This document shows positions 1-64,000 of a DNA stretch of 64,000 bases, piece by piece. Within the stretch, counting starts at the first letter, position 1. The number at the start of each line of letters is the position of its first letter. The notes under the pieces are model-generated. The model was not told the DNA's origin. It searched no databases and was given only the letters and a program-made list of their open reading frames with translations. The translations under genes were made by a program, and so were the position numbers. The stretch lies in contig WTXA01000002.1 in the NCBI GenBank assembly GCA_009773805.1, forward strand, positions 62,001 through 126,000. The letters are read 5' to 3'. This DNA comes from Fusobacteriota bacterium (lineage in GTDB: Bacteria > Bacillota > TC1).

Positions 1-1920
1 ATGAGGAGCCTCAGCAATAACCAACTCGAAACTATCATCAGATGGTTCCATCTTTAATATCTTGCCTCTTCTCTTGTTAATATCACCCATAACATCGCCC
101 ATATACATCTCAGGCACCTTGACTGCAACCTTCATAATAGGCTCTAGGAGAATAGGACTAGCAAGCTCCATACCTTTCCTAAAAGCAAGCCCAGCAGCTA
201 GTCTAAAGGCCATTTCATTAGAGTCTACAGGGTGATAGGATCCATCATGCAAGATAGCCCTAATATTAACAACAGGATAACCAGCTAGAACCCCTCTTTC
301 AAGAGAGTCTCTTAAACCTCTTTCAACTGCAGGGAAGAAGTTCTTAGGAACTGCTCCACCAAATACCTCTTCTTTAAACTCAAACATCTCGTCGCTGTGT
401 TCGAATTTAATGTGTACGTCTCCGTATTGTCCAGCTCCGCCTGATTGTTTCTTATGTTTGCCTTGAACATCGGCTTTGCCTTTTATGGTTTCTCTATAGG
501 CTATTCTAAATGGTATAATCTTAGCTTCTAGACCATAGGTGTTCTTTAAGCGATCTAATATAATTTGTAATTGCACATCACCTTGTCCGCCTATGGTTAG
601 TTGTCTTGTTTCACTGTTTCTTACTACTACAAAGCTTGGGTCTTCTTCGTGCATCTTGTTTAGGGTCATTCCTATTTTTTCTTCATCACCTTTGTTTTTT
701 GGTTCTATGGCGATGTAGAGGTTAGGTTGCGGGTACTTAATTGGGTTGAAGACCATTGGGTGTGCTTTATCTGATAGGGTATCTCCTGTTTGGGTTATTG
801 TTAGTTTGGAGAAGGCTCCTATGTCTCCGGCTACTACCTCTGTGGTCTCTATTTGGTTCTTTCCTCTTAAATAAAACAATCCACCGACTTTGTCCATTTT
901 CTCTTTGGTACTGTTGTAGATTTCTGTTTCTTTTTTTATCTTTCCTGATATTACCTTGAAGATGGATATTTTACCAACGAAGGGGTCTACTATGGTTTTG
1001 AAGACTACTGCGCAGTATGGTTGGTTTACGTCAACTGGTCTGTCTTCTTCCATATCGTGTCTGAAGCCGTATTTTGCTCCTTCGTAGTTTGGTGCTGGCA
1101 TGTAGTCTAGTACTAAATCTAATAATAAATCGATGCCTATTCCTTTGACTGTACTGCCAACTAGTAGTGGTACTACTGTTCCGTTTAGTAGTGCGGCTCT
1201 CACGCCTTTAATAAATTCGTCGTGGTTGAAGGTTTCTCCTGAGAAGAATTTTTCCATTAGAGTATCGTCTGTGTCGGCTACTATTTCGGTTATTTCTCCA
1301 AATAGTTCTTCGACTTCATCTATCATGTCCTCTGGGATTGGTATTTCTTTTCTTTCTCCTGAAGTATTATCATAGGCCACCTTATTAATAACGTCTACTA
1401 TTCCATTAAACCCGGCTCCTTCTCCTATTGGTAGGGTGAAGGGTACTATGATTTTTCCGTATTTATCTCTTAATTCGCCAATTAGTTTGTGGATGTTGAC
1501 GTTGTCTTTGTCCATTTTGTTGGCGAAGATGATTCTTGGTAGTTCTATATCGTGTGTGTAGCTTAAGACCTTTTCTGTTCCTACTTCTATTCCTGATGAG
1601 GCGTCCATTACTACTAGGGCTGCTTCAGCGGCTCTCATTGCTGCGTATACTTCTCCACTGAAGTCGAAGTATCCTGGTGTGTCTATCAAATTGATTTTAG
1701 TGTCTTTCCATTCTATTGGTACTAGGGATAGTCTTATTGATACTTTTCTGGCTATTTCTTCTTTGTCGAAGTCTGATTGGGTGTTTCCGTCTTCTACTCT
1801 TCCCAGCCTATTGGTAACTCCGGTCCTAAAAAGTAAATTTTCGGTTAGTGTTGTTTTGCCACATCCACTGTGGCCTACGAGAGCGAGGTTTCTGATTTTG
1901 TCAGTTGAGTATGTTTTCAT
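1..1920 (-). CDS. Elongation factor G-like GTPase (partial, C-terminus off the left edge)
   Basis: Translational GTPase of the EF-G family. The 640 visible codons read from ATG at 1918-1920 and stay open to base 1, so roughly the last 50 residues of a usual ~690-residue protein are missing. The N-terminus has the P-loop GHSGCGKTTL, the switch II motif DTPGYFDF and the NKMD guanine-specificity motif. Later parts contain the domain IV-type segment QSGGAGQYGDVHIKFE. The P-loop with Ser-Gly-Cys and the short effector region fit the EF-G-like (FusA2 type) paralogue better than the main translocase, which has GHVDAGKTT or GHIDAGKTT. The ribosome binding site AAGGAGGAT lies at 1926-1934. The family assignment is secure; whether it acts in translocation, recycling or a specialised role is not shown. 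Confidence 0.9.
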   Translation of the reverse strand, partial: MKTYSTDKIRNLALVGHSGCGKTTLTENLLFRTGVTNRLGRVEDGNTQSDFDKEEIARKVSIRLSLVPIEWKDTKINLIDTPGYFDFSGEVYAAMRAAEAALVVMDASSGIEVGTEKVLSYTHDIELPRIIFANKMDKDNVNIHKLIGELRDKYGKIIVPFTLPIGEGAGFNGIVDVINKVAYDNTSGERKEIPIPEDMIDEVEELFGEITEIVADTDDTLMEKFFSGETFNHDEFIKGVRAALLNGTVVPLLVGSTVKGIGIDLLLDLVLDYMPAPNYEGAKYGFRHDMEEDRPVDVNQPYCAVVFKTIVDPFVGKISIFKVISGKIKKETEIYNSTKEKMDKVGGLFYLRGKNQIETTEVVAGDIGAFSKLTITQTGDTLSDKAHPMVFNPIKYPQPNLYIAIEPKNKGDEEKIGMTLNKMHEEDPSFVVVRNSETRQLTIGGQGDVQLQIILDRLKNTYGLEAKIIPFRIAYRETIKGKADVQGKHKKQSGGAGQYGDVHIKFEHSDEMFEFKEEVFGGAVPKNFFPAVERGLRDSLERGVLAGYPVVNIRAILHDGSYHPVDSNEMAFRLAAGLAFRKGMELASPILLEPIMKVAVKVPEMYMGDVMGDINKRRGKILKMEPSDDSFELVIAEAPH

Positions 1921-2232
1921 TTGGCATCCTCCTTGTTTCTGATCTTCATTTTCTGTTTCGCTTTTTCTCCAGCAGTGTATCTTTCTATTTCCAGTACTTT
2001 TAGAATATCCTCCTTTTTGAGCTTTTAGACCAATAACCACAATTCCTATTGTTCCTTTTGGTGATTTTTGCTCCTTATTGTTCCGCTCATATTAACCCTA
2101 TTATATCATTGTTTTTGAATATGGATAGTGTTAAGTATTATTTTTTTCTAGGAAATTTTTAGGAATTAAAAAACAGTATTTCTATAACAACATAACGAAT
2201 AAATTTATTAAAGTTTAATTTATGATTATTGC
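1921..2232. other. Intergenic region left of the restriction-modification genes
   Basis: AT-rich spacer between the divergent EF-G-like and methyltransferase genes. Apart from the EF-G-like ribosome binding site at its left end I see no open frame with a ribosome binding site, no hairpin followed by a T-run and no tRNA. Confidence 0.6.
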
Positions 2233-2260
2233 TTGATCAATTCTTGATTTATGATATAAT
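2233..2260 (+). promoter_or_regulatory. Predicted sigma-A promoter of the methyltransferase gene, with a GATC in the -35 box
   Basis: TTGATC at 2233-2238, a 16-base spacer and TATAAT at 2255-2260, 22 bases upstream of the start codon's ribosome binding region. The -35 hexamer contains GATC at 2235-2238, which is the predicted target of the adjacent methyltransferase, so methylation could feed back on transcription. That link is inference. Confidence 0.6.
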
Positions 2261-2287
2261 TTTAATAATGTGATAAGGAGAAATAAC

Positions 2288-3490
2288 ATGGAAAAAACCG
2301 TATGTGAATTATTTGCTGGTGTTGGAGGATTCAGATTAGGTCTAGAAACATCTTCCCATGAATGGAATACAGTTTGGGCTAATCAATGGGAGCCTGGTAA
2401 AAAATCTCAACATGCATATGATTGTTATTGTAAGCATTTTGGCATATCTGAAAATCATGTAAATGCCGATATTAGTCAAATTGAAAAGTCACAAATACCT
2501 AATCACAATTTGCTTGTTGGTGGATTTCCTTGTCAAGATTATTCTGTTGCTAGATCTTTATCAGGTAATCATGGTATTAATGGAAAAAAAGGTGTTTTAT
2601 GGTGGCAAATTAGAGATATTCTTGAAGCAAAAAGACCTCCATTTGTTCTACTTGAAAATGTTGATAGATTATTAAAATCACCATCAACACAACGTGGAAA
2701 AGATTTCGGTATAATGTTAGCATGCTTAGCTGAGTTAGGATATGATGCTGAATGGAGAGTAATTAATGCTGCAGATTACGGAAATACCCAAAGACGTAGA
2801 AGAGTATTTATATTCGCTTATAATAATACTTCCAAATATTATAAAAAAGCTAATGATACAAATGAAATGGATATAATAAATACAGAAGGTTTTTTTGCAA
2901 AAACATTTCCAATTAATAGAATATTTGAGACTAATGAAATTTCATTTAATAATCAGTCAATTTTTGACATATCTGAAAGTTTCAAATTCAACTTTCTAAA
3001 TGCTGGTTATTTAAGAGGAAATAATATTACAACAGCAACTGTGGAACCTATTTTTGAAGACCCAATTCCTTTAAAATATTTGTTAGAGAAATCAGTTGAT
3101 GAGAAATACTATTTAAATGGGAATATTGAAAAATGGGAATACCTAAAAGGTTCTAAAAAAATCAATAGAACAAGCAAAACAGGACATTGTTATATATTTA
3201 GTGAAGGCCCACTTTCATTCCCTGATGATATTAATAAGCCGGCCAGAACTATGTTAACAAGCGAATCTAGTTTAAATAGAAGTACACATGTTATAGAAGA
3301 TCCCCAAAATGGTAGATTAAGATTATTAACTCCAAAAGAAGCTGAACGTATTAATGGTTTTGATGATGATTGGACTAAAACAGAAACTATGCCACATAAG
3401 TTTAGATATTTTTGCATGGGAAATGCACTAGTGGTACCGCTAATAACTAGACTGGGTAAAACACTAAATAAAATATTTGAAGCAGAGTAA
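2288..3490 (+). CDS. DNA (cytosine-5-)-methyltransferase of a type II R-M system
   Basis: About 400 residues. Transfers a methyl group from S-adenosylmethionine to C5 of cytosine in the recognition site. Motif I FAGVGGFRLG is at residues 9-18, the catalytic motif IV GGFPCQDYS has Cys near 82, motif VI ENV is near 123, motif VIII is QRRRRVF, and motif X is near the end (MGNALVVPL). The variable target-recognition region lies between about residues 190 and 330. ATG 2288 is chosen because AAGGAG at 2275-2280 sits 7 bases upstream; an in-frame ATG at 2270 lies before that site. It converges on a Sau3AI/MutH-like endonuclease gene 17 bases away, and both are more AT-rich than the flanks. GATC specificity (GATm5C) is inferred from the partner. 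Confidence 0.95.
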   Translation: MEKTVCELFAGVGGFRLGLETSSHEWNTVWANQWEPGKKSQHAYDCYCKHFGISENHVNADISQIEKSQIPNHNLLVGGFPCQDYSVARSLSGNHGINGKKGVLWWQIRDILEAKRPPFVLLENVDRLLKSPSTQRGKDFGIMLACLAELGYDAEWRVINAADYGNTQRRRRVFIFAYNNTSKYYKKANDTNEMDIINTEGFFAKTFPINRIFETNEISFNNQSIFDISESFKFNFLNAGYLRGNNITTATVEPIFEDPIPLKYLLEKSVDEKYYLNGNIEKWEYLKGSKKINRTSKTGHCYIFSEGPLSFPDDINKPARTMLTSESSLNRSTHVIEDPQNGRLRLLTPKEAERINGFDDDWTKTETMPHKFRYFCMGNALVVPLITRLGKTLNKIFEAE

Positions 3491-3511
3491 ATACTCTGCT
3501 TCTCTTTTATT
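3482..3511 (+). terminator. Rho-independent terminator of the methyltransferase gene
   Basis: Stem GCAGAGT / ACTCTGC with loop AAAT, overlapping the stop codon, followed by TTCTCTTTTATT. Confidence 0.7.
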
Positions 3512-4907
3512 TCTTGAATTCTTCATTTAATTGTCTATAAATGTATTTACTATTTAACCAAAAACATTGTTTAGGCAAATGTCTTCCATCAGGTAATTCA
3601 TTTGTATCACTTGCATCTCTGGCATGTGGTCTTACATGACATACATTATTTTCTTTTTGTTTTGGTAAATTATGTTTATACTTACCATTAAATTTTTCTA
3701 TATTTAATCCGTCATTAATCAAATCATGCGTTCTCTTCCAGACTTTTTCAACTTCTTGCAAATCCCTAAATGGAATATTCCAAAATTGACAACCTTTTAA
3801 TCTTAATTTATTTTGCTTATCATATTTATAAATAACAAATAAATATTTTGTATCTCTAAGCTTATTTCCAAAAGTAGAATCTTCCCATGTTTCATTAGCT
3901 AATTCTTTAAATTTAAAAGCTGGAAACGACATAGATTCTTTTATGCTATTATTTGCTTCTATGCGAATCGTTTTCACTTCAATATTAGCCTTTACAAATT
4001 CTTCAGCTTTATTCCCTTTAATTCCAAGTATTCTGTATATTATCATAGCTTCCAAGTTTTTCGGCTTTTTAATAAATCTTATATCAAATTTATCACACAA
4101 CTCTTCGATTGTTCTATTTTCATATTTTTCAACTAAATTAACTATATAATCATCAAATTTTTGATTAATTTTACTATCAATAATACGTTCAATTTTTTTA
4201 TTTTTATCAGCTATATAATTATTTAGTATGTAAGTCATATATGAACCTTTTAATGCAAAAGCTCTAGGTTTTGCATTAATATCACTAAAGGGTTGTCTTG
4301 TTCTTACATTAGACTTACTTGATTTTGTAGCAGCTTCTAAATACAAGGTATCTCCACCTGAAATTTCATGTGCTTTACCATTTTTAATTTTGTTGATAAT
4401 GATATTATAATCACTTTTTATTATCTCTAAATCTGTATCTGAAGGTCTAAATAGTTTTGCAAATTTTATTTTATAATCTAGCTTATTATCAATTTCGTTA
4501 TCATATAGATAGTAAATCAATAATATTAATTGCAACTTATTCCAAAGATGACTTTCTTCAAATTCCACTTTATGATCATTCATATAATTTATCATATTAA
4601 TAATCAATCGCTCTTTAGCAGATATCGAATTATTTTTATTCTTCTTGTATGGTGTAACTTTTAATTCCACTCCAGCTTCAGGAAAGTCTGGTCTAGAATC
4701 ACTATTACATTCATATCCAAAAAAGTGTTCCTCTATTAGTTGACCCAAATTACCCTTGCCTTCTTTAACAATCGATTTTCCAGAAATATCATAGTTGAAA
4801 ACAGTATTCTCTTTGATCACTTCATTAAAAGTTTTATTGATTAACTTTTGTGAATATTCTTCTATACTGTATGGATCTTTTATATCATATAATGTAATAT
4901 TGCTCAT
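3507..4907 (-). CDS. Sau3AI/MutH-family type II restriction endonuclease (predicted GATC)
   Basis: 466 residues, close in size to Sau3AI. Cleaves unmethylated DNA; the family recognises GATC. The N-terminal MutH-like domain shows the catalytic D-x6-E-x-K signature as Asp74, Glu81 and Lys83 within RPDFPEAGVELKVTP, preceded by KGNLGQLIEEHFFGY, the segment that also matches MutH. The C-terminal half is expected to be the second, non-catalytic MutH-like DNA-binding domain of this family; no second catalytic triad is visible there. The start has GAGGT six bases upstream. It is arranged tail-to-tail with the methyltransferase and has its own promoter, so there is no controller gene. Confidence 0.9.
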   Translation of the reverse strand: MSNITLYDIKDPYSIEEYSQKLINKTFNEVIKENTVFNYDISGKSIVKEGKGNLGQLIEEHFFGYECNSDSRPDFPEAGVELKVTPYKKNKNNSISAKERLIINMINYMNDHKVEFEESHLWNKLQLILLIYYLYDNEIDNKLDYKIKFAKLFRPSDTDLEIIKSDYNIIINKIKNGKAHEISGGDTLYLEAATKSSKSNVRTRQPFSDINAKPRAFALKGSYMTYILNNYIADKNKKIERIIDSKINQKFDDYIVNLVEKYENRTIEELCDKFDIRFIKKPKNLEAMIIYRILGIKGNKAEEFVKANIEVKTIRIEANNSIKESMSFPAFKFKELANETWEDSTFGNKLRDTKYLFVIYKYDKQNKLRLKGCQFWNIPFRDLQEVEKVWKRTHDLINDGLNIEKFNGKYKHNLPKQKENNVCHVRPHARDASDTNELPDGRHLPKQCFWLNSKYIYRQLNEEFKK

Positions 4908-4985
4908 TTTTACCTCTTACTTAATATCCTATCGGTATTGTTAAATTTATATTGTATAGTATATCATCTTTACTATAAAATATCA

Positions 4986-5528
4986 CTAACTCTCACTAGC
5001 CCCCAACCTCCTAACCTCAAACACCAACAACAAACTAAACACAACCTCAACACCCACCATAACCAAAGCATAAACAAAACCAGACAAACCCATACCAACA
5101 AACAAACTAAACAAAGGAATCACAACCGCCATCACCATATAAGATCTTGATTTATACAACCAACCATAAGGCAACAAATGAGCCCCAAAAATCATCCCAA
5201 TAACCATCACCATCTTCAAAGGCACAGTAGGATAAACCCACATAGCAATCAACAAATACAACAACTGATTAAAAGAAAACAACAAACCAAGACCATTCAA
5301 AGGATTCTTCCCATCAGAAAACTCCACCCCAATAAACCTTGATATAAGATAAGCCAAAGGCACCAAAGGCGCAGTAGCACAAAAAATATAAAAATTCTTT
5401 GTAAGAATCGGCAAATCAGTAGCATGAATACCAGCAACCAAAGCCCAAATAACAACAGAAGCCAAAATAAAATGAAGCCCCTTCTTCTGCTTGACAGCAC
5501 AATCCAATCTCAACTCATCTAAACTCAT
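4986..5528 (-). CDS. Small multi-pass membrane protein, DUF7010-like
   Basis: 180 residues with about five to six hydrophobic segments starting near residue 17 and running to the end (for example residues 20-36, 44-62, 80-96, 104-120, 127-165). A cytosolic Lys-rich N-terminal stretch precedes the first segment. It resembles the DUF7010 family of unknown function; this is recognition by general pattern and not by a diagnostic motif. GAAGGAG lies 8 bases upstream of the ATG. The coding strand is strongly G+T-rich, like other minus-strand genes between 5 and 12 kb. Monocistronic as far as visible. Confidence 0.75.
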   Translation of the reverse strand: MSLDELRLDCAVKQKKGLHFILASVVIWALVAGIHATDLPILTKNFYIFCATAPLVPLAYLISRFIGVEFSDGKNPLNGLGLLFSFNQLLYLLIAMWVYPTVPLKMVMVIGMIFGAHLLPYGWLYKSRSYMVMAVVIPLFSLFVGMGLSGFVYALVMVGVEVVFSLLLVFEVRRLGASES

Positions 5529-5707
5529 AACACAAACTCCTTCACTAAATTAATATAACAAGCAATAAACTAACATTAAACTTTAAACTATCACTTAATC
5601 AATAATACAAGTATACAATATATAAAAACAATACGTAACAACAAAAAACCACAACATACCAAACACAGCCCCTATTTAACCAACAAATATGATACAATTA
5701 AAATTGG

Positions 5708-5733
5708 ACAAAAAAAAAGCACCATTGGTGCTT
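5708..5733 (-). terminator. Rho-independent terminator of the zinc-ribbon gene
   Basis: On the minus strand AAGCACC-AAT-GGTGCTT is followed by a run of eight T. Confidence 0.8.
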
Positions 5734-5756
5734 CTTAATCTCTAATATATTAAATC

Positions 5757-5924
5757 TTAATATTCAGAATTGTAGTTTCTTCTTTGTTGCTTTTTTTGTT
5801 TTCTGCATTCAGGGCATCTTCTAGGTTCGTTTGTAAAACCTTTTTCAGCATAGAAATCTTGCTCGCCTTGAGTGAATACAAATTCAGCTCCACAATCAGA
5901 ACAGTTTAAGTTTTTGTCGCTCAT
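5757..5924 (-). CDS. 55-residue zinc-ribbon protein
   Basis: Short gene with a strong ribosome binding site (GGAGGTAATG just upstream of ATG 5924). The product has two CxxC pairs, CSDC at residues 8-11 and CPEC at 37-40, separated by an aromatic-rich stretch with FTQGEQDFYAEKGF, then a basic tail with KQKKQQRR. This is the small 'probable zinc-ribbon' family found in many Bacillota and Bacteroidota. Zn binding by the four cysteines is expected from the family; a role is not known, though the basic tail would suit nucleic-acid or ribosome contact. A clean terminator follows. Confidence 0.85.
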   Translation of the reverse strand: MSDKNLNCSDCGAEFVFTQGEQDFYAEKGFTNEPRRCPECRKQKKQQRRNYNSEY

Positions 5925-6087
5925 AAATCATTACCTCCATTAAATATTTGGACTTGTCATTTAATTCATTTTCTCAATTTAATGGGGAAACAATTAATCT
6001 TACATTCCATTACTCTCTTAGTATAGCACACATAAACCAAAAAGATACACCTTTTAACAAAATAAATTAAATTTCTTTTAAATTACC

Positions 6088-6591
6088 CTAATATGGCTCC
6101 CTATTTCCAAACTCCGCATTCTCTACCCAATCCTCAGCATGAGTCAAAAGCTTCACCAACTCCTCAAGAACCCTCAAATGCTCCTCCTCTTGCCCAATCA
6201 AAAACTCAAACAACAAAACATCCCTAGAACCCTCTTTTTCCCTAACAACCTTAGCTTCCTCTAACATCTCAGAATAAAGAACAACACTCTCACGCTCCCT
6301 ATTAGCCGCCAACCTATAAAAATCCAACTGACCAAGAAGCTCCTTTTCATAAAAACCAACATCAACAAGACCAGAAAAAACATTCCCAACCCTATTAACA
6401 TCACTACCCTCACCAAGATCAAAAACCCTATTCTCATACCTACTCTTCAAAAGAGCAGCATGATTCTTCTCATCATCAGCCAACATACTACAAACAACAA
6501 ACAAACCATTATCCCTATTCAACTCAGCCTGTTCCCTATAGTACTTCTCACCATCATTCTCCATATTTATAGCAAACTCCAAAACATTCAT
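6088..6591 (-). CDS. Ferritin-like (rubrerythrin-related) di-iron protein
   Basis: 167 residues. N-terminal MNVLEFAINMENDGEKYYRE carries the first helix with the Glu ligand, ADDEKNHAALL the E-x-x-H ligand pair, NRERESVVLY a second-half Glu, and GQEEEHLRVLEEL the last E-x-x-H pair. This is the four-helix bundle pattern of rubrerythrin-like proteins, without the C-terminal rubredoxin domain. Likely functions are peroxide reduction or iron handling in an anaerobe; the missing rubredoxin domain means electrons would have to come from a separate donor. The complete rubrerythrin of this window is at 42.1 kb. Confidence 0.85.
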   Translation of the reverse strand: MNVLEFAINMENDGEKYYREQAELNRDNGLFVVCSMLADDEKNHAALLKSRYENRVFDLGEGSDVNRVGNVFSGLVDVGFYEKELLGQLDFYRLAANRERESVVLYSEMLEEAKVVREKEGSRDVLLFEFLIGQEEEHLRVLEELVKLLTHAEDWVENAEFGNREPY

Positions 6592-6672
6592 AATAAACCT
6601 CCATAAAACAAACTTTATCTATATAAAAATAATACTACCAACCTAACACATAAGCAACCCACACAACAAAAT

Positions 6673-7443
6673 CTACTCAGCTATACCAAAACCATACTTC
6701 TTAAAAACAGCCTTAGCCTCATCACCCTTTAAGAACTCCATAAAAGACCTAGCCTCATCAACCTTAGTACTTGCCTTAACAAGACCCATAGGATAAACAA
6801 TAGAAGCATACTTACTTGAATCAACCTTCTCAACCAACTCAACCTTGCCACCACTTCTGACAAAATCAGAATAATAAACAAACCCAACCTCAGCATTCCC
6901 AAGCTCAACCCAATTAAGCACCTGAGAAACATCCTTAGCATACGTAAACTTACTCTTTAATGAATCATACAACCCCAGATTAGTAATCGCCTCAACAGCA
7001 TACTTACCAACAGGAACACTAGCAGGCTCACCAATAGCAATATACTTAACACTCTTCAAATCATCAATGCTCCCAACATCTCTACCCTTCGTCTTAGCCA
7101 GGATTAACTCATTAGTCAAAAGAACCTCATCATCAACCACAAAACCAGCCACAACCATCTCATCCATATCTTTCTTAGAAGCACTCATAAAAACATCAAT
7201 ATCAGCACCACTTTTTATCTGCTCCTTTAAAGGACCAGTAGCAGAAAACTGAAGATCAAGATCAATACCCTCAGCCTTTTCAAACAAAGGCTCAATTTCA
7301 CTAATAGCATCAGTCAAACTAGCAGCAGCCCCAACAAGAATAGTAACCCTATCCCCATCAGCACCAATACCACCACAACCACTAGCCACTAACAACAAAC
7401 CCAAACCAATAAACAACAACACAAAATTCTTCATTTTGCACAT
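6673..7443 (-). CDS. modA: Molybdate/tungstate ABC transporter substrate-binding lipoprotein
   Basis: About 256 residues. Binds oxyanions outside the membrane and delivers them to a ModBC permease. The N-terminus is a lipoprotein signal with lipobox LLVASGC. The mature part has VGAAASLTDAISEIEPLFE and LQFSATGPLKEQIKSGADIDVFMSAS, both typical of ModA. Start 7443 (MCKMKNF) is chosen because GAGGTG at 7448-7453 is close by; the next ATG, 7434, is too far away. No modB or modC gene is adjacent, so this is an orphan binding protein that must use a permease encoded elsewhere. A structured leader with a terminator precedes it. Confidence 0.9.
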   Translation of the reverse strand: MCKMKNFVLLFIGLGLLLVASGCGGIGADGDRVTILVGAAASLTDAISEIEPLFEKAEGIDLDLQFSATGPLKEQIKSGADIDVFMSASKKDMDEMVVAGFVVDDEVLLTNELILAKTKGRDVGSIDDLKSVKYIAIGEPASVPVGKYAVEAITNLGLYDSLKSKFTYAKDVSQVLNWVELGNAEVGFVYYSDFVRSGGKVELVEKVDSSKYASIVYPMGLVKASTKVDEARSFMEFLKGDEAKAVFKKYGFGIAE

Positions 7444-7469
7444 AATACACCTCATCATACTAATCAAAT

Positions 7470-7600
7470 AAAAAAGGAAGACAAACGTCCCCCCGCAATG
7501 AATATAAAATTCCTTTCCAAATGCGAGAGATCTGAAAATTTCTCTTCAAACCCTGGTTAAGTATCCTTAGTTTCCCTTAGGATAAATAACTTCAGAATCC
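7470..7600 (-). promoter_or_regulatory. Structured modA leader ending in an intrinsic terminator (riboswitch-like)
   Basis: Read on the minus strand, the leader holds a hairpin ATCCTAAG-GGAAA-CTAAGGAT (plus 7563-7583), a short AAACC/GGTTT-type stem (near 7548-7558), an AGAGA/TCTCT stem (7526-7545), then a 7-bp stem GGGGGAC-GTTT-GTCTTCC at about 7476-7493 followed by TTTTTTATTTG, about 30 bases before the modA start. A terminator inside the 5' leader implies attenuation. I could not match the sequence to a known riboswitch class, including what I remember of the Moco motif. Confidence 0.45.
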
Positions 7601-7683
7601 ATCATCATTCTATCACCACATGCCACAACCGGTCAATCATAAACAGCATTTCAACAAAAAACAACTAAAATTAATTAGACATA

Positions 7684-7712
7684 TTGACACAATATGAAAG
7701 AACCTATAGAAT
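7684..7712 (+). promoter_or_regulatory. Sigma-A promoter of the MarR/NmrA operon
   Basis: TTGACA at 7684-7689, 17-base spacer, TAGAAT at 7707-7712; the -35 box is a perfect consensus match. Confidence 0.8.
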
Positions 7713-7734
7713 ATAGTTAGCTAGACTAACTATA
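7712..7734 (+). promoter_or_regulatory. Palindromic operator of the MarR/NmrA operon
   Basis: Perfect 9-bp inverted repeat TATAGTTAG / CTAACTATA with a 5-base spacer, starting at the last base of the -10 box and covering the likely transcription start. This is where an autoregulating MarR repressor would bind. Confidence 0.75.
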
Positions 7735-7748
7735 TGAATGGAGACAAC

Positions 7749-8189
7749 ATGGATAAAGAACTAATTAATTCCTCTGATATAATAGGTATGTTTTGCAGAC
7801 TAAATATGAACTCAAAACACAATCTACCAATAAGACCAAGCGAAATGGGAATACTAATATACACCCAAAAACAAACTAACTCAGTTACCCCCTTGATGAT
7901 AAGTCAATTTTTTGGCATCACCAAACCATCAGTAAGTACAATTATAAAATCCCTAATAAAACAAAAATACCTAGAAAAGAAAATATCAGCAACAGATAAA
8001 AGAAGCTACCAACTAGCCATAACAGACAAAGGACAAAAACTAGTGGACTCTACCTTTAATGAATACTTCAAAACAATAGAAGTGCTTAACGAAAAAATGG
8101 GACATGATAATTTTACCCAATTTATTAAACTATTGAATACGGCCAACAATATATTAGAAGCTAATAAAGACAAGAAAGAGGAAAAATAG
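7749..8189 (+). CDS. MarR-family winged-helix transcriptional regulator
   Basis: 146 residues. The wing-helix core is visible as MISQFFGITKPSVSTIIKSL (recognition helix region) followed by IKQKYLEKKISATDKRSYQL and AITDKGQKLVD, the usual MarR beta-wing order. Start 7749 is used because GGAG at 7740-7743 lies 5 bases upstream; the in-frame ATG at 7734 lies before that site and inside the operator. The stop codon directly abuts the start of the NmrA-like gene, so the two are one operon. The perfect palindrome over the promoter suggests autorepression relieved by a small-molecule ligand, possibly a reactive electrophile or quinone given its partner; this is inference. Confidence 0.92.
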   Translation: MDKELINSSDIIGMFCRLNMNSKHNLPIRPSEMGILIYTQKQTNSVTPLMISQFFGITKPSVSTIIKSLIKQKYLEKKISATDKRSYQLAITDKGQKLVDSTFNEYFKTIEVLNEKMGHDNFTQFIKLLNTANNILEANKDKKEEK

Positions 8190-9047
8190 ATGAAAGTACT
8201 AGTTACAGGAGCATCAGGAAATGTAGGCTACCATGTAGTTAACCAATTACTAAAACTAGGAGAAGAAGTAACAGCAGCTGGACCAGATACACAAAAAATA
8301 CAAAAAATATTTGGAAACAAAGTTTCTATAGTAGAATTAGATTTCACAAAACCTGAAACATTTGACAATGCCCTATATGAGGTTGATAGAATATTCCTAA
8401 TGAGACCACCACACCTTGGTAGTCCAGATGATATATACCCCTTTATTGAAAAAGCCAAAAATTTCAATATTAAGTTAATTTCTTTTTTATCCTTAATGGG
8501 TATTGAGAAAAATACCATTCCACCACACTTTAAGATTGAAAAATTTATAGAAAAATCTGGAATTCCCTACGCCCACATTAGACCAGGCTTTTTTATGCAA
8601 AATTTAAAAGGTGTACATGCAATAGAAATTAAAGAAAAAGATATGATTTTTATTCCAGCAGGAAATAGTAAAACCAGTTTTATAGATGCCGAGGATATTG
8701 GCTTAGCAATAGCAACAATAATGCACAACCCACTAAAACATAAGAATACTGCCTATACAATAACTGGTGCACAAGCCCTGGACTATTATCAAATTGCAGA
8801 TATTTTAAGTAACCTAACTAAAAGAAAAATAACTTATGCTAAACCTGGACTATTAAAATATAGAAATTACTATATAAAAAAACGGGGTCTAAATAGGAGT
8901 TATGTTAATGTAACAGTAGCCCTCTATATTATGACAAGGTTAGGTACCGCTAAAGGAATCACTAACGAATTTTTCAAACTCACAGGTAAACAACCAAGAA
9001 CCTTTGAAGAATTTGCTAGAAATAATATTGAAGCCTTCAGCAAATAA
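8190..9047 (+). CDS. NmrA-like NAD(P)-binding oxidoreductase
   Basis: 285 residues, atypical short-chain dehydrogenase. The N-terminal Rossmann motif is VTGASGNVGYHVVNQLL at residues 4-20. The segment HIRPGFFMQNL and the TSFIDAEDIGLAIATIM stretch are characteristic of NmrA/quinone-oxidoreductase-like and YtfG-type proteins. There is no Tyr-x3-Lys catalytic pair of classic SDRs, so it may be a redox sensor or quinone reductase rather than an alcohol dehydrogenase. It follows the MarR gene with no gap, with GAGGAAAAATAG serving as ribosome binding region. Substrate unknown. Confidence 0.88.
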   Translation: MKVLVTGASGNVGYHVVNQLLKLGEEVTAAGPDTQKIQKIFGNKVSIVELDFTKPETFDNALYEVDRIFLMRPPHLGSPDDIYPFIEKAKNFNIKLISFLSLMGIEKNTIPPHFKIEKFIEKSGIPYAHIRPGFFMQNLKGVHAIEIKEKDMIFIPAGNSKTSFIDAEDIGLAIATIMHNPLKHKNTAYTITGAQALDYYQIADILSNLTKRKITYAKPGLLKYRNYYIKKRGLNRSYVNVTVALYIMTRLGTAKGITNEFFKLTGKQPRTFEEFARNNIEAFSK

Positions 9048-9048
9048 A

Positions 9049-9073
9049 AACTGCACCCCAAAAGGGTGCAGTT
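9049..9073 (-). terminator. Hairpin between convergent genes; terminator for the minus-strand fusion gene
   Basis: Stem AACTGCACCC / GGGTGCAGTT with a 5-base loop. On the minus strand it is followed by TTTTTATTTG, on the plus strand by no T-run. Confidence 0.75.
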
Positions 9074-9080
9074 CCAAGAA

Positions 9081-11573
9081 CTAAATAAACAAGGTAGTCC
9101 CAACATTCTCGTTACTAGTAATATAAGAACCTACCCCAGCATACTCGATACCATCAATAAGCTCCTCACGCTTAATACCCATAAGATCCATACTCATAGT
9201 ACAAGCAATAAACTTAACCCCAAGACCCATAGCCTTATCAATCATAACCTCAACCGCATCAACATTCTTAGACTTCATAATATACTTAATCATCAAAGGC
9301 CCGATACCCAACATATTCATTGAGGATAGAGGTAATCTTGAAGCACCCCTAGGCATCATCCAACCAAACATCTTCTCAATAACATTCTTCTTCGTCTTAA
9401 CCCTATTACTCCTACGAAGAGCATTAAGCCCCCAAAAAGTAAAGAAAATAGTAACATCCTTACCACTAGCAACAGCACCCTGAGCAATAATCATAGCAGC
9501 AATAGCCTTATCAAGCTCACCACTAAAAACCACAATAGTAGCATTCTTCTGATTCATGACTCCAACATTACAACTACCAGCCTCACCCTTGATTATCCTA
9601 ACAACAAAAGCACTACCCTCACCCTTAATTGACTCCAAAGTATGACCATTAGCCTTACACCACTCTACAATATCCTTAGTATAACCAAAATCAGTAGAAA
9701 CCACTTCAACCACATCACCAACACCAGCACCCTGTATAGCCTTATAGGTAGCCATCAAAGGACCAGGACACTGCAAACCACTCGCATCAACACGAATAAC
9801 CTTGCTACTTCCTGAACTAGCCACACTTGGCATTGGCGCAGGAATCTGCTGATCCATATCCATATCACCACAATTATTAAGATGACACTGCAACAAAGGC
9901 ACATACTTAAAATTCCTATAAGTCAGATAACCACCTGACAAATTATACAAATTAGAATAACCCATACCCTTTAATACCATAATAGCAATATGAGCACGAA
10001 GACCCACCTGACAAGTTACATAAATAGGAGCATCCTTAGCACAAGTAATCTCAGCAATCCTTTCCCTAAGCTCATCAACAGGAATATTATAGGAACCTTC
10101 AATCTTACCTACAGAAAACTCCAAAGAAGTCCTCACATCAAGCATCAAACCACCCTCTTTAACAAGCCTATCAATATCCTTAACATCAACCAACTCATAA
10201 AGACCAGCCTCAACATTCTCACCAATATATCCTAAAACATTAACAGGATCCTTCGCAGAAGAAAAAGGCGGAGCATAACACAACTCCAAAGAAGACAAAT
10301 CACTAATTCTACCTCCCATAGACATAACAGTAGCAATAACATCAATCCTCTTCTCCGTACCCTCCTTACCAATAGCCTGAGCTCCAAGAATCCTACCATC
10401 CAAAGGAGAATACAAAATCTTCAAAGAAATAGGAGTTGAACCAGGATAATATGAAGCATGATTAGCACGATGAGCACTAATCGACTTAAAACCAATACCC
10501 TTAACCAACAACTGAGCCTCAGTATTACCAGTACCAGCAGCAATCAAATCAAAAACCTTCAACACAGAAGACCCTAAAGTCCCCTTATACTCAACCTTCT
10601 TACCATTAATATGATCAGCCACTAACCTACCCTGTCTATTAGCAGGCCAAGCCAGAGGAATAGCAGTAGGACTACCATCTATTCTATCCTTAACCTCAAT
10701 AACATCCCCAATAGCATAAATATCCTCAACCACATCACCACTATTCACATCAAAAACCTGCAGACTTTCATTAGTCAAAATATGACCTCTTGGACCAACT
10801 GCAATCCCACCAGATTTACTCAACTTACTCTCAGGCACAACACCAATGGCAACCACCACCATGTCAGTCTTAATCTCACCACCACTATTTAAAACCACAG
10901 TTCTACCCTGATTCTTAAAATAGGTCACATACTCATTCAAAAGAATATTAACCCCATTCTTATTCATTTCCTCATGAAGAATCTGAGCCATTTCATAATC
11001 AAAAATCCTCAGCACCTGTGGTAATTTTTCAACAATTGTCACATTGATATTCTTTTCCCTAAGATTCTCAGCAATCTCCATACCAATAAACCCACCACCA
11101 ATAACCACAGCACTCTTCGGATTCTTCTCGGCAATAAAGTCCTTAATCCTATCTGTATCAGGAATATTCCTTAAAGAAAAAATACAATCAGAACCCTCAG
11201 TCCCCTCATAAACAGGAACAAAAGGATTAGCCCCAGGCGATAGTATTAACTTATCGTAAGACTCATCATAACTGACTTGCTTTCTTTTATCAAAAATAGT
11301 GACTGTCTTGTTTTCCCTATGAATAGCCACCACTTCACTAAAATTCCTAATATCCAACCTATATCTTTTAGACATAGCTTCAACAGTCTGCACCAACAAC
11401 TGATCCCTATCCTTGATGACCCCTCCAATATAGTAGGGAAGTCCACAATTGGCAAAAGAAATATATTCGTCCCTCTCAAACATAATAATCTCATCATTCT
11501 CATTCAATCTTCTTAAACGTGCAGCAGCAGTTGCCCCACCAGCTACACCACCGACTATTAATATCTTACTCAT
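9081..11573 (-). CDS. CoA-disulfide reductase-like FAD enzyme fused to rhodanese, TusA and DsrE domains
   Basis: 830 residues in four sulfur-handling modules. Residues 1-440 are an FAD/NAD(P)H pyridine nucleotide-disulfide oxidoreductase with the FAD motif GGVAGGATAAARLRRL and the single redox cysteine Cys43 in SFANCGLPYYIGG, as in CoA-disulfide reductase and NADH persulfide reductase. Residues about 460-555 are a rhodanese domain with Cys521 in TCQVGLR. Residues about 575-645 are TusA-like with Cys602 in the QCPGP motif. Residues about 670-830 are DsrE/DsrE2-like with Cys791 in FIACTMSM. The cysteines could pass a persulfide between domains; this layout is known in anaerobes and sulfur metabolisers. 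Likely role is (per)sulfide or CoA-persulfide reduction, not shown here. No partner gene is adjacent. Confidence 0.93.
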   Translation of the reverse strand: MSKILIVGGVAGGATAAARLRRLNENDEIIMFERDEYISFANCGLPYYIGGVIKDRDQLLVQTVEAMSKRYRLDIRNFSEVVAIHRENKTVTIFDKRKQVSYDESYDKLILSPGANPFVPVYEGTEGSDCIFSLRNIPDTDRIKDFIAEKNPKSAVVIGGGFIGMEIAENLREKNINVTIVEKLPQVLRIFDYEMAQILHEEMNKNGVNILLNEYVTYFKNQGRTVVLNSGGEIKTDMVVVAIGVVPESKLSKSGGIAVGPRGHILTNESLQVFDVNSGDVVEDIYAIGDVIEVKDRIDGSPTAIPLAWPANRQGRLVADHINGKKVEYKGTLGSSVLKVFDLIAAGTGNTEAQLLVKGIGFKSISAHRANHASYYPGSTPISLKILYSPLDGRILGAQAIGKEGTEKRIDVIATVMSMGGRISDLSSLELCYAPPFSSAKDPVNVLGYIGENVEAGLYELVDVKDIDRLVKEGGLMLDVRTSLEFSVGKIEGSYNIPVDELRERIAEITCAKDAPIYVTCQVGLRAHIAIMVLKGMGYSNLYNLSGGYLTYRNFKYVPLLQCHLNNCGDMDMDQQIPAPMPSVASSGSSKVIRVDASGLQCPGPLMATYKAIQGAGVGDVVEVVSTDFGYTKDIVEWCKANGHTLESIKGEGSAFVVRIIKGEAGSCNVGVMNQKNATIVVFSGELDKAIAAMIIAQGAVASGKDVTIFFTFWGLNALRRSNRVKTKKNVIEKMFGWMMPRGASRLPLSSMNMLGIGPLMIKYIMKSKNVDAVEVMIDKAMGLGVKFIACTMSMDLMGIKREELIDGIEYAGVGSYITSNENVGTTLFI

Positions 11574-11653
11574 GGTAGTTTCTCCATTCCATATTGTTCT
11601 GTACAGTTCTTTAATCTTTTCTTAAGTTTATCACAACCAATTTTTATATGATA

Positions 11654-11693
11654 TTAAAAAAATATCTAGTATGCTTAATTCCACATACTAGAT
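11654..11693 (-). terminator. Rho-independent terminator ending the Opu/CDGSH/DUF1294 operon
   Basis: Stem TATCTAGTATG / CATACTAGATA (plus 11663-11673 and 11683-11693) overlapping the DUF1294 stop codon; on the minus strand it is followed by TTTTTTT. Confidence 0.8.
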
Positions 11694-11992
11694 AATTGAA
11701 AATACCAAATAAAAAAAATAATGACAGCCAAATTAAAAACCAAGGCAATAGGAAGAAGAATCCTAAACTTAGTCTTTTTGGACTTATGCCTAAAAACAAA
11801 AGATCCCAACCAACAACCAAGCCCTCCCATAAGAAAAGCACAGGCCAACAAAGTTGACTCCTTAACTCTCCAATATCCTCTGCCTGACTTGAACTTATCA
11901 ATACCCATTAAGAAGAAAGTCATCAAATTCCAAATAAGTAATAAAATTACAAAATAAACTAAATATTCACTAATCGCATTATCAATACCCAT
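11675..11992 (-). CDS. DUF1294 family small membrane protein
   Basis: 105 residues with three to four membrane segments. The family signature is visible: MGIDKFKSGRGYWRVKESTL followed by an aliphatic helix ending GGLGCWLGSFVFRHKSKKTK. That motif (D-K-x3-GxxRVPE-like, then GG-x2-G-x3-G-x5-RHKxxK) defines DUF1294. Function unknown. The start has TTGGAGATGAT upstream, and the gene begins only 14 bases after the stop of the CDGSH/glutamate-synthase fusion, so it is the last gene of that operon. Confidence 0.88.
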   Translation of the reverse strand: MGIDNAISEYLVYFVILLLIWNLMTFFLMGIDKFKSGRGYWRVKESTLLACAFLMGGLGCWLGSFVFRHKSKKTKFRILLPIALVFNLAVIIFFIWYFQLSSMWN

Positions 11993-12006
11993 ATCATCTC
12001 CAACTT

Positions 12007-13860
12007 TTATACATGTATTATGTCAATATTTTCCGAAACCTCCAGGCTAGTAGTCATCAGGTCATCAATTCCAAGAAGATGAATGTCATCTCTACCATTA
12101 GATCTGGCAAAAGCCTTCAGCTCTTCCGCTGTCCCTCTATAGAAATTCTCAAAACCTAAGAGTGCTTTCTTCTCATTAAACAATGCCCGAAGGCTCTCAT
12201 CCTGAGTCGCAATCCCAGTAGGACAAGTACCTGTATGACATATTCTAGACTGCCTACAACCAATAGCTATAAGAGACGCTGTAGCCAAAGCAACCGCATC
12301 AGCACCTAGAGCCAGACCTTTAGCAATATCAGAACTATCCCTAAAGCCACCAGTAACACATAAAGTCACATCACTACCTACACTATCAAGATACTTCCTA
12401 GCTCTTCTAATCGCAAAGATAGCAGGAACTCCAACATTATCTTTAATAAACCTAGGAGTCGAACCTGTAGCTCCTCCTCTACAATCTATAGTAATAAAAT
12501 CAGGATCAGCCCTCAAGGCAAATTCAAGATCCTCCTCAATATGACCTGCAGCTAACTTTATTCCTACTGGTCTCCCATCAATCACTTCTCTTATCCGACC
12601 AACCCTATTAATCAAATCATCAATATTATCAACACCAGCAAGTCTTGCAGGAGCTATAAATTCCTCTCCCATTTCGAGCTTTCTAATTTTAGCAATCTCA
12701 GGAGTCACCTTCTCCTTAGGTAAATGTCCACCAATACCTGGTTTGACCCCTTGACCAATTTTTATTTCAACAGCATCAGCCTTTTTCATAATATCCTCAT
12801 CAAAAGAAAAAGCAGCAGTACCCTGTTCGTAAATATATATTTTAGCTGCCTTTCTTGACTCAGGCAACATACCACCTTCACCAGAACACATAGCAGTATT
12901 AACTAGAGAAGACCCCTTGGCAAGAGCCACCTTAGCCTCCTTAGAAATTGCCCCATAGGACATATGGGAAACATAAAAAGGTAAATCTAAAACCAAAGGA
13001 TACTTGGCTCTTTTACCAATAATGGTCTTAAGATTAACAGCAACCTCCTCATTTAAAGGCATCCTCTGTAACTGAACACCCTTAAACAAAATACTCTTAA
13101 AATCCACAAATTTCTCTAAAGTTCTCATGGAGGAATTCATACTTTTACCAGACTCTGCTAATCGTTTAATTACTTCCACCTTATTATCAAATTCCAAATC
13201 CTCATCAGCTTTATAGTTTAACATATCCTGCAACTTACCATATTCATTAGTTTTAAGACACCAATGTTGACCACTACAAAAGGGCTTATTTTTTGAATGA
13301 CCACATTTACAAAGAGCATAGTGATCGTTAGTTTCAGGTTTATCCTCATCTTCTAATATAATAGAACCCTTGACTAATAAGGGGCCATTTTCTGCAAGTT
13401 CAATTTCTTCCTTATCATAATATTCATCATATTTAATATTATCTACTGTATAACTAAGTGCCCCTGACGGACATTTTCTAATGGTCTCAATAATTTTTTC
13501 AATACTAGCTCCATTAGGATCAATCCAAGGTTCAGTTCTCATTCTAAAAACCTTAGGTAACCCATCTGTACAGTAACCAGCATGGGAACAGATTCCCCTA
13601 TCATCATGAATGGTAATTTCCTTACCTATATATTCTTCCAACTTTCTTGGCACCCTATCTTCTAACTTCTCACCACTGAAGTCAATTCTCCCGTGACTAC
13701 CATCACAAAATGGTTTACTCTTAGCTTCACCACATCTGCATAATGCAACAGCTGGTTCACCAATCTTCCCAGTACACCCATCCACGTCCTTTAGTCCTTC
13801 AAGATTAGTTACCACATAAGGTCCATTTTTAGAAATTTTAATAATTGCATCTTTATTCAT
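12007..13860 (-). CDS. CDGSH - ferredoxin - CDGSH - glutamate synthase (FMN) fusion oxidoreductase
   Basis: 617 residues. Order: a CDGSH [2Fe-2S] domain at about 20-58 (CRCGEAKSKPFCDGSH); a Fer4_19-type single-cluster ferredoxin domain at about 70-145 (GICSHAGYC ... RKCPSGAL); a second CDGSH domain at about 160-205 (CKCGHSKNKPFCSGQH); then a glutamate-synthase-like FMN barrel from about 250 (GEGGMLPES, KIGQGVKPGIGGHLP, DCRGGATGSTPRF) with the [3Fe-4S]-type motif CRQSRICHTGTCPTG. No glutaminase domain is present, so an amide-nitrogen reaction like GltB is unlikely without a partner; related GltB2-like proteins are of uncertain function. Fourth gene of a five-gene operon, 11 bases after the ABC ATPase. 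The domain calls are firm, the substrate is unknown. Confidence 0.92.
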   Translation of the reverse strand: MNKDAIIKISKNGPYVVTNLEGLKDVDGCTGKIGEPAVALCRCGEAKSKPFCDGSHGRIDFSGEKLEDRVPRKLEEYIGKEITIHDDRGICSHAGYCTDGLPKVFRMRTEPWIDPNGASIEKIIETIRKCPSGALSYTVDNIKYDEYYDKEEIELAENGPLLVKGSIILEDEDKPETNDHYALCKCGHSKNKPFCSGQHWCLKTNEYGKLQDMLNYKADEDLEFDNKVEVIKRLAESGKSMNSSMRTLEKFVDFKSILFKGVQLQRMPLNEEVAVNLKTIIGKRAKYPLVLDLPFYVSHMSYGAISKEAKVALAKGSSLVNTAMCSGEGGMLPESRKAAKIYIYEQGTAAFSFDEDIMKKADAVEIKIGQGVKPGIGGHLPKEKVTPEIAKIRKLEMGEEFIAPARLAGVDNIDDLINRVGRIREVIDGRPVGIKLAAGHIEEDLEFALRADPDFITIDCRGGATGSTPRFIKDNVGVPAIFAIRRARKYLDSVGSDVTLCVTGGFRDSSDIAKGLALGADAVALATASLIAIGCRQSRICHTGTCPTGIATQDESLRALFNEKKALLGFENFYRGTAEELKAFARSNGRDDIHLLGIDDLMTTSLEVSENIDIIHV

Positions 13861-13871
13861 GATTAATCTCC

Positions 13872-14846
13872 TTATATATCAAGTAAATGCTTATACACAG
13901 AATCTATAGTAAAATACCCAATTAATTTACCCTCATCATCATGGACTACCAATACATTAGTCTTATTCTCAATACAAGTCTTAATACCACGTAGGGCTGA
14001 CAAGTTACCATCAACTGATACCATACTATCCTTAGCATCGACTTCAACAGCAGCTACACCATCAATACCAAACAAATCAATACAATCTCTTATCTTAACT
14101 GAATTCAAATAGGAAATAAAATCCTTTGAACCAAAAAAGTTCTCTGCATAGTCTGTACGTTCCTTTGATAAAACAAAATCCTTTTTCAATTTATCCCTAT
14201 CGATTCTACCTTCATTTAAAAGAACAATCCTCGACCCAAGCTTAACTGCTTCTTCTATATCATGAGTTACAAAAACAATAGTCTTTCCAAGCATGCCATG
14301 AATCTTGGTTATCTCTTCTTGAAGTCCTCTTCTAGTTATCTCATCAACAGCTCCAAACGGTTCATCCATCAAAATAATATCAGGGTTAGTAGCCAAGGCC
14401 CTAGCAACTCCTATACGTTGCTGTTGTCCACCACTTAGCTCTCTTGGATATCTAGATAAATAACTAGCATCAAGACCAACTAATTCAATTAATTCCAAGG
14501 CTCTTTTATGTTGCTCAACCTTATCAATCTTTATCAAATTCAAAGTATAGCAAATATTTCTTTCAACACTAAGATGAGGAAATAGGCCTACTTGTTGAAT
14601 AACATAACCCATACTTCTTCTTAATTCTATTTTATTCCAGTCCTCAATTTTCTTTCCCCTAATTGAAATTATACCCTCATCAGCCTTTAATAAGCCATTA
14701 ATAAGTTTAATAATTGTCGTCTTACCACAACCTGATGGACCAAGGATAACCACAAATTCACCCTCGTCAATATTAAGGTTAAAGTCCTCTAGAACCATAA
14801 CTTCCTCAAATGTTTTCTTAATATGTTCGAAGGTAATTATTGACAT
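13872..14846 (-). CDS. opuBA: Glycine betaine/choline-type ABC transporter ATP-binding protein
   Basis: 324 residues. The ATPase has Walker A GPSGCGKTT, ABC signature LSGGQQQR, Walker B IILMDEPFGAVD and H-loop FVTHDIEE. A C-terminal CBS-like region (residues about 240-324, ending in VLVVHDDEGKLIGYFTIDSV) is typical of OpuA/ProV/OpuB ATPases. Drives uptake of a quaternary ammonium or related compatible solute. The start codon overlaps the stop of the binding-protein gene, so translation is probably coupled. The symbol follows the OpuB/OpuC gene type; substrate not shown. Confidence 0.9.
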   Translation of the reverse strand: MSIITFEHIKKTFEEVMVLEDFNLNIDEGEFVVILGPSGCGKTTIIKLINGLLKADEGIISIRGKKIEDWNKIELRRSMGYVIQQVGLFPHLSVERNICYTLNLIKIDKVEQHKRALELIELVGLDASYLSRYPRELSGGQQQRIGVARALATNPDIILMDEPFGAVDEITRRGLQEEITKIHGMLGKTIVFVTHDIEEAVKLGSRIVLLNEGRIDRDKLKKDFVLSKERTDYAENFFGSKDFISYLNSVKIRDCIDLFGIDGVAAVEVDAKDSMVSVDGNLSALRGIKTCIENKTNVLVVHDDEGKLIGYFTIDSVYKHLLDI

Positions 14847-15730
14847 TATATTAAGCCTTTCTCTTCTAGAAAATCTCTGGCTACCTCTTCAGGATCTTGT
14901 TTCTCCTTATCAACGTAGAAATTAAGAAGAATCATTTCCTCTTCACTAATTTTTCCAGCAAGCTTATCAAGCACAGCCCTTAGTTCAGGATATTTCTCTA
15001 AAGTTTCTTCTCTGACTAAAGTTGCCGCTTGATATGGGGGAAAGAAATTTTTATTGTCTTCTAATACTTTTAAATCATATTCTTTCAATAAACCATCAGT
15101 AGAAAAAGCGTTAATGACATCAACTTGGTCATTACCAATTGCTTCATATTTTAAACCGACATCAATTTCCTTAGTATCCTTGAAATTTAAACCATAAACT
15201 TTCTTCAAACCATTATAGCCATCTTCTCTTTCAAAGAAATCATATTCTGCACCAAAGGTTAATTGGTTACTTACCTTTGCTAAATCATCATAGGTTTCCA
15301 GATTATATTTCTTGGCAATATCATTTTTTACTGCCAAGGCATAGGTATTGTTGAAGCCATATATGTCCAACCATTGTATGCCAAACTCTTCTTTATATTT
15401 TGTCTTTACCGCTTCATATAGTTCATTAGGATCGGCTATCAAATCTTCTTTTAGTACAAAAAGCCAGCCTGTGCCTGTATATTCAGGATAGATATCAATT
15501 TCACCCTTTAACATAGCAGGATGTATATTAGAAGTACCACCACCGATACCAAGTTTCTTTTCAACTTTAATATCAGTATGTTCCTCTATTAATAGGGTTA
15601 ATATCTCAGCTAGAATGTATTGCTCTGTTACTGGTTTTGAGGCTATCACCACTTTCTTCTCATCCTTGTCACAGCCAACAAATATGGCAACCATGAAAAT
15701 TACTAAAATAAGTGTAAATATTTTTTTCAT
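14846..15730 (-). CDS. opuBC: Glycine betaine/osmoprotectant-binding lipoprotein
   Basis: 294 residues, lipoprotein signal with lipobox VAIFVGC. The segment ASKPVTEQYILAEILTLLIE and YPEYTGTGW are typical of OpuAC/OpuBC-type binding proteins, as is the C-terminal EEVARDFLEEKGLI. Binds the solute outside the membrane for the adjacent permease. Sits between permease (14-base gap) and ATPase (overlapping). No glycine-betaine-specific aromatic box was confirmed by eye, so the ligand could also be choline, carnitine or another trimethylammonium compound. Confidence 0.88.
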   Translation of the reverse strand: MKKIFTLILVIFMVAIFVGCDKDEKKVVIASKPVTEQYILAEILTLLIEEHTDIKVEKKLGIGGGTSNIHPAMLKGEIDIYPEYTGTGWLFVLKEDLIADPNELYEAVKTKYKEEFGIQWLDIYGFNNTYALAVKNDIAKKYNLETYDDLAKVSNQLTFGAEYDFFEREDGYNGLKKVYGLNFKDTKEIDVGLKYEAIGNDQVDVINAFSTDGLLKEYDLKVLEDNKNFFPPYQAATLVREETLEKYPELRAVLDKLAGKISEEEMILLNFYVDKEKQDPEEVARDFLEEKGLI

Positions 15731-15744
15731 CTTTAATTCCTCCC

Positions 15745-16392
15745 TTAGGTTCCAAGTATTTTCTTCCTAATATTCTTTTCTATAACACCTAGGAATAAAT
15801 CTATAATAATCGCTAGTAATGCAACTAACAAACTTCCTGCTACTGTCATTTCAGGGAAATAGGTGGTTATACCTCTCCAGATTGCTACCCCAAGACCACC
15901 AGCTCCAATAAAGGAAGCAATAGCCCCCAGGGCAATGGTCATTATCACCATAGTTCTAAAACCTGCAAAAATAACTGGCAGAGCTAGTGGCAATTGCACC
16001 TTGTATAATAGTTGAGAATTAGTAGTTCCCATACCAATTGCTGATTCAATTAGGAAAGGATCTACTTCTGTAATACCAACGTAGGTATTCCTAATAATTG
16101 GTAACAGACCATATATAACTAGGGCAATCAAGGCACTTTTGAAACCTATGCCTGTAATAGATACAAAAAAACCGAACAAGGCTATTGATGGTATGGTATA
16201 GATCAAGTTTACAACAGTCATTATTATATTGGCCATAGTCTTACTTCTAGTCATGATTATTCCTAATATGATACCTATGACACTAATAATTACAATGGCC
16301 ACAAAGGTCAAGTAAATATGTTCTATAAACAATTGTAGGAAAAATTCCCATCTTTCCTTATATAGTTCAATTACCCTAAATACAAAACCCAT
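15745..16392 (-). CDS. opuBB: Betaine/osmoprotectant ABC transporter permease
   Basis: 215 residues with about six membrane spans. Contains the permease EAA-like loop ESAIGMGTTNSQLLYKVQLP and GAGGLGVAIWRGITTYF, both hallmarks of OpuB/ProW-type permeases. First gene of the operon permease - binding protein - ATPase - CDGSH fusion - DUF1294. Its upstream region (16393-16509) carries two identical inverted repeats. AGGAAAG stands before the ATG. Confidence 0.92.
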   Translation of the reverse strand: MGFVFRVIELYKERWEFFLQLFIEHIYLTFVAIVIISVIGIILGIIMTRSKTMANIIMTVVNLIYTIPSIALFGFFVSITGIGFKSALIALVIYGLLPIIRNTYVGITEVDPFLIESAIGMGTTNSQLLYKVQLPLALPVIFAGFRTMVIMTIALGAIASFIGAGGLGVAIWRGITTYFPEMTVAGSLLVALLAIIIDLFLGVIEKNIRKKILGT

Positions 16393-16422
16393 GGAACACC
16401 AACTTTCCTGTTTATATATATC

Positions 16423-16509
16423 TCTTATTTCATTTTAACACCTAATAATGAAATAAGAATACTATTTCACGCTTCTTATTTCATTTTAGACCCTTATAAT
16501 GAAATAAGA
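16423..16509. repeat. Two identical 12-bp inverted repeats upstream of the Opu operon
   Basis: Copy 1: TCTTATTTCATT at 16423-16434 and its exact complement at 16447-16458. Copy 2: the same arms at 16474-16485 and 16498-16509, overlapping the last codons and stop of xdhC. Spacers are 12 bases in both (TTAACACCTAAT and TTAGACCCTTAT). The two units are 51 bases apart. They fit a paired operator for a dimeric regulator; copy 2 could also fold as an RNA hairpin at the xdhC end. Confidence 0.7.
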
Positions 16510-17501
16510 GGTTCAATTAACACATCCATAATTCCACCACATGCCATACCCTCTTCTTCAGCAATATCACCAGTCATGTCTACTCTTTGAACCATATAAC
16601 CACCGTTTTTAAGGATTTTCCTGGCATTAACTATAACTTCACCTTCACTACAGCCACCACCAATGCTACCACTAATACGCCCATCGCTATAAACCAACAT
16701 CTTGGCCCCAGCCTTCCTTGGAACAGAACCTTTAGTCCCAATAATAGTAACTAATGCCTTAGGCGAGGAATCATTCATACTTAACTCTTTAAGTACTTCT
16801 AGATCAAACTCTGGCCAATTGGTCTTTTTGCTCATACCCCTTCTTCTTTGCTGTATTAATTGAGCAACTATGGAAAAAGCAATCTCATCAGGAGTGACAG
16901 CCCCAATATCAAGACCAATAGGTGCCATTAAACGATCAATCACATCCTGACTATAACCCTCAATTAACAACTGTTCCTTAGTATTTCTAACACGTCTCCT
17001 GGAGCCTATCATTCCTACATATGCAGTTTCATGTTTTAAAACAGCCTTTAAGCAATCCATATCATGTCTATGCCCTCTGGTAATAATAGCAACAAAAACT
17101 GACCTGTTAAAATTAACCATCCCAAAGGATTTCCCGAAACTTTCACAAATAACACGCTCTGCATCAGGGAACCTTGCAGCATTGGCAAAAGATGGTCTAT
17201 CATCAATAACTGTAACCCCAAAACCTGCCCTTGATGCATATAAAGATAAGGGCTTAGCAATGTGTCCACCACCAAAGATAACAAGCTTTGGGGCAGGAAA
17301 ATATGGCTCTAGAAGGTATTTCTCCTCAACCATCATAGGATTACCAGATTCTAACACATCGCTACCTACCACTATCTCGTTTGTATCAAAATCTTCTTCA
17401 AGAACCAATTCTTTTTTAAAGAAATCTACTAATCTCGTAACTATAACTGCCTTACGTCCAGATTCTAATTCCAGAATCAACCTCTTATATTCTTTTTTCA
17501 T
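16494..17501 (-). CDS. XdhC-family protein (Mo-hydroxylase maturation), Rossmann domain first
   Basis: 335 residues. Residues about 65-215 form a Rossmann domain (FGGGHIAKPLSLYASRAGF, AIITRGHRHDMDCLKAVL, YVGMIGSRRRV, LMAPIGLDIGAVTPDEIAFS), the XdhC_C type. Residues about 230-335 are an XdhC/CoxI domain (IIGTKGSVPRKAGAKMLVY, GSIGGGCSE, and the C-terminal GMACGG motif). The canonical XdhC chaperone has these in the opposite order, so this is the swapped arrangement. XdhC inserts or protects the sulfurated Mo cofactor of xanthine dehydrogenase-like enzymes; no such enzyme is in the window, though purine deaminases and ModA are. Separate from the downstream Opu operon by two inverted repeats. Confidence 0.9.
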   Translation of the reverse strand: MKKEYKRLILELESGRKAVIVTRLVDFFKKELVLEEDFDTNEIVVGSDVLESGNPMMVEEKYLLEPYFPAPKLVIFGGGHIAKPLSLYASRAGFGVTVIDDRPSFANAARFPDAERVICESFGKSFGMVNFNRSVFVAIITRGHRHDMDCLKAVLKHETAYVGMIGSRRRVRNTKEQLLIEGYSQDVIDRLMAPIGLDIGAVTPDEIAFSIVAQLIQQRRRGMSKKTNWPEFDLEVLKELSMNDSSPKALVTIIGTKGSVPRKAGAKMLVYSDGRISGSIGGGCSEGEVIVNARKILKNGGYMVQRVDMTGDIAEEEGMACGGIMDVLIEPLISL

Positions 17502-17571
17502 AATATTCCTCCAATATATATATATTCACAACATATATTCTAACATATAATTCCTATGTATTTTATATGTT

Positions 17572-17613
17572 TTGATAAAAAAACTGCATCTAGTGGTACA
17601 CTAGATGCAGTTT
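17572..17613 (-). terminator. Rho-independent terminator of the lipoprotein gene
   Basis: Stem AAACTGCATCTAGTG / CACTAGATGCAGTTT at 17581-17613; on the minus strand followed by TTTTTTTATC. Confidence 0.85.
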
Positions 17614-17618
17614 AAACA

Positions 17619-18128
17619 TTAATTATCATGACTATCAGTTTGTATCACCAAAACATAGGTAATCTTTTTTTCTCCAAAAAAGGCATCAATTTTAATACCT
17701 CTATAAATTCTCGAGTCAGCATCTACCTCAGGTATCCTTAAACTAGCAAAATGCTTATCTACTTCCCAAAAGTATTTACCTTTACTTTCTTCGTTATATA
17801 TTATCTTCATATCAGAAAGTTCATCATAAAGATATTTTCCATTAGCATCTATAATACTATCAGTTATAAAGAGGAAGTCAGGAGAATCTCCTTTAAACTC
17901 TAATTTTATAGCATCCCCAAATCTTACGTAATTTACTTCTATAAGAGAATACTTATTTAAATAACTTCTGAATATATTTTCACTATCAGTTACACTTTCC
18001 ATTTTAATGTTTTCTAAATTAAAGCTATTCAAAGTTATTTTTAAAATACTTTGAGGCTCTGAATCAAAACAACCTGTGAGAAACAGTAGTCCGCTAATTA
18101 TTATTGCAATGTACATAGATTTTTTCAT
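17619..18128 (-). CDS. Putative lipoprotein of unknown function
   Basis: 169 residues from ATG 18128, which has AAGGAG upstream; the earlier in-frame ATG lies before that site. Signal peptide with lipobox LLFLTGC then a soluble domain with no family I recognise. Visible sequence includes EVNYVRFGDAIKLEFKGDSP and FGEKKITYVLVIQTDS, suggesting a beta-rich extracytoplasmic domain. Flanked by its own terminator; no operon partner. Function unknown. Confidence 0.85.
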   Translation of the reverse strand: MKKSMYIAIIISGLLFLTGCFDSEPQSILKITLNSFNLENIKMESVTDSENIFRSYLNKYSLIEVNYVRFGDAIKLEFKGDSPDFLFITDSIIDANGKYLYDELSDMKIIYNEESKGKYFWEVDKHFASLRIPEVDADSRIYRGIKIDAFFGEKKITYVLVIQTDSHDN

Positions 18129-18375
18129 AAGCCTACTCCTTCTCATTTAAACAATCAATAGGTTCCTTATTAATTTTATTCATCAACTACTACCACCTAT
18201 AAAAAATATACCACATGATAAGTATATAACCCCATATCAATGTTTGCAACTTTTTTGTTGCTCTACAGAACATCCACCAACTTCTCCTACTTTTCTTATA
18301 TCTCCTATTTTCATTTTATTTAACGGCATCATTTATCTTTAACCTTTAATAACACTAGTAATTTAATAATAAAAT

Positions 18376-18404
18376 ATAAAAAAACCTTGGTTTTCACCAA
18401 GGTT
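18376..18404 (-). terminator. Rho-independent terminator of the CarD gene
   Basis: Stem AACCTTGGT / ACCAAGGTT with loop of A-rich sequence; minus strand continues TTTTTTTATATTTT. Confidence 0.85.
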
Positions 18405-18421
18405 CCAAACACTAATTTAAA

Positions 18422-18928
18422 TTAAGATAATTTTTCAACTCTTTTAATAACATATTCTCTGACTTCATCAATTTCCATTTGAAGAGGGATTGCTAATTCT
18501 CCATAGAATCTATCCTCAGCCATCTTGAAGTATCTTTCATCACAATTTGAAACCTTCTTACCTTCAGCTAAACGTTCTTCTGTATGAGAATAAATAGTCT
18601 TAATAATTTTAACCATTTCTCTACAATCACATTTTTGAAAAGCTTCCTTATAGGCGAACTCTCTTTTTTTCTCGTCTAAAACCCATAAAGAATCGATATT
18701 ATTAATATCATCTATTAATTTTAAAGCCTCATCCTTTTCAATAACTGGACGCATAATCACTTTTCGATTATCTACTGGCGTAAATATCTTGCCACCCCTT
18801 GTCTTATGTGGAGTCAAAGTATAATAAACTCTATCTGCAGGTAAACCAGGTACATCTAAAGTACCAATATCCTCAACCTTACAAACCCCATTATTACCAT
18901 AAACTACAAACTGTCCGATTTCAAACAT
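18422..18928 (-). CDS. CarD-family RNA polymerase-binding regulator
   Basis: 168 residues. N-terminal CarD/TRCF RNAP-interacting domain (FEIGQFVVYGNNGVCKVEDI ... YYTLTP ... GGKIFTPVDN) followed by an alpha-helical C-terminal part with conserved ERYFKMAEDRF and EMIDEVREY-like residues. In the family it binds the RNA polymerase beta subunit and stabilises open complexes at rRNA and other promoters. Clean terminator downstream, no operon partner. Confidence 0.92.
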   Translation of the reverse strand: MFEIGQFVVYGNNGVCKVEDIGTLDVPGLPADRVYYTLTPHKTRGGKIFTPVDNRKVIMRPVIEKDEALKLIDDINNIDSLWVLDEKKREFAYKEAFQKCDCREMVKIIKTIYSHTEERLAEGKKVSNCDERYFKMAEDRFYGELAIPLQMEIDEVREYVIKRVEKLS

Positions 18929-19158
18929 AAACCTACTCCTTTCTTCCCTGGAATAATATTATCCCACCAGAAAAAACCACTTTTACCATAAAATAATGAT
19001 GGCCTTAATACAAACTAGCTTAATCCTCATAATTGATAAGCTAATATCTATTAAGACCAAATTAAAATAGCTTTACAAATACTAGCAAACAATGCAATAT
19101 TCAATATAACTAAGTTAATTATATCACGAATTCAACACAAATGGTAGACCAACAAAAC

Positions 19159-19860
19159 CTACATTAAAAACAATACTGACCTAAACTCACTAATATAATC
19201 TCTATAACATTCATAATCATCACTTTTACAATCATCAAGAACATAAGTCCCTCTAGCAATCTTTTTAAACCAACCATAATAGTTATCCCGGAGAATAGTA
19301 CTCTTCAACCCTAATTCTTTTAAATCCTTTGGAGCCACACTGCCTTTTTCCAACAAAATAGCCACAGCCTTTAATGACTCTTCCCTATAGGCAGTCATCA
19401 ACCTGGTTCTAGAAGAACCTCCCTGATTCAGACTAAGACTTCTGCCCTTTATTTCTTTTAATAAAGCCTTACGTCTATTAACCAAGGCAGATCTCGCCTT
19501 ATCTAAATTAAAATAAGCAGGCTCTAAAATCTCCTCCGCCATACCTTTATCCACATCAACAAACAGAAGTCCAAGTTCAAGACGCCTCAAAAGATGAAGT
19601 GTATTAGAAAACTCCCTATTCTTTTTAAACCTCTTTGGTCTTGGAACAGCAATATAAACCAAATCACAAACCTTCTGCCTAAGTGTACCTTGAACCAAAA
19701 GATCCACTGTCAAATTGTTCTTTAATTCAACACCAATAAGAAGATCCTCCTTAATAGCACAAACATCAATATCCTTAACCTCAGCTCTAACCAAAAAGCC
19801 AAGACTCTCAAAATACTTTTTAACACCTTCATAAAGGTTGGTTTCTTTCAATTCAATCAC
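19159..19860 (-). CDS. DUF2161 protein, PD-(D/E)XK-like phosphodiesterase fold
   Basis: 233 residues. The N-terminus contains a nuclease-like core VRAEVKDIDVCAIKEDLLIGVELKNNLTV, with an ELK motif that matches the E-x-K end of PD-(D/E)XK nucleases, followed by LRQKVCDLVYIAVPRP. The C-terminal helix-rich half ends with YYGWFKKIARGTYVL. DUF2161 is annotated as a PD-(D/E)XK family of unknown role. The ribosome binding region GAAGGAAG overlaps the terminator hairpin of the cyclophilin gene just upstream. Confidence 0.85.
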   Translation of the reverse strand: MIELKETNLYEGVKKYFESLGFLVRAEVKDIDVCAIKEDLLIGVELKNNLTVDLLVQGTLRQKVCDLVYIAVPRPKRFKKNREFSNTLHLLRRLELGLLFVDVDKGMAEEILEPAYFNLDKARSALVNRRKALLKEIKGRSLSLNQGGSSRTRLMTAYREESLKAVAILLEKGSVAPKDLKELGLKSTILRDNYYGWFKKIARGTYVLDDCKSDDYECYRDYISEFRSVLFLM

Positions 19861-19881
19861 TTCCTTCTATATATATGCAAA

Positions 19882-19907
19882 AGGGTTTCAGACAAATCTG
19901 AAACCCT
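19882..19907 (-). terminator. Rho-independent terminator of the cyclophilin gene
   Basis: Stem AGGGTTTCAGA / TCTGAAACCCT, 4-base loop, then TTTGCAT on the minus strand; it separates the cyclophilin from DUF2161. Confidence 0.75.
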
Positions 19908-19929
19908 AGATCATTACCTGCTTAAATAA

Positions 19930-20445
19930 CTAACACTTTTCTACATCATCGTAAACAACACCAAAAGTATCAACTGTTACTTTTTTCATAATTTGAGGAG
20001 TTAAAGGCTTATCATTACGATCTGTTTCAACAGCAACAATTTTATCAGCCTCTTCCATCCCTTCAATTACTTTACCAAATGCGGCATACTGTTTATCAAG
20101 AAATGATGAATCCTTCACCATAATGAAAAACTGAGAACCTGCAGAATTCGGAGCATTTGTTCTAGCCATAGATATAACTCCACGCTCATGTTTTAATGGA
20201 TTAACAAAACCATTATCCGAAAACTCACCTTTTATCACATAACCAGGTCCACCAATACCACTGCCTTTTGGACATCCACCTTGAATCATAAAGCCTGGTA
20301 TTACTCTATGGAAAGACAAACCATCATAGTAGCCCTTTTCAATTAGTGATAAGAAATTATTAACTGTATTTGGTGCAATCTCTGGATATAGTTCTAATTT
20401 AATTATACCCTTATTTTCTAATTCAATAGTAACGATTGGATTCAT
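19930..20445 (-). CDS. Cyclophilin-type peptidyl-prolyl cis-trans isomerase
   Basis: 171 residues, cytosolic (no signal). Catalyses cis-trans isomerisation of Xaa-Pro bonds. The catalytic arginine motif is LSFHRVIPGFMIQGGCP, followed by AFGKVIEGMEEADKI, as in PpiB-type cyclophilins, and the active-site SAGSQFFIMV. Its stop is followed by a terminator, so it is transcribed separately from DUF2161. A 68-base gap separates it from the upstream cPGS-like gene, so read-through from the DHFR operon is possible. Confidence 0.95.
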   Translation of the reverse strand: MNPIVTIELENKGIIKLELYPEIAPNTVNNFLSLIEKGYYDGLSFHRVIPGFMIQGGCPKGSGIGGPGYVIKGEFSDNGFVNPLKHERGVISMARTNAPNSAGSQFFIMVKDSSFLDKQYAAFGKVIEGMEEADKIVAVETDRNDKPLTPQIMKKVTVDTFGVVYDDVEKC

Positions 20446-20513
20446 TATATACTTTCCTCCTAAATAATCTTTATTTCTTTATCTAATCTTAATATATCAT
20501 AACCTATTATTAA

Positions 20514-21833
20514 CTAACCGTCTATATCCGACAACATCTTAACAATCAATTTTTCTAACTGTGGCTTAATTTCTTCCAAATCATATCTGACCCTAACCAC
20601 AGGCTTGCCAATATTAATAACTCTACTTAAATCAATTGGTGTTCCTGTAACAACAACTTCAGCTGAGGAGTTATTAATAGTCTCTTCCAAATCCTTAATC
20701 TGCTCCGTACTATAACCCATTGCCGGAACAAGCTCCTTTAATGCTGGCCATTTGTTCAATGTATCAATAATAGAACCAACAGCAAATGGTTGTGGATCTA
20801 TGAGCTCTTTAGCCCCAAACATCTTGGCTGCAATAACACCTGCACCATAGGACATTTGACCATGAGTAAGAGTCGGACCATCTTCAACTACTAAAACTTT
20901 TTTACCTTTAATTAATGATTGATCATCAACTGTAATGTTTGAATTTGCCAAAATGATGTTAGCTAGTGGGTTGTTTTCATATATAGTCATTTTCAATTTC
21001 TCAACATTAGTTAACTCTGCTGTATTTACCTTGTTTATAATAGCAATATCAGCACTAAGAAGATTTATTTCACCAGGATAATAACTAGTCTCATCTCCAA
21101 TTCTTAGAGGATCTACCACAACTATATTTAAGTCTGGTTGATAGAAGGAAAAATCATTATTACCACCATCCCAGATTATTACATCAGCCTCAGCTTCAGC
21201 TTCTTTTAAAATCTCACCATAATCTACACCGGAATAGACTATCAAACCTGCTTCAATATGAGGTTCATATTCTTCACGTTCTTCTATTGTACAATTATGT
21301 AAAGCTAGATCATCAAAGGTCGCAAAACGTTGTACCTTTTGTTCAGCAAGTTGGCCATAAGGCATAGGATGTCTAATGACTATAGGTTTAAACCCTAGAG
21401 TTTTAAGTAAGATTCCAATATATCTTGACACCTGACTTTTGCCACTACCAGTTCTAGTAGCAGTTATAGAAATCAAAGGTAGTCTTGATTTAATCATAGT
21501 GCTTTTTGTACCCATTAATTTAAAGTCAGCTCCACTTGCAATCACACGGGAAGCTTTATGCATAAGCTCTTTATGAGATACATCACTATAAGCAAAAATC
21601 ACTTCATCAATATCATTTTCTAAAATCAACTCTTCTAGTTTATTTTCCGGATAAATGGGTATACCTTTAGGATAATTTTCTCCTGCAAGGACACCAGGAT
21701 ATCTTCTATTGTCTATTCCTGGTATTTGGGTAGCTGTAAAGGCTACCACCTCATATACCTTATTATCTCTAAAGTAGGTATTAAAGTTATGAAAATCCCT
21801 ACCTGCAGCACCCATGATTATAACTTTTTTCAT
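20514..21833 (-). CDS. Cyclic 2,3-diphosphoglycerate synthetase-like P-loop GTPase
   Basis: 439 residues. An N-terminal Rossmann-like domain (VIIMGAAGRDFHNFNTYFRD) precedes a P-loop domain with Walker A TRTGSGKSQ near residue 130, and ADVIIWDGGNNDFSF with a Walker B-like Asp. The overall length and order match the cPGS family, known as the archaeal enzyme making cyclic 2,3-diphosphoglycerate. Bacterial members are often annotated by similarity; the archaeal reaction is not implied. Follows the inactive-looking DEDD gene by 26 bases and is the last gene of the DHFR-phosphoketolase operon. Confidence 0.82.
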   Translation of the reverse strand: MKKVIIMGAAGRDFHNFNTYFRDNKVYEVVAFTATQIPGIDNRRYPGVLAGENYPKGIPIYPENKLEELILENDIDEVIFAYSDVSHKELMHKASRVIASGADFKLMGTKSTMIKSRLPLISITATRTGSGKSQVSRYIGILLKTLGFKPIVIRHPMPYGQLAEQKVQRFATFDDLALHNCTIEEREEYEPHIEAGLIVYSGVDYGEILKEAEAEADVIIWDGGNNDFSFYQPDLNIVVVDPLRIGDETSYYPGEINLLSADIAIINKVNTAELTNVEKLKMTIYENNPLANIILANSNITVDDQSLIKGKKVLVVEDGPTLTHGQMSYGAGVIAAKMFGAKELIDPQPFAVGSIIDTLNKWPALKELVPAMGYSTEQIKDLEETINNSSAEVVVTGTPIDLSRVINIGKPVVRVRYDLEEIKPQLEKLIVKMLSDIDG

Positions 21834-21859
21834 TTTAATTACCTCACTTCACTAAAATC

Positions 21860-22435
21860 TTAAATATTTAACGTCTTATTTTGTTCTTTCATGGAAGTTT
21901 CCAATCTTAATAGTAATTTACCTATAGCTTCTACTTCACCAACAGGATCTGTTTGATCGTAATCAATCTCAAAATACCTTAAAAGAGTACTAATTTCATA
22001 ATCTTCTATACCAAGATACAAGGCTTGTGCTAACCATTGTGTACTAATTTTCTTATGATAATCATCGAAGAAGAATTTTTCTTGTTCTTGTTTTCTTTCC
22101 TCTTTGGTCTTAATTAACTTTGTATTATGTTTATTTATAAAAGCTCTGTAGAAGGCCATATTGTTAGTGACTAATACATCATTACCTATAAAATTGAAAA
22201 ATTCCTTGTAGGCCTGATCCTCTTCTACCCCTTCTTCTTCTAAAGTTTCATAGGATATACCAGTTCTTGCAAATATTTCGCTTGTGACCTCTCCATCAAA
22301 CTTAACGTATTTAATGAATTTTTCTGTAGGCAGGCCTTGTCTAAATCTTACTGCCTTAAAGGCTACTACTTCAATATCAGTTTTTAATTCGGTGCTTTCT
22401 AATTTTACAGCAACAAAATCTCTTATTTCACTCAT
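21860..22435 (-). CDS. DnaQ/DEDD exonuclease-fold protein with lost catalytic residues
   Basis: 191 residues from ATG 22435, which has GGTGGGA upstream; the longer in-frame start has no suitable site. The fold pattern of a DnaQ/ExoX-type 3'-5' exonuclease is recognisable (FVAVKLEST..., then VTSEIFARTGIS, FINKHNT, and a C-terminal LLLRLE helix). But the first Asp of the D-x-E motif is Lys (VKLEST), the Asp in the NxAFD block is Tyr (NNMAFYRAF) and the final H-x4-D block reads DPVGEVEAIGKL. So metal binding and catalysis are unlikely; a binding or scaffold role is inferred. Lies 42 bases after phosphoketolase. Confidence 0.7.
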   Translation of the reverse strand: MSEIRDFVAVKLESTELKTDIEVVAFKAVRFRQGLPTEKFIKYVKFDGEVTSEIFARTGISYETLEEEGVEEDQAYKEFFNFIGNDVLVTNNMAFYRAFINKHNTKLIKTKEERKQEQEKFFFDDYHKKISTQWLAQALYLGIEDYEISTLLRYFEIDYDQTDPVGEVEAIGKLLLRLETSMKEQNKTLNI

Positions 22436-22477
22436 TGCTCTCCCACCTTTCTTAACCAAATTATATCATATATATAG

Positions 22478-24877
22478 TTAATAGGGCCATTTCCAATCTA
22501 TAATTTCTGGTCTATCCATGCCATATACATGAGCATATTCTAAACTCTCTTGAATAACTTCCAACATTTTTTCACGGACCCTCGTACCCTCATATCCTAG
22601 GTTATCAAGTCTTTCAATCACATCAATTACAAGATTGTATCTATCAATCTTGTTTTCAATTGCTAGTTCTAAAGGTGTGTTTATACTGCCTTTTTCCATA
22701 TAGCCATGAACATGTATTCTTTCTTGATTTATTCTTTTATTTGTTAGTTTATGTATTAACCAAGGATACCCATGGAAATTAAATATAATTTGTTTATTCT
22801 TAGTAAATAATTTGTCAAAATCTTCATCTGAGAGACCATGAGGATGCTCTTTTGCTGAGATCAATTTAAATAAGTCCACAATATTTATAAAGCGAACTTT
22901 CACTTTAGGAAGCTCTTTCCTTAGTATGGCCGCTGCCCCTAAGGCTTCTTTTGTTGTCACATCTCCACAACAGGCTATTACAATATCAGGTTCTGTAGAG
23001 CCGTTACTTGCCCAATCCCAAATACTAAGACCCTTTTTACAATGCTCTATAGCTTGTTCAATATTTAGGTACTGTAGATGAATATGCTTATCAGCTACTA
23101 TGACATTAACAAGATCAGTACTTTTGAAACAATGATTTGCAGTTACCAGTAAACAATTACCATCAGGTGGCAAGTATGCTCTAACAACATCTGGATTCTT
23201 GTTTGTAACCACATCAATAAAACCAGGGTCTTGATGTGAGAAGCCATTATGATCCTGACGCCAGACAGTTGAAGATAACAATATGTTTTCTGATGCTATT
23301 GGTGGTCTCCAAGGTATTTCTTCCTTACTAATATTCAACCATTTAGCATGTTGATTAAACATAGAATCAATAATATGTGCAAAAGCTTCATATGTATGGA
23401 AAAGACCATGTCTACCTGTAAGTAGGTAACCTTCTAACCAACCAAGTAATGTGTGTTCACTTAACATTTCCATAACTCGACCATCTCGTGCTAAGTTACC
23501 TCCATCAGCATCTTCTATTAGATACTCTGCTAACCAGGTTTTTTTTGTCACGTTATATACAGCTTGAAGTCTATTTGAAGCAGTTTCATCAGGACCAAAA
23601 ATTCTAAAGTTATCTCTATTATTTTCAAAGATACCTGATAATAAATCTCCAAGGGGTAAAGTATTACCATATCCAATAACACCTGGTGCCTTTACTTCAA
23701 TAGCATATTTTCTAAAATCTGGAATGCTTAATTCTTTTTTGAGTAAACCTCCATTAGCTATAGGATTAGCACTCATTCTTCTATCACCAATTGGTGCTAA
23801 TTCTTTTAGTTCTGGTAAAAGTTTACCTTCTGTATCAAATAGTTCATTTGGCTTGTAGCTTAATAACCAGTCTTCTAGCATTTTTAGTTGTTTACCTTCA
23901 GAATGTACTTCTGATAAAGGCACTTGGTGTGATCTCCATGAGCCTTCAAGTTTATGACCATCTATTTCTTTTGGACCTGTCCAGCCTTTTGGAGATTTTA
24001 AAACGATCATTGGCCACATTGGTCTTTCTTCTACACCTTCTAGTCTAGCCTTATCTTGTATTTCTCTTATTTCTAAAATGGCTTCTTCTATTACTATAGC
24101 CATTTTCTTGTGCATAGTCATTGGGTCTTCACCTTCTACAAAGTATGGTTTATAACCATAGCCTTTAAAAAGATATTCTAATTCTTGATGGCTTATTCTA
24201 GCCAGGATAGTAGGGTTAGCAATCTTATAGCCATTTAAGTGTAGTATAGGTAGTACTGCTCCATCTCTTTTAGGATTTAAGAATTTATTAGAATGCCAAG
24301 CGGTTGCCAGTGGTCCGGTTTCTGCTTCTCCATCTCCTACTACAGCAGCAACTATTAAGTCGGGATTATCAAAGGCTGCACCATAAGCATGAGATAGACT
24401 GTACCCTAATTCTCCACCTTCATGTATTGAACCTGGTATTTCAGGAGTGCAATGACTGCCTATGCCTCCAGGAAATGAAAAGTGCCTAAATAATTTGCGA
24501 AGGCCATCTTCATCTTGACTGATTTCAGGTTTAATTTCCGTATAGGTTCCTTCAAGGTAGACAGGCCCAAGTACTCCTGGTGCTCCATGTCCTGGTCCAG
24601 CTACAAAGATCATATTTAGATCATATTTCTTTATCATTCTATTTAAATGAATGTAGCTAAAGGATAATCCTGGACTAGTCCCCCAGTGGCCAAGAAGTCT
24701 TTTTTTTATATCTTTGGTTGTTAATGGTTTTTTCATTAAAGGATTGTCTTGTAGGTATATCATACCAGCTGCTAGGTAATTACAAGCTCTCCAATAGCGA
24801 TCAACTTTTGATAATTCCTCTTCTGTTAATTCTTCTACTAATATATTCTTCATATCATTCATATTTACATTTTTCAT
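22478..24877 (-). CDS. xfp: Xylulose-5-phosphate/fructose-6-phosphate phosphoketolase
   Basis: 799 residues, thiamine-diphosphate enzyme that cleaves xylulose 5-phosphate (or fructose 6-phosphate) with phosphate to acetyl phosphate and a shorter sugar phosphate. The N-terminal part has [35 protein letters not shown] and the ThDP-binding [15 protein letters not shown]. The C-terminus ([15 protein letters not shown]) is full-length. Start overlaps the last four bases of the DHFR gene, so the two are coupled. It gives the cell a route from pentose phosphates to acetate and ATP. It is the second gene of the operon headed by DHFR. Confidence 0.96.
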
Positions 24878-25371
24878 AATTGAACCTTTCTATCAAGCAC
24901 ATAATATGTATGCGGGATGTTATTGATATTATCTAGTGTGGCTTCCCATTTTTTGCTTTCTTGCCATTCTTCCATATCAAGTGGGAAGAAGTAGACATCA
25001 GCTTTAAATGTTCCATGAACTATAGTTAGGTATATCCTCTCTAAGTAGGGCATGAAAATTTTAAAGATCTCCGCTCCTCCAATGATGAAGTTTTCTTCCC
25101 TATTATCACAAATCTCAAATACTTCTTCTAATGAGTGGACTACTATGACATTGGGATCTTCAAAGATATACTCCTTATCCCTAGTAATTACTATATGTCT
25201 TCTATTAGGTAGTACACGAGGTAGGCTTTCAAAGGTTTTTCTCCCCATTATTATAGTGTGCCATTCTGTTACACTTCGGAAGTAGCGTACTTCCTTTGGT
25301 AGTCTCCATGGCAATCCATTATTTAGGCCCATTTCGTTATTGTTTCCTATTGCTATCATAAAGCTATACAT
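24874..25371 (-). CDS. folA: Dihydrofolate reductase
   Basis: 165 residues. Reduces dihydrofolate to tetrahydrofolate with NADPH. The N-terminus has [21 protein letters not shown], with Trp, Leu and Pro of the substrate loop, then [13 protein letters not shown] and [12 protein letters not shown], all hallmarks of chromosomal DHFR. Why it is paired with phosphoketolase is unclear; folate and acetyl-phosphate metabolism share growth-rate dependence at most. A TATC microsatellite fills the region just upstream. Confidence 0.95.
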
Positions 25372-25384
25372 TAAAGCTCACTCT

Positions 25385-25460
25385 CCTTATCTATCTGTTA
25401 TCTCTATCTATCTATCTATCTATCTGTTATCTCTATCTATCTATCTATCTATCTATCTAT
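25385..25460. repeat. (CTAT)n microsatellite upstream of the DHFR-phosphoketolase operon
   Basis: Runs of CTAT with the interruption CTGTTATCT twice; the second half has at least seven CTAT units in a row. About 76 bases long and lies 14-90 bases upstream of the DHFR start, so it overlaps or sits right at the promoter. Confidence 0.85.
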
Positions 25461-25565
25461 AAATATATCACATTTCTAATAATACTCTTAAATAGTTTCT
25501 TTTCAATTGCTCAAATTTTTAAATTGCTATATAATTAACTGATAATAAATCGGAGGTTGTTTAAT

Positions 25566-26228
25566 ATGAAATTTAAAATTACCCTTAGGTACTTAATGTT
25601 TATAACAGGTTTGTTCTTAATGGGTATGGCTATAAGTTTAACAGCCAAGTCAAATCTTGGGACAACTCCAATTTTCAGTGTGCCTTTTTTAATTTCGTTA
25701 ATTACACCACTTAGTATTGGTACATTGGTTTTTCTTCTGACTTTATCCTTTGTTATTCTTGAATTCATTTTATTAAAGGGAAAGTTTAACAAAGAACAGT
25801 ATATGCAGTTATTACTGTGTCCTATTTTTGGTTTTTTTGTGGATACAGGGATGTATGTTTTTAGGTTTGTTAATCCTATAGATTATTTTTCCAAGGTCGT
25901 GGTTCTGGTTATTGCTTGTTTTCTTTTAGCTTTTGGCATCTACATTCAAATTATTGCTAATGTGGTAATTAATCCTGCAGAGGGTTTGGTTAAGATAATT
26001 TCTGAAAAAACTGGCATGAAATTTGGTAACGTTAAAATCTTGTTTGATTCTACCTTATTGCTTATTGCCATTATTATATCCTTATCAGCCTTCGGCAAGA
26101 TAATTAGTGTAAGGGAAGGTACCTTTGTAGTAGCCTTAGCTACAGGATCAATAACCAAGCTTTATATGTCAATGTTTAAAAAACTTGGAATTGATCGATT
26201 GAGTGAAAATAAAGAGCCGACAGATTAA
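25566..26228 (+). CDS. YczE/YitT-like integral membrane protein (DUF6198-like)
   Basis: 220 residues with five to six spans. The conserved region LFLMGMAISLTAKSNLGTTP and ANVVINPAEGLVKIISEKTG match YczE/YyaS-type membrane proteins of unknown function. ATG 25566 is chosen because GGAGG at 25552-25556 lies 9 bases upstream. A terminator overlaps the stop codon. Function unknown; some relatives are near thiamine or export genes, which is not seen here. Confidence 0.8.
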   Translation: MKFKITLRYLMFITGLFLMGMAISLTAKSNLGTTPIFSVPFLISLITPLSIGTLVFLLTLSFVILEFILLKGKFNKEQYMQLLLCPIFGFFVDTGMYVFRFVNPIDYFSKVVVLVIACFLLAFGIYIQIIANVVINPAEGLVKIISEKTGMKFGNVKILFDSTLLLIAIIISLSAFGKIISVREGTFVVALATGSITKLYMSMFKKLGIDRLSENKEPTD

Positions 26229-26250
26229 TTATATCTGCCGGCTCATTTTT
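26214..26250 (+). terminator. Rho-independent terminator of the YczE-like gene
   Basis: Stem GAGCCGACAGA / TCTGCCGGCTC (one mismatch) overlapping the stop codon, then ATTTTTATT. Confidence 0.85.
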
Positions 26251-26255
26251 ATTAA

Positions 26256-26399
26256 TTAACCTCTTCTACCTTGAAGTAATTGAACGACTACTACTATTAG
26301 CGCTATCACTAACAGGATATGAATTAATCCTCCACCAATTGAAGTAAAAAATCCTAAAAGCCATAAAATTACTAATATAATTACTACTGTCCATAACAT
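26256..26399 (-). CDS. 47-residue Lmo0937-like membrane protein, copy A
   Basis: One hydrophobic hairpin: MLWTVVIILVILWLLGFF, then SIGGGLIHILLVIALIVVVV, ending QLLQGRRG. Matches the Lmo0937 family of small bacterial membrane proteins (function unknown, often stress-induced). Ends the run 27282 to 26256, which also encodes the 51-residue protein, a charged coiled coil and a YggT-like protein. A near-identical paralogue is at 27564-27707. Confidence 0.85.
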   Translation of the reverse strand: MLWTVVIILVILWLLGFFTSIGGGLIHILLVIALIVVVVQLLQGRRG

Positions 26400-26427
26400 A
26401 TGTCATCACCCTTTCTTTTTTTGAATT

Positions 26428-26817
26428 CTATTTGATATCGTCATTTTCCTCTTCTATCACTTCTTCTTTTTCAACTTTACTTCTTTTATTTGTTGCTATT
26501 AATTTCATAACAATCCAAGCTATTATAGCAACTACTATCATTGCAATTACTGTGCCTGGTTCAAATACTGCTGTAGTTTCTAAACCTTCAGTTGATGCAT
26601 CTGAAAATATACCTTGGAATACTCCTACAAATACCTGACTTACACCATATATAAACTTAACAAAAGCGCTCTCTGCATTAGCTCCTAATAGTTTTAAAAC
26701 TAGTCTAAATGCAAGGATAACTTCAATGATAATAAAAATTATTGCTGTTATACGTTGTGGTAAATGATTGTTGTCTGTTGATGATGTTTTTCTAACTCTG
26801 TTTGTTCTGTCTTCCAT
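26428..26817 (-). CDS. YggT-like membrane protein
   Basis: 129 residues with two strong hydrophobic segments, about residues 22-44 (AIIFIIIEVILAFRLVLKLL) and 84-104, and a charged tail (KRSKVEKEEVIEEENDD). Arg in the first span and LKLLG match the YggT family. Role unknown; YggT proteins are linked to membrane integrity under osmotic stress. Third gene of the run. Confidence 0.75.
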   Translation of the reverse strand: MEDRTNRVRKTSSTDNNHLPQRITAIIFIIIEVILAFRLVLKLLGANAESAFVKFIYGVSQVFVGVFQGIFSDASTEGLETTAVFEPGTVIAMIVVAIIAWIVMKLIATNKRSKVEKEEVIEEENDDIK

Positions 26818-26841
26818 TTTGAATCCTCCTTTTTTTTTAGT

Positions 26842-27105
26842 TTATTTTTTTTTGTTTTCTTCGATTTTCTCATCGATTTTTTCTTTTAGTTCTTCTTTTT
26901 TTTCGTCAAAGTTCTTTTTAGCTTCTTTGTAGTCTTCTTTGACTCTTTCAACACTTTTTTCAACATTAGATGTGGTTTCTTTTTCTTTTTCTTCTGTCTT
27001 TTTGTTGAACTCTTCAAATTTTTCTTCTGTTCTCTTTTTTATATCACTGGCTAGTTTTTTAGCATCATCAGCGATTTTTTTCATGTCGTCTTTAAACTCT
27101 CCCAT
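26842..27105 (-). CDS. Highly charged Lys/Glu coiled-coil protein (87 residues)
   Basis: Almost continuous Lys/Glu/Asp/Ala helix, e.g. KKIADDAKKLASDIKKRTEE, with no hydrophobic span. It resembles LEA-like/apolipoprotein-like amphipathic repeats of other stress-related small proteins, as seen in YtxH-type companions. GGAGGAATATT precedes the start. No cysteines or catalytic motif. Likely a protective or membrane-associated helix; this is inference. Confidence 0.7.
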   Translation of the reverse strand: MGEFKDDMKKIADDAKKLASDIKKRTEEKFEEFNKKTEEKEKETTSNVEKSVERVKEDYKEAKKNFDEKKEELKEKIDEKIEENKKK

Positions 27106-27126
27106 AATATTCCTCCTGTCCTAAAC

Positions 27127-27282
27127 CTAACGGCCTAGTAAAATCAATACACCAGCAGCAATAGCTAATATAGCCATTAAGATGTTAAGGAAAGGAATTG
27201 GAATACTGATTATTACCAATAGCCCTGCTAAAATCAGCCAAATCCCTAATAGGATCATTCCTAGATTTTTTGTAGATCTCAT
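27127..27282 (-). CDS. 51-residue hydrophobic membrane protein, copy A
   Basis: Starts at ATG 27282 with AAGGAGGT upstream. Two short spans within MILLGIWLILAGLLVIIS and LNILMAILAIAAGVLILLGR. It is about 75% identical by eye to the product of 27749-27904. Function unknown. Preceded by its own promoter (27334-27361). Confidence 0.8.
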   Translation of the reverse strand: MRSTKNLGMILLGIWLILAGLLVIISIPIPFLNILMAILAIAAGVLILLGR

Positions 27283-27333
27283 TGTAAATACCTCCTTAAT
27301 ATAAAGTAGCACTTAATCTCTCTTTATGCCTTC

Positions 27334-27361
27334 AGTATACTCTTCTATACCTAAATAGCAA
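27334..27361 (-). promoter_or_regulatory. Sigma-A promoter, copy A of the duplicated module
   Basis: On the minus strand TTGCTA (27356-27361), 16 bases, TATACT (27334-27339), 52 bases upstream of the start at 27282. Identical boxes and spacing occur in copy B. Confidence 0.7.
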
Positions 27362-27563
27362 GTATAAGTAACATATTAGCCACTTAAGTCTTTTCAATTT
27401 TTATAAATCAAACCATAATCACTACTCTAATAGTGCTTATTTTCATTACGTGTAGGTCTTGCAAGTAAATCATTTATAAATAAGTAACCCGTAGCGAAAG
27501 GAAGATTATGATTTTGTAACCTCTCCAAATCGTTATAAATTTCTAACACTAATAAGTTAGTGT

Positions 27564-27707
27564 TTAAACTCTTCTGCTTTGCAGTAATCTCACTATTGCT
27601 ACTATGATTGCAACTATCAAAAGGATATGTATTAAACCTCCTCCAATTGTAGATACAACTCCTAAAAGCCATAAAGCTATTAAAATCATTACTATAGTCC
27701 ATAACAT
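27564..27707 (-). CDS. 47-residue Lmo0937-like membrane protein, copy B
   Basis: MLWTIVMILIALWLLGVV then STIGGGLIHILLIVAIIV, ending LLQSRRV. Same family and length as 26256-26399 and clearly a duplicate. AAGGTGATG lies just before the start. Followed by about 250 bases before copy A. Confidence 0.85.
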   Translation of the reverse strand: MLWTIVMILIALWLLGVVSTIGGGLIHILLIVAIIVAIVRLLQSRRV

Positions 27708-27748
27708 TTCGCATCACCTTTTCCTTCTTGTATTTTTATATTTCTTGA

Positions 27749-27904
27749 CTAACGCCCTAATAAAATTAGTGCACCTGCAGCTATTGCCAATAGCGCCACG
27801 ATAATATTTAAGAATGGAAGGGGTATGCTAATTACAGCTATTATCCCAATTACTATTAACCAAATACCTAAAAGAATCATGCTAAGGGTCCTTGTACTTT
27901 TCAT
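27749..27904 (-). CDS. 51-residue hydrophobic membrane protein, copy B
   Basis: Starts at ATG 27904 with GAAGGAGGCG upstream. Reads MKSTRTLSMILLGIWLIVIG..., ending AIAAGALILLGR. Duplicate of 27127-27282. Forms an operon with the 47-residue copy B (41-base gap). A 10-bp dyad (27922-27950) lies between promoter and start. Confidence 0.8.
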   Translation of the reverse strand: MKSTRTLSMILLGIWLIVIGIIAVISIPLPFLNIIVALLAIAAGALILLGR

Positions 27905-27921
27905 AGTACTCGCCTCCTTCA

Positions 27922-27950
27922 TGTAAAGTATTTATAAAATATACTTTACA
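27922..27950. promoter_or_regulatory. Dyad in the leader of copy B
   Basis: TGTAAAGTAT at 27922-27931 and ATACTTTACA at 27941-27950, spacer 9. Lies between the -10 box and start codon, so it may be an operator or a leader hairpin. Copy A has only the weaker ATAAAG/CTTTAT remains of this dyad. Confidence 0.55.
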
Positions 27951-27955
27951 CCATT

Positions 27956-27983
27956 AGTATACTCCTTTAAAACTTAATAGCAA
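27956..27983 (-). promoter_or_regulatory. Sigma-A promoter, copy B of the duplicated module
   Basis: Minus-strand TTGCTA (27978-27983), 16 bases, TATACT (27956-27961), 52 bases upstream of ATG 27904; the sequence upstream (ATATGTTNCTTATA) also matches copy A. Confidence 0.7.
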
Positions 27984-28011
27984 ATATAAGGAACATATAA
28001 GCTTCATAACA

Positions 28012-30045
28012 CTAATCAATTTTTATTAATTTTGCGTTAATTGCGACAATAATTGTACTTAATGACATCAAGACAGCCCCTAAGGCAGGGCTTATAACAA
28101 TCCCTTGATTATATAAAATACCAGCTGCAAGTGGAAGAGCAATAATATTGTACCCTGTAGCCCAAATTAGATTTTGCACCATCTTTTTATAAGTAGCTTT
28201 TGACAACTTAAGAATATTAACCACATCCATCGGATTACTTCTAACTAGAATAACATCAGCAGTTTCTATTGCTACATCAGTTCCGGCACCAATTGCAATT
28301 CCCAAATCAGCCATAGCAAGAGACGGTGCATCATTAATCCCATCACCTGTCATACCAACAATATAACCTTTTTTTTGTAAAGAATTGATTTTATCTGCTT
28401 TTTCCCCTGGTAGTACTTCAGCTATTACTTTATCTATACCAATTTTCTCAGCAACATAGGCAGCTACTCTTTCATTATCTCCAGTTAGCATAACTGAACT
28501 AACATTAATCTCCTTAAGTTGTTCAATAGCTTCCTTGGCTTCTTCCCTTATTAGGTCAGTCAAAGCAATATAGCCCAATAGTTTCAGGTCTTCTAAAACA
28601 AAAACTACAGTTTTACCTTGTTGTGCTAATTTTTCATAACTCTCCTCATCGAATTCTATTCCCTTTGTTTTCATGTATCCTGGGCTGACGATAAATATTT
28701 CTCTACCCTCGATTTTGGCTTTCAGCCCTTCTCCAGTTATATTTTGATAATCCTTAACCTCAAGTTTTTCTAAATTTTTCTTCTTACCTTCATTGACTAT
28801 TCCTTTTGCTATTGGGTGTTCAGAGTTTATTTCAATAGAGTAGGCTATAGTTAGTAACTCATCACTACTTATTCCTACTTCTCTAACATCAGTGATTCCA
28901 AACTCACCTTTAGTCAAGGTTCCAGTCTTGTCAAAGACTATCATATTAAGTTTCCTGGCATTTTCAAAAGCTGCTCTGTTTCGTATTAGGAGTCCTTTTT
29001 TAGCAGCTATGCTTGTACTAACAGCTGTAACTAGTGGTATGGCCAAGCCAAGAGCATGTGGACAAGATATTATTATAACTGTCACTGCTCTTTCTATGGC
29101 AAAATGTAAACCTGCACCTAACAAATACCATACTACAAAGGTCACTATACCCATAGATAAAGCTATATAGAAAAGCCACTTAGCAGCAGTGTCTGCAAGT
29201 CTTTGAGTCTTTGATTTTGACGCTTGTGCATCTTTAACAAGCTTAATAACTTGCGAAAGAAATGTTTCATCTCCAATTCGGGTAACTTTGAATTTTAGTA
29301 TTCCTTCTCCATTGATGGAGCCACCTATTATATCATCATCAACACCTTTATCAACTGGCACAGATTCTCCTGTTATCATAGCTTCATCAACTGATGATTG
29401 ACCTTCGTAAACTATTCCATCAATTGGTATTTTCTCACCTGGTTTTATTAGTACATTATCTCCTGATCTCAATTGTTTCACCAATGTATCAATAAGGTCT
29501 CCATTATCATCTATAACATGAGCAGTCTCAGGCATGAGTTTAATAAGTTCCGAAAGTGCTTTTGATGCTCCCATTACTGATTTCATTTCAATCCAATGTC
29601 CTAGTAACATAATGACTATCAAGGTAGCCAGTTCCCAAAAAAAGTCATTCCCTGTCAATATGAATACTGTCAGTGAGCTATATATGTATGCTACTGTTAT
29701 TGCCATGGCTATTAAAGTCATCATGGCTGGTGATTTTTCTTTTAATTCTGTAACGGCTCCTTTTAAGAAAGGCTTGCCACCGTAGATAAAAAGTATAGTG
29801 GATAGGCCAAATAGCAGGTATGAATCTCCAATAAATCTTAAATTAATACTAAGAAACATTTGAATCATTGGAGATAGTATTAGGATTGGTATTGTAAGTA
29901 TTAAGGAAATTATGAATCTTTTTTTGAAATCATCTACCATCATTTGATGGTGATCATGCCCATTTTCATTTCCATCATGTTCCATCATATTATGATCATG
30001 CTCCTGTTTGTGATTATCGTTATGACTGTGTTTGTTTTCTTGCAT
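28012..30045 (-). CDS. copB: CopB-type copper-translocating P-type ATPase
   Basis: 677 residues with a His-rich N-terminus (about ten His in the first 40, e.g. KHSHNDNHKQEHDHN) in place of a CxxC metal-binding domain. Eight predicted spans. The ion-pathway motif is CPH (SCPHALGLAIP), marking the P1B-3 / CopB group, which is usually Cu(II) or Cu(I)/Ag export. Phosphorylation motif DKTGTLTKGEF, actuator ITGESVPVD and hinge GDGINDAPSLA are intact. It lies 30 bases after a GH3 gene. A multicopper oxidase is 11 kb away. Confidence 0.94.
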   Translation of the reverse strand: MQENKHSHNDNHKQEHDHNMMEHDGNENGHDHHQMMVDDFKKRFIISLILTIPILILSPMIQMFLSINLRFIGDSYLLFGLSTILFIYGGKPFLKGAVTELKEKSPAMMTLIAMAITVAYIYSSLTVFILTGNDFFWELATLIVIMLLGHWIEMKSVMGASKALSELIKLMPETAHVIDDNGDLIDTLVKQLRSGDNVLIKPGEKIPIDGIVYEGQSSVDEAMITGESVPVDKGVDDDIIGGSINGEGILKFKVTRIGDETFLSQVIKLVKDAQASKSKTQRLADTAAKWLFYIALSMGIVTFVVWYLLGAGLHFAIERAVTVIIISCPHALGLAIPLVTAVSTSIAAKKGLLIRNRAAFENARKLNMIVFDKTGTLTKGEFGITDVREVGISSDELLTIAYSIEINSEHPIAKGIVNEGKKKNLEKLEVKDYQNITGEGLKAKIEGREIFIVSPGYMKTKGIEFDEESYEKLAQQGKTVVFVLEDLKLLGYIALTDLIREEAKEAIEQLKEINVSSVMLTGDNERVAAYVAEKIGIDKVIAEVLPGEKADKINSLQKKGYIVGMTGDGINDAPSLAMADLGIAIGAGTDVAIETADVILVRSNPMDVVNILKLSKATYKKMVQNLIWATGYNIIALPLAAGILYNQGIVISPALGAVLMSLSTIIVAINAKLIKID

Positions 30046-30075
30046 TCTAATCCCTCTTTTCTTTCTAACTATTAT

Positions 30076-31302
30076 CTACCACTGTAAACTTGTCTTTTTT
30101 AAATATAGTATTCTTGTTATGGATTCGTCTATTCTTGTCTCGCTAATTTCACCATTAGTTACGGCATTTAAGATGCCAATATAGGCTGTGTGAAAATCTT
30201 TTGGCATTAGTAAAATATCTGCTCCTCCTTGTATTGCAAGAATAGCCGCCTTATCACTACTGAAATTTTGACTTATAGCTCCCATACTTAAAGAATCAGT
30301 AATAACCACTCCTTTGAAGCCTTGTTGGTTTCTTAGCACCTCATTAATCATAAAGAATGAAAGGGAAGCAGGAGTGTTGTCACCAATTATATTAGGAACT
30401 GAAATATGAGCCATCATTACCATTCCAGCTCCTGCATCAATCCCTTTTTTAAAAGGAATAAGCTCGGATTCTTCTAATTCAGCTAAGGTCTTCTTTGTCA
30501 TGGCAAAACCAAAATGGGTATCATGAGTTGTGTTACCATGTCCTGGGAAGTGTTTTAAAGATAGTATAATATTATGTTCCTTAAAGCCTCTCATTTCTTC
30601 AACGACCATATCAGCCACTAACATAGGATCTGATGAGAAGGCTCTTTCCTTGACTACCTTATTGGCTGAGTTTGTATAGACATCAGCTACTGGAGCATAG
30701 TTTAGATTAAAGCCCAGGTCTTTAAGATAGGCTCCTATTGTATCCCCTAGCATATAGGCTTCTTGTATTGTTTCAAACTGGTTTAGGTTTTTAAATTTTG
30801 TAACCTCAAAATTGTTGTTATTAGCTATTCTACTAACTACTCCTCCTTCTTCATCCACACTGAAGAATAGGGGTATTTGATTACTTTGACTATTGAATTC
30901 TTTGGTATTGTTGATCATTGTTTTGGTTTGTTCTGGTGCTATAAGATTTTTGGTGAAGTATATTAGTCCTCCAACTGGGTACTTGATGAGGGCTTCTTGT
31001 GTCCCTATTCCAGCAACTGTCTCCTCAACTCCATTTGTTAGTACATCTGGAGTTATTATAAATAGTTGAGCTACTTTTTCTTCTATGGTCATACTTTCAA
31101 TTAGCATCTTTATTTCTTCTGCTATTTTCATTTCTTGTATTTCTTCCTGAGTGGGTTTTTCTTTATTTTCTTTTTTAATAGTAATATCATCATTAGGTTT
31201 AAAAATGATAAAGAGACTAATAACAATTGTTGCAAGTAATATGATAGGAAGAAGTTTTCTTCCTATACTATTACCTCGCTTTTTTAGGTGCTTTTTAGTC
31301 AT
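30076..31302 (-). CDS. nagZ: GH3 beta-N-acetylhexosaminidase-like lipoprotein or anchored protein
   Basis: 408 residues. N-terminal signal anchor (LLPIILLATIVISLFIIF), then a Glu/Lys linker, then a GH3 catalytic domain. Key motifs are SLKHFPGHGNTTHDTHFGF (substrate-binding KHFPGHG and the catalytic His of NagZ-type enzymes) and the nucleophile region VITDSLSMGAI. It removes N-acetylglucosamine from muropeptides or related glycans in this family. A 16-bp perfect inverted repeat lies upstream (31386-31434). Symbol given by similarity. Confidence 0.88.
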   Translation of the reverse strand: MTKKHLKKRGNSIGRKLLPIILLATIVISLFIIFKPNDDITIKKENKEKPTQEEIQEMKIAEEIKMLIESMTIEEKVAQLFIITPDVLTNGVEETVAGIGTQEALIKYPVGGLIYFTKNLIAPEQTKTMINNTKEFNSQSNQIPLFFSVDEEGGVVSRIANNNNFEVTKFKNLNQFETIQEAYMLGDTIGAYLKDLGFNLNYAPVADVYTNSANKVVKERAFSSDPMLVADMVVEEMRGFKEHNIILSLKHFPGHGNTTHDTHFGFAMTKKTLAELEESELIPFKKGIDAGAGMVMMAHISVPNIIGDNTPASLSFFMINEVLRNQQGFKGVVITDSLSMGAISQNFSSDKAAILAIQGGADILLMPKDFHTAYIGILNAVTNGEISETRIDESITRILYLKKTSLQW

Positions 31303-31385
31303 CTAGTATTCCTTATCAGCATCAGCTTTATTTATTTAATCATAGTATACTCCTACTAGAACAATATTTCACCTTGGAAATTTAC

Positions 31386-31434
31386 AAGTATACTTTAAAA
31401 ACTTTTTGATTTTATATTTTTTTAAAGTATACTT
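31386..31434. repeat. Perfect 16-bp inverted repeat upstream of the GH3/CopB operon
   Basis: Arms AAGTATACTTTAAAAA at 31386-31401 and the exact complement at 31419-31434; 17-base spacer. Each arm itself holds the palindrome AAGTATACTT. The internal palindromes would suit two regulator dimers. It lies 84-132 bases upstream of the GH3 start. Confidence 0.75.
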
Positions 31435-31469
31435 TGGTTTTTCATCTAATTTTCCAAAAAAATAAAGAA

Positions 31470-31499
31470 AAGCAGGCAAGGATTACTCCTTACCTGCTT
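31470..31499 (-). terminator. Rho-independent terminator of the 91-residue gene
   Basis: Stem AAGCAGGTAAGGA / TCCTTGCCTGCTT (minus strand), followed by TTCTTTATTTTTTT. Confidence 0.85.
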
Positions 31500-31513
31500 C
31501 AAACTTAACCTTA

Positions 31514-31789
31514 TTATTTTAATAGCATTAGAATTGTTACCCCTGTGTAGATGATTGTCATTATGCCAATAACATAAGTCCAAGTATGCATCCTTCTTGA
31601 TGTTTCCCGTTCTAGGACTATCTTATAGACTTCTGAAAAACAGTACATTTTAAAAACTACAACTCCAAATTTATTGATTATTTTATCTAGTTTTTTCCTA
31701 TCTAAATTATTTATACCTACTGTTACGAAGTAGGCTTCTAGGTTTTTGGTAGTGGTTGTTTCGTCTTCTAGTAGTTGTTCTAATGTCAT
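31514..31789 (-). CDS. Small protein with C-terminal membrane anchor (91 residues)
   Basis: Starts at ATG 31789 (TGGAGGGT upstream). Acidic, Thr-rich N-terminal helix (TLEQLLEDETTTTKNLEAYF), then DRKKLDKIINKFGVVVFKMY and a C-terminal span YVIGIMTIIYTGVTILMLL. Tail-anchored topology with cytosolic N-terminus is likely. No family recognised. Confidence 0.75.
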   Translation of the reverse strand: MTLEQLLEDETTTTKNLEAYFVTVGINNLDRKKLDKIINKFGVVVFKMYCFSEVYKIVLERETSRRMHTWTYVIGIMTIIYTGVTILMLLK

Positions 31790-31958
31790 TTTACCCTCCA
31801 TGTATCTAATATATATCCAATATATACCCAATAATAATCTAATAATATATTTAAATTTTAGAATATATTGTTTTCTTTTTCTGTGATGTTGTCACGGTTT
31901 GTCCTAACTAGTTCAAGTATAATTCAAGATAGAAATAAGATTTTTTGGAGGTAATGAT

Positions 31959-32351
31959 ATGGACGAATTTAGTTTAAATTTTCCTGGTGGAAAAAAGGTA
32001 GAAGTAATATATGGCAAGCATAGTGTTATGACAGATCAACCATTAGATAATGGAGGAGACGATGAGGCAATGGCGCCTTTTGATTTGTTTATGGCTTCAA
32101 TTTTGTCTTGCAGTGGTATTTTCGCGTTAAGTTTTCTAAGGAAAAGAAACCTGAACACTGAGGGCCTTAATATTAGGATGTATCCTAATTGGAGCGAAGA
32201 TGAGCATAGAGTAGTTGAAGTAAAGATGGAAGTTGATACTCCGGCTGATTTTCCAGAAAAATACAGAGGTGCATTAGTTAATGTTCTTGATGCTTGTTCA
32301 GTTAAGCGTCATTTAGGACAACCACCAGAGTTCAATATAATTATTAACTAG
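31959..32351 (+). CDS. OsmC-family peroxiredoxin-like protein
   Basis: 130 residues. Conserved cysteines in LSCSGIFALSFL and DACSVKRHL match the two peroxidatic/resolving cysteines of OsmC/Ohr. In the family these reduce organic hydroperoxides. Preceded by GGAGG with 8-base spacing; divergent from the tail-anchored gene. Terminator hairpin (bidirectional) follows. Confidence 0.9.
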   Translation: MDEFSLNFPGGKKVEVIYGKHSVMTDQPLDNGGDDEAMAPFDLFMASILSCSGIFALSFLRKRNLNTEGLNIRMYPNWSEDEHRVVEVKMEVDTPADFPEKYRGALVNVLDACSVKRHLGQPPEFNIIIN

Positions 32352-32355
32352 TGAC

Positions 32356-32388
32356 AAAAAAAGATGAGGAATTAACCTCATCTTTTTT
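32356..32388. terminator. Bidirectional terminator between convergent genes
   Basis: AAAAAAGATGAGG / CCTCATCTTTTTT with a 6-base loop; T-run on both strands. Confidence 0.9.
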
Positions 32389-32887
32389 AATGTAATATTC
32401 CATATCCTTCATCTTCTTTAATCTCATTAAGGAAAGCAAACATAATTTGGCTTCTTCCCTTGTAGTCATTGTAGAGTTTTTCAAATTTTTCAACAGTTTT
32501 AAAATCATCAAGTATGCTTCTAGGCTTGCCTGTATTCCTATCATAGGTGACTATGTAGATAGTGGCAAAGTTAGCGAAGGCAAGCTTGAGTTTCTCCTCT
32601 TCTGTTAGTTTTCCTCTAGTTTCTGTTAGTTTTTCGAAGTATTCGTATTGTATAGCTAATAGTTGTGTGTGGTGATGGATATATTCAAGATCTGGTCTTT
32701 GGTTAGTTATTAAATCTATCATGGTTTCATTGGCTGTCATTAGTTCCAGATTTTTAAGTTTGTCCTTGGTTATGGCCTTACAAGTATTGAAGAAGTTTTG
32801 TTTTCTTAGGTATTCAGTCTCATTTTCTAAGATTATTCCTTTCACATCGAGGAATTCTTTTACTTCAGTCAATGTTATTTCTTTCAT
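32387..32887 (-). CDS. Hypothetical alpha-helical protein (166 residues)
   Basis: Helix-rich with no signal or span. Notable is IHHHTQLLAIQYEYFEKLTE and FANFATIYIVTYD. Convergent with OsmC. I do not recognise a family. Overlaps the terminator hairpin by its stop codon. Confidence 0.75.
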   Translation of the reverse strand: MKEITLTEVKEFLDVKGIILENETEYLRKQNFFNTCKAITKDKLKNLELMTANETMIDLITNQRPDLEYIHHHTQLLAIQYEYFEKLTETRGKLTEEEKLKLAFANFATIYIVTYDRNTGKPRSILDDFKTVEKFEKLYNDYKGRSQIMFAFLNEIKEDEGYGILH

Positions 32888-33114
32888 TTAATATTCCACC
32901 TTTCGTATACTATTAACCCCAACCCTAATCTGATTTTAACAATATATTCGAACCTATTGGTCGCTTGGCAGGAGACAATTCCAGACAAGTCATCAAATCC
33001 AATACCGCACACAACTTAATTTCCGGATTATTTTTCATATTATTTATGGTATGGTATAATTTATCTATAATATATTTCTCAATTTTTATATTAATATGAT
33101 GAAAGAGGTTTTTA

Positions 33115-34014
33115 ATGATACGTATTTTTTTATATAGTATTTTCATTGGTGCTGGTGGTATAGCTCCAGGTTTGTCTGGTGGAACTTTATCAATCATTTT
33201 AGGAATTCACAGAAAATTAATAGATGCAATTGAATGTTTTTTTATCAAGCCAATGTCTTCTATAAAGGTATTATTTCCGGCTGGCTTTGGCGCTTTAGTT
33301 GGTGTTGTTTTTTTTAGTGTGATTCAGACTAATTTGTTGCAATATTATCAGATGCAAACTTTGTTTTGTTTTATTGGTTTGATGTTAGGCTCTTTACCCT
33401 TTTTATTTAAGGAGGCTAACAAAAAAGATTCTTTGACGAAAAAGAATCTTCCTATAAGACTCACTTTGTTTTTAGCAGCAGTTTTTGTTGGACTTTTGAT
33501 GGTTTTATTTGATGATCCATCTGCTGCAAACAACTCTATCAATCTTATAGATTCTGTTAGTTTTTCTTGGAATATCAACACCATAATAACACTTTTGCTA
33601 CTGGGTCTTCTTATTTCTGCTTCCTTGATTTTTCCTGGTATTAGCGGTACAGTTCTTTTAATGATGATTGGACAATATAGTATGGTACTTAATCTTCTTT
33701 CTGGTTTGAAGGATTTATTCATCATGCCTAGTATGTCTGTTTTTAGTAATTCTCTACCGTTGCTACCTATTGGTATCGGAGTTTTGATCGGAGTTTTTAT
33801 TTTTTCTAAGGTTCTTAGTGTGTTATTTTGTCGGTGGCACGGGGCAACTTATGCTGTTATTCTTGGTTTTGTTGTTGGTTCTGTTCCAGCTTTGTATCCA
33901 GCAAATACTAATTGGGGGCTTGATGTAAATACATTCTCAAGTTTATTATTATTTATAGCTGGTGTGGTAGTGTCATATTGGTTTGGTAGCAAGGGATTAA
34001 GATTAAAGGATTAA
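33115..34014 (+). CDS. DUF368 / PopT-type polyprenyl-phosphate transporter
   Basis: 299 residues, about nine spans. N-terminus FIGAGGIAPGLSGGTLSIIL is the DUF368 signature; a second related glycine-rich motif (LIFPGISGTVLLMMIGQY) marks the internal repeat. DUF368 members were reported as undecaprenyl-phosphate recycling transporters. The gene is read from ATG 33115 with AAGAGG before it. The coding strand is T+G-rich, in sharp contrast to the plus-strand genes just downstream. Confidence 0.88.
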   Translation: MIRIFLYSIFIGAGGIAPGLSGGTLSIILGIHRKLIDAIECFFIKPMSSIKVLFPAGFGALVGVVFFSVIQTNLLQYYQMQTLFCFIGLMLGSLPFLFKEANKKDSLTKKNLPIRLTLFLAAVFVGLLMVLFDDPSAANNSINLIDSVSFSWNINTIITLLLLGLLISASLIFPGISGTVLLMMIGQYSMVLNLLSGLKDLFIMPSMSVFSNSLPLLPIGIGVLIGVFIFSKVLSVLFCRWHGATYAVILGFVVGSVPALYPANTNWGLDVNTFSSLLLFIAGVVVSYWFGSKGLRLKD

Positions 34015-34118
34015 TCAATATATACCACCTCAACAATTTCTACTCCATCAACTAAACTAAAGTAACATTGAAGATCATAAGTTGCATCACCAGAAAAGAA
34101 TATTTCACCATGTCTCAT
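34011..34118 (-). pseudogene. MsrA-like N-terminal fragment, truncated at the DUF368 stop
   Basis: 35 codons with GGAGG seven bases upstream. The product GEIFFSGDATYDLQCYFSLV aligns with the MsrA start EIYFAGGCFWG-x-x-x-YFSLI and then GVxxxEVxY. The catalytic GGCFWG is replaced by GDATYD, so it is inactive. It stops exactly at the end of DUF368, where the base composition flips. Best read as the remains of msrA cut by a rearrangement; an independent small protein is possible. Confidence 0.5.
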
Positions 34119-34185
34119 TTCAATCCTCCATTTATCACTCTACTGTTGATAATCTTCATTTATAGACAATACAGGAGTTCCTCAT

Positions 34186-34629
34186 TTAAATGGGCATCAA
34201 TACAACACCTTTACGGGAAACATAAACCATATTCACCAGCACCCCATTATGCCTAAGAGACTGAATATACCCAATATACTTATCAATAACCGCAGAATTC
34301 CACTTCGTAGAAAGAAAAAAAACCTCCTTAGTTATACCCTCACAACGAATAGCAGCATGATCCAAACACTTACGCAAACGAGTATCAATATTATCATCAT
34401 AATAACAAACACCCACCAACAAACCCTTGCAATCACCAATCCTCTTTGAAGGAATTAAATTAAAATTCCCTGAAAAATAATCAGCAAAATCAGCCGGCAC
34501 CATCCTCTTACCCCGACTATTCCTAATATCCTCATAAACAACCCTTACAACCTCACTAACCCCCCTAGGAAAATCAATACAACCTCCAAAAGACAAAAAC
34601 TTCTCAAAACCAACCATCAAGTCCTCCAT
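34186..34629 (-). CDS. Hypothetical soluble protein (147 residues)
   Basis: Start ATG 34629 with GGGAGGTG upstream. Visible segments: GGCIDFPRGVSEVVRVVYED, DYFSGNFNLIP, LLVGVCYYDDNIDTRLRKC and VYVSRKGVVLMPI. Several Cys and Tyr/Phe suggest a compact alpha/beta fold; no family recognised. Coding strand is G+T-rich, opposite to the DUF368 gene on the other strand. Confidence 0.75.
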   Translation of the reverse strand: MEDLMVGFEKFLSFGGCIDFPRGVSEVVRVVYEDIRNSRGKRMVPADFADYFSGNFNLIPSKRIGDCKGLLVGVCYYDDNIDTRLRKCLDHAAIRCEGITKEVFFLSTKWNSAVIDKYIGYIQSLRHNGVLVNMVYVSRKGVVLMPI

Positions 34630-34783
34630 AAAAACACCTCCCTTCATTAAACCAATTATCCAACAACACCCGTCCAATAAAACGGCTATACAATAAAATA
34701 TCTACACTCAAAATATTGAGAAATAAATAGAAATAAAGTAAAATATAAACAATACAAAAATTTAAAAACCCCGGAGGCAATAA

Positions 34784-35341
34784 ATGACAATAAAAACCAA
34801 CAAGGGCTTCACACTTATAGAAGTAATAGTCACAGTAGCCATAATAGCCATGCTAGCTGCTGTGCTCATACCTAGCTTTAGTGGACTAGTTGAAGCAGCC
34901 GACGAAAATAGAGCAATATTGGAATGTCAAAATACAGTAAAAGCTGCCCAAACCCTATACATAGACCACTTTGATAACCCTAATTTAGTAACAAAAACCT
35001 CCATAAAAGAAAGAGCAAAACTAAATGGAGAATTAGTAAGTTACGACCAGACACTAGGAACTATACTCCACCTACAAATAACATTAGGAAAATGGACAGT
35101 AACCTACTGCAAAAACTGGGAAACATGCAGCCAACATATAAAACTATATACAACAACTAAAATAAGTACCCCAGCACAGACAAAACCGACTACATAAATA
35201 ACTTCGGAATAAGAATAGACCATAGCCAACTAATAGAACCAGGAACAAACACCAACCTGCATCTACGTCTTTTTCCCATACTCACGGTACAATGAAGACT
35301 ACACCGACCTAAACTACTGGTTCCAAGTTGATATAGACTAA
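34784..35341 (+). pseudogene. Type IV pilin-like gene with two frameshifts
   Basis: Intact N-terminus: prepilin signature GFTLIEVIVTVAIIAMLAAV (methylation motif after the Gly, then hydrophobic helix). The open frame runs 34784-35197 (137 codons) but protein-like sequence continues in two other frames: YPSTDKTDYINNFGIRIDHS from about 35161, then CIYVFFPYSRYNEDYTDLNY ending at 35341. Single-base shifts near 35155-35166 and 35256-35264 would restore one product of about 185 residues. Ribosome binding site CCGGAGG is intact. Recent decay or sequencing error cannot be told apart here. No other pilus genes are adjacent. Confidence 0.7.
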
Positions 35342-35346
35342 ATAAA

Positions 35347-35381
35347 AATGCACTATATTAGATTATCTAATATAGTGCATT
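35347..35381. terminator. Hairpin between the pilin-like gene and the CHASE-GGDEF gene
   Basis: AATGCACTATATTA / TAATATAGTGCATT, 7-base loop; serves both convergent genes. Confidence 0.7.
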
Positions 35382-35394
35382 ACTTTTAAAAAAT

Positions 35395-36795
35395 TTAGGA
35401 CTTTTTCATTACACACATAATATTACCTTCAAAATCACTTGCACAAACAGAATTATCCTTATCGGCCTTTGCATAATATAGAGCCTTATCGACCCGTTTA
35501 AACCATGCCTCACTAGACTCTCCAAGCTTGTACTCCCCAACACCTATACTAGCAGAAACTAAGCCAACAGTTGGATGATCAATACTCAAGATAGCAATTC
35601 TAATCTTCTCAGCAGCAATCTCAGCCCCTAAAAGAGCAGTATTTGGCATCAGGAGTGCGAATTCATCTCCCCCCCACCTAGCAAAAACATCACTCTGCCT
35701 TAATAACTTCTTCACAATAGCTGCAATATCCCTAAGAACAGAATCACCATAAGCATGCCCATAAGTATCATTAACCCTCTTGAAAAAATTCAAATCAAAA
35801 TAAATTAAAGAAACTGGACTGCCATAATTATTAGCAAATTTTATCTCTTCAGCAATCCTTGCATCAAAATAATTCCTATTATAAGTATCAGTTAGTTTAT
35901 CCCTAATAGCAGAAGACTTCAAAATCATATTCTTATTCTTCATATCCTCGTGATTCTTGAAATATATAAACGATCTATATGTAAGATACCCTATTAACGC
36001 AAGTCCAACTAATAACAAACCAATAACACTAGGAAGAGCATTAGGTAACGTATTTGTAACAGGTCTTATACAAAATGTCCAATCCTCATCCATAAACATA
36101 CTATTCATTACTACCTTCTTATCATCCACCACAAGCTCATCACCATAAATTAACTTGTCAGGTTCTGACTTCTTATAAATTGCCACTTCTAGCTGGCTAT
36201 CCTTGGAATACTGATCAAATAACTTTACCAACTCATTTGAATCAATAACAATACTGGCAACACCCCAATAATTCCCATCCTTCATAATCGGAACTCTAAT
36301 AACATAACCATAACCACCCTGTACTAGTTCAACTGGTCCAGAAAAGTTCCTATGAAAAGACCATTTAACTTGATTTATAGCTTCTGCTTGACCTGGCACC
36401 TTAGATAAATCAACACCAATAGCCGATTTATTTTCTTCCTTTGGATAATTCCATATAATAGTCGTATCCTTAACAATTCCAATATTTTTAATATACTTTT
36501 CATTACCCTTAATCAAACTCTCCAAGAAAGAATAAACTTCATCATCCTTATAATCATCAAAAGTTTCAATATAAGCAGAAAACCCAGCAATCATTAAAGC
36601 ATTACCATTAACAAAACCCTGTACACTTTTCTCAAAACTTATAAACCTATTAGTCATTTCTAATTTATTTTCTTGTTCGACTCTCTGCCAATAAGATGTC
36701 AATAACAATAAAAGAATCGTTAACATAATTCCAAACACAAGAAAAGTATTTAGAATATGATAATGTTGCTTTTTGTTAGTCTGCGGTTCTTCCAT
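35395..36795 (-). CDS. CHASE-GGDEF diguanylate cyclase
   Basis: 466 residues. N-terminal span (about 18-38), an extracytoplasmic CHASE-type sensor (about 45-240), a second span (about 255-275), then GGDEF from about 300. The active site is RWGGDEF, with the inhibitory I-site RQSD five residues upstream of the GGDEF motif, so product feedback is expected. The C-terminus has an odd two-cysteine tail (SVCASDFEGNIMC) that is shared with its paralogue at 51.6 kb. Makes c-di-GMP from two GTP in response to an unknown ligand. Confidence 0.93.
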   Translation of the reverse strand: MEEPQTNKKQHYHILNTFLVFGIMLTILLLLLTSYWQRVEQENKLEMTNRFISFEKSVQGFVNGNALMIAGFSAYIETFDDYKDDEVYSFLESLIKGNEKYIKNIGIVKDTTIIWNYPKEENKSAIGVDLSKVPGQAEAINQVKWSFHRNFSGPVELVQGGYGYVIRVPIMKDGNYWGVASIVIDSNELVKLFDQYSKDSQLEVAIYKKSEPDKLIYGDELVVDDKKVVMNSMFMDEDWTFCIRPVTNTLPNALPSVIGLLLVGLALIGYLTYRSFIYFKNHEDMKNKNMILKSSAIRDKLTDTYNRNYFDARIAEEIKFANNYGSPVSLIYFDLNFFKRVNDTYGHAYGDSVLRDIAAIVKKLLRQSDVFARWGGDEFALLMPNTALLGAEIAAEKIRIAILSIDHPTVGLVSASIGVGEYKLGESSEAWFKRVDKALYYAKADKDNSVCASDFEGNIMCVMKKS

Positions 36796-37158
36796 TCTAT
36801 ATTGCCTTTCTTTTTGAATAATTAATTTATTATGTACCTTTAAACCTATTATACTACTATATCAAGCTAATAACAAATAAATAATATTTTACACCTAAGT
36901 AAGTTATTCGCTCACAATGAATAAAAATTCTTCTAAAAATAAAAAAAACTCAATTGAAAGATATAAAGAGCTAAAAAGTACCAAAACATAGTATTCAATA
37001 ATAAGTTTAATAAAAATATTATGTAAAAAAAGCGTTAAATCATCCAACTAAAAGCTGTCCTTAAACTTCATATATTTTATTTTAATTCTCCATTGTATGC
37101 ACTGTCAATTAGTTGTATATTTAGATGAAGAAACCATTAAACTTGGAGGTATATTATC
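36796..37158. other. Intergenic region between divergent GGDEF genes
   Basis: AT-rich, 363 bases. I see a ribosome binding site GGAGGT at 37143-37148 for the downstream gene. No c-di-GMP riboswitch consensus, hairpin or reading frame was recognised. Confidence 0.6.
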
Positions 37159-38028
37159 ATGATGAACTTAGAGGAATACAAAGCAATACTAGAATCTTCA
37201 CCAAATATGATTTGGAGATCCAACCTCACCAAAGAATGCGACTACTTTAATAAGACCTGGCTGGATTTTACCGGAAGGACTTTTGAACAAGAATATGGCT
37301 ATGGTTGGGCAGAGGGTGTTCATCCTGATGACTTTGACAGATGTGTTGAAATATACACTACCAATTTTGATATACAACAACCCTTTGAGATGGATTATAG
37401 ACTTAAAAGAGCAGACGGCCAATACCGCTGGATTAATGACCGTGGAACTCCATTCTATGATAACCAGCAAAATTTTATAGGCTATATCGGCAGCTGTATG
37501 GACATCACAGAAAAAATAGAAGGTAAGCAACTAATAGAAATGGCCCAAACGGACGTGCTTTGCAAAACCTATAATCGACAATATTCCTTACAACTACTTG
37601 AAGATCTCTTTAAAGCCTCAAAAGAAAACAATACAAAAATATCACTTCTAATGATGGACATTGATGACTTTAAGCAAATAAATGACAAATATGGTCATTT
37701 AGCAGGAGATAAAGTACTATCAAACATCGGACAACTAGTAAAAAGGGAAATAAGAAGCAACGATATAATTGGACGCTATGGTGGAGATGAGTTCATTATA
37801 GGACTATCAGACCCTAATCCCAAAACAGCCCAAGCTACAGCCGAACGTATAAGTAAAACCATAGCCTCATCCAAAATACCATTATCAAACGATAAAACCC
37901 TAAGCTTTACTGTAAGTATTGGTGGAGCAACACTAAAAGATGAAACAACACTTGACCAATTCATCAATAATGCTGATAAAAAACTTTATCAAGCAAAAAG
38001 AAATGGTAAGAACTTAGTTAAATTCTAA
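37159..38028 (+). CDS. PAS-GGDEF diguanylate cyclase
   Basis: 289 residues, no membrane span, cytosolic. PAS domain at about 8-125 with PAC motif ending YIGSCMDITEKIEG, GGDEF at about 135-289 with GRYGGDEF and I-site RSND upstream. Start at 37159 with GGAGGT ten bases upstream; the second ATG (37162) is in frame and as likely. C/A-rich coding strand. Confidence 0.92.
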   Translation: MMNLEEYKAILESSPNMIWRSNLTKECDYFNKTWLDFTGRTFEQEYGYGWAEGVHPDDFDRCVEIYTTNFDIQQPFEMDYRLKRADGQYRWINDRGTPFYDNQQNFIGYIGSCMDITEKIEGKQLIEMAQTDVLCKTYNRQYSLQLLEDLFKASKENNTKISLLMMDIDDFKQINDKYGHLAGDKVLSNIGQLVKREIRSNDIIGRYGGDEFIIGLSDPNPKTAQATAERISKTIASSKIPLSNDKTLSFTVSIGGATLKDETTLDQFINNADKKLYQAKRNGKNLVKF

Positions 38029-38050
38029 AACATAAATATATAAAAAAGAA

Positions 38051-38090
38051 ATATAAAGAAATATATAGAAATATATAGAAATATATAGAA
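38051..38090. repeat. Tandem 10-bp repeat
   Basis: ATATATAGAA repeated exactly at 38061-38090 with a variant unit before it; period 10, close to a helix turn. It lies between the PAS-GGDEF gene and the terminator. Confidence 0.8.
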
Positions 38091-38122
38091 AAAAGAATCA
38101 ACAAAATGGTTGATTCTTTTTT
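38089..38122. terminator. Bidirectional terminator
   Basis: AAAAAAGAATCAAC / GTTGATTCTTTTTT with a 6-base loop. T-run on both strands. Confidence 0.9.
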
Positions 38123-39016
38123 CTATAGATTATCAGGAATTCCTAAAATTTCCAATCTTTCTTTGATGCATTGTATTTTTAATGGTAGTTCGGGTCCATA
38201 TTCTCCATCTATATCTGTAGTCACATCTTTCATTTCAGTTTCTAATATTAATTCATCAGTCTGAAAATAGGTAAGTCCTACAGAATCTTCTAAATTCTTT
38301 TTCATCATCAATTTCATCAATAAAGGAATAACTTCCAACAAAGATTCTGGATTCAATATTATAACATCTAACTTACCATCAGACATATCAGCATTATAAG
38401 CAATATCCATACTACCAGCTGAATTACCATTAAAAATTAAAATGACATAAACTTCACCCTCATAGCTATATTCCTTAGATTTAATCTTTATAGGAATTTT
38501 CTTGAAAGTAGGTATTTCTTGAATACCTTTTAAAAAATAGGCTAATTTACCAATTGTATTTTTCAAGGATTGGTTGGTTTTTTGTGATACATCAGTAAAA
38601 AGACCCATACTAGCTACATTCATAAAATACTTGTCATTAATTTTGCCAATGTCGATTTTCTTAGGGGTAGTTTCTAAAATTCTCTTACAAGCCTCTAGAA
38701 CATCAGTTGGCATTCCTAAATGAGATGCAAAATCATTAGCAGTTCCTGAAGGAATAACTCCAAGGGGTATTTCTATGTTCAACCGAATTAAGGCATTCAC
38801 TACCATATTAACAGTGCCATCACCACCTGCAACTATAATATAACTATACTCATCATCCATTTCGAGCAAAACCTTATCAAGATCTGATTCTCCATTTATT
38901 TCACGTTGAACTAAATCGTACCCTTCTTCTTTATGCAAGTTAACAATAGCTTCAAGTTTATCATTTATTGTACCCTCTCCAGAAGTTGGATTGTATACCA
39001 TCAAGATCTTTTTCAT
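38123..39016 (-). CDS. Diacylglycerol kinase-family lipid kinase
   Basis: 297 residues. DAGK catalytic domain with YNPTSGEGTINDKLE at the start, GGDGTVNMVVNALIRL as the nucleotide-binding motif and LGVIPSGTANDFASHLGMP. YegS/DgkB-type; phosphorylates diacylglycerol or a similar lipid in Gram-positive bacteria. Ends at the bidirectional terminator; no operon partner. Confidence 0.92.
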   Translation of the reverse strand: MKKILMVYNPTSGEGTINDKLEAIVNLHKEEGYDLVQREINGESDLDKVLLEMDDEYSYIIVAGGDGTVNMVVNALIRLNIEIPLGVIPSGTANDFASHLGMPTDVLEACKRILETTPKKIDIGKINDKYFMNVASMGLFTDVSQKTNQSLKNTIGKLAYFLKGIQEIPTFKKIPIKIKSKEYSYEGEVYVILIFNGNSAGSMDIAYNADMSDGKLDVIILNPESLLEVIPLLMKLMMKKNLEDSVGLTYFQTDELILETEMKDVTTDIDGEYGPELPLKIQCIKERLEILGIPDNL

Positions 39017-39100
39017 ATCGCAATTTTCTCCTTATTTATTCTCAATTGTCTTTCTATTATTATAACCTAATTTAGTTATCTTTCAAATAAGGTTGCCATG

Positions 39101-40444
39101 TTAATTAATCGAGAGTCTATCAAGCGCTAAACCAATTAAAATATCTGCATAATCACTCATAAAAAGCGGAATGTTCAGAACGTCATCATCAAGCTTTAAA
39201 TTATCTAAAGAAAATCTAACTCTTAGCTTTACTTTTTCTCTATACTTTTCTTTGAATTTCTTCAAACTTTTACTTTCAAGATTATCTTCTGCTTTTACTT
39301 CAATTGGAAAAATATCATTACCTCTTTGAATAAGAAAATCCACTTCATAACGAGGATTGTCAATTGCCCAATATCTAGGTATTGCTTCAAACTGATTTCT
39401 TAATGACTGAAGAATATAGTTTTCGCTTAAAGCTCCTTTAAACTCAGTAAATAACCTGTTTTTTTCACTAAAAGCGTTTGGAGCTAGCATTGACATACGT
39501 CTTAATAGTCCAACATCTACAAGATAGATTTTAAAGGCTGACAAATCATCATAAGCAGACATAGGTAATCCTGGAGTTGAACTACGATAAATTTTACTTA
39601 CAAGATTAGCATCTACCAACCATTGCAAAGCATCTTCATACTCTCTAGCACGTGCACCTTCCTTTGCAACTTTATAAAGAAACTTTTTATTTTCTTTGCT
39701 AATCTGTGAGGGTATCGATTTCCAAATTAATGAAATCTTAGGATATTCTTTAATATCGGGATACTTTGCAAAATCACGTTCATAAGCACTTATAATATTA
39801 GATAGTACAGTCTGTATTCCCTCGACCTCGCGTTCTTGTGTCCAAATTTTAACAGATTCTGGCATACCACCAGTTATATAGTACATTTTAAGTTTTTCGT
39901 AAAGTGGATTGAAAAAAGCATCAAGAATTGGTTCAATCGATTTAATAGAATTCATATATTCAACAAGATTTTCATCACCATTTGCTATAAGAAACTCAAC
40001 AAATGTCATTGGGTTAATCTGCATAAAGTCTACCATGCCAACTGGAAAGGAAGTGGGTTTAGCTAAAGTAATTCCTAAAAGCGAACCTGCACATGCCACG
40101 TGATATTCATTAGCATTTTCATGAAAATACTTAAGAGTATTAAGAACTTCAGGGCAATCTTGAACTTCATCAAAAATTATTAAAGTGTTTTTAGGAATAA
40201 TTTTATATCCACTAGCAAGTGTCAAATTTTGCAAAATTCTATTTACATCCTTAGTTCTTTCAAAGAATTGCTTATATTCACTGTTTTCATCAAAGTTAAA
40301 ATAAGCAACATTCTCATAATGAATTTTACCAAATTCCTTGAGTATCCATGTTTTGCCTACTTGCCTGACACCTTTAATGATTAAAGGTTTTCGATATTTT
40401 GAATTTTTCCATTTAATAAGCTCTTTTATTATTAATCTTTCCAT
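39101..40444 (-). CDS. AAA_14/DUF4143 ATPase
   Basis: 448 residues from ATG 40444 (GGAGGTTGT before it). Walker A GVRQVGKTWILKEFG, Walker B TLIIFDEVQDCPE, then a DUF4143 C-terminal domain with the nuclease-like core RYEVDFLIQRGNDIFPIEVKAED (Asp...Glu-x-Lys). This family is common, single-copy and of unknown substrate; toxin-antitoxin or mobile-DNA roles have been proposed for relatives. Upstream lie three direct repeats. Confidence 0.9.
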   Translation of the reverse strand: MERLIIKELIKWKNSKYRKPLIIKGVRQVGKTWILKEFGKIHYENVAYFNFDENSEYKQFFERTKDVNRILQNLTLASGYKIIPKNTLIIFDEVQDCPEVLNTLKYFHENANEYHVACAGSLLGITLAKPTSFPVGMVDFMQINPMTFVEFLIANGDENLVEYMNSIKSIEPILDAFFNPLYEKLKMYYITGGMPESVKIWTQEREVEGIQTVLSNIISAYERDFAKYPDIKEYPKISLIWKSIPSQISKENKKFLYKVAKEGARAREYEDALQWLVDANLVSKIYRSSTPGLPMSAYDDLSAFKIYLVDVGLLRRMSMLAPNAFSEKNRLFTEFKGALSENYILQSLRNQFEAIPRYWAIDNPRYEVDFLIQRGNDIFPIEVKAEDNLESKSLKKFKEKYREKVKLRVRFSLDNLKLDDDVLNIPLFMSDYADILIGLALDRLSIN

Positions 40445-40463
40445 ACAACCTCCAAGAACCATC

Positions 40464-40541
40464 AATCACATAATTATACGTATCTAAGTGTAATTTATCA
40501 CATAATTATGTACAATAATGTGTAATTTGTCACATAATTAT
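40464..40541. repeat. Direct repeats upstream of the AAA_14 gene
   Basis: TGTAATTTATCACATAATTA at 40489-40508 and TGTAATTTGTCACATAATTA at 40520-40539 differ at one base; a partial third copy (ATCACATAATTAT) is at 40465-40477. Spacing is 31 bases. They cover the likely promoter, so they may be operator sites for autoregulation. Confidence 0.7.
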
Positions 40542-40585
40542 TATATTCTATAAGATCATTAAATGCAAGAACTTAACAAACATTA

Positions 40586-41998
40586 CTATTGCACCCTAAA
40601 TTGACCCATCATTCCATTATCTTCATGTTCAAGTATATGACAATGATACATAAATATACCACTATACTTGAAGATAACCCTAAGCAAAACTTCCTCCCCA
40701 ACTTCAACAAATGCTGTATCCTTAAAGCCTCTTTCTTCAGGTGGTGGTATTTTCCCATCTCTAGATATAATTTGAAATTGAGTTCCATGAACATGAAATG
40801 GATGACCACCAGTTTGCATCATACCACCTAAATTTCTAACAACCCAAACTTCAGACTCATTTTTGCGAACCTCTTCATCAATCCTATCCATATCATAAAT
40901 CTTGCCGTTGATAGTTCCCTCGATACCCATACTTTCAAGTTCAAAAACTCTTCTGATAGGATTATTTTCAATAGGTATCTCACTTATTTCCGCTAGATTC
41001 GCAGAAATATCCGGGCTATTATCTAATCTATCCTCTATTTTAAATTCTAATATTTTTTCATTATAATTATATAGTGCTAAGGAATTCTTCTCAACATTAC
41101 CAAAATCTACTATAATTTCCGCCCTTTCTCCTGGAGCTAAATTTAGGAATTTTTTAGATAATGGCTTATTTAATAAACCTCCATCTGACCCTATCATTAG
41201 AAAACCCATATTATTGCTTAGACTAAGATTAAAGTTTTCTGAATTAGAGGCATTTAATATTCTTAACCTTATTTTTTCATTTCCAATATTTAGATAAGGT
41301 TTAATTGTCCCATTTATTATTATTTCTTCTCCAGGAACCACTCCCATCATTGACGTCCTATAGTCCAGGCTTCCATCATTATTGAAGTTCCTATCTTGGA
41401 TTACTAATGGTATATCATTTTTTCCATAAATATCAGGTAAATTCAGGCTTTTTGATAATTGATCTTCAATGTATATAAGTCCAGCCAATCCATAATATAC
41501 CTGATTCGCAGACGTACCAATAAAATGAGGATGATACCATAAGGTAGCAGCTGGTTGATCAACTATGAAGTTTGGACTCCAACTTTGATTTGCTTGAATC
41601 CCTTGCATAGGTCCACCATCTTGTTCTCCATCCACTAATAATCCATGCCAGTGGATTGTAGTTGAAGTGTCAAGATTATTATTGACAGTTATATTAGTTT
41701 GTTGCCCTTTGGTAAATCGTAAAACTGGTCCAAGATAACTACTATTATAGCCCATTGTATCTGCTAATTTTCCGTCTATGAATTCTGTTTGCCCTTCTTG
41801 AACATTTAGTTGATATTCTGTTATGTTCGGATCAGAATTTAAATCTTCTAACAAATCCGGCATTTTTAGCATATTTTGACTTTTCCAGCCAAATCCTGTT
41901 ATATCTAAAATAGTGTTATATAATAATCCTATACCAAGCACCATTAATAGCAGCAGAAACCCTATTATTGGAACTATGACTTTAGCAGATTTCCTCAT
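40586..41998 (-). CDS. Multicopper oxidase, CueO/CotA-like
   Basis: 470 residues with an N-terminal membrane anchor (about residues 10-30). Copper ligands are seen in order: HWHGLLVDG, WYHPH, HPFHVHGTQF and YHCHILEHEDNGMMG, which give the T1 and T2/T3 sites. Typical of copper-tolerance or Mn/Fe oxidases. In an otherwise anaerobic-looking genome it would act when oxygen is present. No operon partner; a CopB ATPase is 11 kb away. Confidence 0.94.
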   Translation of the reverse strand: MRKSAKVIVPIIGFLLLLMVLGIGLLYNTILDITGFGWKSQNMLKMPDLLEDLNSDPNITEYQLNVQEGQTEFIDGKLADTMGYNSSYLGPVLRFTKGQQTNITVNNNLDTSTTIHWHGLLVDGEQDGGPMQGIQANQSWSPNFIVDQPAATLWYHPHFIGTSANQVYYGLAGLIYIEDQLSKSLNLPDIYGKNDIPLVIQDRNFNNDGSLDYRTSMMGVVPGEEIIINGTIKPYLNIGNEKIRLRILNASNSENFNLSLSNNMGFLMIGSDGGLLNKPLSKKFLNLAPGERAEIIVDFGNVEKNSLALYNYNEKILEFKIEDRLDNSPDISANLAEISEIPIENNPIRRVFELESMGIEGTINGKIYDMDRIDEEVRKNESEVWVVRNLGGMMQTGGHPFHVHGTQFQIISRDGKIPPPEERGFKDTAFVEVGEEVLLRVIFKYSGIFMYHCHILEHEDNGMMGQFRVQ

Positions 41999-42102
41999 AA
42001 TGTAGCACCTCCTAATGTAAACAACATGCTAATACTTTGATATTATTACTTATAATTAATATATACGCCTTAAATTAATATATTACAACCCTTCAATAAC
42101 AC

Positions 42103-42133
42103 AAAAGAGAAGAACATGAAGTTCTTCTCTTTT
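42103..42133. terminator. Bidirectional terminator
   Basis: AAAAGAGAAGAAC / GTTCTTCTCTTTT with a 5-base loop, 16 bases downstream of the rubrerythrin stop. Confidence 0.85.
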
Positions 42134-42148
42134 AAAGTTAAATAAATA

Positions 42149-42742
42149 CTAATAATTTTCAACCAATACCTCAAAATATGCTTGAGGATGGGCACAGGCA
42201 GGACACTCTTTTAGAGCTGACTTACCTTCATGAACAAAGCCACAATTACTACAAATCCAGGTAGTCACATTATCCTTTTTAAATACTTTTTCCTTTTCTA
42301 TATTATCAGCTAATTTTCTATACCTAGCTTCATGATGCTTTTCTACTGAAGCAATATTTTTAAAAACTTCAGCTACATCAGTAAATCCTTCTTCTTTAGC
42401 TATTTTAGAAAAATCTTGATATAAATCAGACCATTCTTCTTTTTCACCATCAGCTGCAGCAATTAGATTAGTTAAAGTATCACCTTGTGCTACAGGATAC
42501 ATAGCATTAATTTCTATCATAGCTGGCAATTCTTTTTTAAAACCTTCTAATAATAGCTTATAGAATCTTTTTGCATGTTCTTTTTCATTATCTGCTGTTT
42601 CTAAGAAGATTTTTTTAATTTGCTTGTAACCTTCCTTATCAGCTATTGATGCATAAAATGTATATCTGTTCCTTGCTTGAGACTCCCCTGCAAAAGACTT
42701 TAATAAATTTTCTGCTGTTTTTGTTCCTTTTAGTGTTTTCAT
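42149..42742 (-). CDS. rbr: Rubrerythrin
   Basis: 197 residues. Di-iron four-helix bundle with SQARNRYTFYASIADKEG, TADNEKEHAKRFY and EKHHEARYRKL, then a C-terminal rubredoxin domain (WICSNCGFVHEG ... CPACAHPQAYFEV, four cysteines). Reduces hydrogen peroxide using NADH-derived electrons. Complete, unlike the ferritin-like protein at 6.1 kb. Confidence 0.96.
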   Translation of the reverse strand: MKTLKGTKTAENLLKSFAGESQARNRYTFYASIADKEGYKQIKKIFLETADNEKEHAKRFYKLLLEGFKKELPAMIEINAMYPVAQGDTLTNLIAAADGEKEEWSDLYQDFSKIAKEEGFTDVAEVFKNIASVEKHHEARYRKLADNIEKEKVFKKDNVTTWICSNCGFVHEGKSALKECPACAHPQAYFEVLVENY

Positions 42743-42782
42743 AAATTACCTCCTCTTGATAAACTTGATTATCAACTACATC

Positions 42783-44573
42783 TTAACACTTAACCTTACC
42801 TTCAGCAACCAGTTCTGATAATTCATGTAAATAAACCCAACGCTCCATCTTCTCCTCGAGAGCCTTTTCCAAAGATAACTTTTCATCCCCAAGTTCCTGT
42901 AGTTTAACATAATCACTAGTCTCACTACCAATTGCTATAGCCAAACTATCCAACTTCTTTTCAAGAACTGCAATATCATCATCAATAGAAAGAAACTCAC
43001 GCTGCTCATTAAAGGTCAATTTCAACTTCGAACTACTTTTCTCTCTAATACTAACAACTTTAGCTCCATCAGCAACTCTTTCTTGCTCCTTCTCATCAAG
43101 CTTATCAGCCAGATAATCAATATAGGTACCAAGATACTTACCAATCCTACCCTCACCTTGAAATTCAAAAATAGTATCCACAACCTTATCCAAAAAGTAC
43201 CTATCATGAGAAACCACAATCACAGCACCCTTAAAACTCTCCAAATAATCCTCTAAAATAGTCAAAGTCTCAATATCAAGATCATTAGTCGGCTCATCCA
43301 ACAATAAAACATTAGGAGCACCCATCAAAATACTAAGTAAATACAACCGCCTTTGTTCTCCACCAGAAAGTTTACTAATAGGCGTCCATTGTAAGGTAGC
43401 ATCAAAAAGAAACCTCTCCAACATCTTAGAAGCCGTTATCTCACCATCAGGTGTCTTAATAACCTCAGCAATACTCTTAATAAAATCAATAACCCTAATA
43501 GACTGATCCAATTCCTCAGAATTCTGAGAAAAATAACCTATCTTAACAGTCTGACCAACAGCTACAGTACCCTTATCAGGACTAATCCTACCACTAATCA
43601 AATTCAACAAGGTAGACTTACCCTCACCGTTTCTGCCTACAATACCAATCCTAGAATCACGAGCAAAAAAATAGTCAAAATTATCTATAACCAACTTATC
43701 ACCAAAGCTCTTACTAACTCCATGAAGTTCTACAATCTTATTACCAAGTCTTGAAGAAATAGAATTCAACTCCAACTTAACCTCATCCTCATAAACACTA
43801 CTTTCCTTTAACTTACCGTACTTAGCTATTCTAGATTTACTTTTAGAGGTCCTACCAACAGGGCCTCTTTTAATCCATTCCAGTTCTTTTCTAAGAAAAC
43901 TCTTTCTTTTACGTTTTGAGTTTTGTTCAATATCTTCTCGGCCAGCTTTCATTTCCAAAAACATAGAATAATTACCTGGATAGTTATATAATTCACCCTC
44001 ATTTATTTCAACAATCCTATTTACTACCCTATCTAAAAAATATCTATCATGAGTAACCATTATTATAGCACCAGTATACTTACTTAAAAAACTCTCTAAC
44101 CAAGCTACCATTTCATTATCAAGATGGTTTGTAGGCTCATCTAATATAAGCACATCACCATGATGAACCAAGGCACTAGCAATAGCAACCCTTTTCATTT
44201 GACCACCTGACAGAGTACCAATTCTTTTATCAAACTCAACTATACCTAATTTTGTTAATATAGTCTTAGCCTCATATATCCTAGTCTCTCTAGATTCATT
44301 ATTAGCACCTATTAGCACTTGCTCCAAAACTGTAAGATTATCATCTAAAATCGGATTTTGTGGCAGATACTCTATTCGAGCACCCGGGCTTTTAGTTACT
44401 GTTCCCGTATCGGGAGTTTCAATTTGTCCAATAATCTTTAGTAGGGTGGACTTGCCTGTTCCATTAACTCCAATGACCCCTATCTTATCTCCTTCATTCA
44501 TATAAAGTGAAACATCTTTTAATAAAATCTTCTCACTATAATTCTTATTTATTTTATCTGCTGATAATAGCAT
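42783..44573 (-). CDS. ABC-F ATP-binding protein
   Basis: 596 residues, two ABC domains without membrane spans: Walker A GVNGTGKSTLLKIIGQ and RNGEGKSTLLNLI, signatures LSGGQMKR and LSGGEQRR, each with a D-loop (LDEPTNHLD and LDEPTNDLD). Between them a linker rich in Lys/Arg (QNSKRKRKSFLRKELE). ABC-F proteins bind ribosomes and rescue or regulate elongation or confer antibiotic protection. Which subfamily cannot be told; the C-terminal tail after residue 530 is coiled-coil (EKKLDSLAIAI, LEKALEEKMERW), so a Uup-like protein is likely. Confidence 0.93.
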   Translation of the reverse strand: MLLSADKINKNYSEKILLKDVSLYMNEGDKIGVIGVNGTGKSTLLKIIGQIETPDTGTVTKSPGARIEYLPQNPILDDNLTVLEQVLIGANNESRETRIYEAKTILTKLGIVEFDKRIGTLSGGQMKRVAIASALVHHGDVLILDEPTNHLDNEMVAWLESFLSKYTGAIIMVTHDRYFLDRVVNRIVEINEGELYNYPGNYSMFLEMKAGREDIEQNSKRKRKSFLRKELEWIKRGPVGRTSKSKSRIAKYGKLKESSVYEDEVKLELNSISSRLGNKIVELHGVSKSFGDKLVIDNFDYFFARDSRIGIVGRNGEGKSTLLNLISGRISPDKGTVAVGQTVKIGYFSQNSEELDQSIRVIDFIKSIAEVIKTPDGEITASKMLERFLFDATLQWTPISKLSGGEQRRLYLLSILMGAPNVLLLDEPTNDLDIETLTILEDYLESFKGAVIVVSHDRYFLDKVVDTIFEFQGEGRIGKYLGTYIDYLADKLDEKEQERVADGAKVVSIREKSSSKLKLTFNEQREFLSIDDDIAVLEKKLDSLAIAIGSETSDYVKLQELGDEKLSLEKALEEKMERWVYLHELSELVAEGKVKC

Positions 44574-44625
44574 ATTTTTATTCCTACCTTCACTCGCACT
44601 TTATTGTTACCTCCATTATATCATG

Positions 44626-44657
44626 AAAAAGACGTTCCAGCAGAACACTAGAACGTC
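44626..44657 (-). terminator. Rho-independent terminator of the TcdA gene
   Basis: Minus strand GACGTTCTAG ... CTGGAACGTC hairpin followed by TTTTTC. Confidence 0.75.
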
Positions 44658-44662
44658 AGTAA

Positions 44663-45409
44663 TTACTTAATCAAATCTTTTACAACTTCTGCACACATAA
44701 CTAGCCCAGCAACAGAGGGGACAAAGGAAACACTACCAGGAATGTGTCTCCTGTGTGTACAAGTTCTTTCCTTGTTGGTACAAATACACTGCGTCCTACA
44801 ATTGCTATCTATTTCAAAGGGTACCATAGGCTCTTCTTTTGAATAGACCACCTTAAGTGACTTGACCTCACGTTTTCTTAATTCTCTTCTCATTACCCTA
44901 GCCAATGGGCAAACTGAAGTTTTATGAATATCAGCTACTTCAATTTTTGTAGGATCCAGCTTATTACCCATTCCCATACAACTAATAATAGGTATATTCC
45001 TTTTACCAGCTTCTAGCACAAGATCTATTTTTGCCGAGACAGTATCAATGGCATCAATAATATAGTCACATTTTAAATCCAAAATATTATCTGTATTTCC
45101 AGGAAGATAAAAGGTCTGAAAAGTTGTAACATTAACCTTGGGATTTATCTCCAAAATTCTTTCCTTGGCTACTTCTACTTTTGGTTTGCCTACTGTTTTT
45201 TTCGTGGCAATAATCTGACGATTTATATTTGTCCTGCATACTGTGTCATCATCAATAATAATAATATTACCAATTCCAGATCTCACTAATCCTTCAAGTG
45301 CAAAACCACCGACTCCTCCAATACCAAAAATCATTACTGTACTTTTTTTTAATTTTTCCAGACCTTCTGTTCCTATTAGAAGCTCGGTTCTTGAAAATTC
45401 ATGTAACAT
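44663..45409 (-). CDS. tcdA: tRNA threonylcarbamoyladenosine dehydratase-like E1 protein
   Basis: 248 residues. ThiF/HesA fold with FGIGGVGGFALEGLVRSGIG and IIIDDDTVCRTNINRQ (nucleotide-binding and Arg finger region). The Cys-rich C-terminal part (CRTQCICTNKERTCTHRRHI) and GSVSFVPSVAGLVMCAEVVKDL match TcdA/CsdL, which cyclises t6A37 in tRNA. The GNAT gene is 31 bases upstream. Confidence 0.9.
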   Translation of the reverse strand: MLHEFSRTELLIGTEGLEKLKKSTVMIFGIGGVGGFALEGLVRSGIGNIIIIDDDTVCRTNINRQIIATKKTVGKPKVEVAKERILEINPKVNVTTFQTFYLPGNTDNILDLKCDYIIDAIDTVSAKIDLVLEAGKRNIPIISCMGMGNKLDPTKIEVADIHKTSVCPLARVMRRELRKREVKSLKVVYSKEEPMVPFEIDSNCRTQCICTNKERTCTHRRHIPGSVSFVPSVAGLVMCAEVVKDLIK

Positions 45410-45440
45410 AATTTACCACCTATTAAGATATTTCTTTCTA

Positions 45441-46004
45441 TTAACGTCTGTTTTCCCATTCACTTTTAAGCATAGAATAATATAATCGGCTAACATACTT
45501 GTTATCCATGAAAAAGTAATCTCTCAAAGTGCCCTCATATGTAAAGCCACACTTGGTAATAACACCCTTTGATGCTAAATTATTTTCCTTATGACAAACT
45601 TGAATTTTGTGAAAATTCACATTATTGAATCCATAATCAATAATAGCTTCAGTAGCTTCGCTTGCATAGCCTTTCCTGTGAAAACTACTTCCTATGCAAT
45701 ATTCAATTTCACAAAAGTGATTTTTATTATCAACAAGAAAAATAGCAATTTGTCCTATACATGACTGAGATTCTTTTTCAATTATTGCCCACCTATAATA
45801 ATCACTTCTTTGATATGATAAAATATATTTGTCCAAAAGTTCTTTCACTTCAGATTTAGTTACGTATACAGGTTCTGAATACAAAGACTGAATATTCGGA
45901 TCACTAACCCAATATTGAAGCATATCCTCATCATCACTATATTGAAAAGGTCTTAAAGTTAATCTACTAGTTTCGATTATTTGTGTTCCTAAATGATTAA
46001 GCAC
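45441..46004 (-). CDS. GNAT-family acetyltransferase (RimJ/RimL-like)
   Basis: 187 residues. Starts ETSRLTLRPFQYSDDEDMLQ, then the acetyl-CoA P-loop region IGSSFHRKGYASEATEAIIDYG and the C-terminal NLASKGVITKCGFTYEGTLR. Acetylates an N-terminus or small molecule. Followed by TcdA at 31 bases, so co-transcription is plausible. Confidence 0.92.
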   Translation of the reverse strand: MLNHLGTQIIETSRLTLRPFQYSDDEDMLQYWVSDPNIQSLYSEPVYVTKSEVKELLDKYILSYQRSDYYRWAIIEKESQSCIGQIAIFLVDNKNHFCEIEYCIGSSFHRKGYASEATEAIIDYGFNNVNFHKIQVCHKENNLASKGVITKCGFTYEGTLRDYFFMDNKYVSRLYYSMLKSEWENRR

Positions 46005-46081
46005 TTACATTCCTCCAGTAACTACTACGATTTAGCTTTTCTTTTCATTTAGAAATATTATATCATATAAATGAAGAACAC

Positions 46082-46741
46082 TTACCTATCCAGCATAAAG
46101 CTTATATATTTATCATTATTTGTGTATATTATTTTTAAGCCAACTTTGCTTGCAATATATTCCATGGTTTTTGATGTATAAAAAGAAATATGACTTACAT
46201 CTCTTATATAGGACCAGCTTAAAAAATGATCTTCATTATTTCTATGAAAATTAGTCATTATAGCTAAAACCCCTTTTGATTTCAGCAGCTTTGAAAAAAG
46301 AGAAAAATAATAAAGAGGATCATTTAAATGTTCAACCACTTCTGTAGAAGTAATCAAATCATATTTCTTGCCAATAAAGACTTTTTCAGGAGAGAAGAAA
46401 TGATCATAAATATCCATTTGATAATTAAATTTCTGTTCTAATATTTGGGCTAATACTGGAGATGGACCACTGCCGAAATCTAATCCATGTTTTCCCTCAT
46501 CAGCAAAGGGAATCACAGCCTCTTTGATAAAGGTACAGAAATAGTTTACATAGTCTTTATCCTCAATTGAGTTATTATGGTTTTCATACCTTAGTTTCTC
46601 TTCTACTACATTAAATCTGTTTGACTCATCTTTAGAAATGAATTCACAATTACTACAATAATAGTAATCACCAAATTTTGGATGACAAATAATTGTTATA
46701 TTAGAATTACACACCTTGCAATTTTCTCTTATTTCACTCAT
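46082..46741 (-). CDS. Class I SAM-dependent methyltransferase with N-terminal zinc ribbon
   Basis: 219 residues from ATG 46741; the longer frame begins inside the terminator of the upstream gene, so is unlikely. N-terminal CxxC ... CxxC (CKVCNSN, YYCSNCEFIS) binds Zn. The SAM motif I is LDFGSGPSPVLAQIL, followed by ITSTEVVEHLNDPLYYF and GVLAIMTNFHRN. Looks like a methyltransferase acting on a small molecule or tRNA; substrate unknown. Confidence 0.88.
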   Translation of the reverse strand: MSEIRENCKVCNSNITIICHPKFGDYYYCSNCEFISKDESNRFNVVEEKLRYENHNNSIEDKDYVNYFCTFIKEAVIPFADEGKHGLDFGSGPSPVLAQILEQKFNYQMDIYDHFFSPEKVFIGKKYDLITSTEVVEHLNDPLYYFSLFSKLLKSKGVLAIMTNFHRNNEDHFLSWSYIRDVSHISFYTSKTMEYIASKVGLKIIYTNNDKYISFMLDR

Positions 46742-46762
46742 TATCTTACCTTTACTTATTAT

Positions 46763-46787
46763 AAAAGCCTTCATCAAGAAGGCTTTT
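46763..46787 (-). terminator. Terminator of the FMN-binding lipoprotein gene
   Basis: AAAAGCCTTC-ATCAA-GAAGGCTTTTT; T-run on both strands. Confidence 0.85.
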
Positions 46788-46791
46788 TAAA

Positions 46792-47229
46792 TCACTTTAT
46801 AGAAACATCTATAGTCTGTCCTACCATACCATCCTTATAGATAGCATCTAGTAGTTTTTGAGCATTAGTTGAAGAGGAGGTTGCTCCAGTTAGAGCATCA
46901 ATTTTTCCACCTTCATTGTTCTTTACATTTTCTTCTAAAACTGGCATCCAAATAGATGGGTTAGGTATCATTTTGTAAACTCCTGGATCTGTTTTGTATT
47001 GCCCTTTTTCATTTATTGCATTAAAGGTAACGTCTATTATTTCACCATCTTGAATGGTTAATTCCAAGAATTCACGCCATCCTAGACCTTCTGTTTCTAC
47101 ATATGCATCATCTACTTGAGCCTTATAAGTTCCATCTTCTAGATCTCTATTGGAACTAGAACAGGCTACCATAAAAAATGCTGTTAAGATAATTAAGATA
47201 ATTAATAAAATCCAAATTTTTTTATTCAT
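46792..47229 (-). CDS. FMN-binding lipoprotein with covalent flavin site
   Basis: 145 residues from ATG 47229 (GGAGGTG upstream). Lipobox MVACSSS. FMN-binding domain; the motif ALTGATSSSTN matches the [DS]GA[ST]-type flavinylation site used by ApbE, so a covalent FMN on Thr is expected. Extracytoplasmic electron carrier, probably fed by a respiratory or extracellular-electron-transfer complex. No ApbE gene is nearby. A terminator separates it from the methyltransferase. Confidence 0.88.
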   Translation of the reverse strand: MNKKIWILLIILIILTAFFMVACSSSNRDLEDGTYKAQVDDAYVETEGLGWREFLELTIQDGEIIDVTFNAINEKGQYKTDPGVYKMIPNPSIWMPVLEENVKNNEGGKIDALTGATSSSTNAQKLLDAIYKDGMVGQTIDVSIK

Positions 47230-47290
47230 GATTTTCACCTCCATGAATTATTATCTTGATTTTAACAGATTTCATCAAGGAGGGCAAATT

Positions 47291-47440
47291 CTAGTCGACT
47301 TTAGTTATAAAATTAACTGTATTTTCTTTAGTATTAATTGTAGGTGCTTGATCAAAACCTCTCTCACATTCTATATAATAGAATCTTAATGTCGACAATA
47401 TAATCAACCCCAAAACAATAAAGAAAACTTTCTTTTTCAT
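47291..47440 (-). CDS. 49-residue membrane-anchored peptide
   Basis: ATG 47440 with GAAAGGTTGG upstream. N-terminal span KKKVFFIVLGLIILSTLRFYY, then about 25 residues outside including ECERGFDQAPTINTKENTVN. One membrane span with extracytoplasmic C-terminal part. Sits 61 bases upstream of the FMN-binding lipoprotein. No family known; coding is probable because the ribosome binding site and context look good. Confidence 0.6.
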   Translation of the reverse strand: MKKKVFFIVLGLIILSTLRFYYIECERGFDQAPTINTKENTVNFITKVD

Positions 47441-47685
47441 TATATCCAACCTTTCATAACTATTTTTTTATAATGTACGTATAAAATACCTTTCTATGTT
47501 ATCATTAATGTACTACTTATACAATACTTTTTGAAAAATTTCAATGATAATACTTTAAATAATACTCTACGCGCAAATATTTATTATTGATATATATTAT
47601 ATAAATACATTTTAAATGTATCATTAATATCTAAATAACACAATATGTTTATTTACATATTTTTATATTTTTTTAAATATAAACA

Positions 47686-47714
47686 AAAAAACACCCCGCT
47701 AAATAGCGAGATGC
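47686..47714 (-). terminator. Rho-independent terminator of the PAS-GGDEF/EAL operon
   Basis: Minus-strand stem CATCTCGCT / AGCGGGGTG with some G-U pairs, then TTTTTTTG. Confidence 0.8.
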
Positions 47715-47743
47715 TTATGAATATTAATATATATATAATAAAT

Positions 47744-48721
47744 TTAAGCAATAATAAGATTTTTGCCCCTTCTTTTAGCCTCTAGTAAATTCATATCTGC
47801 AGAATTAATAAAAGAATCAATATCTTCTCCTAAGTACTCTCTTAAACCACCACTTAACGTCAATTTCAAATCTTCACCAAAAGTATGATTTTCAATAGAC
47901 TCTCTAATCCTCTCTGCAACCTTAGAGGCAGTCATAATATTAGCATTCGAGAAAATTACCATAAATTCCTCTCCACCATATCTTCCAGCCAAATCAGTAT
48001 CTCTAATACTGCTATTAATAATACCAGCAATATCAGCCAGCACACCATTACCAATAATATGACCCTTAGTATCATTAATGACCTTAAAATCATCTATATC
48101 AAAGATAGCTATAGACAAAGGCTTTTTGGATCTATTTACTGTTAATATTTCAGACTCCAAAAACTTAATAAGAGTTCTGTAATTAGCAATTTGTGTTAAA
48201 TCATCAATAGCTGACAACTCAGCCAAAACCTTATTCTTATACTCCAACTCAGATTGCATAACCTTATTATCAGTGATATCAAAAACAATACCAGCTAAAA
48301 AAAGAGGCTTACCATCCTCATCATACTTTGTTATCTTCCCACGATCATAATACCATTTGTAACTTCCATCTTTACACCTAATCCTATACTCCACCTCATA
48401 AACATTAGCCTTACCTTGCAAATGATTAAGCATAGCCTCCATAGTCTTATCATAATCCTCAGGATGAAGCATCTCAGTAAAAAACTGATAATCTACATTC
48501 TCAGGTAATTCACTTAAATCATAACCAAGATTAGTAACTTTAAGTGGATTAAAAGTTACATCATTGTTTTTAACATTCCAATACCAATGACCAAGATTAC
48601 CAGACCAAGAATACTCTAACCTTGTTTCTAATTCTTTTTCACTAAGCAGTTCAGAATTCAAGGTTTCAAGCTCAATAATACGCTCAATCAACTTTTCTCT
48701 TGAAAAATCTTCATACTTCAT
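47744..48721 (-). CDS. PAS-GGDEF diguanylate cyclase
   Basis: 325 residues from ATG 48721 (AAAGGAGTG upstream). An N-terminal helix (coiled-coil LIERIIELETLNSELLSE), a PAS/PAC domain at about 40-160 and GGDEF with GRYGGEEF. The I-site RDTD is present. Cytosolic. Second gene of an operon after the EAL protein (17 bases between them, measured to this start), so synthesis and breakdown are co-expressed. Confidence 0.9.
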   Translation of the reverse strand: MKYEDFSREKLIERIIELETLNSELLSEKELETRLEYSWSGNLGHWYWNVKNNDVTFNPLKVTNLGYDLSELPENVDYQFFTEMLHPEDYDKTMEAMLNHLQGKANVYEVEYRIRCKDGSYKWYYDRGKITKYDEDGKPLFLAGIVFDITDNKVMQSELEYKNKVLAELSAIDDLTQIANYRTLIKFLESEILTVNRSKKPLSIAIFDIDDFKVINDTKGHIIGNGVLADIAGIINSSIRDTDLAGRYGGEEFMVIFSNANIMTASKVAERIRESIENHTFGEDLKLTLSGGLREYLGEDIDSFINSADMNLLEAKRRGKNLIIA

Positions 48722-48738
48722 AAGCAAACACTCCTTTA

Positions 48739-51486
48739 CTATCTATCCTTTAAGAACTCTATCCCAACATCAGCATCAAATGGCTTAGCTATTAAATACC
48801 CTTGAACCTTATCACAACCATGCTCTTTTAAATACTCTAGCTGAACTTCTTCTTCAACACCTTCAGCCACAACACAATGCCCCATTTTATGAGCCATAGA
48901 TATAATATCAGATGTTATAGATTCCTCTTCATTCAAACAGAGAAGTTTATCTATAAAGAACTTATCAATCTTAAGACAATTGACATTTAACTCCCTTTCC
49001 CTAGCAAGAGATGAATACTCAGTACCAAAATCATCTATAGAAATACTAATACCACTAGACTTCAACTCAGAAAGAATACTGTTTACCACATCATAATTAG
49101 ATGCGAATATTGATTCAGTAATCTCAATTTCAATACTATTAGAATTAACCTGCATCTTTTCAATAATTTCAAAAAACTCCTTAACGAAATCATTTCTTAA
49201 TAGTTGTATGGCAGAAATATTTATAGAAACCTTAACATCTTTAAACCCATTTTCCTCTAGCCTCTTCAAAAATTCAAAAGACTTAATAATAATCTGCTTA
49301 CCAAGTGGTATTATAAACTTTGTTTTTTCTGCAATAGGAATAAATTCAGCCGGACTTATTAATCCCAGTTCATCACTATTAATCCTAGACAAAGCTTCAA
49401 AACTGCAAATTCGATCTAACTTAACGTCATAGATTGGTTGGAACTGTAAGAATAATTTTTCACTAATATCTTCACCAGCTATTTTAACAAGTTCGCGACG
49501 AATCTTTTCCTCACGGTCTCTTTCTGATTCCATTTTCTTGTCATAAAATGAATAGCCAAAATCCTTTTCATAACTAGCAATTGTTTTTTCTGATGCAATT
49601 AATACATTTTTCAAAATTTCATCAAGATTGTACATATTTTTATCATCAACTTCAACAATCCCAATTCCCCCACCTATTCTTTCAACAGTAAGAATAGATT
49701 CTAACATATGAATTATCCCATTACAAAAGGCAACTAATTCAGCCTTATCTTTGTAACCCTTCGTATAGAATACAAACCTGTTAACATAGGTATTGTATAA
49801 TTGGTGATTATCGTCGCTTAAGGATTTTAATCCTTCTGCTACTTTTTTTAATATTTCCTGACTATAGAAAAAACCATAAGACAAACTTAGCAAGTCAATA
49901 GTGTTTAGATTAATACCCACAAATGCTTGTTTTTCACTTGATAAATCTATAGTCTCCTTATTAAATATATAATCTAAATATCTACGATTATAGAGACCAG
50001 TTACCATATCATGTTCATTAATATATCTAATACTATTTTCAACTTCCTTACGGTCAGTAATATCAAGAATAATTCCTTCTAGAGAAATTACTTCATCATT
50101 TTCATCAAATACACCTTCACCAAGTTCTAGCACCCATTTGCGTTCGCCATTTTTTGTCTTTATCTCGTATTCATATTTAAATGATGCCTTATTAGCTAAT
50201 ATACGCTCCCACTCTTTCTTTAAAGGTTTACGATATTCTGGGGTAATTAAATCATCAAAAGGCAAATCCCTATTGTTTAAAATATTCTCAGGATGATATC
50301 CTGTTAATTTGAAACAACCATCAGAAATAAATTCCATAGTCCATTTTTCATCATATTTACACCTATAGGCCATTCCTGGAAGTTTAGAAATAAGCAAGGT
50401 CTTACTTCGTTCACTTTCTCTAAGTGAACTTTCAGTTTCTTTTTGCTTGGTTATATCCTCTAATAAACAAAGGTGTGTGGCATTTTTATCATCATCACCT
50501 AAGAGTTTAGAGAGTTTCATATTTGTCCATACGATGGAGCCATCCGGTCTTATAAAACGCTTTTCCATGGAATAACCTTTTATCTCACCCCTTTTAAACT
50601 GTTCGAATTTTTCAAGATCAGCTTGAAGATCATCAGGGTGAGTTATTTCTGTCCATTTAATATGTTCTATTTGATTACCTTTCCTACCAATGATGTCTTC
50701 ATATACGCTATTTATTTTAATAGCACTATGTTTAGATTTGGCTATACCATATTTGCCATCACTTATCGCAATACCAATTGGCGCCTGTGTAAACACACTA
50801 TGATACAATCCTTCATCAAAGGCCATTTTCTTATTTAAAGACTTTAATCGATTATGTTGTGACCAAGATCTGAGTAGAGCAAAAAATAACATAAGCACAC
50901 ACAAAACTATAATGGCATCAGGTATCATCTGTCTCCAGATATTTGCATACCACTGGGTTGCAGGGTAGTCGATACCAAAAACAGCTATAACACTCCCATC
51001 AGTAGTATCAAAAACAGGAATAAGAGCACTTATCCAAGTACCCCAACGATCAGTTGAGGGCTCAGTTAAAACTAACTTACCTGAAGTAAATATTTCTTTA
51101 GTTAAATCATCTACTTCTTCATATACTTGTCCTGGTGGTGAGTAGTCTTCATTATTAGGCTCTTCTGAATCCATCAAGATTACTATTTTGCCATCTTTTT
51201 CTGCCATTAAGTAGGCAAAGCTAATAGATTTTGTTGTATTAGTTAAACGTATTAGATTCTGCTTAGTCATAAAATATTCTGGATTTTCTAAATCCTCAAT
51301 ACTACCTTTTAAAGCTCCTATATGTTCCGGTTGAACCATGGCTTCCAAGGATTGAGCCAGCATAATAGCTTCATCAGAGGCTATTTTCTCATATCTTGCC
51401 CAAGCAAATCTCAAATATAAAGCACATAGTATGGTTATCCCTACTATGAATATAATCTTTCTAAATAGAATATTCTTGTTTTTCAT
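48739..51486 (-). CDS. Membrane sensor with PAS-PAS-degenerate GGDEF-EAL (c-di-GMP phosphodiesterase)
   Basis: 915 residues. Membrane span at about 8-25, extracytoplasmic sensor at about 35-180, second span at about 190-210, two PAS/PAC domains (about 220-360 and 370-490), a GGDEF-like domain whose motif is NRFVF instead of GGDEF, and an EAL domain from about 660. The EAL motif is FEALSR, and DDFGTEYSSL and EGVEEEVQLEYLKEHGCDKVQG are intact. Predicted phosphodiesterase with an inactive cyclase domain acting as a regulator. Operon with the PAS-GGDEF gene. Confidence 0.92.
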   Translation of the reverse strand: MKNKNILFRKIIFIVGITILCALYLRFAWARYEKIASDEAIMLAQSLEAMVQPEHIGALKGSIEDLENPEYFMTKQNLIRLTNTTKSISFAYLMAEKDGKIVILMDSEEPNNEDYSPPGQVYEEVDDLTKEIFTSGKLVLTEPSTDRWGTWISALIPVFDTTDGSVIAVFGIDYPATQWYANIWRQMIPDAIIVLCVLMLFFALLRSWSQHNRLKSLNKKMAFDEGLYHSVFTQAPIGIAISDGKYGIAKSKHSAIKINSVYEDIIGRKGNQIEHIKWTEITHPDDLQADLEKFEQFKRGEIKGYSMEKRFIRPDGSIVWTNMKLSKLLGDDDKNATHLCLLEDITKQKETESSLRESERSKTLLISKLPGMAYRCKYDEKWTMEFISDGCFKLTGYHPENILNNRDLPFDDLITPEYRKPLKKEWERILANKASFKYEYEIKTKNGERKWVLELGEGVFDENDEVISLEGIILDITDRKEVENSIRYINEHDMVTGLYNRRYLDYIFNKETIDLSSEKQAFVGINLNTIDLLSLSYGFFYSQEILKKVAEGLKSLSDDNHQLYNTYVNRFVFYTKGYKDKAELVAFCNGIIHMLESILTVERIGGGIGIVEVDDKNMYNLDEILKNVLIASEKTIASYEKDFGYSFYDKKMESERDREEKIRRELVKIAGEDISEKLFLQFQPIYDVKLDRICSFEALSRINSDELGLISPAEFIPIAEKTKFIIPLGKQIIIKSFEFLKRLEENGFKDVKVSINISAIQLLRNDFVKEFFEIIEKMQVNSNSIEIEITESIFASNYDVVNSILSELKSSGISISIDDFGTEYSSLARERELNVNCLKIDKFFIDKLLCLNEEESITSDIISMAHKMGHCVVAEGVEEEVQLEYLKEHGCDKVQGYLIAKPFDADVGIEFLKDR

Positions 51487-51569
51487 CTCAACTCCTTATA
51501 CTTTTCCACCTAAGTATAGCATCTTGAAATATTATATCTATCTAATATACTGTATAAAATATCTTCTTC

Positions 51570-52964
51570 TTATTTCTTATAGCACTTAATATTCCCCTCT
51601 TGATCACAAATACAAAACCTAGAATCCTTATTTGCCTTAGACATATATAGCGCTTTATCTACTCTATTAAACCAGCTATCTGCAGACTCACCTAAGTTAT
51701 ACTCTGCAATACCAATACTAGCCGACAAATTACCAGTTCCAGCATGTTCTGTAGACTCTATTGCTGCCCTAATCTTCTCTGCAGTAATTTCCGCTCCATC
51801 AGCTGTAGTATCAGGCATAAGAACAGTAAACTCATCTCCACCCCATCTGGCAAAAACGTCACTCTTTCTTAGTTCACCTTTAATAACTGTAGCTATTCCC
51901 TTTAAAACACTGTCACCGAAGGCATGACCATGGGTATCATTAATATTCTTAAAATTATTTATATCAAAATATATTATAGAAATCGTACTATTCAAGTTAT
52001 TGGCAAATTTTATCTCTTCACCGATACTTATATCCAAATAGTCTCGGTTAAAGATACCAGTAAGCTTGTCCCTTATAGATGAGGATTTTAAAATATAGTT
52101 TTTATGGAGAATCTCTTCATGATTTCTAAAGAAGAGATAGGCCTGATAAGATGTAAATCCTACTAATATAAGACCACCAATAACAATTACAATAAAATTT
52201 GGCAGTCGACTAATCAAAGTATTTTCTACAGGTTTGACAAAATAGGATAAATCCTCACTAAGTAACTTTCTTTCGAATTTATAACTATCATTATCAATAT
52301 TCTGCTTGGTTCCATATATTAAACCTTCATTTTCATTATTCCCAATTACAGAAACTTCCAAATTATTCTCTTTGGCATAGGTATCAAATAATTCGACAAT
52401 ATTTTCTTCTTTAAGAATTATACTAGCAATACCCCAAAATGAGCCATTTTTTAATATTGGTGATCTAATTATGTAGCCTCTCCCACCTTGGATAAGCTCA
52501 ACTGGTCCACTGAAATTCTTCTCTAAATTTTCCTTTACATAGGCTATATCATCAGCTTGGCCAGGGATTTTTGACATATCAATTCCAATAGTGTGTTCAT
52601 TTCCCGAAAGTGGATAGTTCCATTTGATAATTGTATCCTGGACAATAGCCACATTATTTATATACTTTCCATTTTCTTTCATAAGATTAGCAAGATATGC
52701 ATATACTTCATTATCACTATATTCTTCAAAAATATCTATATATGCTGCAAAACCAGATAAGAGCATAGCATTATTATTAATAAAACCCTTAAAATTATTC
52801 TCAAAGCCAATAAATCTAGTAGTAATTTCTTGTCTATTTTCTTGTTTTATTGATTCATTATAACTAAATAACGCAAGCAACAGTATTGTCAGCAAGATAA
52901 TACTGACAATCACTGTGTTTATAACATGGTAGTTTTTTCTTTTATAGGACGGTGGATATTCCAT
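51570..52964 (-). CDS. CHASE-GGDEF diguanylate cyclase, paralogue of 35395-36795
   Basis: 464 residues with the same architecture as the gene at 35.4 kb: membrane span, CHASE, span, GGDEF. Active site RWGGDEFTVLMPD, I-site RKSD. Ends with a similar two-cysteine tail, RFCICDQEGNIKC. 83 bases upstream of the EAL gene, so it may be expressed with it. Confidence 0.93.
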   Translation of the reverse strand: MEYPPSYKRKNYHVINTVIVSIILLTILLLALFSYNESIKQENRQEITTRFIGFENNFKGFINNNAMLLSGFAAYIDIFEEYSDNEVYAYLANLMKENGKYINNVAIVQDTIIKWNYPLSGNEHTIGIDMSKIPGQADDIAYVKENLEKNFSGPVELIQGGRGYIIRSPILKNGSFWGIASIILKEENIVELFDTYAKENNLEVSVIGNNENEGLIYGTKQNIDNDSYKFERKLLSEDLSYFVKPVENTLISRLPNFIVIVIGGLILVGFTSYQAYLFFRNHEEILHKNYILKSSSIRDKLTGIFNRDYLDISIGEEIKFANNLNSTISIIYFDINNFKNINDTHGHAFGDSVLKGIATVIKGELRKSDVFARWGGDEFTVLMPDTTADGAEITAEKIRAAIESTEHAGTGNLSASIGIAEYNLGESADSWFNRVDKALYMSKANKDSRFCICDQEGNIKCYKK

Positions 52965-53038
52965 TTGTTTATCCCTTTCTAATTAACTTAATCCTACCAT
53001 AACTAATATTCGATTTCCATAGTATACCTTACACAATA

Positions 53039-53180
53039 TTATTTATTAAACCCCCTTAACCAATTTATCAACTCTCCCTCATTTTCCCCTTTTCCCACAA
53101 ACTCATACGAACCGGCAATCCTACCATCAACTATGTAAGTAACCCTCTTCCCTTTTGCCGCTTGATTAAAGGTCTTTTAA
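53039..53180 (-). pseudogene. Gene remnant 1 (no start codon)
   Basis: A 46-codon frame reads KTFNQAAKGKRVTYIVDGRI, then a further segment with SYEFVGKG and ends GELINWLRGFNK at 53039. It has protein-like composition and begins after a stop without any ATG. Which gene it came from is not recognised. Confidence 0.4.
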
Positions 53181-53279
53181 GATTTTAAATAGTGGATTTC
53201 AGACTTTGTTATTACAATGACAATGAACTGAAGTTCAACTAATTTTTCTACGTTTTAACTATTTTAGTGAATGTAAAGA

Positions 53280-53543
53280 AGATAACTATTTCATCTATGA
53301 ATTTGACTCTATTCTTGAAGATTTAAAAGTAAATTTTCAAAAATATCCAAATAGTAGCTATAAGTTATTAATGAAGAAGGTACTTCTGTTGGTATTGCCC
53401 TAGGTTTGCCTTTTGGGGCTCTCCTTTCATTCCTAGGCCAGTCTCAGCATATGGGTATTGGACTACCTATTGGTATAGGTTTAGGCCTTCTTATCGGATC
53501 TGGTTTTGATAAAAAGGCCAAAAATGCCGGCTTGACTATTTAA
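53280..53543 (+). pseudogene. Gene remnants 2 and 3 (frameshifted membrane-protein pieces)
   Basis: One frame reads YFIYEFDSILEDLKVNFQKY; a second, offset by one base from about 53370, reads GTSVGIALGLPFGALLSFLG and ends KNAGLTI at 53543. The second looks like the glycine-rich C-terminus of a small Gram-positive membrane protein (GIGLPIGIGLGLLIGSG). The frames touch near 53370, which suggests at least one frameshift. The end overlaps the 53536 gene's stop on the other strand. Confidence 0.4.
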
Positions 53544-54402
53544 GTTCATTTATGTTCTTAATTAATATTACAAAAGCAATAATTGCTAAAAGATTAAAGG
53601 CTGAAAATACTATAACTTCTATAGGATTAACTACAACTCCACTTAAGTAGGAATTAATAATCATAGCTGTGATGCTAGTTAGCATTGTTATAGCCTTAAT
53701 TATGATGATTGAGGTGAACAGGTAGCCAAAGGGTTTTCGCATAAGAAGTAGAACTCCAGAGATTACAGCTATCGGCACTATAAAGCCTAGGTCCATTGCT
53801 TGTATAACAAGTGTTGTATAATGTTCTAGACCTACAGGAATCGCTTCACTGAAAATTGAGGAACTTATTTTACCAAGCCAAAGCAGCCCTAACATTAAGG
53901 CTATGAAAAATTGGAAGCCTGCTAAAAATCTTATTGGTAATTTTTCTTTAAACATGGATGGTATTTTTTCCACATCAAAGCTCATAAGACTTAAAATAAA
54001 GGCAAACATACTTGTAGACATTAAAATTACATAGACTATAAATAAGGGATTATAGTTCCATAAAAAACTATAGGACATGTACGTATAGAGAAAATATCCT
54101 AAGGTTCCTGTAAGGAGTAGTCTTGCTCTTAGGGAGCCTTTCAGGGAATATATTGTGGCAAAGGCTAGTATAGGAATTGCAAGAAATAGGGTTACGATGT
54201 CAGAAGCCTTACCCTGAGCAACTACTGATACTGAATCGTTCTTATAGATGCCTTTACCATATATTTCTACTATTTCACCGTTAATCGAGGTGTAATCATA
54301 TGATCCACTACCTTTACTTGATAATAAGCCCATTAAGGAAGTAAATGTAGCAAGTATCAGGATGGTGATTATTAGGTATTTAACTATTTTTTGGTTTTTC
54401 AT
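53536..54402 (-). CDS. Hypothetical multi-pass membrane protein
   Basis: 288 residues with about eight spans and a small extracytoplasmic loop near residues 27-55 (SSKGSGSYDYTSINGEIVEI). No family recognised. Directly follows the MarR gene with a two-base gap, so it is likely the regulated partner of that repressor. Confidence 0.75.
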   Translation of the reverse strand: MKNQKIVKYLIITILILATFTSLMGLLSSKGSGSYDYTSINGEIVEIYGKGIYKNDSVSVVAQGKASDIVTLFLAIPILAFATIYSLKGSLRARLLLTGTLGYFLYTYMSYSFLWNYNPLFIVYVILMSTSMFAFILSLMSFDVEKIPSMFKEKLPIRFLAGFQFFIALMLGLLWLGKISSSIFSEAIPVGLEHYTTLVIQAMDLGFIVPIAVISGVLLLMRKPFGYLFTSIIIIKAITMLTSITAMIINSYLSGVVVNPIEVIVFSAFNLLAIIAFVILIKNINELK

Positions 54403-54404
54403 TA

Positions 54405-54866
54405 CTATTGCTCCTCTTCTATATTTTTTAAGTTGTCCATAATTTTAGATATGAACATCCTGGTATTTTTCATTTCTGTATTATTAATTTCTTTATAAAA
54501 TTTATTCATGAAACTAATACCTTCTTTTTCTAACTTCTTAAATAGTTGGAAACATTCCTTAGTTAAAGTTACTTTTGTTGCTCTTAAATCTTTCTTGTCT
54601 TTTTCTAATACGACCATACCTTTGGCTTCTAGTTTTAAGGCAAGTTGTTTAATATTTTGGTGAGATGAGCCCATCACTTTGGCTATTTCTTTTATTGTAG
54701 GTGCTTCATTGAAGGCATTTACTGTAACTATCAACATGAACCATTGTTTTGCTGTTATATTGTATTTACTTAAAGCTCTTTCTAGTAAGGTATCCATTTT
54801 ATTAGCAACTAGTAACATTGTTGCGAAGATATAGTCTTGGTCTGTTATGTTTTCAAAATAATTCAT
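54405..54866 (-). CDS. MarR-family transcriptional regulator
   Basis: 153 residues. Winged-helix core: IKEIAKVMGSSHQNIKQLAL (recognition helix) and LEKDKKDLRATKVTLTKECF (wing). Preceded at 54887-54925 by a near-perfect 39-base dyad, its likely operator. Operon with the following membrane protein. Confidence 0.92.
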   Translation of the reverse strand: MNYFENITDQDYIFATMLLVANKMDTLLERALSKYNITAKQWFMLIVTVNAFNEAPTIKEIAKVMGSSHQNIKQLALKLEAKGMVVLEKDKKDLRATKVTLTKECFQLFKKLEKEGISFMNKFYKEINNTEMKNTRMFISKIMDNLKNIEEEQ

Positions 54867-54886
54867 TTAGTTTCTCCTTATAATAA

Positions 54887-54925
54887 AAGGTAATATGTTA
54901 TCTAATTTAGATAATACATTACCTT
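54887..54925. promoter_or_regulatory. Near-perfect dyad operator of the MarR operon
   Basis: AAGGTAATATGTTATCTAA and its imperfect complement around a central TT, 39 bases; the end-to-end symmetry is broken at only a few inner bases. About 20 bases upstream of the MarR start codon. Confidence 0.7.
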
Positions 54926-55127
54926 TATATTTTTGTCAATCTAATTTTAAATTAAATAGTTAATTACTGGTTTTTATATTCCCAATCTTAGTATTTTATG
55001 TTATATTTATCTTGTTAGAACTTTCAATTAAACAGAAAAGGCCCCTGTTAAATAATCTGAAAATCTAGCAAATATTAATTAAAATAATTAAAAAGAAAAT
55101 ATGTTAGAAATAATATTGTCGAATACT
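54926..55127. other. Leader/intergenic region of the MFS gene
   Basis: AT-rich. An ATG at 55101 opens a frame (MLEIILSNTKKPCLVYILN) that continues through the hairpin at 55128-55167 and past the MFS start, with only a weak ribosome binding site. No other feature recognised. Confidence 0.4.
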
Positions 55128-55170
55128 AAGAAGCCTTGTTTAGTGTATATTCTAAACATGGCTTCTTTTT
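55128..55170 (+). terminator. Intrinsic terminator inside the MFS leader
   Basis: Stem AAGAAGCC...GTTTAG / CTAAAC...GGCTTCTT followed by TTTTT, ending 19 bases before the MFS start; no plus-strand gene precedes it, so it is an attenuator candidate. Confidence 0.65.
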
Positions 55171-55188
55171 ATATAAGGAGAGATAGTA

Positions 55189-56391
55189 ATGAAAATAGAA
55201 AATGTAGGAGAATTTATTAAAAATAGGAAGATGTTATTTTTTCTTTTTGGAACATTTTTATTCATGATGAATATTTCAATTTCCTATTCTGTAGTCCCAG
55301 TATATTTAGTTAGTCAGAATTTCACGTTAGCTCAGATTGGCATATCAACAACAATATATAGCCTATCTGCAATATTTCTTAGAATATTCCTTGGTCCCTT
55401 AGCAGATAGAAAAGGTAGAAAATTTGCCTTACTAATTAGTTCCTTTTCCTTTGTTATTTCTTGGATGTTCATTTGGTTTGCCCCAAACTTCGAAGTGCAC
55501 CTTATTGCTAGGTTTGTTCAAGCTATAGGTCTTGCAATGTATATGTCATCTGCTAGTTCTGTAATCAGTGATGTGGTTGATAATAGAATACTTGGAAGTT
55601 GTATGGGTATCTATCGTGGCTTCATTTCCATGGGTGTCATCCTCGGTCCTGTTTATGCTTTAACCTTATCAGGTATTGGTTTTAATGTTATGTTCATAGG
55701 TATAATGGCTACCTCCTTTTTATCCTTTATTCTAATAACCTTCTTTTCAGAAACTAAAGTTGCCTTTGGTGATTTAGAAAGTACAAAAAAGAATAACATG
55801 GTCAAGGATTATCTTACTTTACTTAAAAACCCAAGATTACTTCGATATTATTTAGCTATAATGACGGTTACCTCAGGGTTTGGAATTATAAATACTAATT
55901 CAGCAGTATTTCTTGGTAGTCTAGAAGGCGTCTTAAAGCCAAGTACTTTCTTGTTCCTCTTTGGTTGTGTTGGTATGGTTGCCTCTTTAGTAAGTGGTAG
56001 AAGAACTGATAGACGTGGTATTAAAAGTGTTATTATCCCTGGGGCCTTTCTTGCCCTAGCTGGCTTTTTTAGTATGGCCTTTGTTGAGTCCTTTGGAAAT
56101 TTAGCTCTATTTATGGTTATTGTTGCTATGGGCTTTGGTACAAATAGTTTAGTTATTAGTTCTATAACTGGAATTGGCAGAGAAACAAGAAATGATTTGA
56201 AGGCAACTTCTTATTCAATTATGGAGTCAGCCTACGATGGAGGCTTTGCTGTAGGTAATTTAATATTTGGTATAATGGTAACAGCTTTTGGCTATAGCCA
56301 AGGTTTCTTGATTGTTGGCATTATCCTTACTCTTTCCTATATTGGTATTTTCACTGGAGAATTTGTTCGAAAAAGAAGAAGGCCCTCATAA
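55189..56391 (+). CDS. MFS transporter, drug-efflux type
   Basis: 400 residues, 12 predicted spans. MFS motif A GPLADRKGRKFAL between spans 2 and 3, and a second conserved RRTDRRGIKS. Exports drugs or small metabolites; no specific family recognised. AAGGAG at 55175-55180. The gene is divergent from the MarR gene and lies behind a leader terminator. Confidence 0.9.
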   Translation: MKIENVGEFIKNRKMLFFLFGTFLFMMNISISYSVVPVYLVSQNFTLAQIGISTTIYSLSAIFLRIFLGPLADRKGRKFALLISSFSFVISWMFIWFAPNFEVHLIARFVQAIGLAMYMSSASSVISDVVDNRILGSCMGIYRGFISMGVILGPVYALTLSGIGFNVMFIGIMATSFLSFILITFFSETKVAFGDLESTKKNNMVKDYLTLLKNPRLLRYYLAIMTVTSGFGIINTNSAVFLGSLEGVLKPSTFLFLFGCVGMVASLVSGRRTDRRGIKSVIIPGAFLALAGFFSMAFVESFGNLALFMVIVAMGFGTNSLVISSITGIGRETRNDLKATSYSIMESAYDGGFAVGNLIFGIMVTAFGYSQGFLIVGIILTLSYIGIFTGEFVRKRRRPS

Positions 56392-56405
56392 AGAGGGCCT
56401 TTAAT
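56379..56405. terminator. Bidirectional terminator
   Basis: AAGGCCCTC / GAGGGCCTT with a 5-base loop, overlapping the MFS stop and preceding the ade-like stop. Confidence 0.85.
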
Positions 56406-56408
56406 TTA

Positions 56409-58109
56409 TTAATCCCAGATATAGAGAAAACCTACAAACCATAATACCATGAAGATATTATCAATTCCCCCTCCATATTTTCTTATACCATCTTCCATAG
56501 TTTGCATCTTTTGAACTATTTCCTTACAACTAAGACTACTTGCAACTGCAGCAATATCAAGCTCTAAGAAATCTATTACTGCTCCTTCACTATCCACAGC
56601 TACAATTCCACCAAGATGTCTATCTACTTCCTTTATAGCTTTTATAATACAAGACTTATCCTTACCTGCAGCAATTATTTTACTAGAATTATGACTAAAG
56701 CTAACAGCCATAGCTCCTTCATTAATCTTAAAGCCCTTCAATAGTATCTTAATGATTTTTTTATTTCTTGCTCTATCTAGAATATATCCATAAATTACAT
56801 CTTCACCTACATCTTCCACTGATGAAAGATTTAAGGTATTGAACTCTTTTTTATCTATATCGTATACGGTTACCTGATTATCATTAACCTGATATTCCAA
56901 ATCCCCTTCAGTTAATTCTTGAAGAGAACTATCAAGCTTCCACTTCAATTCACTATAGTCAATAATTAGTTCCTTAACTAAATGTCCCTTTTCTGCTACT
57001 AAAATACCTTCCTTAAAGACATATTCAGGTTTAATATTTGCAAGAGAAGAAAGAAGTACAATATCAGCATATCTTCCTGGTGTTAGTGAACCAATTTCAC
57101 TATCTAAGCCTATTAGTCTAGCATTATTTATAGTTGCCATCTTAATTGCCTTGATTGGTGCCATACCCAAATTTATAGCTTCTTGGATGGCGAAGTTTAA
57201 ATGGCCGTTGTTTTTTATATCATGAATATGTAAATCATCAATAGAGAAGTTTATATTATCTGTTGGTATTTTATTGTTTATAATTCCTGGTAGTATCTCC
57301 TTGGCCATACCATCAAGTGTTCTAACTAGTGCGTTCATACCTCTTCCTAATATGGTGATGAGGTCATTATAGTTAAAGATCTCATGATCATGAGAATAAC
57401 CAACTATTGGGAAAGTATCAATTTCATTTTCTGTTATCATATGACAGCCATCTGGTCTGCCATCGTAGTTGTCATTAGGAAAATCCCAAATTCTATGAAG
57501 AACATGACCACTAATGAACTTTCTTTGTTTCCTTGCATAGTCAATGAGATCAAGATATTCCTCCCTTTTCCCTAATATATTATGAGGCAGCATTTCTCCT
57601 AGTCCAAAGTTATATTCCCAATCTAGAAGTTCCTTGGTCTTTTTAACAGGTATCATTTTCCCTGGTGCCATTGGTAGTAGTCTATAAGGTAATTCTTTCA
57701 TATCTTTTAAGTATAGCTTTGCTGCTTTGACTGGATCTTTGCCTAGTATATGGGCATAGTGCGCAATATCTAAAACTTCACCACATAGGGTAGTGGTACC
57801 CCAAGGTACTATTCCATCGGCTAAGGCTGCTGGTGTTGCCAGGCAAGAGTCCACATGAAAGTGGGGATCAATCAATCCTGGTATGGCATACAGCCCTTGA
57901 CCATCAAATTGTTCAACTGCATCATCACTAACATGACTAGAATTGATAGATACTATCCTACCCTTTTTTATAAGTAGACTTCCTTCAATTATTCGGTCAG
58001 TATAAACATCTAGTATCTTAAGGTTATTTATTAGTAAATCAGCTTTTTGTTTGCCGGTGGTAACGTCTATTAGTTCTTTGGTATTTTTTTCTAAAATATC
58101 ACTATACAT
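56409..58109 (-). CDS. Adenine deaminase-like amidohydrolase (divergent)
   Basis: 566 residues, amidohydrolase fold with the C-terminal adenine-deaminase domain. The metal site reads DPHFHVDSCLATP; canonical adenine deaminases have HxHIESS there. The later Asp region is FSIDDLHIHDI, where the usual sequence has TDDRHP. GSLTPGRYADIVLLSS is conserved. So it belongs to the Ade family but may act on another purine or cyclic amidine. Divergent from a second amidohydrolase at 58221. Confidence 0.82.
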   Translation of the reverse strand: MYSDILEKNTKELIDVTTGKQKADLLINNLKILDVYTDRIIEGSLLIKKGRIVSINSSHVSDDAVEQFDGQGLYAIPGLIDPHFHVDSCLATPAALADGIVPWGTTTLCGEVLDIAHYAHILGKDPVKAAKLYLKDMKELPYRLLPMAPGKMIPVKKTKELLDWEYNFGLGEMLPHNILGKREEYLDLIDYARKQRKFISGHVLHRIWDFPNDNYDGRPDGCHMITENEIDTFPIVGYSHDHEIFNYNDLITILGRGMNALVRTLDGMAKEILPGIINNKIPTDNINFSIDDLHIHDIKNNGHLNFAIQEAINLGMAPIKAIKMATINNARLIGLDSEIGSLTPGRYADIVLLSSLANIKPEYVFKEGILVAEKGHLVKELIIDYSELKWKLDSSLQELTEGDLEYQVNDNQVTVYDIDKKEFNTLNLSSVEDVGEDVIYGYILDRARNKKIIKILLKGFKINEGAMAVSFSHNSSKIIAAGKDKSCIIKAIKEVDRHLGGIVAVDSEGAVIDFLELDIAAVASSLSCKEIVQKMQTMEDGIRKYGGGIDNIFMVLWFVGFLYIWD

Positions 58110-58220
58110 TTAATTAACTCCTTAATTTTATTGTTCATTTTTCATTGCATAGTATCATAATATTATTTGTTTGTACATACTTATGATATAATGCAATGAT
58201 AAACTCAGGAGGTAAAACTT

Positions 58221-59558
58221 ATGATACGTTATGAACACTGTACTATACTCACCATGGATGATAAAGACACGATCATTAAAGATGGATCAATGGTAGTTGC
58301 TAATGGGAAGATTATCTCACTTGGGACAGAAAGTGAGATGATTAAAACCTATCCTCAATCAGCTAGGATAGATTTAGGTGGTAGATTGGTAATGCCAGGT
58401 TTGATTAATAACCATTTCCATTTAGCCCAAAGTTTGTTTAGAGGTTTTTCTGATGATATGACTATTGTTCCTTGGTTATTTGAGCGTATTTGGCCTTTGC
58501 AGTCTGCTCATGACGAGAAGACTTTTCTAGCTGGTGCACGACTTGCAATGTTAGAGATGAGTAAGTCTGGCACTACAACATTTGTTGAATCTATGGTTGT
58601 TAATTATGGTCTTGATGCCTTGTTTGAAGAGGTTTCAAGTAGTGGTATGCGTGGTAGGTTGGCAAAGGTTGTTATGGAGCCTAGAGAAGGTAGTTTACTA
58701 CCTCCTGCACTAACTCAAGAGTTAAACAGTAGTATAAAAGAAGCAAAGAACTGCCGACGTAATGTTACTAATCCTGATATGGTGGATATTTGGCTAGGTC
58801 CTAGATGGACTGGGATGTATAATCCTCATCTAATTGAAGTGGTTAATGGAGTTATGGATGATGATGGTTTCATTTCTACAATTCACTTCGCTGAGGAGTC
58901 TGCTGATATTGAGGCTATGAAAGCTGATGGATATTCTTCACCAGGTGTTTTTTTAAAGGGTTCTGGGATGTTGGATAGACGATATTTGTTGATTCATTGC
59001 CCTCGTCTTGGAACTGGAGATCTCGATATTTTAGCTAAGGGGAAGGTTACTATTGCTCATTGTCCTGTTTCTGCAATGAAAATGGCTATGGGTTATCTTG
59101 ATGTTCCTGGATTATTGGAGAAGGGTGTTGCTGTTGGTATTGGTACCGATGCTCCCGCTTGTAATAATTCTAGTGATCTTTTGGCAGAGATTAAGACTGC
59201 AGCTTTACTTCATAAGCATCAATTAGGTCGTCCTGATGTTTTATCTGCCGGCTTAGCTCTTGGAATGGGGACTAGAATTGGTGCTCGCTCTATCTTTGCT
59301 GAGGATATTATTGGGTCTTTGGAAGTTGGTAAGAGGGCTGATTTTATTACCATAGATCTAGACTATGCAGCTCCTTTTCCTGAATACAATCTTCCATCAT
59401 CAGTTGTTTATTCCTTATGTGGTAGAGATGTAAGGGATGTTTTTGTAGATGGTAAACAGTTGGTAAAGGATGGGTTGAGTCTTATTTATGATGAGGAGAA
59501 AGTCAGAAGTGATGCTCGGCAGGCGATGATTACACTGCTAAAAAGAACTAATTTATAA
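58221..59558 (+). CDS. MtaD/SsnA-type amidohydrolase
   Basis: 445 residues. Metal ligands: MPGLINNHFHLAQ (HxH), STIHFAEES (His), LLIHCPRL (His) and IGTDAPACNNSSDLL (Asp). Related to guanine/8-oxoguanine deaminase, methylthioadenosine/SAH deaminase and atrazine chlorohydrolase. Substrate likely an aminated purine or pyrimidine, not determined. CAGGAGGT precedes the start. Confidence 0.88.
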   Translation: MIRYEHCTILTMDDKDTIIKDGSMVVANGKIISLGTESEMIKTYPQSARIDLGGRLVMPGLINNHFHLAQSLFRGFSDDMTIVPWLFERIWPLQSAHDEKTFLAGARLAMLEMSKSGTTTFVESMVVNYGLDALFEEVSSSGMRGRLAKVVMEPREGSLLPPALTQELNSSIKEAKNCRRNVTNPDMVDIWLGPRWTGMYNPHLIEVVNGVMDDDGFISTIHFAEESADIEAMKADGYSSPGVFLKGSGMLDRRYLLIHCPRLGTGDLDILAKGKVTIAHCPVSAMKMAMGYLDVPGLLEKGVAVGIGTDAPACNNSSDLLAEIKTAALLHKHQLGRPDVLSAGLALGMGTRIGARSIFAEDIIGSLEVGKRADFITIDLDYAAPFPEYNLPSSVVYSLCGRDVRDVFVDGKQLVKDGLSLIYDEEKVRSDARQAMITLLKRTNL

Positions 59559-59571
59559 TATATGGTTAAAA

Positions 59572-59607
59572 AAATTGACCTATTACCTTTTGGTAATAGG
59601 TCAATTT
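59572..59607. terminator. Hairpin downstream of the MtaD/SsnA-type gene
   Basis: AAATTGACCTATTACC / GGTAATAGGTCAATTT with a 4-base loop; the T-run is on the minus strand (A-run on plus), so it may act mainly as a 3' end stabiliser. Confidence 0.7.
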
Positions 59608-59843
59608 ACTGATAAAAACAACTATTAATCATTATCTTCCCCCCTATGTTCCGATTTTGATAATAGACTTATTTTTATTTTGCATAATTAGCAATTTGAT
59701 AATCATTCTTAATGTAATAATATAATAACATATTCTATTTAAGCTTACTAGTATATTTCCATCTTTTTTTGATAGAAATATTCAATAGTTTTAATTTATG
59801 CTATCATTAGTGTACAAACATTAGGAAAGCATAGGAATTTGAA

Positions 59844-60626
59844 ATGGAATCACATATAGAATCTGGTATTAGATTAGAAAATGAAAGACATTATAAGGAA
59901 GCAATTGCCGAATATGATAAGGCAGCTTTAGAAGATCCAAAGAAGAAAGAACCCTATATTTTAAAGGGTAATCTTTTAGAAGAAGTCGGTGATTATCTTA
60001 ATGCACTTCATGCTTTCAATAGAGCTATTCTACTTGATAATCAAGATGCAGAAGTTTTTTGTTCAAGAGGTGATGTTCTAGCTACTTTAGAACGTTATCC
60101 TGAAGCGATTAATGATTTTTCTCAAGCAATCTCTATTAATAAAGAAGATTCTTATGCCTACTATAATAGAGGCTTGATTTATGCAAAAACCAATCAGAGT
60201 GATAAGGCCCTTAAAGATTTCACTTCAGCTATAAGTTTAGATCCCAATTATGGTAGCGCTTTTAATAATAGGGGGCTACTATACCATAAGTTAGGTAATT
60301 ATCAACTAGCAATAGCAGATTTTACTGAAGCTATTAATGTACGCAAAGGTTTTGCTTGTTCTTTCACTCATCGTGGAAGAGTACAAGAAGCCTTAGGCAA
60401 TTCTGATCTGGCTATCGCTGACTATACTTTAGCTTTAGAAATTAATCCAACTGATGTTACAGCTCTATTTTTTAGAGGAGCTCTCTATATTTCTACTAAT
60501 AAAAAAGATGAGGGTCTAAAGGATTTTGAGCTTCTTATTAATACAGCTCCTAAAGACAATCATTACAGATCTCTGGCTCTAAAGTTAAAAAAACAAAATT
60601 TGGATAAAAAAAGTAGAAATTTCTAA
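59844..60626 (+). CDS. Tetratricopeptide repeat protein
   Basis: 260 residues made of about six TPR units, e.g. HYKEAIAEYDKAALEDP, DSYAYYNRGLIYAKTNQSDK and NYQLAIADFTEAINV. No signal peptide or other domain. TPR arrays mediate protein-protein contacts; partner unknown. Stop overlaps a bidirectional terminator. Confidence 0.92.
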   Translation: MESHIESGIRLENERHYKEAIAEYDKAALEDPKKKEPYILKGNLLEEVGDYLNALHAFNRAILLDNQDAEVFCSRGDVLATLERYPEAINDFSQAISINKEDSYAYYNRGLIYAKTNQSDKALKDFTSAISLDPNYGSAFNNRGLLYHKLGNYQLAIADFTEAINVRKGFACSFTHRGRVQEALGNSDLAIADYTLALEINPTDVTALFFRGALYISTNKKDEGLKDFELLINTAPKDNHYRSLALKLKKQNLDKKSRNF

Positions 60627-60642
60627 GAAATCTCTACTTTTT
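60606..60642. terminator. Bidirectional terminator
   Basis: AAAAAGTAGA...TTC / GAA...TCTACTTTTTT around the TPR stop codon; T-run on both strands. Confidence 0.75.
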
Positions 60643-60676
60643 TCACACATATTCTTACTGTATTAATTTTCAGACT

Positions 60677-61282
60677 TTATTCAGGTTTAACAGATTCTTC
60701 TGCTACAACTTCTGTTTCAGTTTCTGGTTCTTCAACTTTCATTAATTTAAGATGGTTGATAACACCATAAGCTAATTCTTTTTCATCTGTTACAAGACTT
60801 TCGTCTAATTTAAAATCTTCATAAGTTACTTGTCCACCAAGTTCTAATTCACTTACATCAACTTCTATTGATTCAGGCATTTTATTCATATCTCCAATTA
60901 CTGTTACTTCATGTTTGGAAATATGTAGTTCTAAATCTTTAGCTTTTAATACTTCTTCACCAATAAATCTTATTGGTATTTGAATTTTCATTTTTTGATC
61001 TTTTGCTATAACTTGGATATCAATATGTAGTAGTTTATTTGATAACATATCACTTTGAGTTGCTTTAACAAAACCAAATTTTTTGGTTCCATTGTAGTCT
61101 ACCCATATTTTTGCATTAGAACCGTGTTGGGAGATTAGGTTTCTGATGACTGCTGCATCAAACTTAACTGAGGCACTTCCCTCCATACCTTCTCCGTATA
61201 GTACACCTGGTACGAATCCTTGTTCTTTAAATTTTCCTGTTTTTTTAGGTCGTTCAAGCGCTTTTATAATAATTTTTTCCAT
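60677..61282 (-). CDS. rplY: 50S ribosomal protein L25/general stress protein CTC
   Basis: 201 residues: N-terminal L25 domain (IIKALERPKKTGKFKEQGFV, PGVLYGEG) plus the CTC extension with acidic end EEPETETEVVAEESVKPE. Binds 5S rRNA; the CTC form is stress-induced in Bacillus. Clostridial and other Bacillota L25 proteins have this length. Confidence 0.94.
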   Translation of the reverse strand: MEKIIIKALERPKKTGKFKEQGFVPGVLYGEGMEGSASVKFDAAVIRNLISQHGSNAKIWVDYNGTKKFGFVKATQSDMLSNKLLHIDIQVIAKDQKMKIQIPIRFIGEEVLKAKDLELHISKHEVTVIGDMNKMPESIEVDVSELELGGQVTYEDFKLDESLVTDEKELAYGVINHLKLMKVEEPETETEVVAEESVKPE

Positions 61283-61382
61283 GTTTATCTCCTCTGGCTT
61301 TTAGCCTCTGGCCCTATGCTACTTACGCATTAAGTATACGCCTTATCCTAGGAAATAACAACTTTACTAAAATTGCTCTTAT

Positions 61383-61868
61383 TCATTTAATAAACTGGTA
61401 TGTAAAAAGCTTGCCTATAGACCTAGGTAATAGGGCATACATCCAACATCCCAGACAAAAATTAAAGAAAGCTTCTAAGCCTGCACATAGTAGTAGTATA
61501 CCCGCTACTATTGAAGCTGGGGTAGTATAGCCTAATGCATATAGACTTGTTCCACTTAGGGTAAATATTACTCCAATGCGTGCAGCAAAGATCTTAGGAC
61601 CACTATCAACCATCAATTTTTTTAAATTAAGGACTGCTGCAATACCTTTTCCAAATCTTGCTAGTAGGCTGTACTTTGGTAGTAGGAAGGCTCTAATAAT
61701 GAAATCTACTCCTAAAAGGCCAAATATTATAGCAGCCACACTATAGGAGGCTAGTAAACCAATGGCTATTGTTGCTCCTGTTATGGTAAAGACTAGTCCT
61801 GCTACTATTCTTATTGTGGTATTGTCTCTATTGTCACCAGTTATGGGACATGAATAATTTAGTTCCAT
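61383..61868 (-). CDS. DUF4395-type membrane protein
   Basis: 161 residues from ATG 61868 (GGAGGCAACA upstream). Four to five membrane spans and the characteristic FNFCLGCWMYALLP near the C-terminus. The DUF4395 family (unknown function) has this cysteine-containing motif. Start upstream (MKYYIM) is less likely because it lacks a good ribosome site. Confidence 0.75.
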   Translation of the reverse strand: MELNYSCPITGDNRDNTTIRIVAGLVFTITGATIAIGLLASYSVAAIIFGLLGVDFIIRAFLLPKYSLLARFGKGIAAVLNLKKLMVDSGPKIFAARIGVIFTLSGTSLYALGYTTPASIVAGILLLCAGLEAFFNFCLGCWMYALLPRSIGKLFTYQFIK

Positions 61869-61940
61869 TTGTTGCCTCCATTGCATTATGTAGTATTTCA
61901 TAGTATTCCTATATGATTATATTATTATATAATAAAAGTT

Positions 61941-61969
61941 TTGTCAAGATGATGTTACCATGATATAAT
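61941..61969 (+). promoter_or_regulatory. Sigma-A promoter of the glycosyltransferase gene
   Basis: TTGTCA at 61941-61946, 17-base spacer, TATAAT at 61964-61969, 57 bases before the start codon. Confidence 0.7.
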
Positions 61970-62026
61970 CCAATTAAACAAAGATAGCATATTTAGAATA
62001 CACAGCCCCAAGTGAAAGGAACAACC

Positions 62027-64000
62027 ATGAACCGATTCATAAAGGCAAGAAACAACTGCATAAAAGAATATAATTTGGAAGTTGACCAATCATTTAATGA
62101 ATACTATCTGTTCCATTATGATAATACGGACATTTATGGCCAAAATGACCTAATACAACAACTAAACAAAATCAGAAAACAACTACAAAACCCTTCCACA
62201 ACACAAATAGAACTACTCACCTGGCTTGAACAACTAGGACCAAATCCCTATTTGAACCGAGCAATCATAGACCTACTTATCAAAAACAAAAAACACCATC
62301 GACTAGAGTCCCTAGATAAAAAAATATTAGAAAAACTACTCCAAAAGGATCAGGATTATATTATCCTATTTCACCTATTGGACTATCTAATCGAAACAAA
62401 AACAAAACTCCTCAGTCTCCAACAATTACAAACACTAATACTAATACATCGCTATCATTACAATACTTTGAAACAATTGGTAGAATATATTAACTGCTTT
62501 AAGCTAAAACAGCTAGAAAAGCTCCTAGAAGGCCTTTTAAATGAGCCCTACTATGAGAACTTAAAGCTCCTTATAATAGATACCCTAATTTCCTTCCAAG
62601 AAACAGAGGATGATTTTACCTCCTTAATCGGTAGATTAAGAATCATAATAGCCAATGAACATAACCCACAAGTCTTTACCGACTATTTTGACTACAGGCT
62701 ATCGAATACAACTTTACCAAAGAAAGCAGATTCTCTTACCATAGTCCAAACTATGTTCTATGGTGACCCCTATACAACTGGCTTAGGAAACAGTGGTGGT
62801 CTTGGCATACTTTTAAAAAGCATCGGAAACCAATTAGCCAAAAATAAAAATGTAGACAAAATAATTACTCTCACTGTTAGTAAAAAATGGAACTTTGGTT
62901 GGAAACTAATTGAAGCAGCAGCTCCCAACCACTATATATATAGAATGCCCTTAAATCTCGACCCTAATAATCCAGCCGATTTTGCCACTAAAGAATTAGT
63001 AATTAAACGGACAATTCTAAAATCAATGAGCTTCCTGGGAATATGTCCTGATATATTTCATATACGTTATCTAGACAATGCCTCCCTAGCAGTTGCAGAA
63101 GCAGCTCAGGAACTAAAGTCCACTTTGATATTTACCATCACCCCCGATCCTCACCGAAATCTAGTCGAAAAAACAGGAGCATTAAAAACCTTTACAACCA
63201 CTGAAGCCTTAACTCTTTCAAACAAAATCTATGTTGGAGATAAACTTCTTTGCCTAACCCAAGGGGTACTAGGAATTGGAGGTGCAAAAATCAAGAACGA
63301 ACTAATGCAATATTTCCCACAATTACGTTTTATACAGGAGCACTTTTTATTCCGTATGATTGGTGAAGGTATCGATACAGAACCCTCATATAGTCCAGTT
63401 GATTTAAAAGAAAGTCTTTGTAATCCAAATCTTTCTCATCAAATTACACAAGAGAACTTACAAAGACCTACTATTTTAAATGTAGGCAGACTTAGCCAAC
63501 TCAAAGGACAAGACCAACTACTAACAGCCTGGGGGAATTCTATACTACACCAAACTTACAACTTAATTTTAATTGGTGGAGATAGTAAAAAACCCACAGA
63601 GGAAGAACAGGACATGTTAGAATTCTTTGATAACTACATGGAAGACCATCCAAATTTAAAAGGCTACTTTGTCCGTTTAGATGCACAATGTAACGAAAAC
63701 ATCCGCTATCTGGAAAAAGCACTCCTAGAAAATAAAGGTAACTTGCCAAATATCTTTGTTTCTTCAAGTAAAAAGGAAGAGTTTGGACTATCAATCCTAG
63801 AGGCTTTATGTGGAGGTTGGTTAGTTTTTGCTCCAATCAAAGGTGGAGTCAGGACATATTTAAAACATGGTATTAATGGATTTTTCATTAATACTAGTAG
63901 TGCCAAAACTATGATACAAGATATTGAAAAGATTATATATGAAAGCGGATTAACTATAGAAGATTTTGAAGAAATCTGTAAAAAAGGACACTCTACAGTA
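62027..64000 (+). CDS. Glycosyltransferase, GT4-like (partial, runs off the right edge)
   Basis: 658 codons from ATG 62027 (GAAAGGA upstream), open to base 64000. The N-terminal part (to about residue 230) is helical and of unknown kind, then GT4-like: GLGNSGGLGILLKSIGNQLA, PTILNVGRLSQLKGQDQLL, IFVSSSKKEEFGLSILEALC and GGVRTYLKHGINGFFI. That pattern is of retaining GT4 transferases with the E-x7-E motif, near sucrose synthase/SPS-like enzymes. Donor and acceptor unknown. The coding strand is C/A-rich, unlike the T/G-rich genes to its left. Confidence 0.88.
   Translation, partial: MNRFIKARNNCIKEYNLEVDQSFNEYYLFHYDNTDIYGQNDLIQQLNKIRKQLQNPSTTQIELLTWLEQLGPNPYLNRAIIDLLIKNKKHHRLESLDKKILEKLLQKDQDYIILFHLLDYLIETKTKLLSLQQLQTLILIHRYHYNTLKQLVEYINCFKLKQLEKLLEGLLNEPYYENLKLLIIDTLISFQETEDDFTSLIGRLRIIIANEHNPQVFTDYFDYRLSNTTLPKKADSLTIVQTMFYGDPYTTGLGNSGGLGILLKSIGNQLAKNKNVDKIITLTVSKKWNFGWKLIEAAAPNHYIYRMPLNLDPNNPADFATKELVIKRTILKSMSFLGICPDIFHIRYLDNASLAVAEAAQELKSTLIFTITPDPHRNLVEKTGALKTFTTTEALTLSNKIYVGDKLLCLTQGVLGIGGAKIKNELMQYFPQLRFIQEHFLFRMIGEGIDTEPSYSPVDLKESLCNPNLSHQITQENLQRPTILNVGRLSQLKGQDQLLTAWGNSILHQTYNLILIGGDSKKPTEEEQDMLEFFDNYMEDHPNLKGYFVRLDAQCNENIRYLEKALLENKGNLPNIFVSSSKKEEFGLSILEALCGGWLVFAPIKGGVRTYLKHGINGFFINTSSAKTMIQDIEKIIYESGLTIEDFEEICKKGHSTV

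Follow-up and report, generated by a model that had tools for sequence, protein, structure and literature searches.

Why should an operon for the import of a quaternary amine also encode a flavoprotein fused to a series of iron-sulfur modules? The question arose from a window of 64,000 nucleotides, the whole stretch of DNA that was analyzed, in a contig of an anaerobic Fusobacteriota bacterium. Five ORFs on the minus strand follow one another in a single run (table 1), and the successive gaps of 14, −1, 11, and 14 bases in the ORF coordinates agree with the initial annotation, which had described gaps of 14 bases or less. The Pfam domains of all five genes scored above cut-off; the best NCBIfam model of the ATPase was TIGR01186 (proV), with a score under its cut-off. 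The complete operon was kept in three congeners (G001, G003, and G004) at ~76% identity, so its arrangement is beyond chance. The permease was 90–93% identical across congeners, and the next gene downstream, whose membership in the operon is putative, was ~79% identical and occupied the equal position in the same three genomes. Repeats found upstream in the window showed no conservation in the congeners.

Table 1. Features of the operon and of its CDC-GltS fusion, with positions in the window
Feature	Position	Strand	Basis or remark
OpuCB/EgtU-type permease, 215 aa	15745..16392	-	BPD_transp_1, E 5e-24; own gene, apart from the binding protein
OpuAC-type lipoprotein binding protein	14846..15730	-	Pfam OpuAC; in sequence nearest to the solved H. 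pylori EgtU
ProV/OpuCA-type ATPase, 324 aa	13872..14846	-	ABC_tran, E 4.5e-37
CDC-GltS fusion, 617 aa: CDGSH, Fer4_19, CDGSH, glutamate-synthase FMN/[3Fe-4S] domain	12007..13860	-	Pfam
First CDGSH motif, 3Cys-1His [2Fe-2S], CRC..CDGSH, CRCGEAKSKPFCDGSH, aa 41-56	13693..13740	-	Ligand set
Fer4_19 (DUF1271) ferredoxin-like module, aa 77-138	13447..13632	-	Pfam, E 6.4e-22
Second CDGSH motif, CKC..CSGQH, CKCGHSKNKPFCSGQH, aa 184-199	13264..13311	-	Ligand set
GltS FMN-barrel domain	12094..13185	-	Pfam Glu_synthase, aa 226-589, E 6e-91
[3Fe-4S] motif C-x5-C-x4-C inside the barrel, GCRQSRICHTGTC, aa 535-546	12223..12261	-	Aligned with AzGltS/Fd-GltS
DUF1294 small membrane protein	11675..11992	-	E 4.4e-21
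CoA-disulfide-reductase-like, rhodanese, TusA, DsrE2 fusion	9081..11573	-	Next gene downstream; operon membership putative

The asserted linkage of fusion and importer stood in part. The genes are co-oriented, tightly packed, and kept within the genus, but CDC-GltS and the transporter lie ~220 kb apart in a sister genus (G006), and no transporter was found in G008, although CDC-GltS is present. The linkage is therefore a genus-level one, and the comparison of GltS-CDGSH neighborhoods proposed in the initial annotation gave the same divided answer, with the pair kept in three congeners and not in these two genomes.

The domain make-up predicted for the fusion was confirmed by Pfam and by the ligand sets: two CDGSH motifs, a ferredoxin-type module, an FMN barrel, and a [3Fe-4S] motif. 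The Fer4_19 module has just three obvious cysteines (C91, C97, and C130). Pfam detected no glutaminase domain in the protein, and no GltB1 gene was present in the operon or among its neighbors. Compared with the canonical glutamate synthases (GltB and Fd-GltS), CDC-GltS shares the FMN barrel and the [3Fe-4S] motif, whereas it lacks the glutaminase, the GXGXG domain, and the GltD partner. The CDGSH-DUF1271-CDGSH order with 3Cys-1His sets is that of CISD type 7-CDC, and fusion to a GltS FMN domain characterizes type 5, in which, unlike here, tandem type-6 CISDs lie ~20 residues apart without Fer4_19 between the CDGSH motifs (PMC3174974). None of the seven CISD types listed combines the CDC arrangement with a GltS fusion (PMC3174974); judged by its motifs, CDC-GltS is thus a combination of type 7-CDC and type 5 features outside that list. 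No record in the plasmid collection covered 80% of the protein. The AlphaFold2 model of the CDC half was of low confidence because the alignment was shallow, so no distances between clusters are given.

CDC-GltS might be an ammonia-dependent glutamate synthase, receiving electrons via its CDGSH and ferredoxin modules and supplying glutamate as counter-ion or osmolyte beside betaine uptake. The modeled GltS domain is compatible with this, its top Foldseek matches being 7mfm, 1ofd, and 1ofe, of which 1ofd is Fd-GltS with 2-oxoglutarate. Moreover, its Glu_synthase domain was the sole one that the profile search found in the genome, and the alignment showed retention of K373 and R393, which presumably lie around the 2-oxoglutarate site, and of E328, presumably near FMN. 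Against these points, Q978 of Fd-GltS is replaced by histidine (though archaeal-type split GltS also has histidine), the gltB1/B3/gltD partners are absent beside the gene, and the genes that accompany the relatives of CDC-GltS are those for rubrerythrin/PerR or EanB rather than nitrogen genes. We therefore regard a glutamate synthase as unlikely.

The relatives point elsewhere. Clostridioides difficile CD0828 and other rubredoxin-GltS proteins have, like CDC-GltS, a short GltS FMN/[3Fe-4S] core behind an N-terminal carrier and no glutaminase (PMC11980386). Their carrier is rubredoxin, whereas here it is CDGSH-Fer4_19-CDGSH; their neighbors are rubrerythrin and PerR, whereas here the neighbor is an importer. 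In the neighborhoods that we inspected, rubredoxin-GltS genes indeed adjoined rubrerythrin. CD0828 is required for survival of H2O2 and air, but it passed electrons to Rbr/Sor too slowly (PMC11980386), which counts against the redox-defence reading. The flavin core belongs to a family with swappable electron-entry modules, and the association with rubrerythrin, together with the requirement for CD0828, argues for a role in redox defence.

What, then, is imported? The label "betaine-type" proved too narrow. A phmmer search of the binding protein against the PDB gave the ergothioneine importer H. pylori EgtU (8dp6/8dp7) as top match (E 1.1e-83, ~48% identity), and in the tree a split with support of 100/99 separated the protein, together with HpEgtU, from 11 proteins of the choline/betaine type. 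Its AlphaFold2 model (pLDDT 93.5) superimposed on 8dp6 with TMt 0.96 and rmsd 1.3 A. Eight residues are identical to HpEgtU (K32, Y84, N128, Y130, R168, D170, F209, and Y233), so that the aromatic cage, the cage asparagine, and the carboxylate lysine and arginine of EgtU are all present. The importer thus shares binding-protein fold, sequence, cage, and carboxylate residues with HpEgtUV and SpEgtU (8dp6, 8dp7, 7txl; PMC9732360), but permease and binding protein are encoded separately here, CDC-GltS and DUF1294 are added, and the SpEgtU-specific G244, F293, and Y337, placed by motif alignment, are replaced by V34, Y84, and F126. HpEgtU itself has S, Y, and F at these positions and also lacks the determinants. 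The aromatic cage has been discussed for EgtU relatives, with the caution that those without the SpEgtU determinants may bind other quaternary amines (PMC9732360). Because of the missing determinants, and because engineered choline-type sensors ranked equal to or slightly above EgtU by Foldseek, the assignment is weakened; nevertheless, the importer most resembles H. pylori EgtU, and its cargo appears to be a betaine that carries a carboxylate and a thiol, most likely the dietary antioxidant ergothioneine.

The main competitor is an ordinary importer of osmolytes (glycine betaine, carnitine, or proline betaine), co-transcribed in one genus with a general stress flavoprotein to which its cargo is chemically unrelated. 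The protein does belong to the OpuC-type family, its linkage to CDC-GltS is confined to one genus, and counterparts of the carboxylate-binding K32 and R168 presumably occur also in glycine-betaine AfProX. The closest solved structure by sequence, however, is EgtU and not ProX or OpuCC, the tree split from betaine/choline-type proteins is supported, and redox genes surround importer orthologs, and we consider this explanation a possible but rather doubtful one.

The initial annotation had suggested a redox step on the imported compound, perhaps demethylation or reductive deamination, or electron supply for it. Neither an MttB-family methyltransferase nor the betaine reductase GrdH was found in the genome. 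The single selenoprotein-B gene lies in a canonical glycine-reductase operon and scored 407 bits as betaine GrdH versus 518/516 for glycine/sarcosine. Betaine catabolism was therefore rejected. Although the tight linkage to a quaternary-amine importer and the glycine-reductase operon would suit a reductive or demethylating step, betaine genes are missing near the relatives of CDC-GltS and no GltS barrel is known to demethylate amines, which leaves such a step very improbable. A supply of electrons to defence or to thiol chemistry is a better fit than a reaction at a betaine nitrogen.

Outside the order, the complete fusion was found in one Bacteroidota genome, Bacteroidetes SZUA-53. Its protein has the same architecture, and no full-length CDC-GltS from outside the genus came closer (62.5% identity over 610 aa vs 57–58% for order-mates). 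Where the present operon has an importer, the SZUA-53 gene lies within an anaerobic ergothioneine-biosynthesis cluster, with a CDC-Rieske-TPP enzyme, EanB (E 3e-203 to PDB 6ktv), DUF427, and EgtD (above its NCBIfam cut-off) as neighbors. A second EanB cluster (G785) contains Rieske-GltS, p276, EanB, DUF427, and EgtD, with Rieske-GltS in the position of CDC-GltS, and in G516 Rieske-GltS lies near EanB. Because the nearest CDC-GltS outside the genus and Rieske-GltS occur in or near EanB loci, a link with ergothioneine is suggested; we found no mention of one for such a GltS fusion in the open literature. EgtD was not found in the genus, so ergothioneine would have to be imported. As for EanB, the order of the present organism yielded just distant YnjE-like sulfurtransferases (34–39%), unlinked to the operon. 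Ergothioneine might instead be reductively degraded (e.g., by reduction of thiourocanate or of the sulfur) as a source of nitrogen or sulfur or as an electron sink. The importer and the adjacent sulfur-handling CoADR-rhodanese-TusA-DsrE2 gene would serve this purpose, but in the biosynthetic cluster of the nearest homolog a degradative enzyme would be futile, and we hold catabolism to be distinctly unlikely.

Importer orthologs also have redox neighbors. In G006 the binding-protein gene adjoins MsrA-MsrB, and in both G282 and G369 its neighbor encodes an NAD(P)H disulfide reductase of the CxxxxC type, which again favors redox defence. By hand scoring, such neighbors occurred at 4 of 10 EgtU-side loci and at none of 11 others (p ~0.035, Fisher test calculated by hand; p 0.026 with 9 EgtU-side loci). 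With loci collapsed to lineages the pattern was not significant (p 0.2) and is therefore not taken as proof.

Based on sequence similarity and genomic context, we hypothesized that the operon combines ergothioneine-type import with redox defence, at a probability of roughly one half; that ergothioneine itself undergoes a dedicated reaction is about half as probable. On this reading the operon would serve redox protection and not the routine uptake of a betaine. The coupling is weakened by the separation of CDC-GltS and transporter in G006 and by the absence of the latter from G008. As to ligand, electron direction, and chemical step, we infer that the lipoprotein would capture ergothioneine, with the aromatic cage holding the trimethylammonium and K32 and R168 the carboxylate, and that permease and ATPase would bring it into the cell. 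CDC-GltS might then pass single electrons, in one direction or the other, between the [3Fe-4S]/FMN center and its CDGSH and ferredoxin-like clusters, a route like that proposed for its rubredoxin-fused relative CD0828. These electrons would keep ergothioneine, or a partner in thiol or peroxide defence, reduced, and the neighboring CoA-disulfide-reductase/rhodanese protein probably takes part. More tentatively, CDC-GltS and Rieske-GltS could form a new class of dedicated ergothioneine oxidoreductases of anaerobes, regenerating oxidized ergothioneine or using ergothioneine as electron mediator, and recruited to synthesis and import operons via interchangeable iron-sulfur input modules. If the link holds, a conserved redox partner for ergothioneine in anaerobes is named, and the orphan short GltS-like flavoproteins, including CD0828, and the type 7 CDGSH proteins gain a lead to their function. 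The comparison also shows that at least four interchangeable electron carriers can serve a single catalytic core. The DUF1294 gene was retained in all congeners examined, where it is preceded by a CaCA antiporter gene.

The five-gene run proposed in the initial annotation (permease, lipoprotein binding protein, ATPase, fusion protein and DUF1294) was recovered on the minus strand with intergenic gaps of 14, -1, 11 and 14 bases. All the claimed domains scored above the Pfam cut-off, and the [3Fe-4S] motif of the fusion (C-x5-C-x4-C) aligned to the cluster cysteines of the Azospirillum and Synechocystis glutamate synthases. Therefore, the fusion unites a type 7 'CDC' CDGSH protein with the FMN barrel of a GltS (CDC-GltS). 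Each half has been described separately, as CISD types 7 and 5, and the combination is absent among the seven CISD types listed (PMC3174974). Its Glu_synthase domain is the sole one in the 1.68-Mb genome.

The linkage of transporter and fusion held within the genus, where all five genes were retained in three congeners, and failed outside it, where the pair splits. In one congener (G003), the contig stops within the ATPase gene and the binding protein was found on a separate contig. In the congeners a CaCA antiporter sits between the fusion and DUF1294, and throughout the genus the next gene after DUF1294 encodes a CoA-disulfide-reductase/rhodanese/TusA/DsrE2 fusion. The sister genus (G006) carries transporter and fusion ~220 kb apart, genome G008 has the fusion without the transporter, and G005, of the same family, has neither intact, CDC-GltS being absent. 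The full fusion was limited to the window genus and one sister genus among 398 Bacillota genomes, and occurred once among 395 Bacteroidota genomes.

Among solved structures, the top sequence match of the binding protein was H. pylori EgtU (HpEgtU; E 1e-83), whose entry 8dp7 has ergothioneine bound, and the model (pLDDT 93.5) superposed on 8dp6 at 1.3 Å. The aromatic cage and carboxylate residues are those of HpEgtU, and the tree separated 11 choline/betaine-type proteins from the window protein and HpEgtU (support 100/99). Since the three specificity residues of S. pneumoniae EgtU mismatch (likewise in HpEgtU), HpEgtU's own position in the tree is weak, and engineered choline-type sensors score equal to 8dp6 in Foldseek, 'EgtU-like' is a lead, short of proven membership. 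MsrA and MsrB come after the ATPase in G006, and the importers of G282 and G369 precede an NAD(P)H disulfide reductase whose CxxxxC is intact; none of these adjoined any of 11 choline/betaine-type loci. Redox neighbours occurred at 4 of 10 EgtU-side versus 0 of 11 choline/betaine-type loci, a difference not significant once collapsed to lineages. A corrinoid protein-like gene near one EgtU-side importer (L178) suggests that some members of the branch serve methyl-transfer pathways instead.

Downstream of the sole CDC-GltS found outside Bacillota (L003, Bacteroidetes SZUA-53) come genes for a CDC-Rieske-TPP enzyme, a triple-rhodanese protein, DUF427 and EgtD (above the NCBIfam cut-off). The rhodanese matched sulfurtransferase structures 6ktv/6h98 (E 3e-203), the entries for C. 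limicola EanB. Genome G785 holds Rieske-GltS, a 275-aa protein, EanB, DUF427 and EgtD in a single run, and G516 holds Rieske-GltS, a related protein of 276 aa and EanB. With EanB counted at at least 67% identity, a close GltS core lay within ~3 kb of it in three of the four sampled Bacteroidota genomes having both; taking G516 and G785 as one lineage, two of three remain (random-placement probability ~2e-5, in a test framed after L003 was seen).

Many other close GltS-core relatives bear different N-terminal carriers: one or two rubredoxins, Rieske, or two [4Fe-4S] clusters. Rubredoxin-GltS genes of Bacillota and Bacteroidota often adjoin rubrerythrin, and in some a Fur/PerR-type regulator, similar to the rbr-perR-sor-CD0828 layout of C. 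difficile; CD0828 is identical to them in make-up. CD0828 accepts electrons from NADH, its deletion lowers survival in H2O2 by 3-5 logs, and its electron transfer to Rbr and Sor is slow (PMC11980386). In the GltS-core tree the CDC forms were one fully supported group. The Bacteroidota CDC-GltS was nearer the window genus than order-mates were (0.58 versus 0.85 changes per site), a pattern suggestive of transfer.

Ergothioneine is a betaine and also a thiol. Because the importer is nearest the ergothioneine type and relatives of the enzyme lie in ergothioneine-synthesis or peroxide-defence operons, the evidence points to a predicted role in ergothioneine-linked redox defence. EgtD was not found in the window genus, so ergothioneine would need to be imported. 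The redox, demethylation or deamination step on imported betaine proposed initially is disfavoured, as neither MttB nor betaine-type GrdH was found. Glutamate chemistry by CDC-GltS is possible, since the 2-oxoglutarate-site lysine and arginine are retained. In the part of the literature covered by our search, ergothioneine and CDGSH were co-mentioned only in two ferroptosis/cell death reviews, and no mention of glutamate synthase was found in EanB work; the architecture and linkage are new, the modules already known.

In L003 and L217, TPP enzymes of the pyruvate oxidase/acetolactate synthase type, or their Rieske part, have carrier modules matching those of the adjacent GltS-like gene, hinting that the two share electron transfer. 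An uncharacterised protein of 245-290 aa, frequently with a 'DDSHTN'-like motif, often lies downstream of Rieske-GltS genes in Bacteroidota and Nitrospirota; the L096 copy had no Pfam match.

Features at the window and at compared loci
Locus	Positions	Feature
Window	16393-16493	AATGAAATAAGA three times (two direct, one inverted), 5' of permease; not kept in congeners
Window	16494-17501	Gene of the XdhC family (molybdenum hydroxylase maturation), immediately upstream; present in G004, not G001 (congeners)
L135	5618-9037	MsrA and MsrB in single run with EgtU-like importer; divergent MsrP/sulfite-oxidase-like lipoprotein gene 5' of run
L178	3519-8737	Corrinoid protein-like gene near importer
L136 (G005)	4642-7464	Opu-type transporter genes, apparently in fragments
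L003 (Bacteroidota)	7848-10448	Pyruvate oxidase/acetolactate synthase-type TPP enzyme with CDC-Rieske carriers
L217 (Nitrospirota)	6155-7492	TPP enzyme (or Rieske part) with Rieske carrier
L210	2924-3751	Uncharacterised protein after Rieske-GltS
L107	9324-10154	Same
L096	2658-3392	Same
L217	7590-8453	Same
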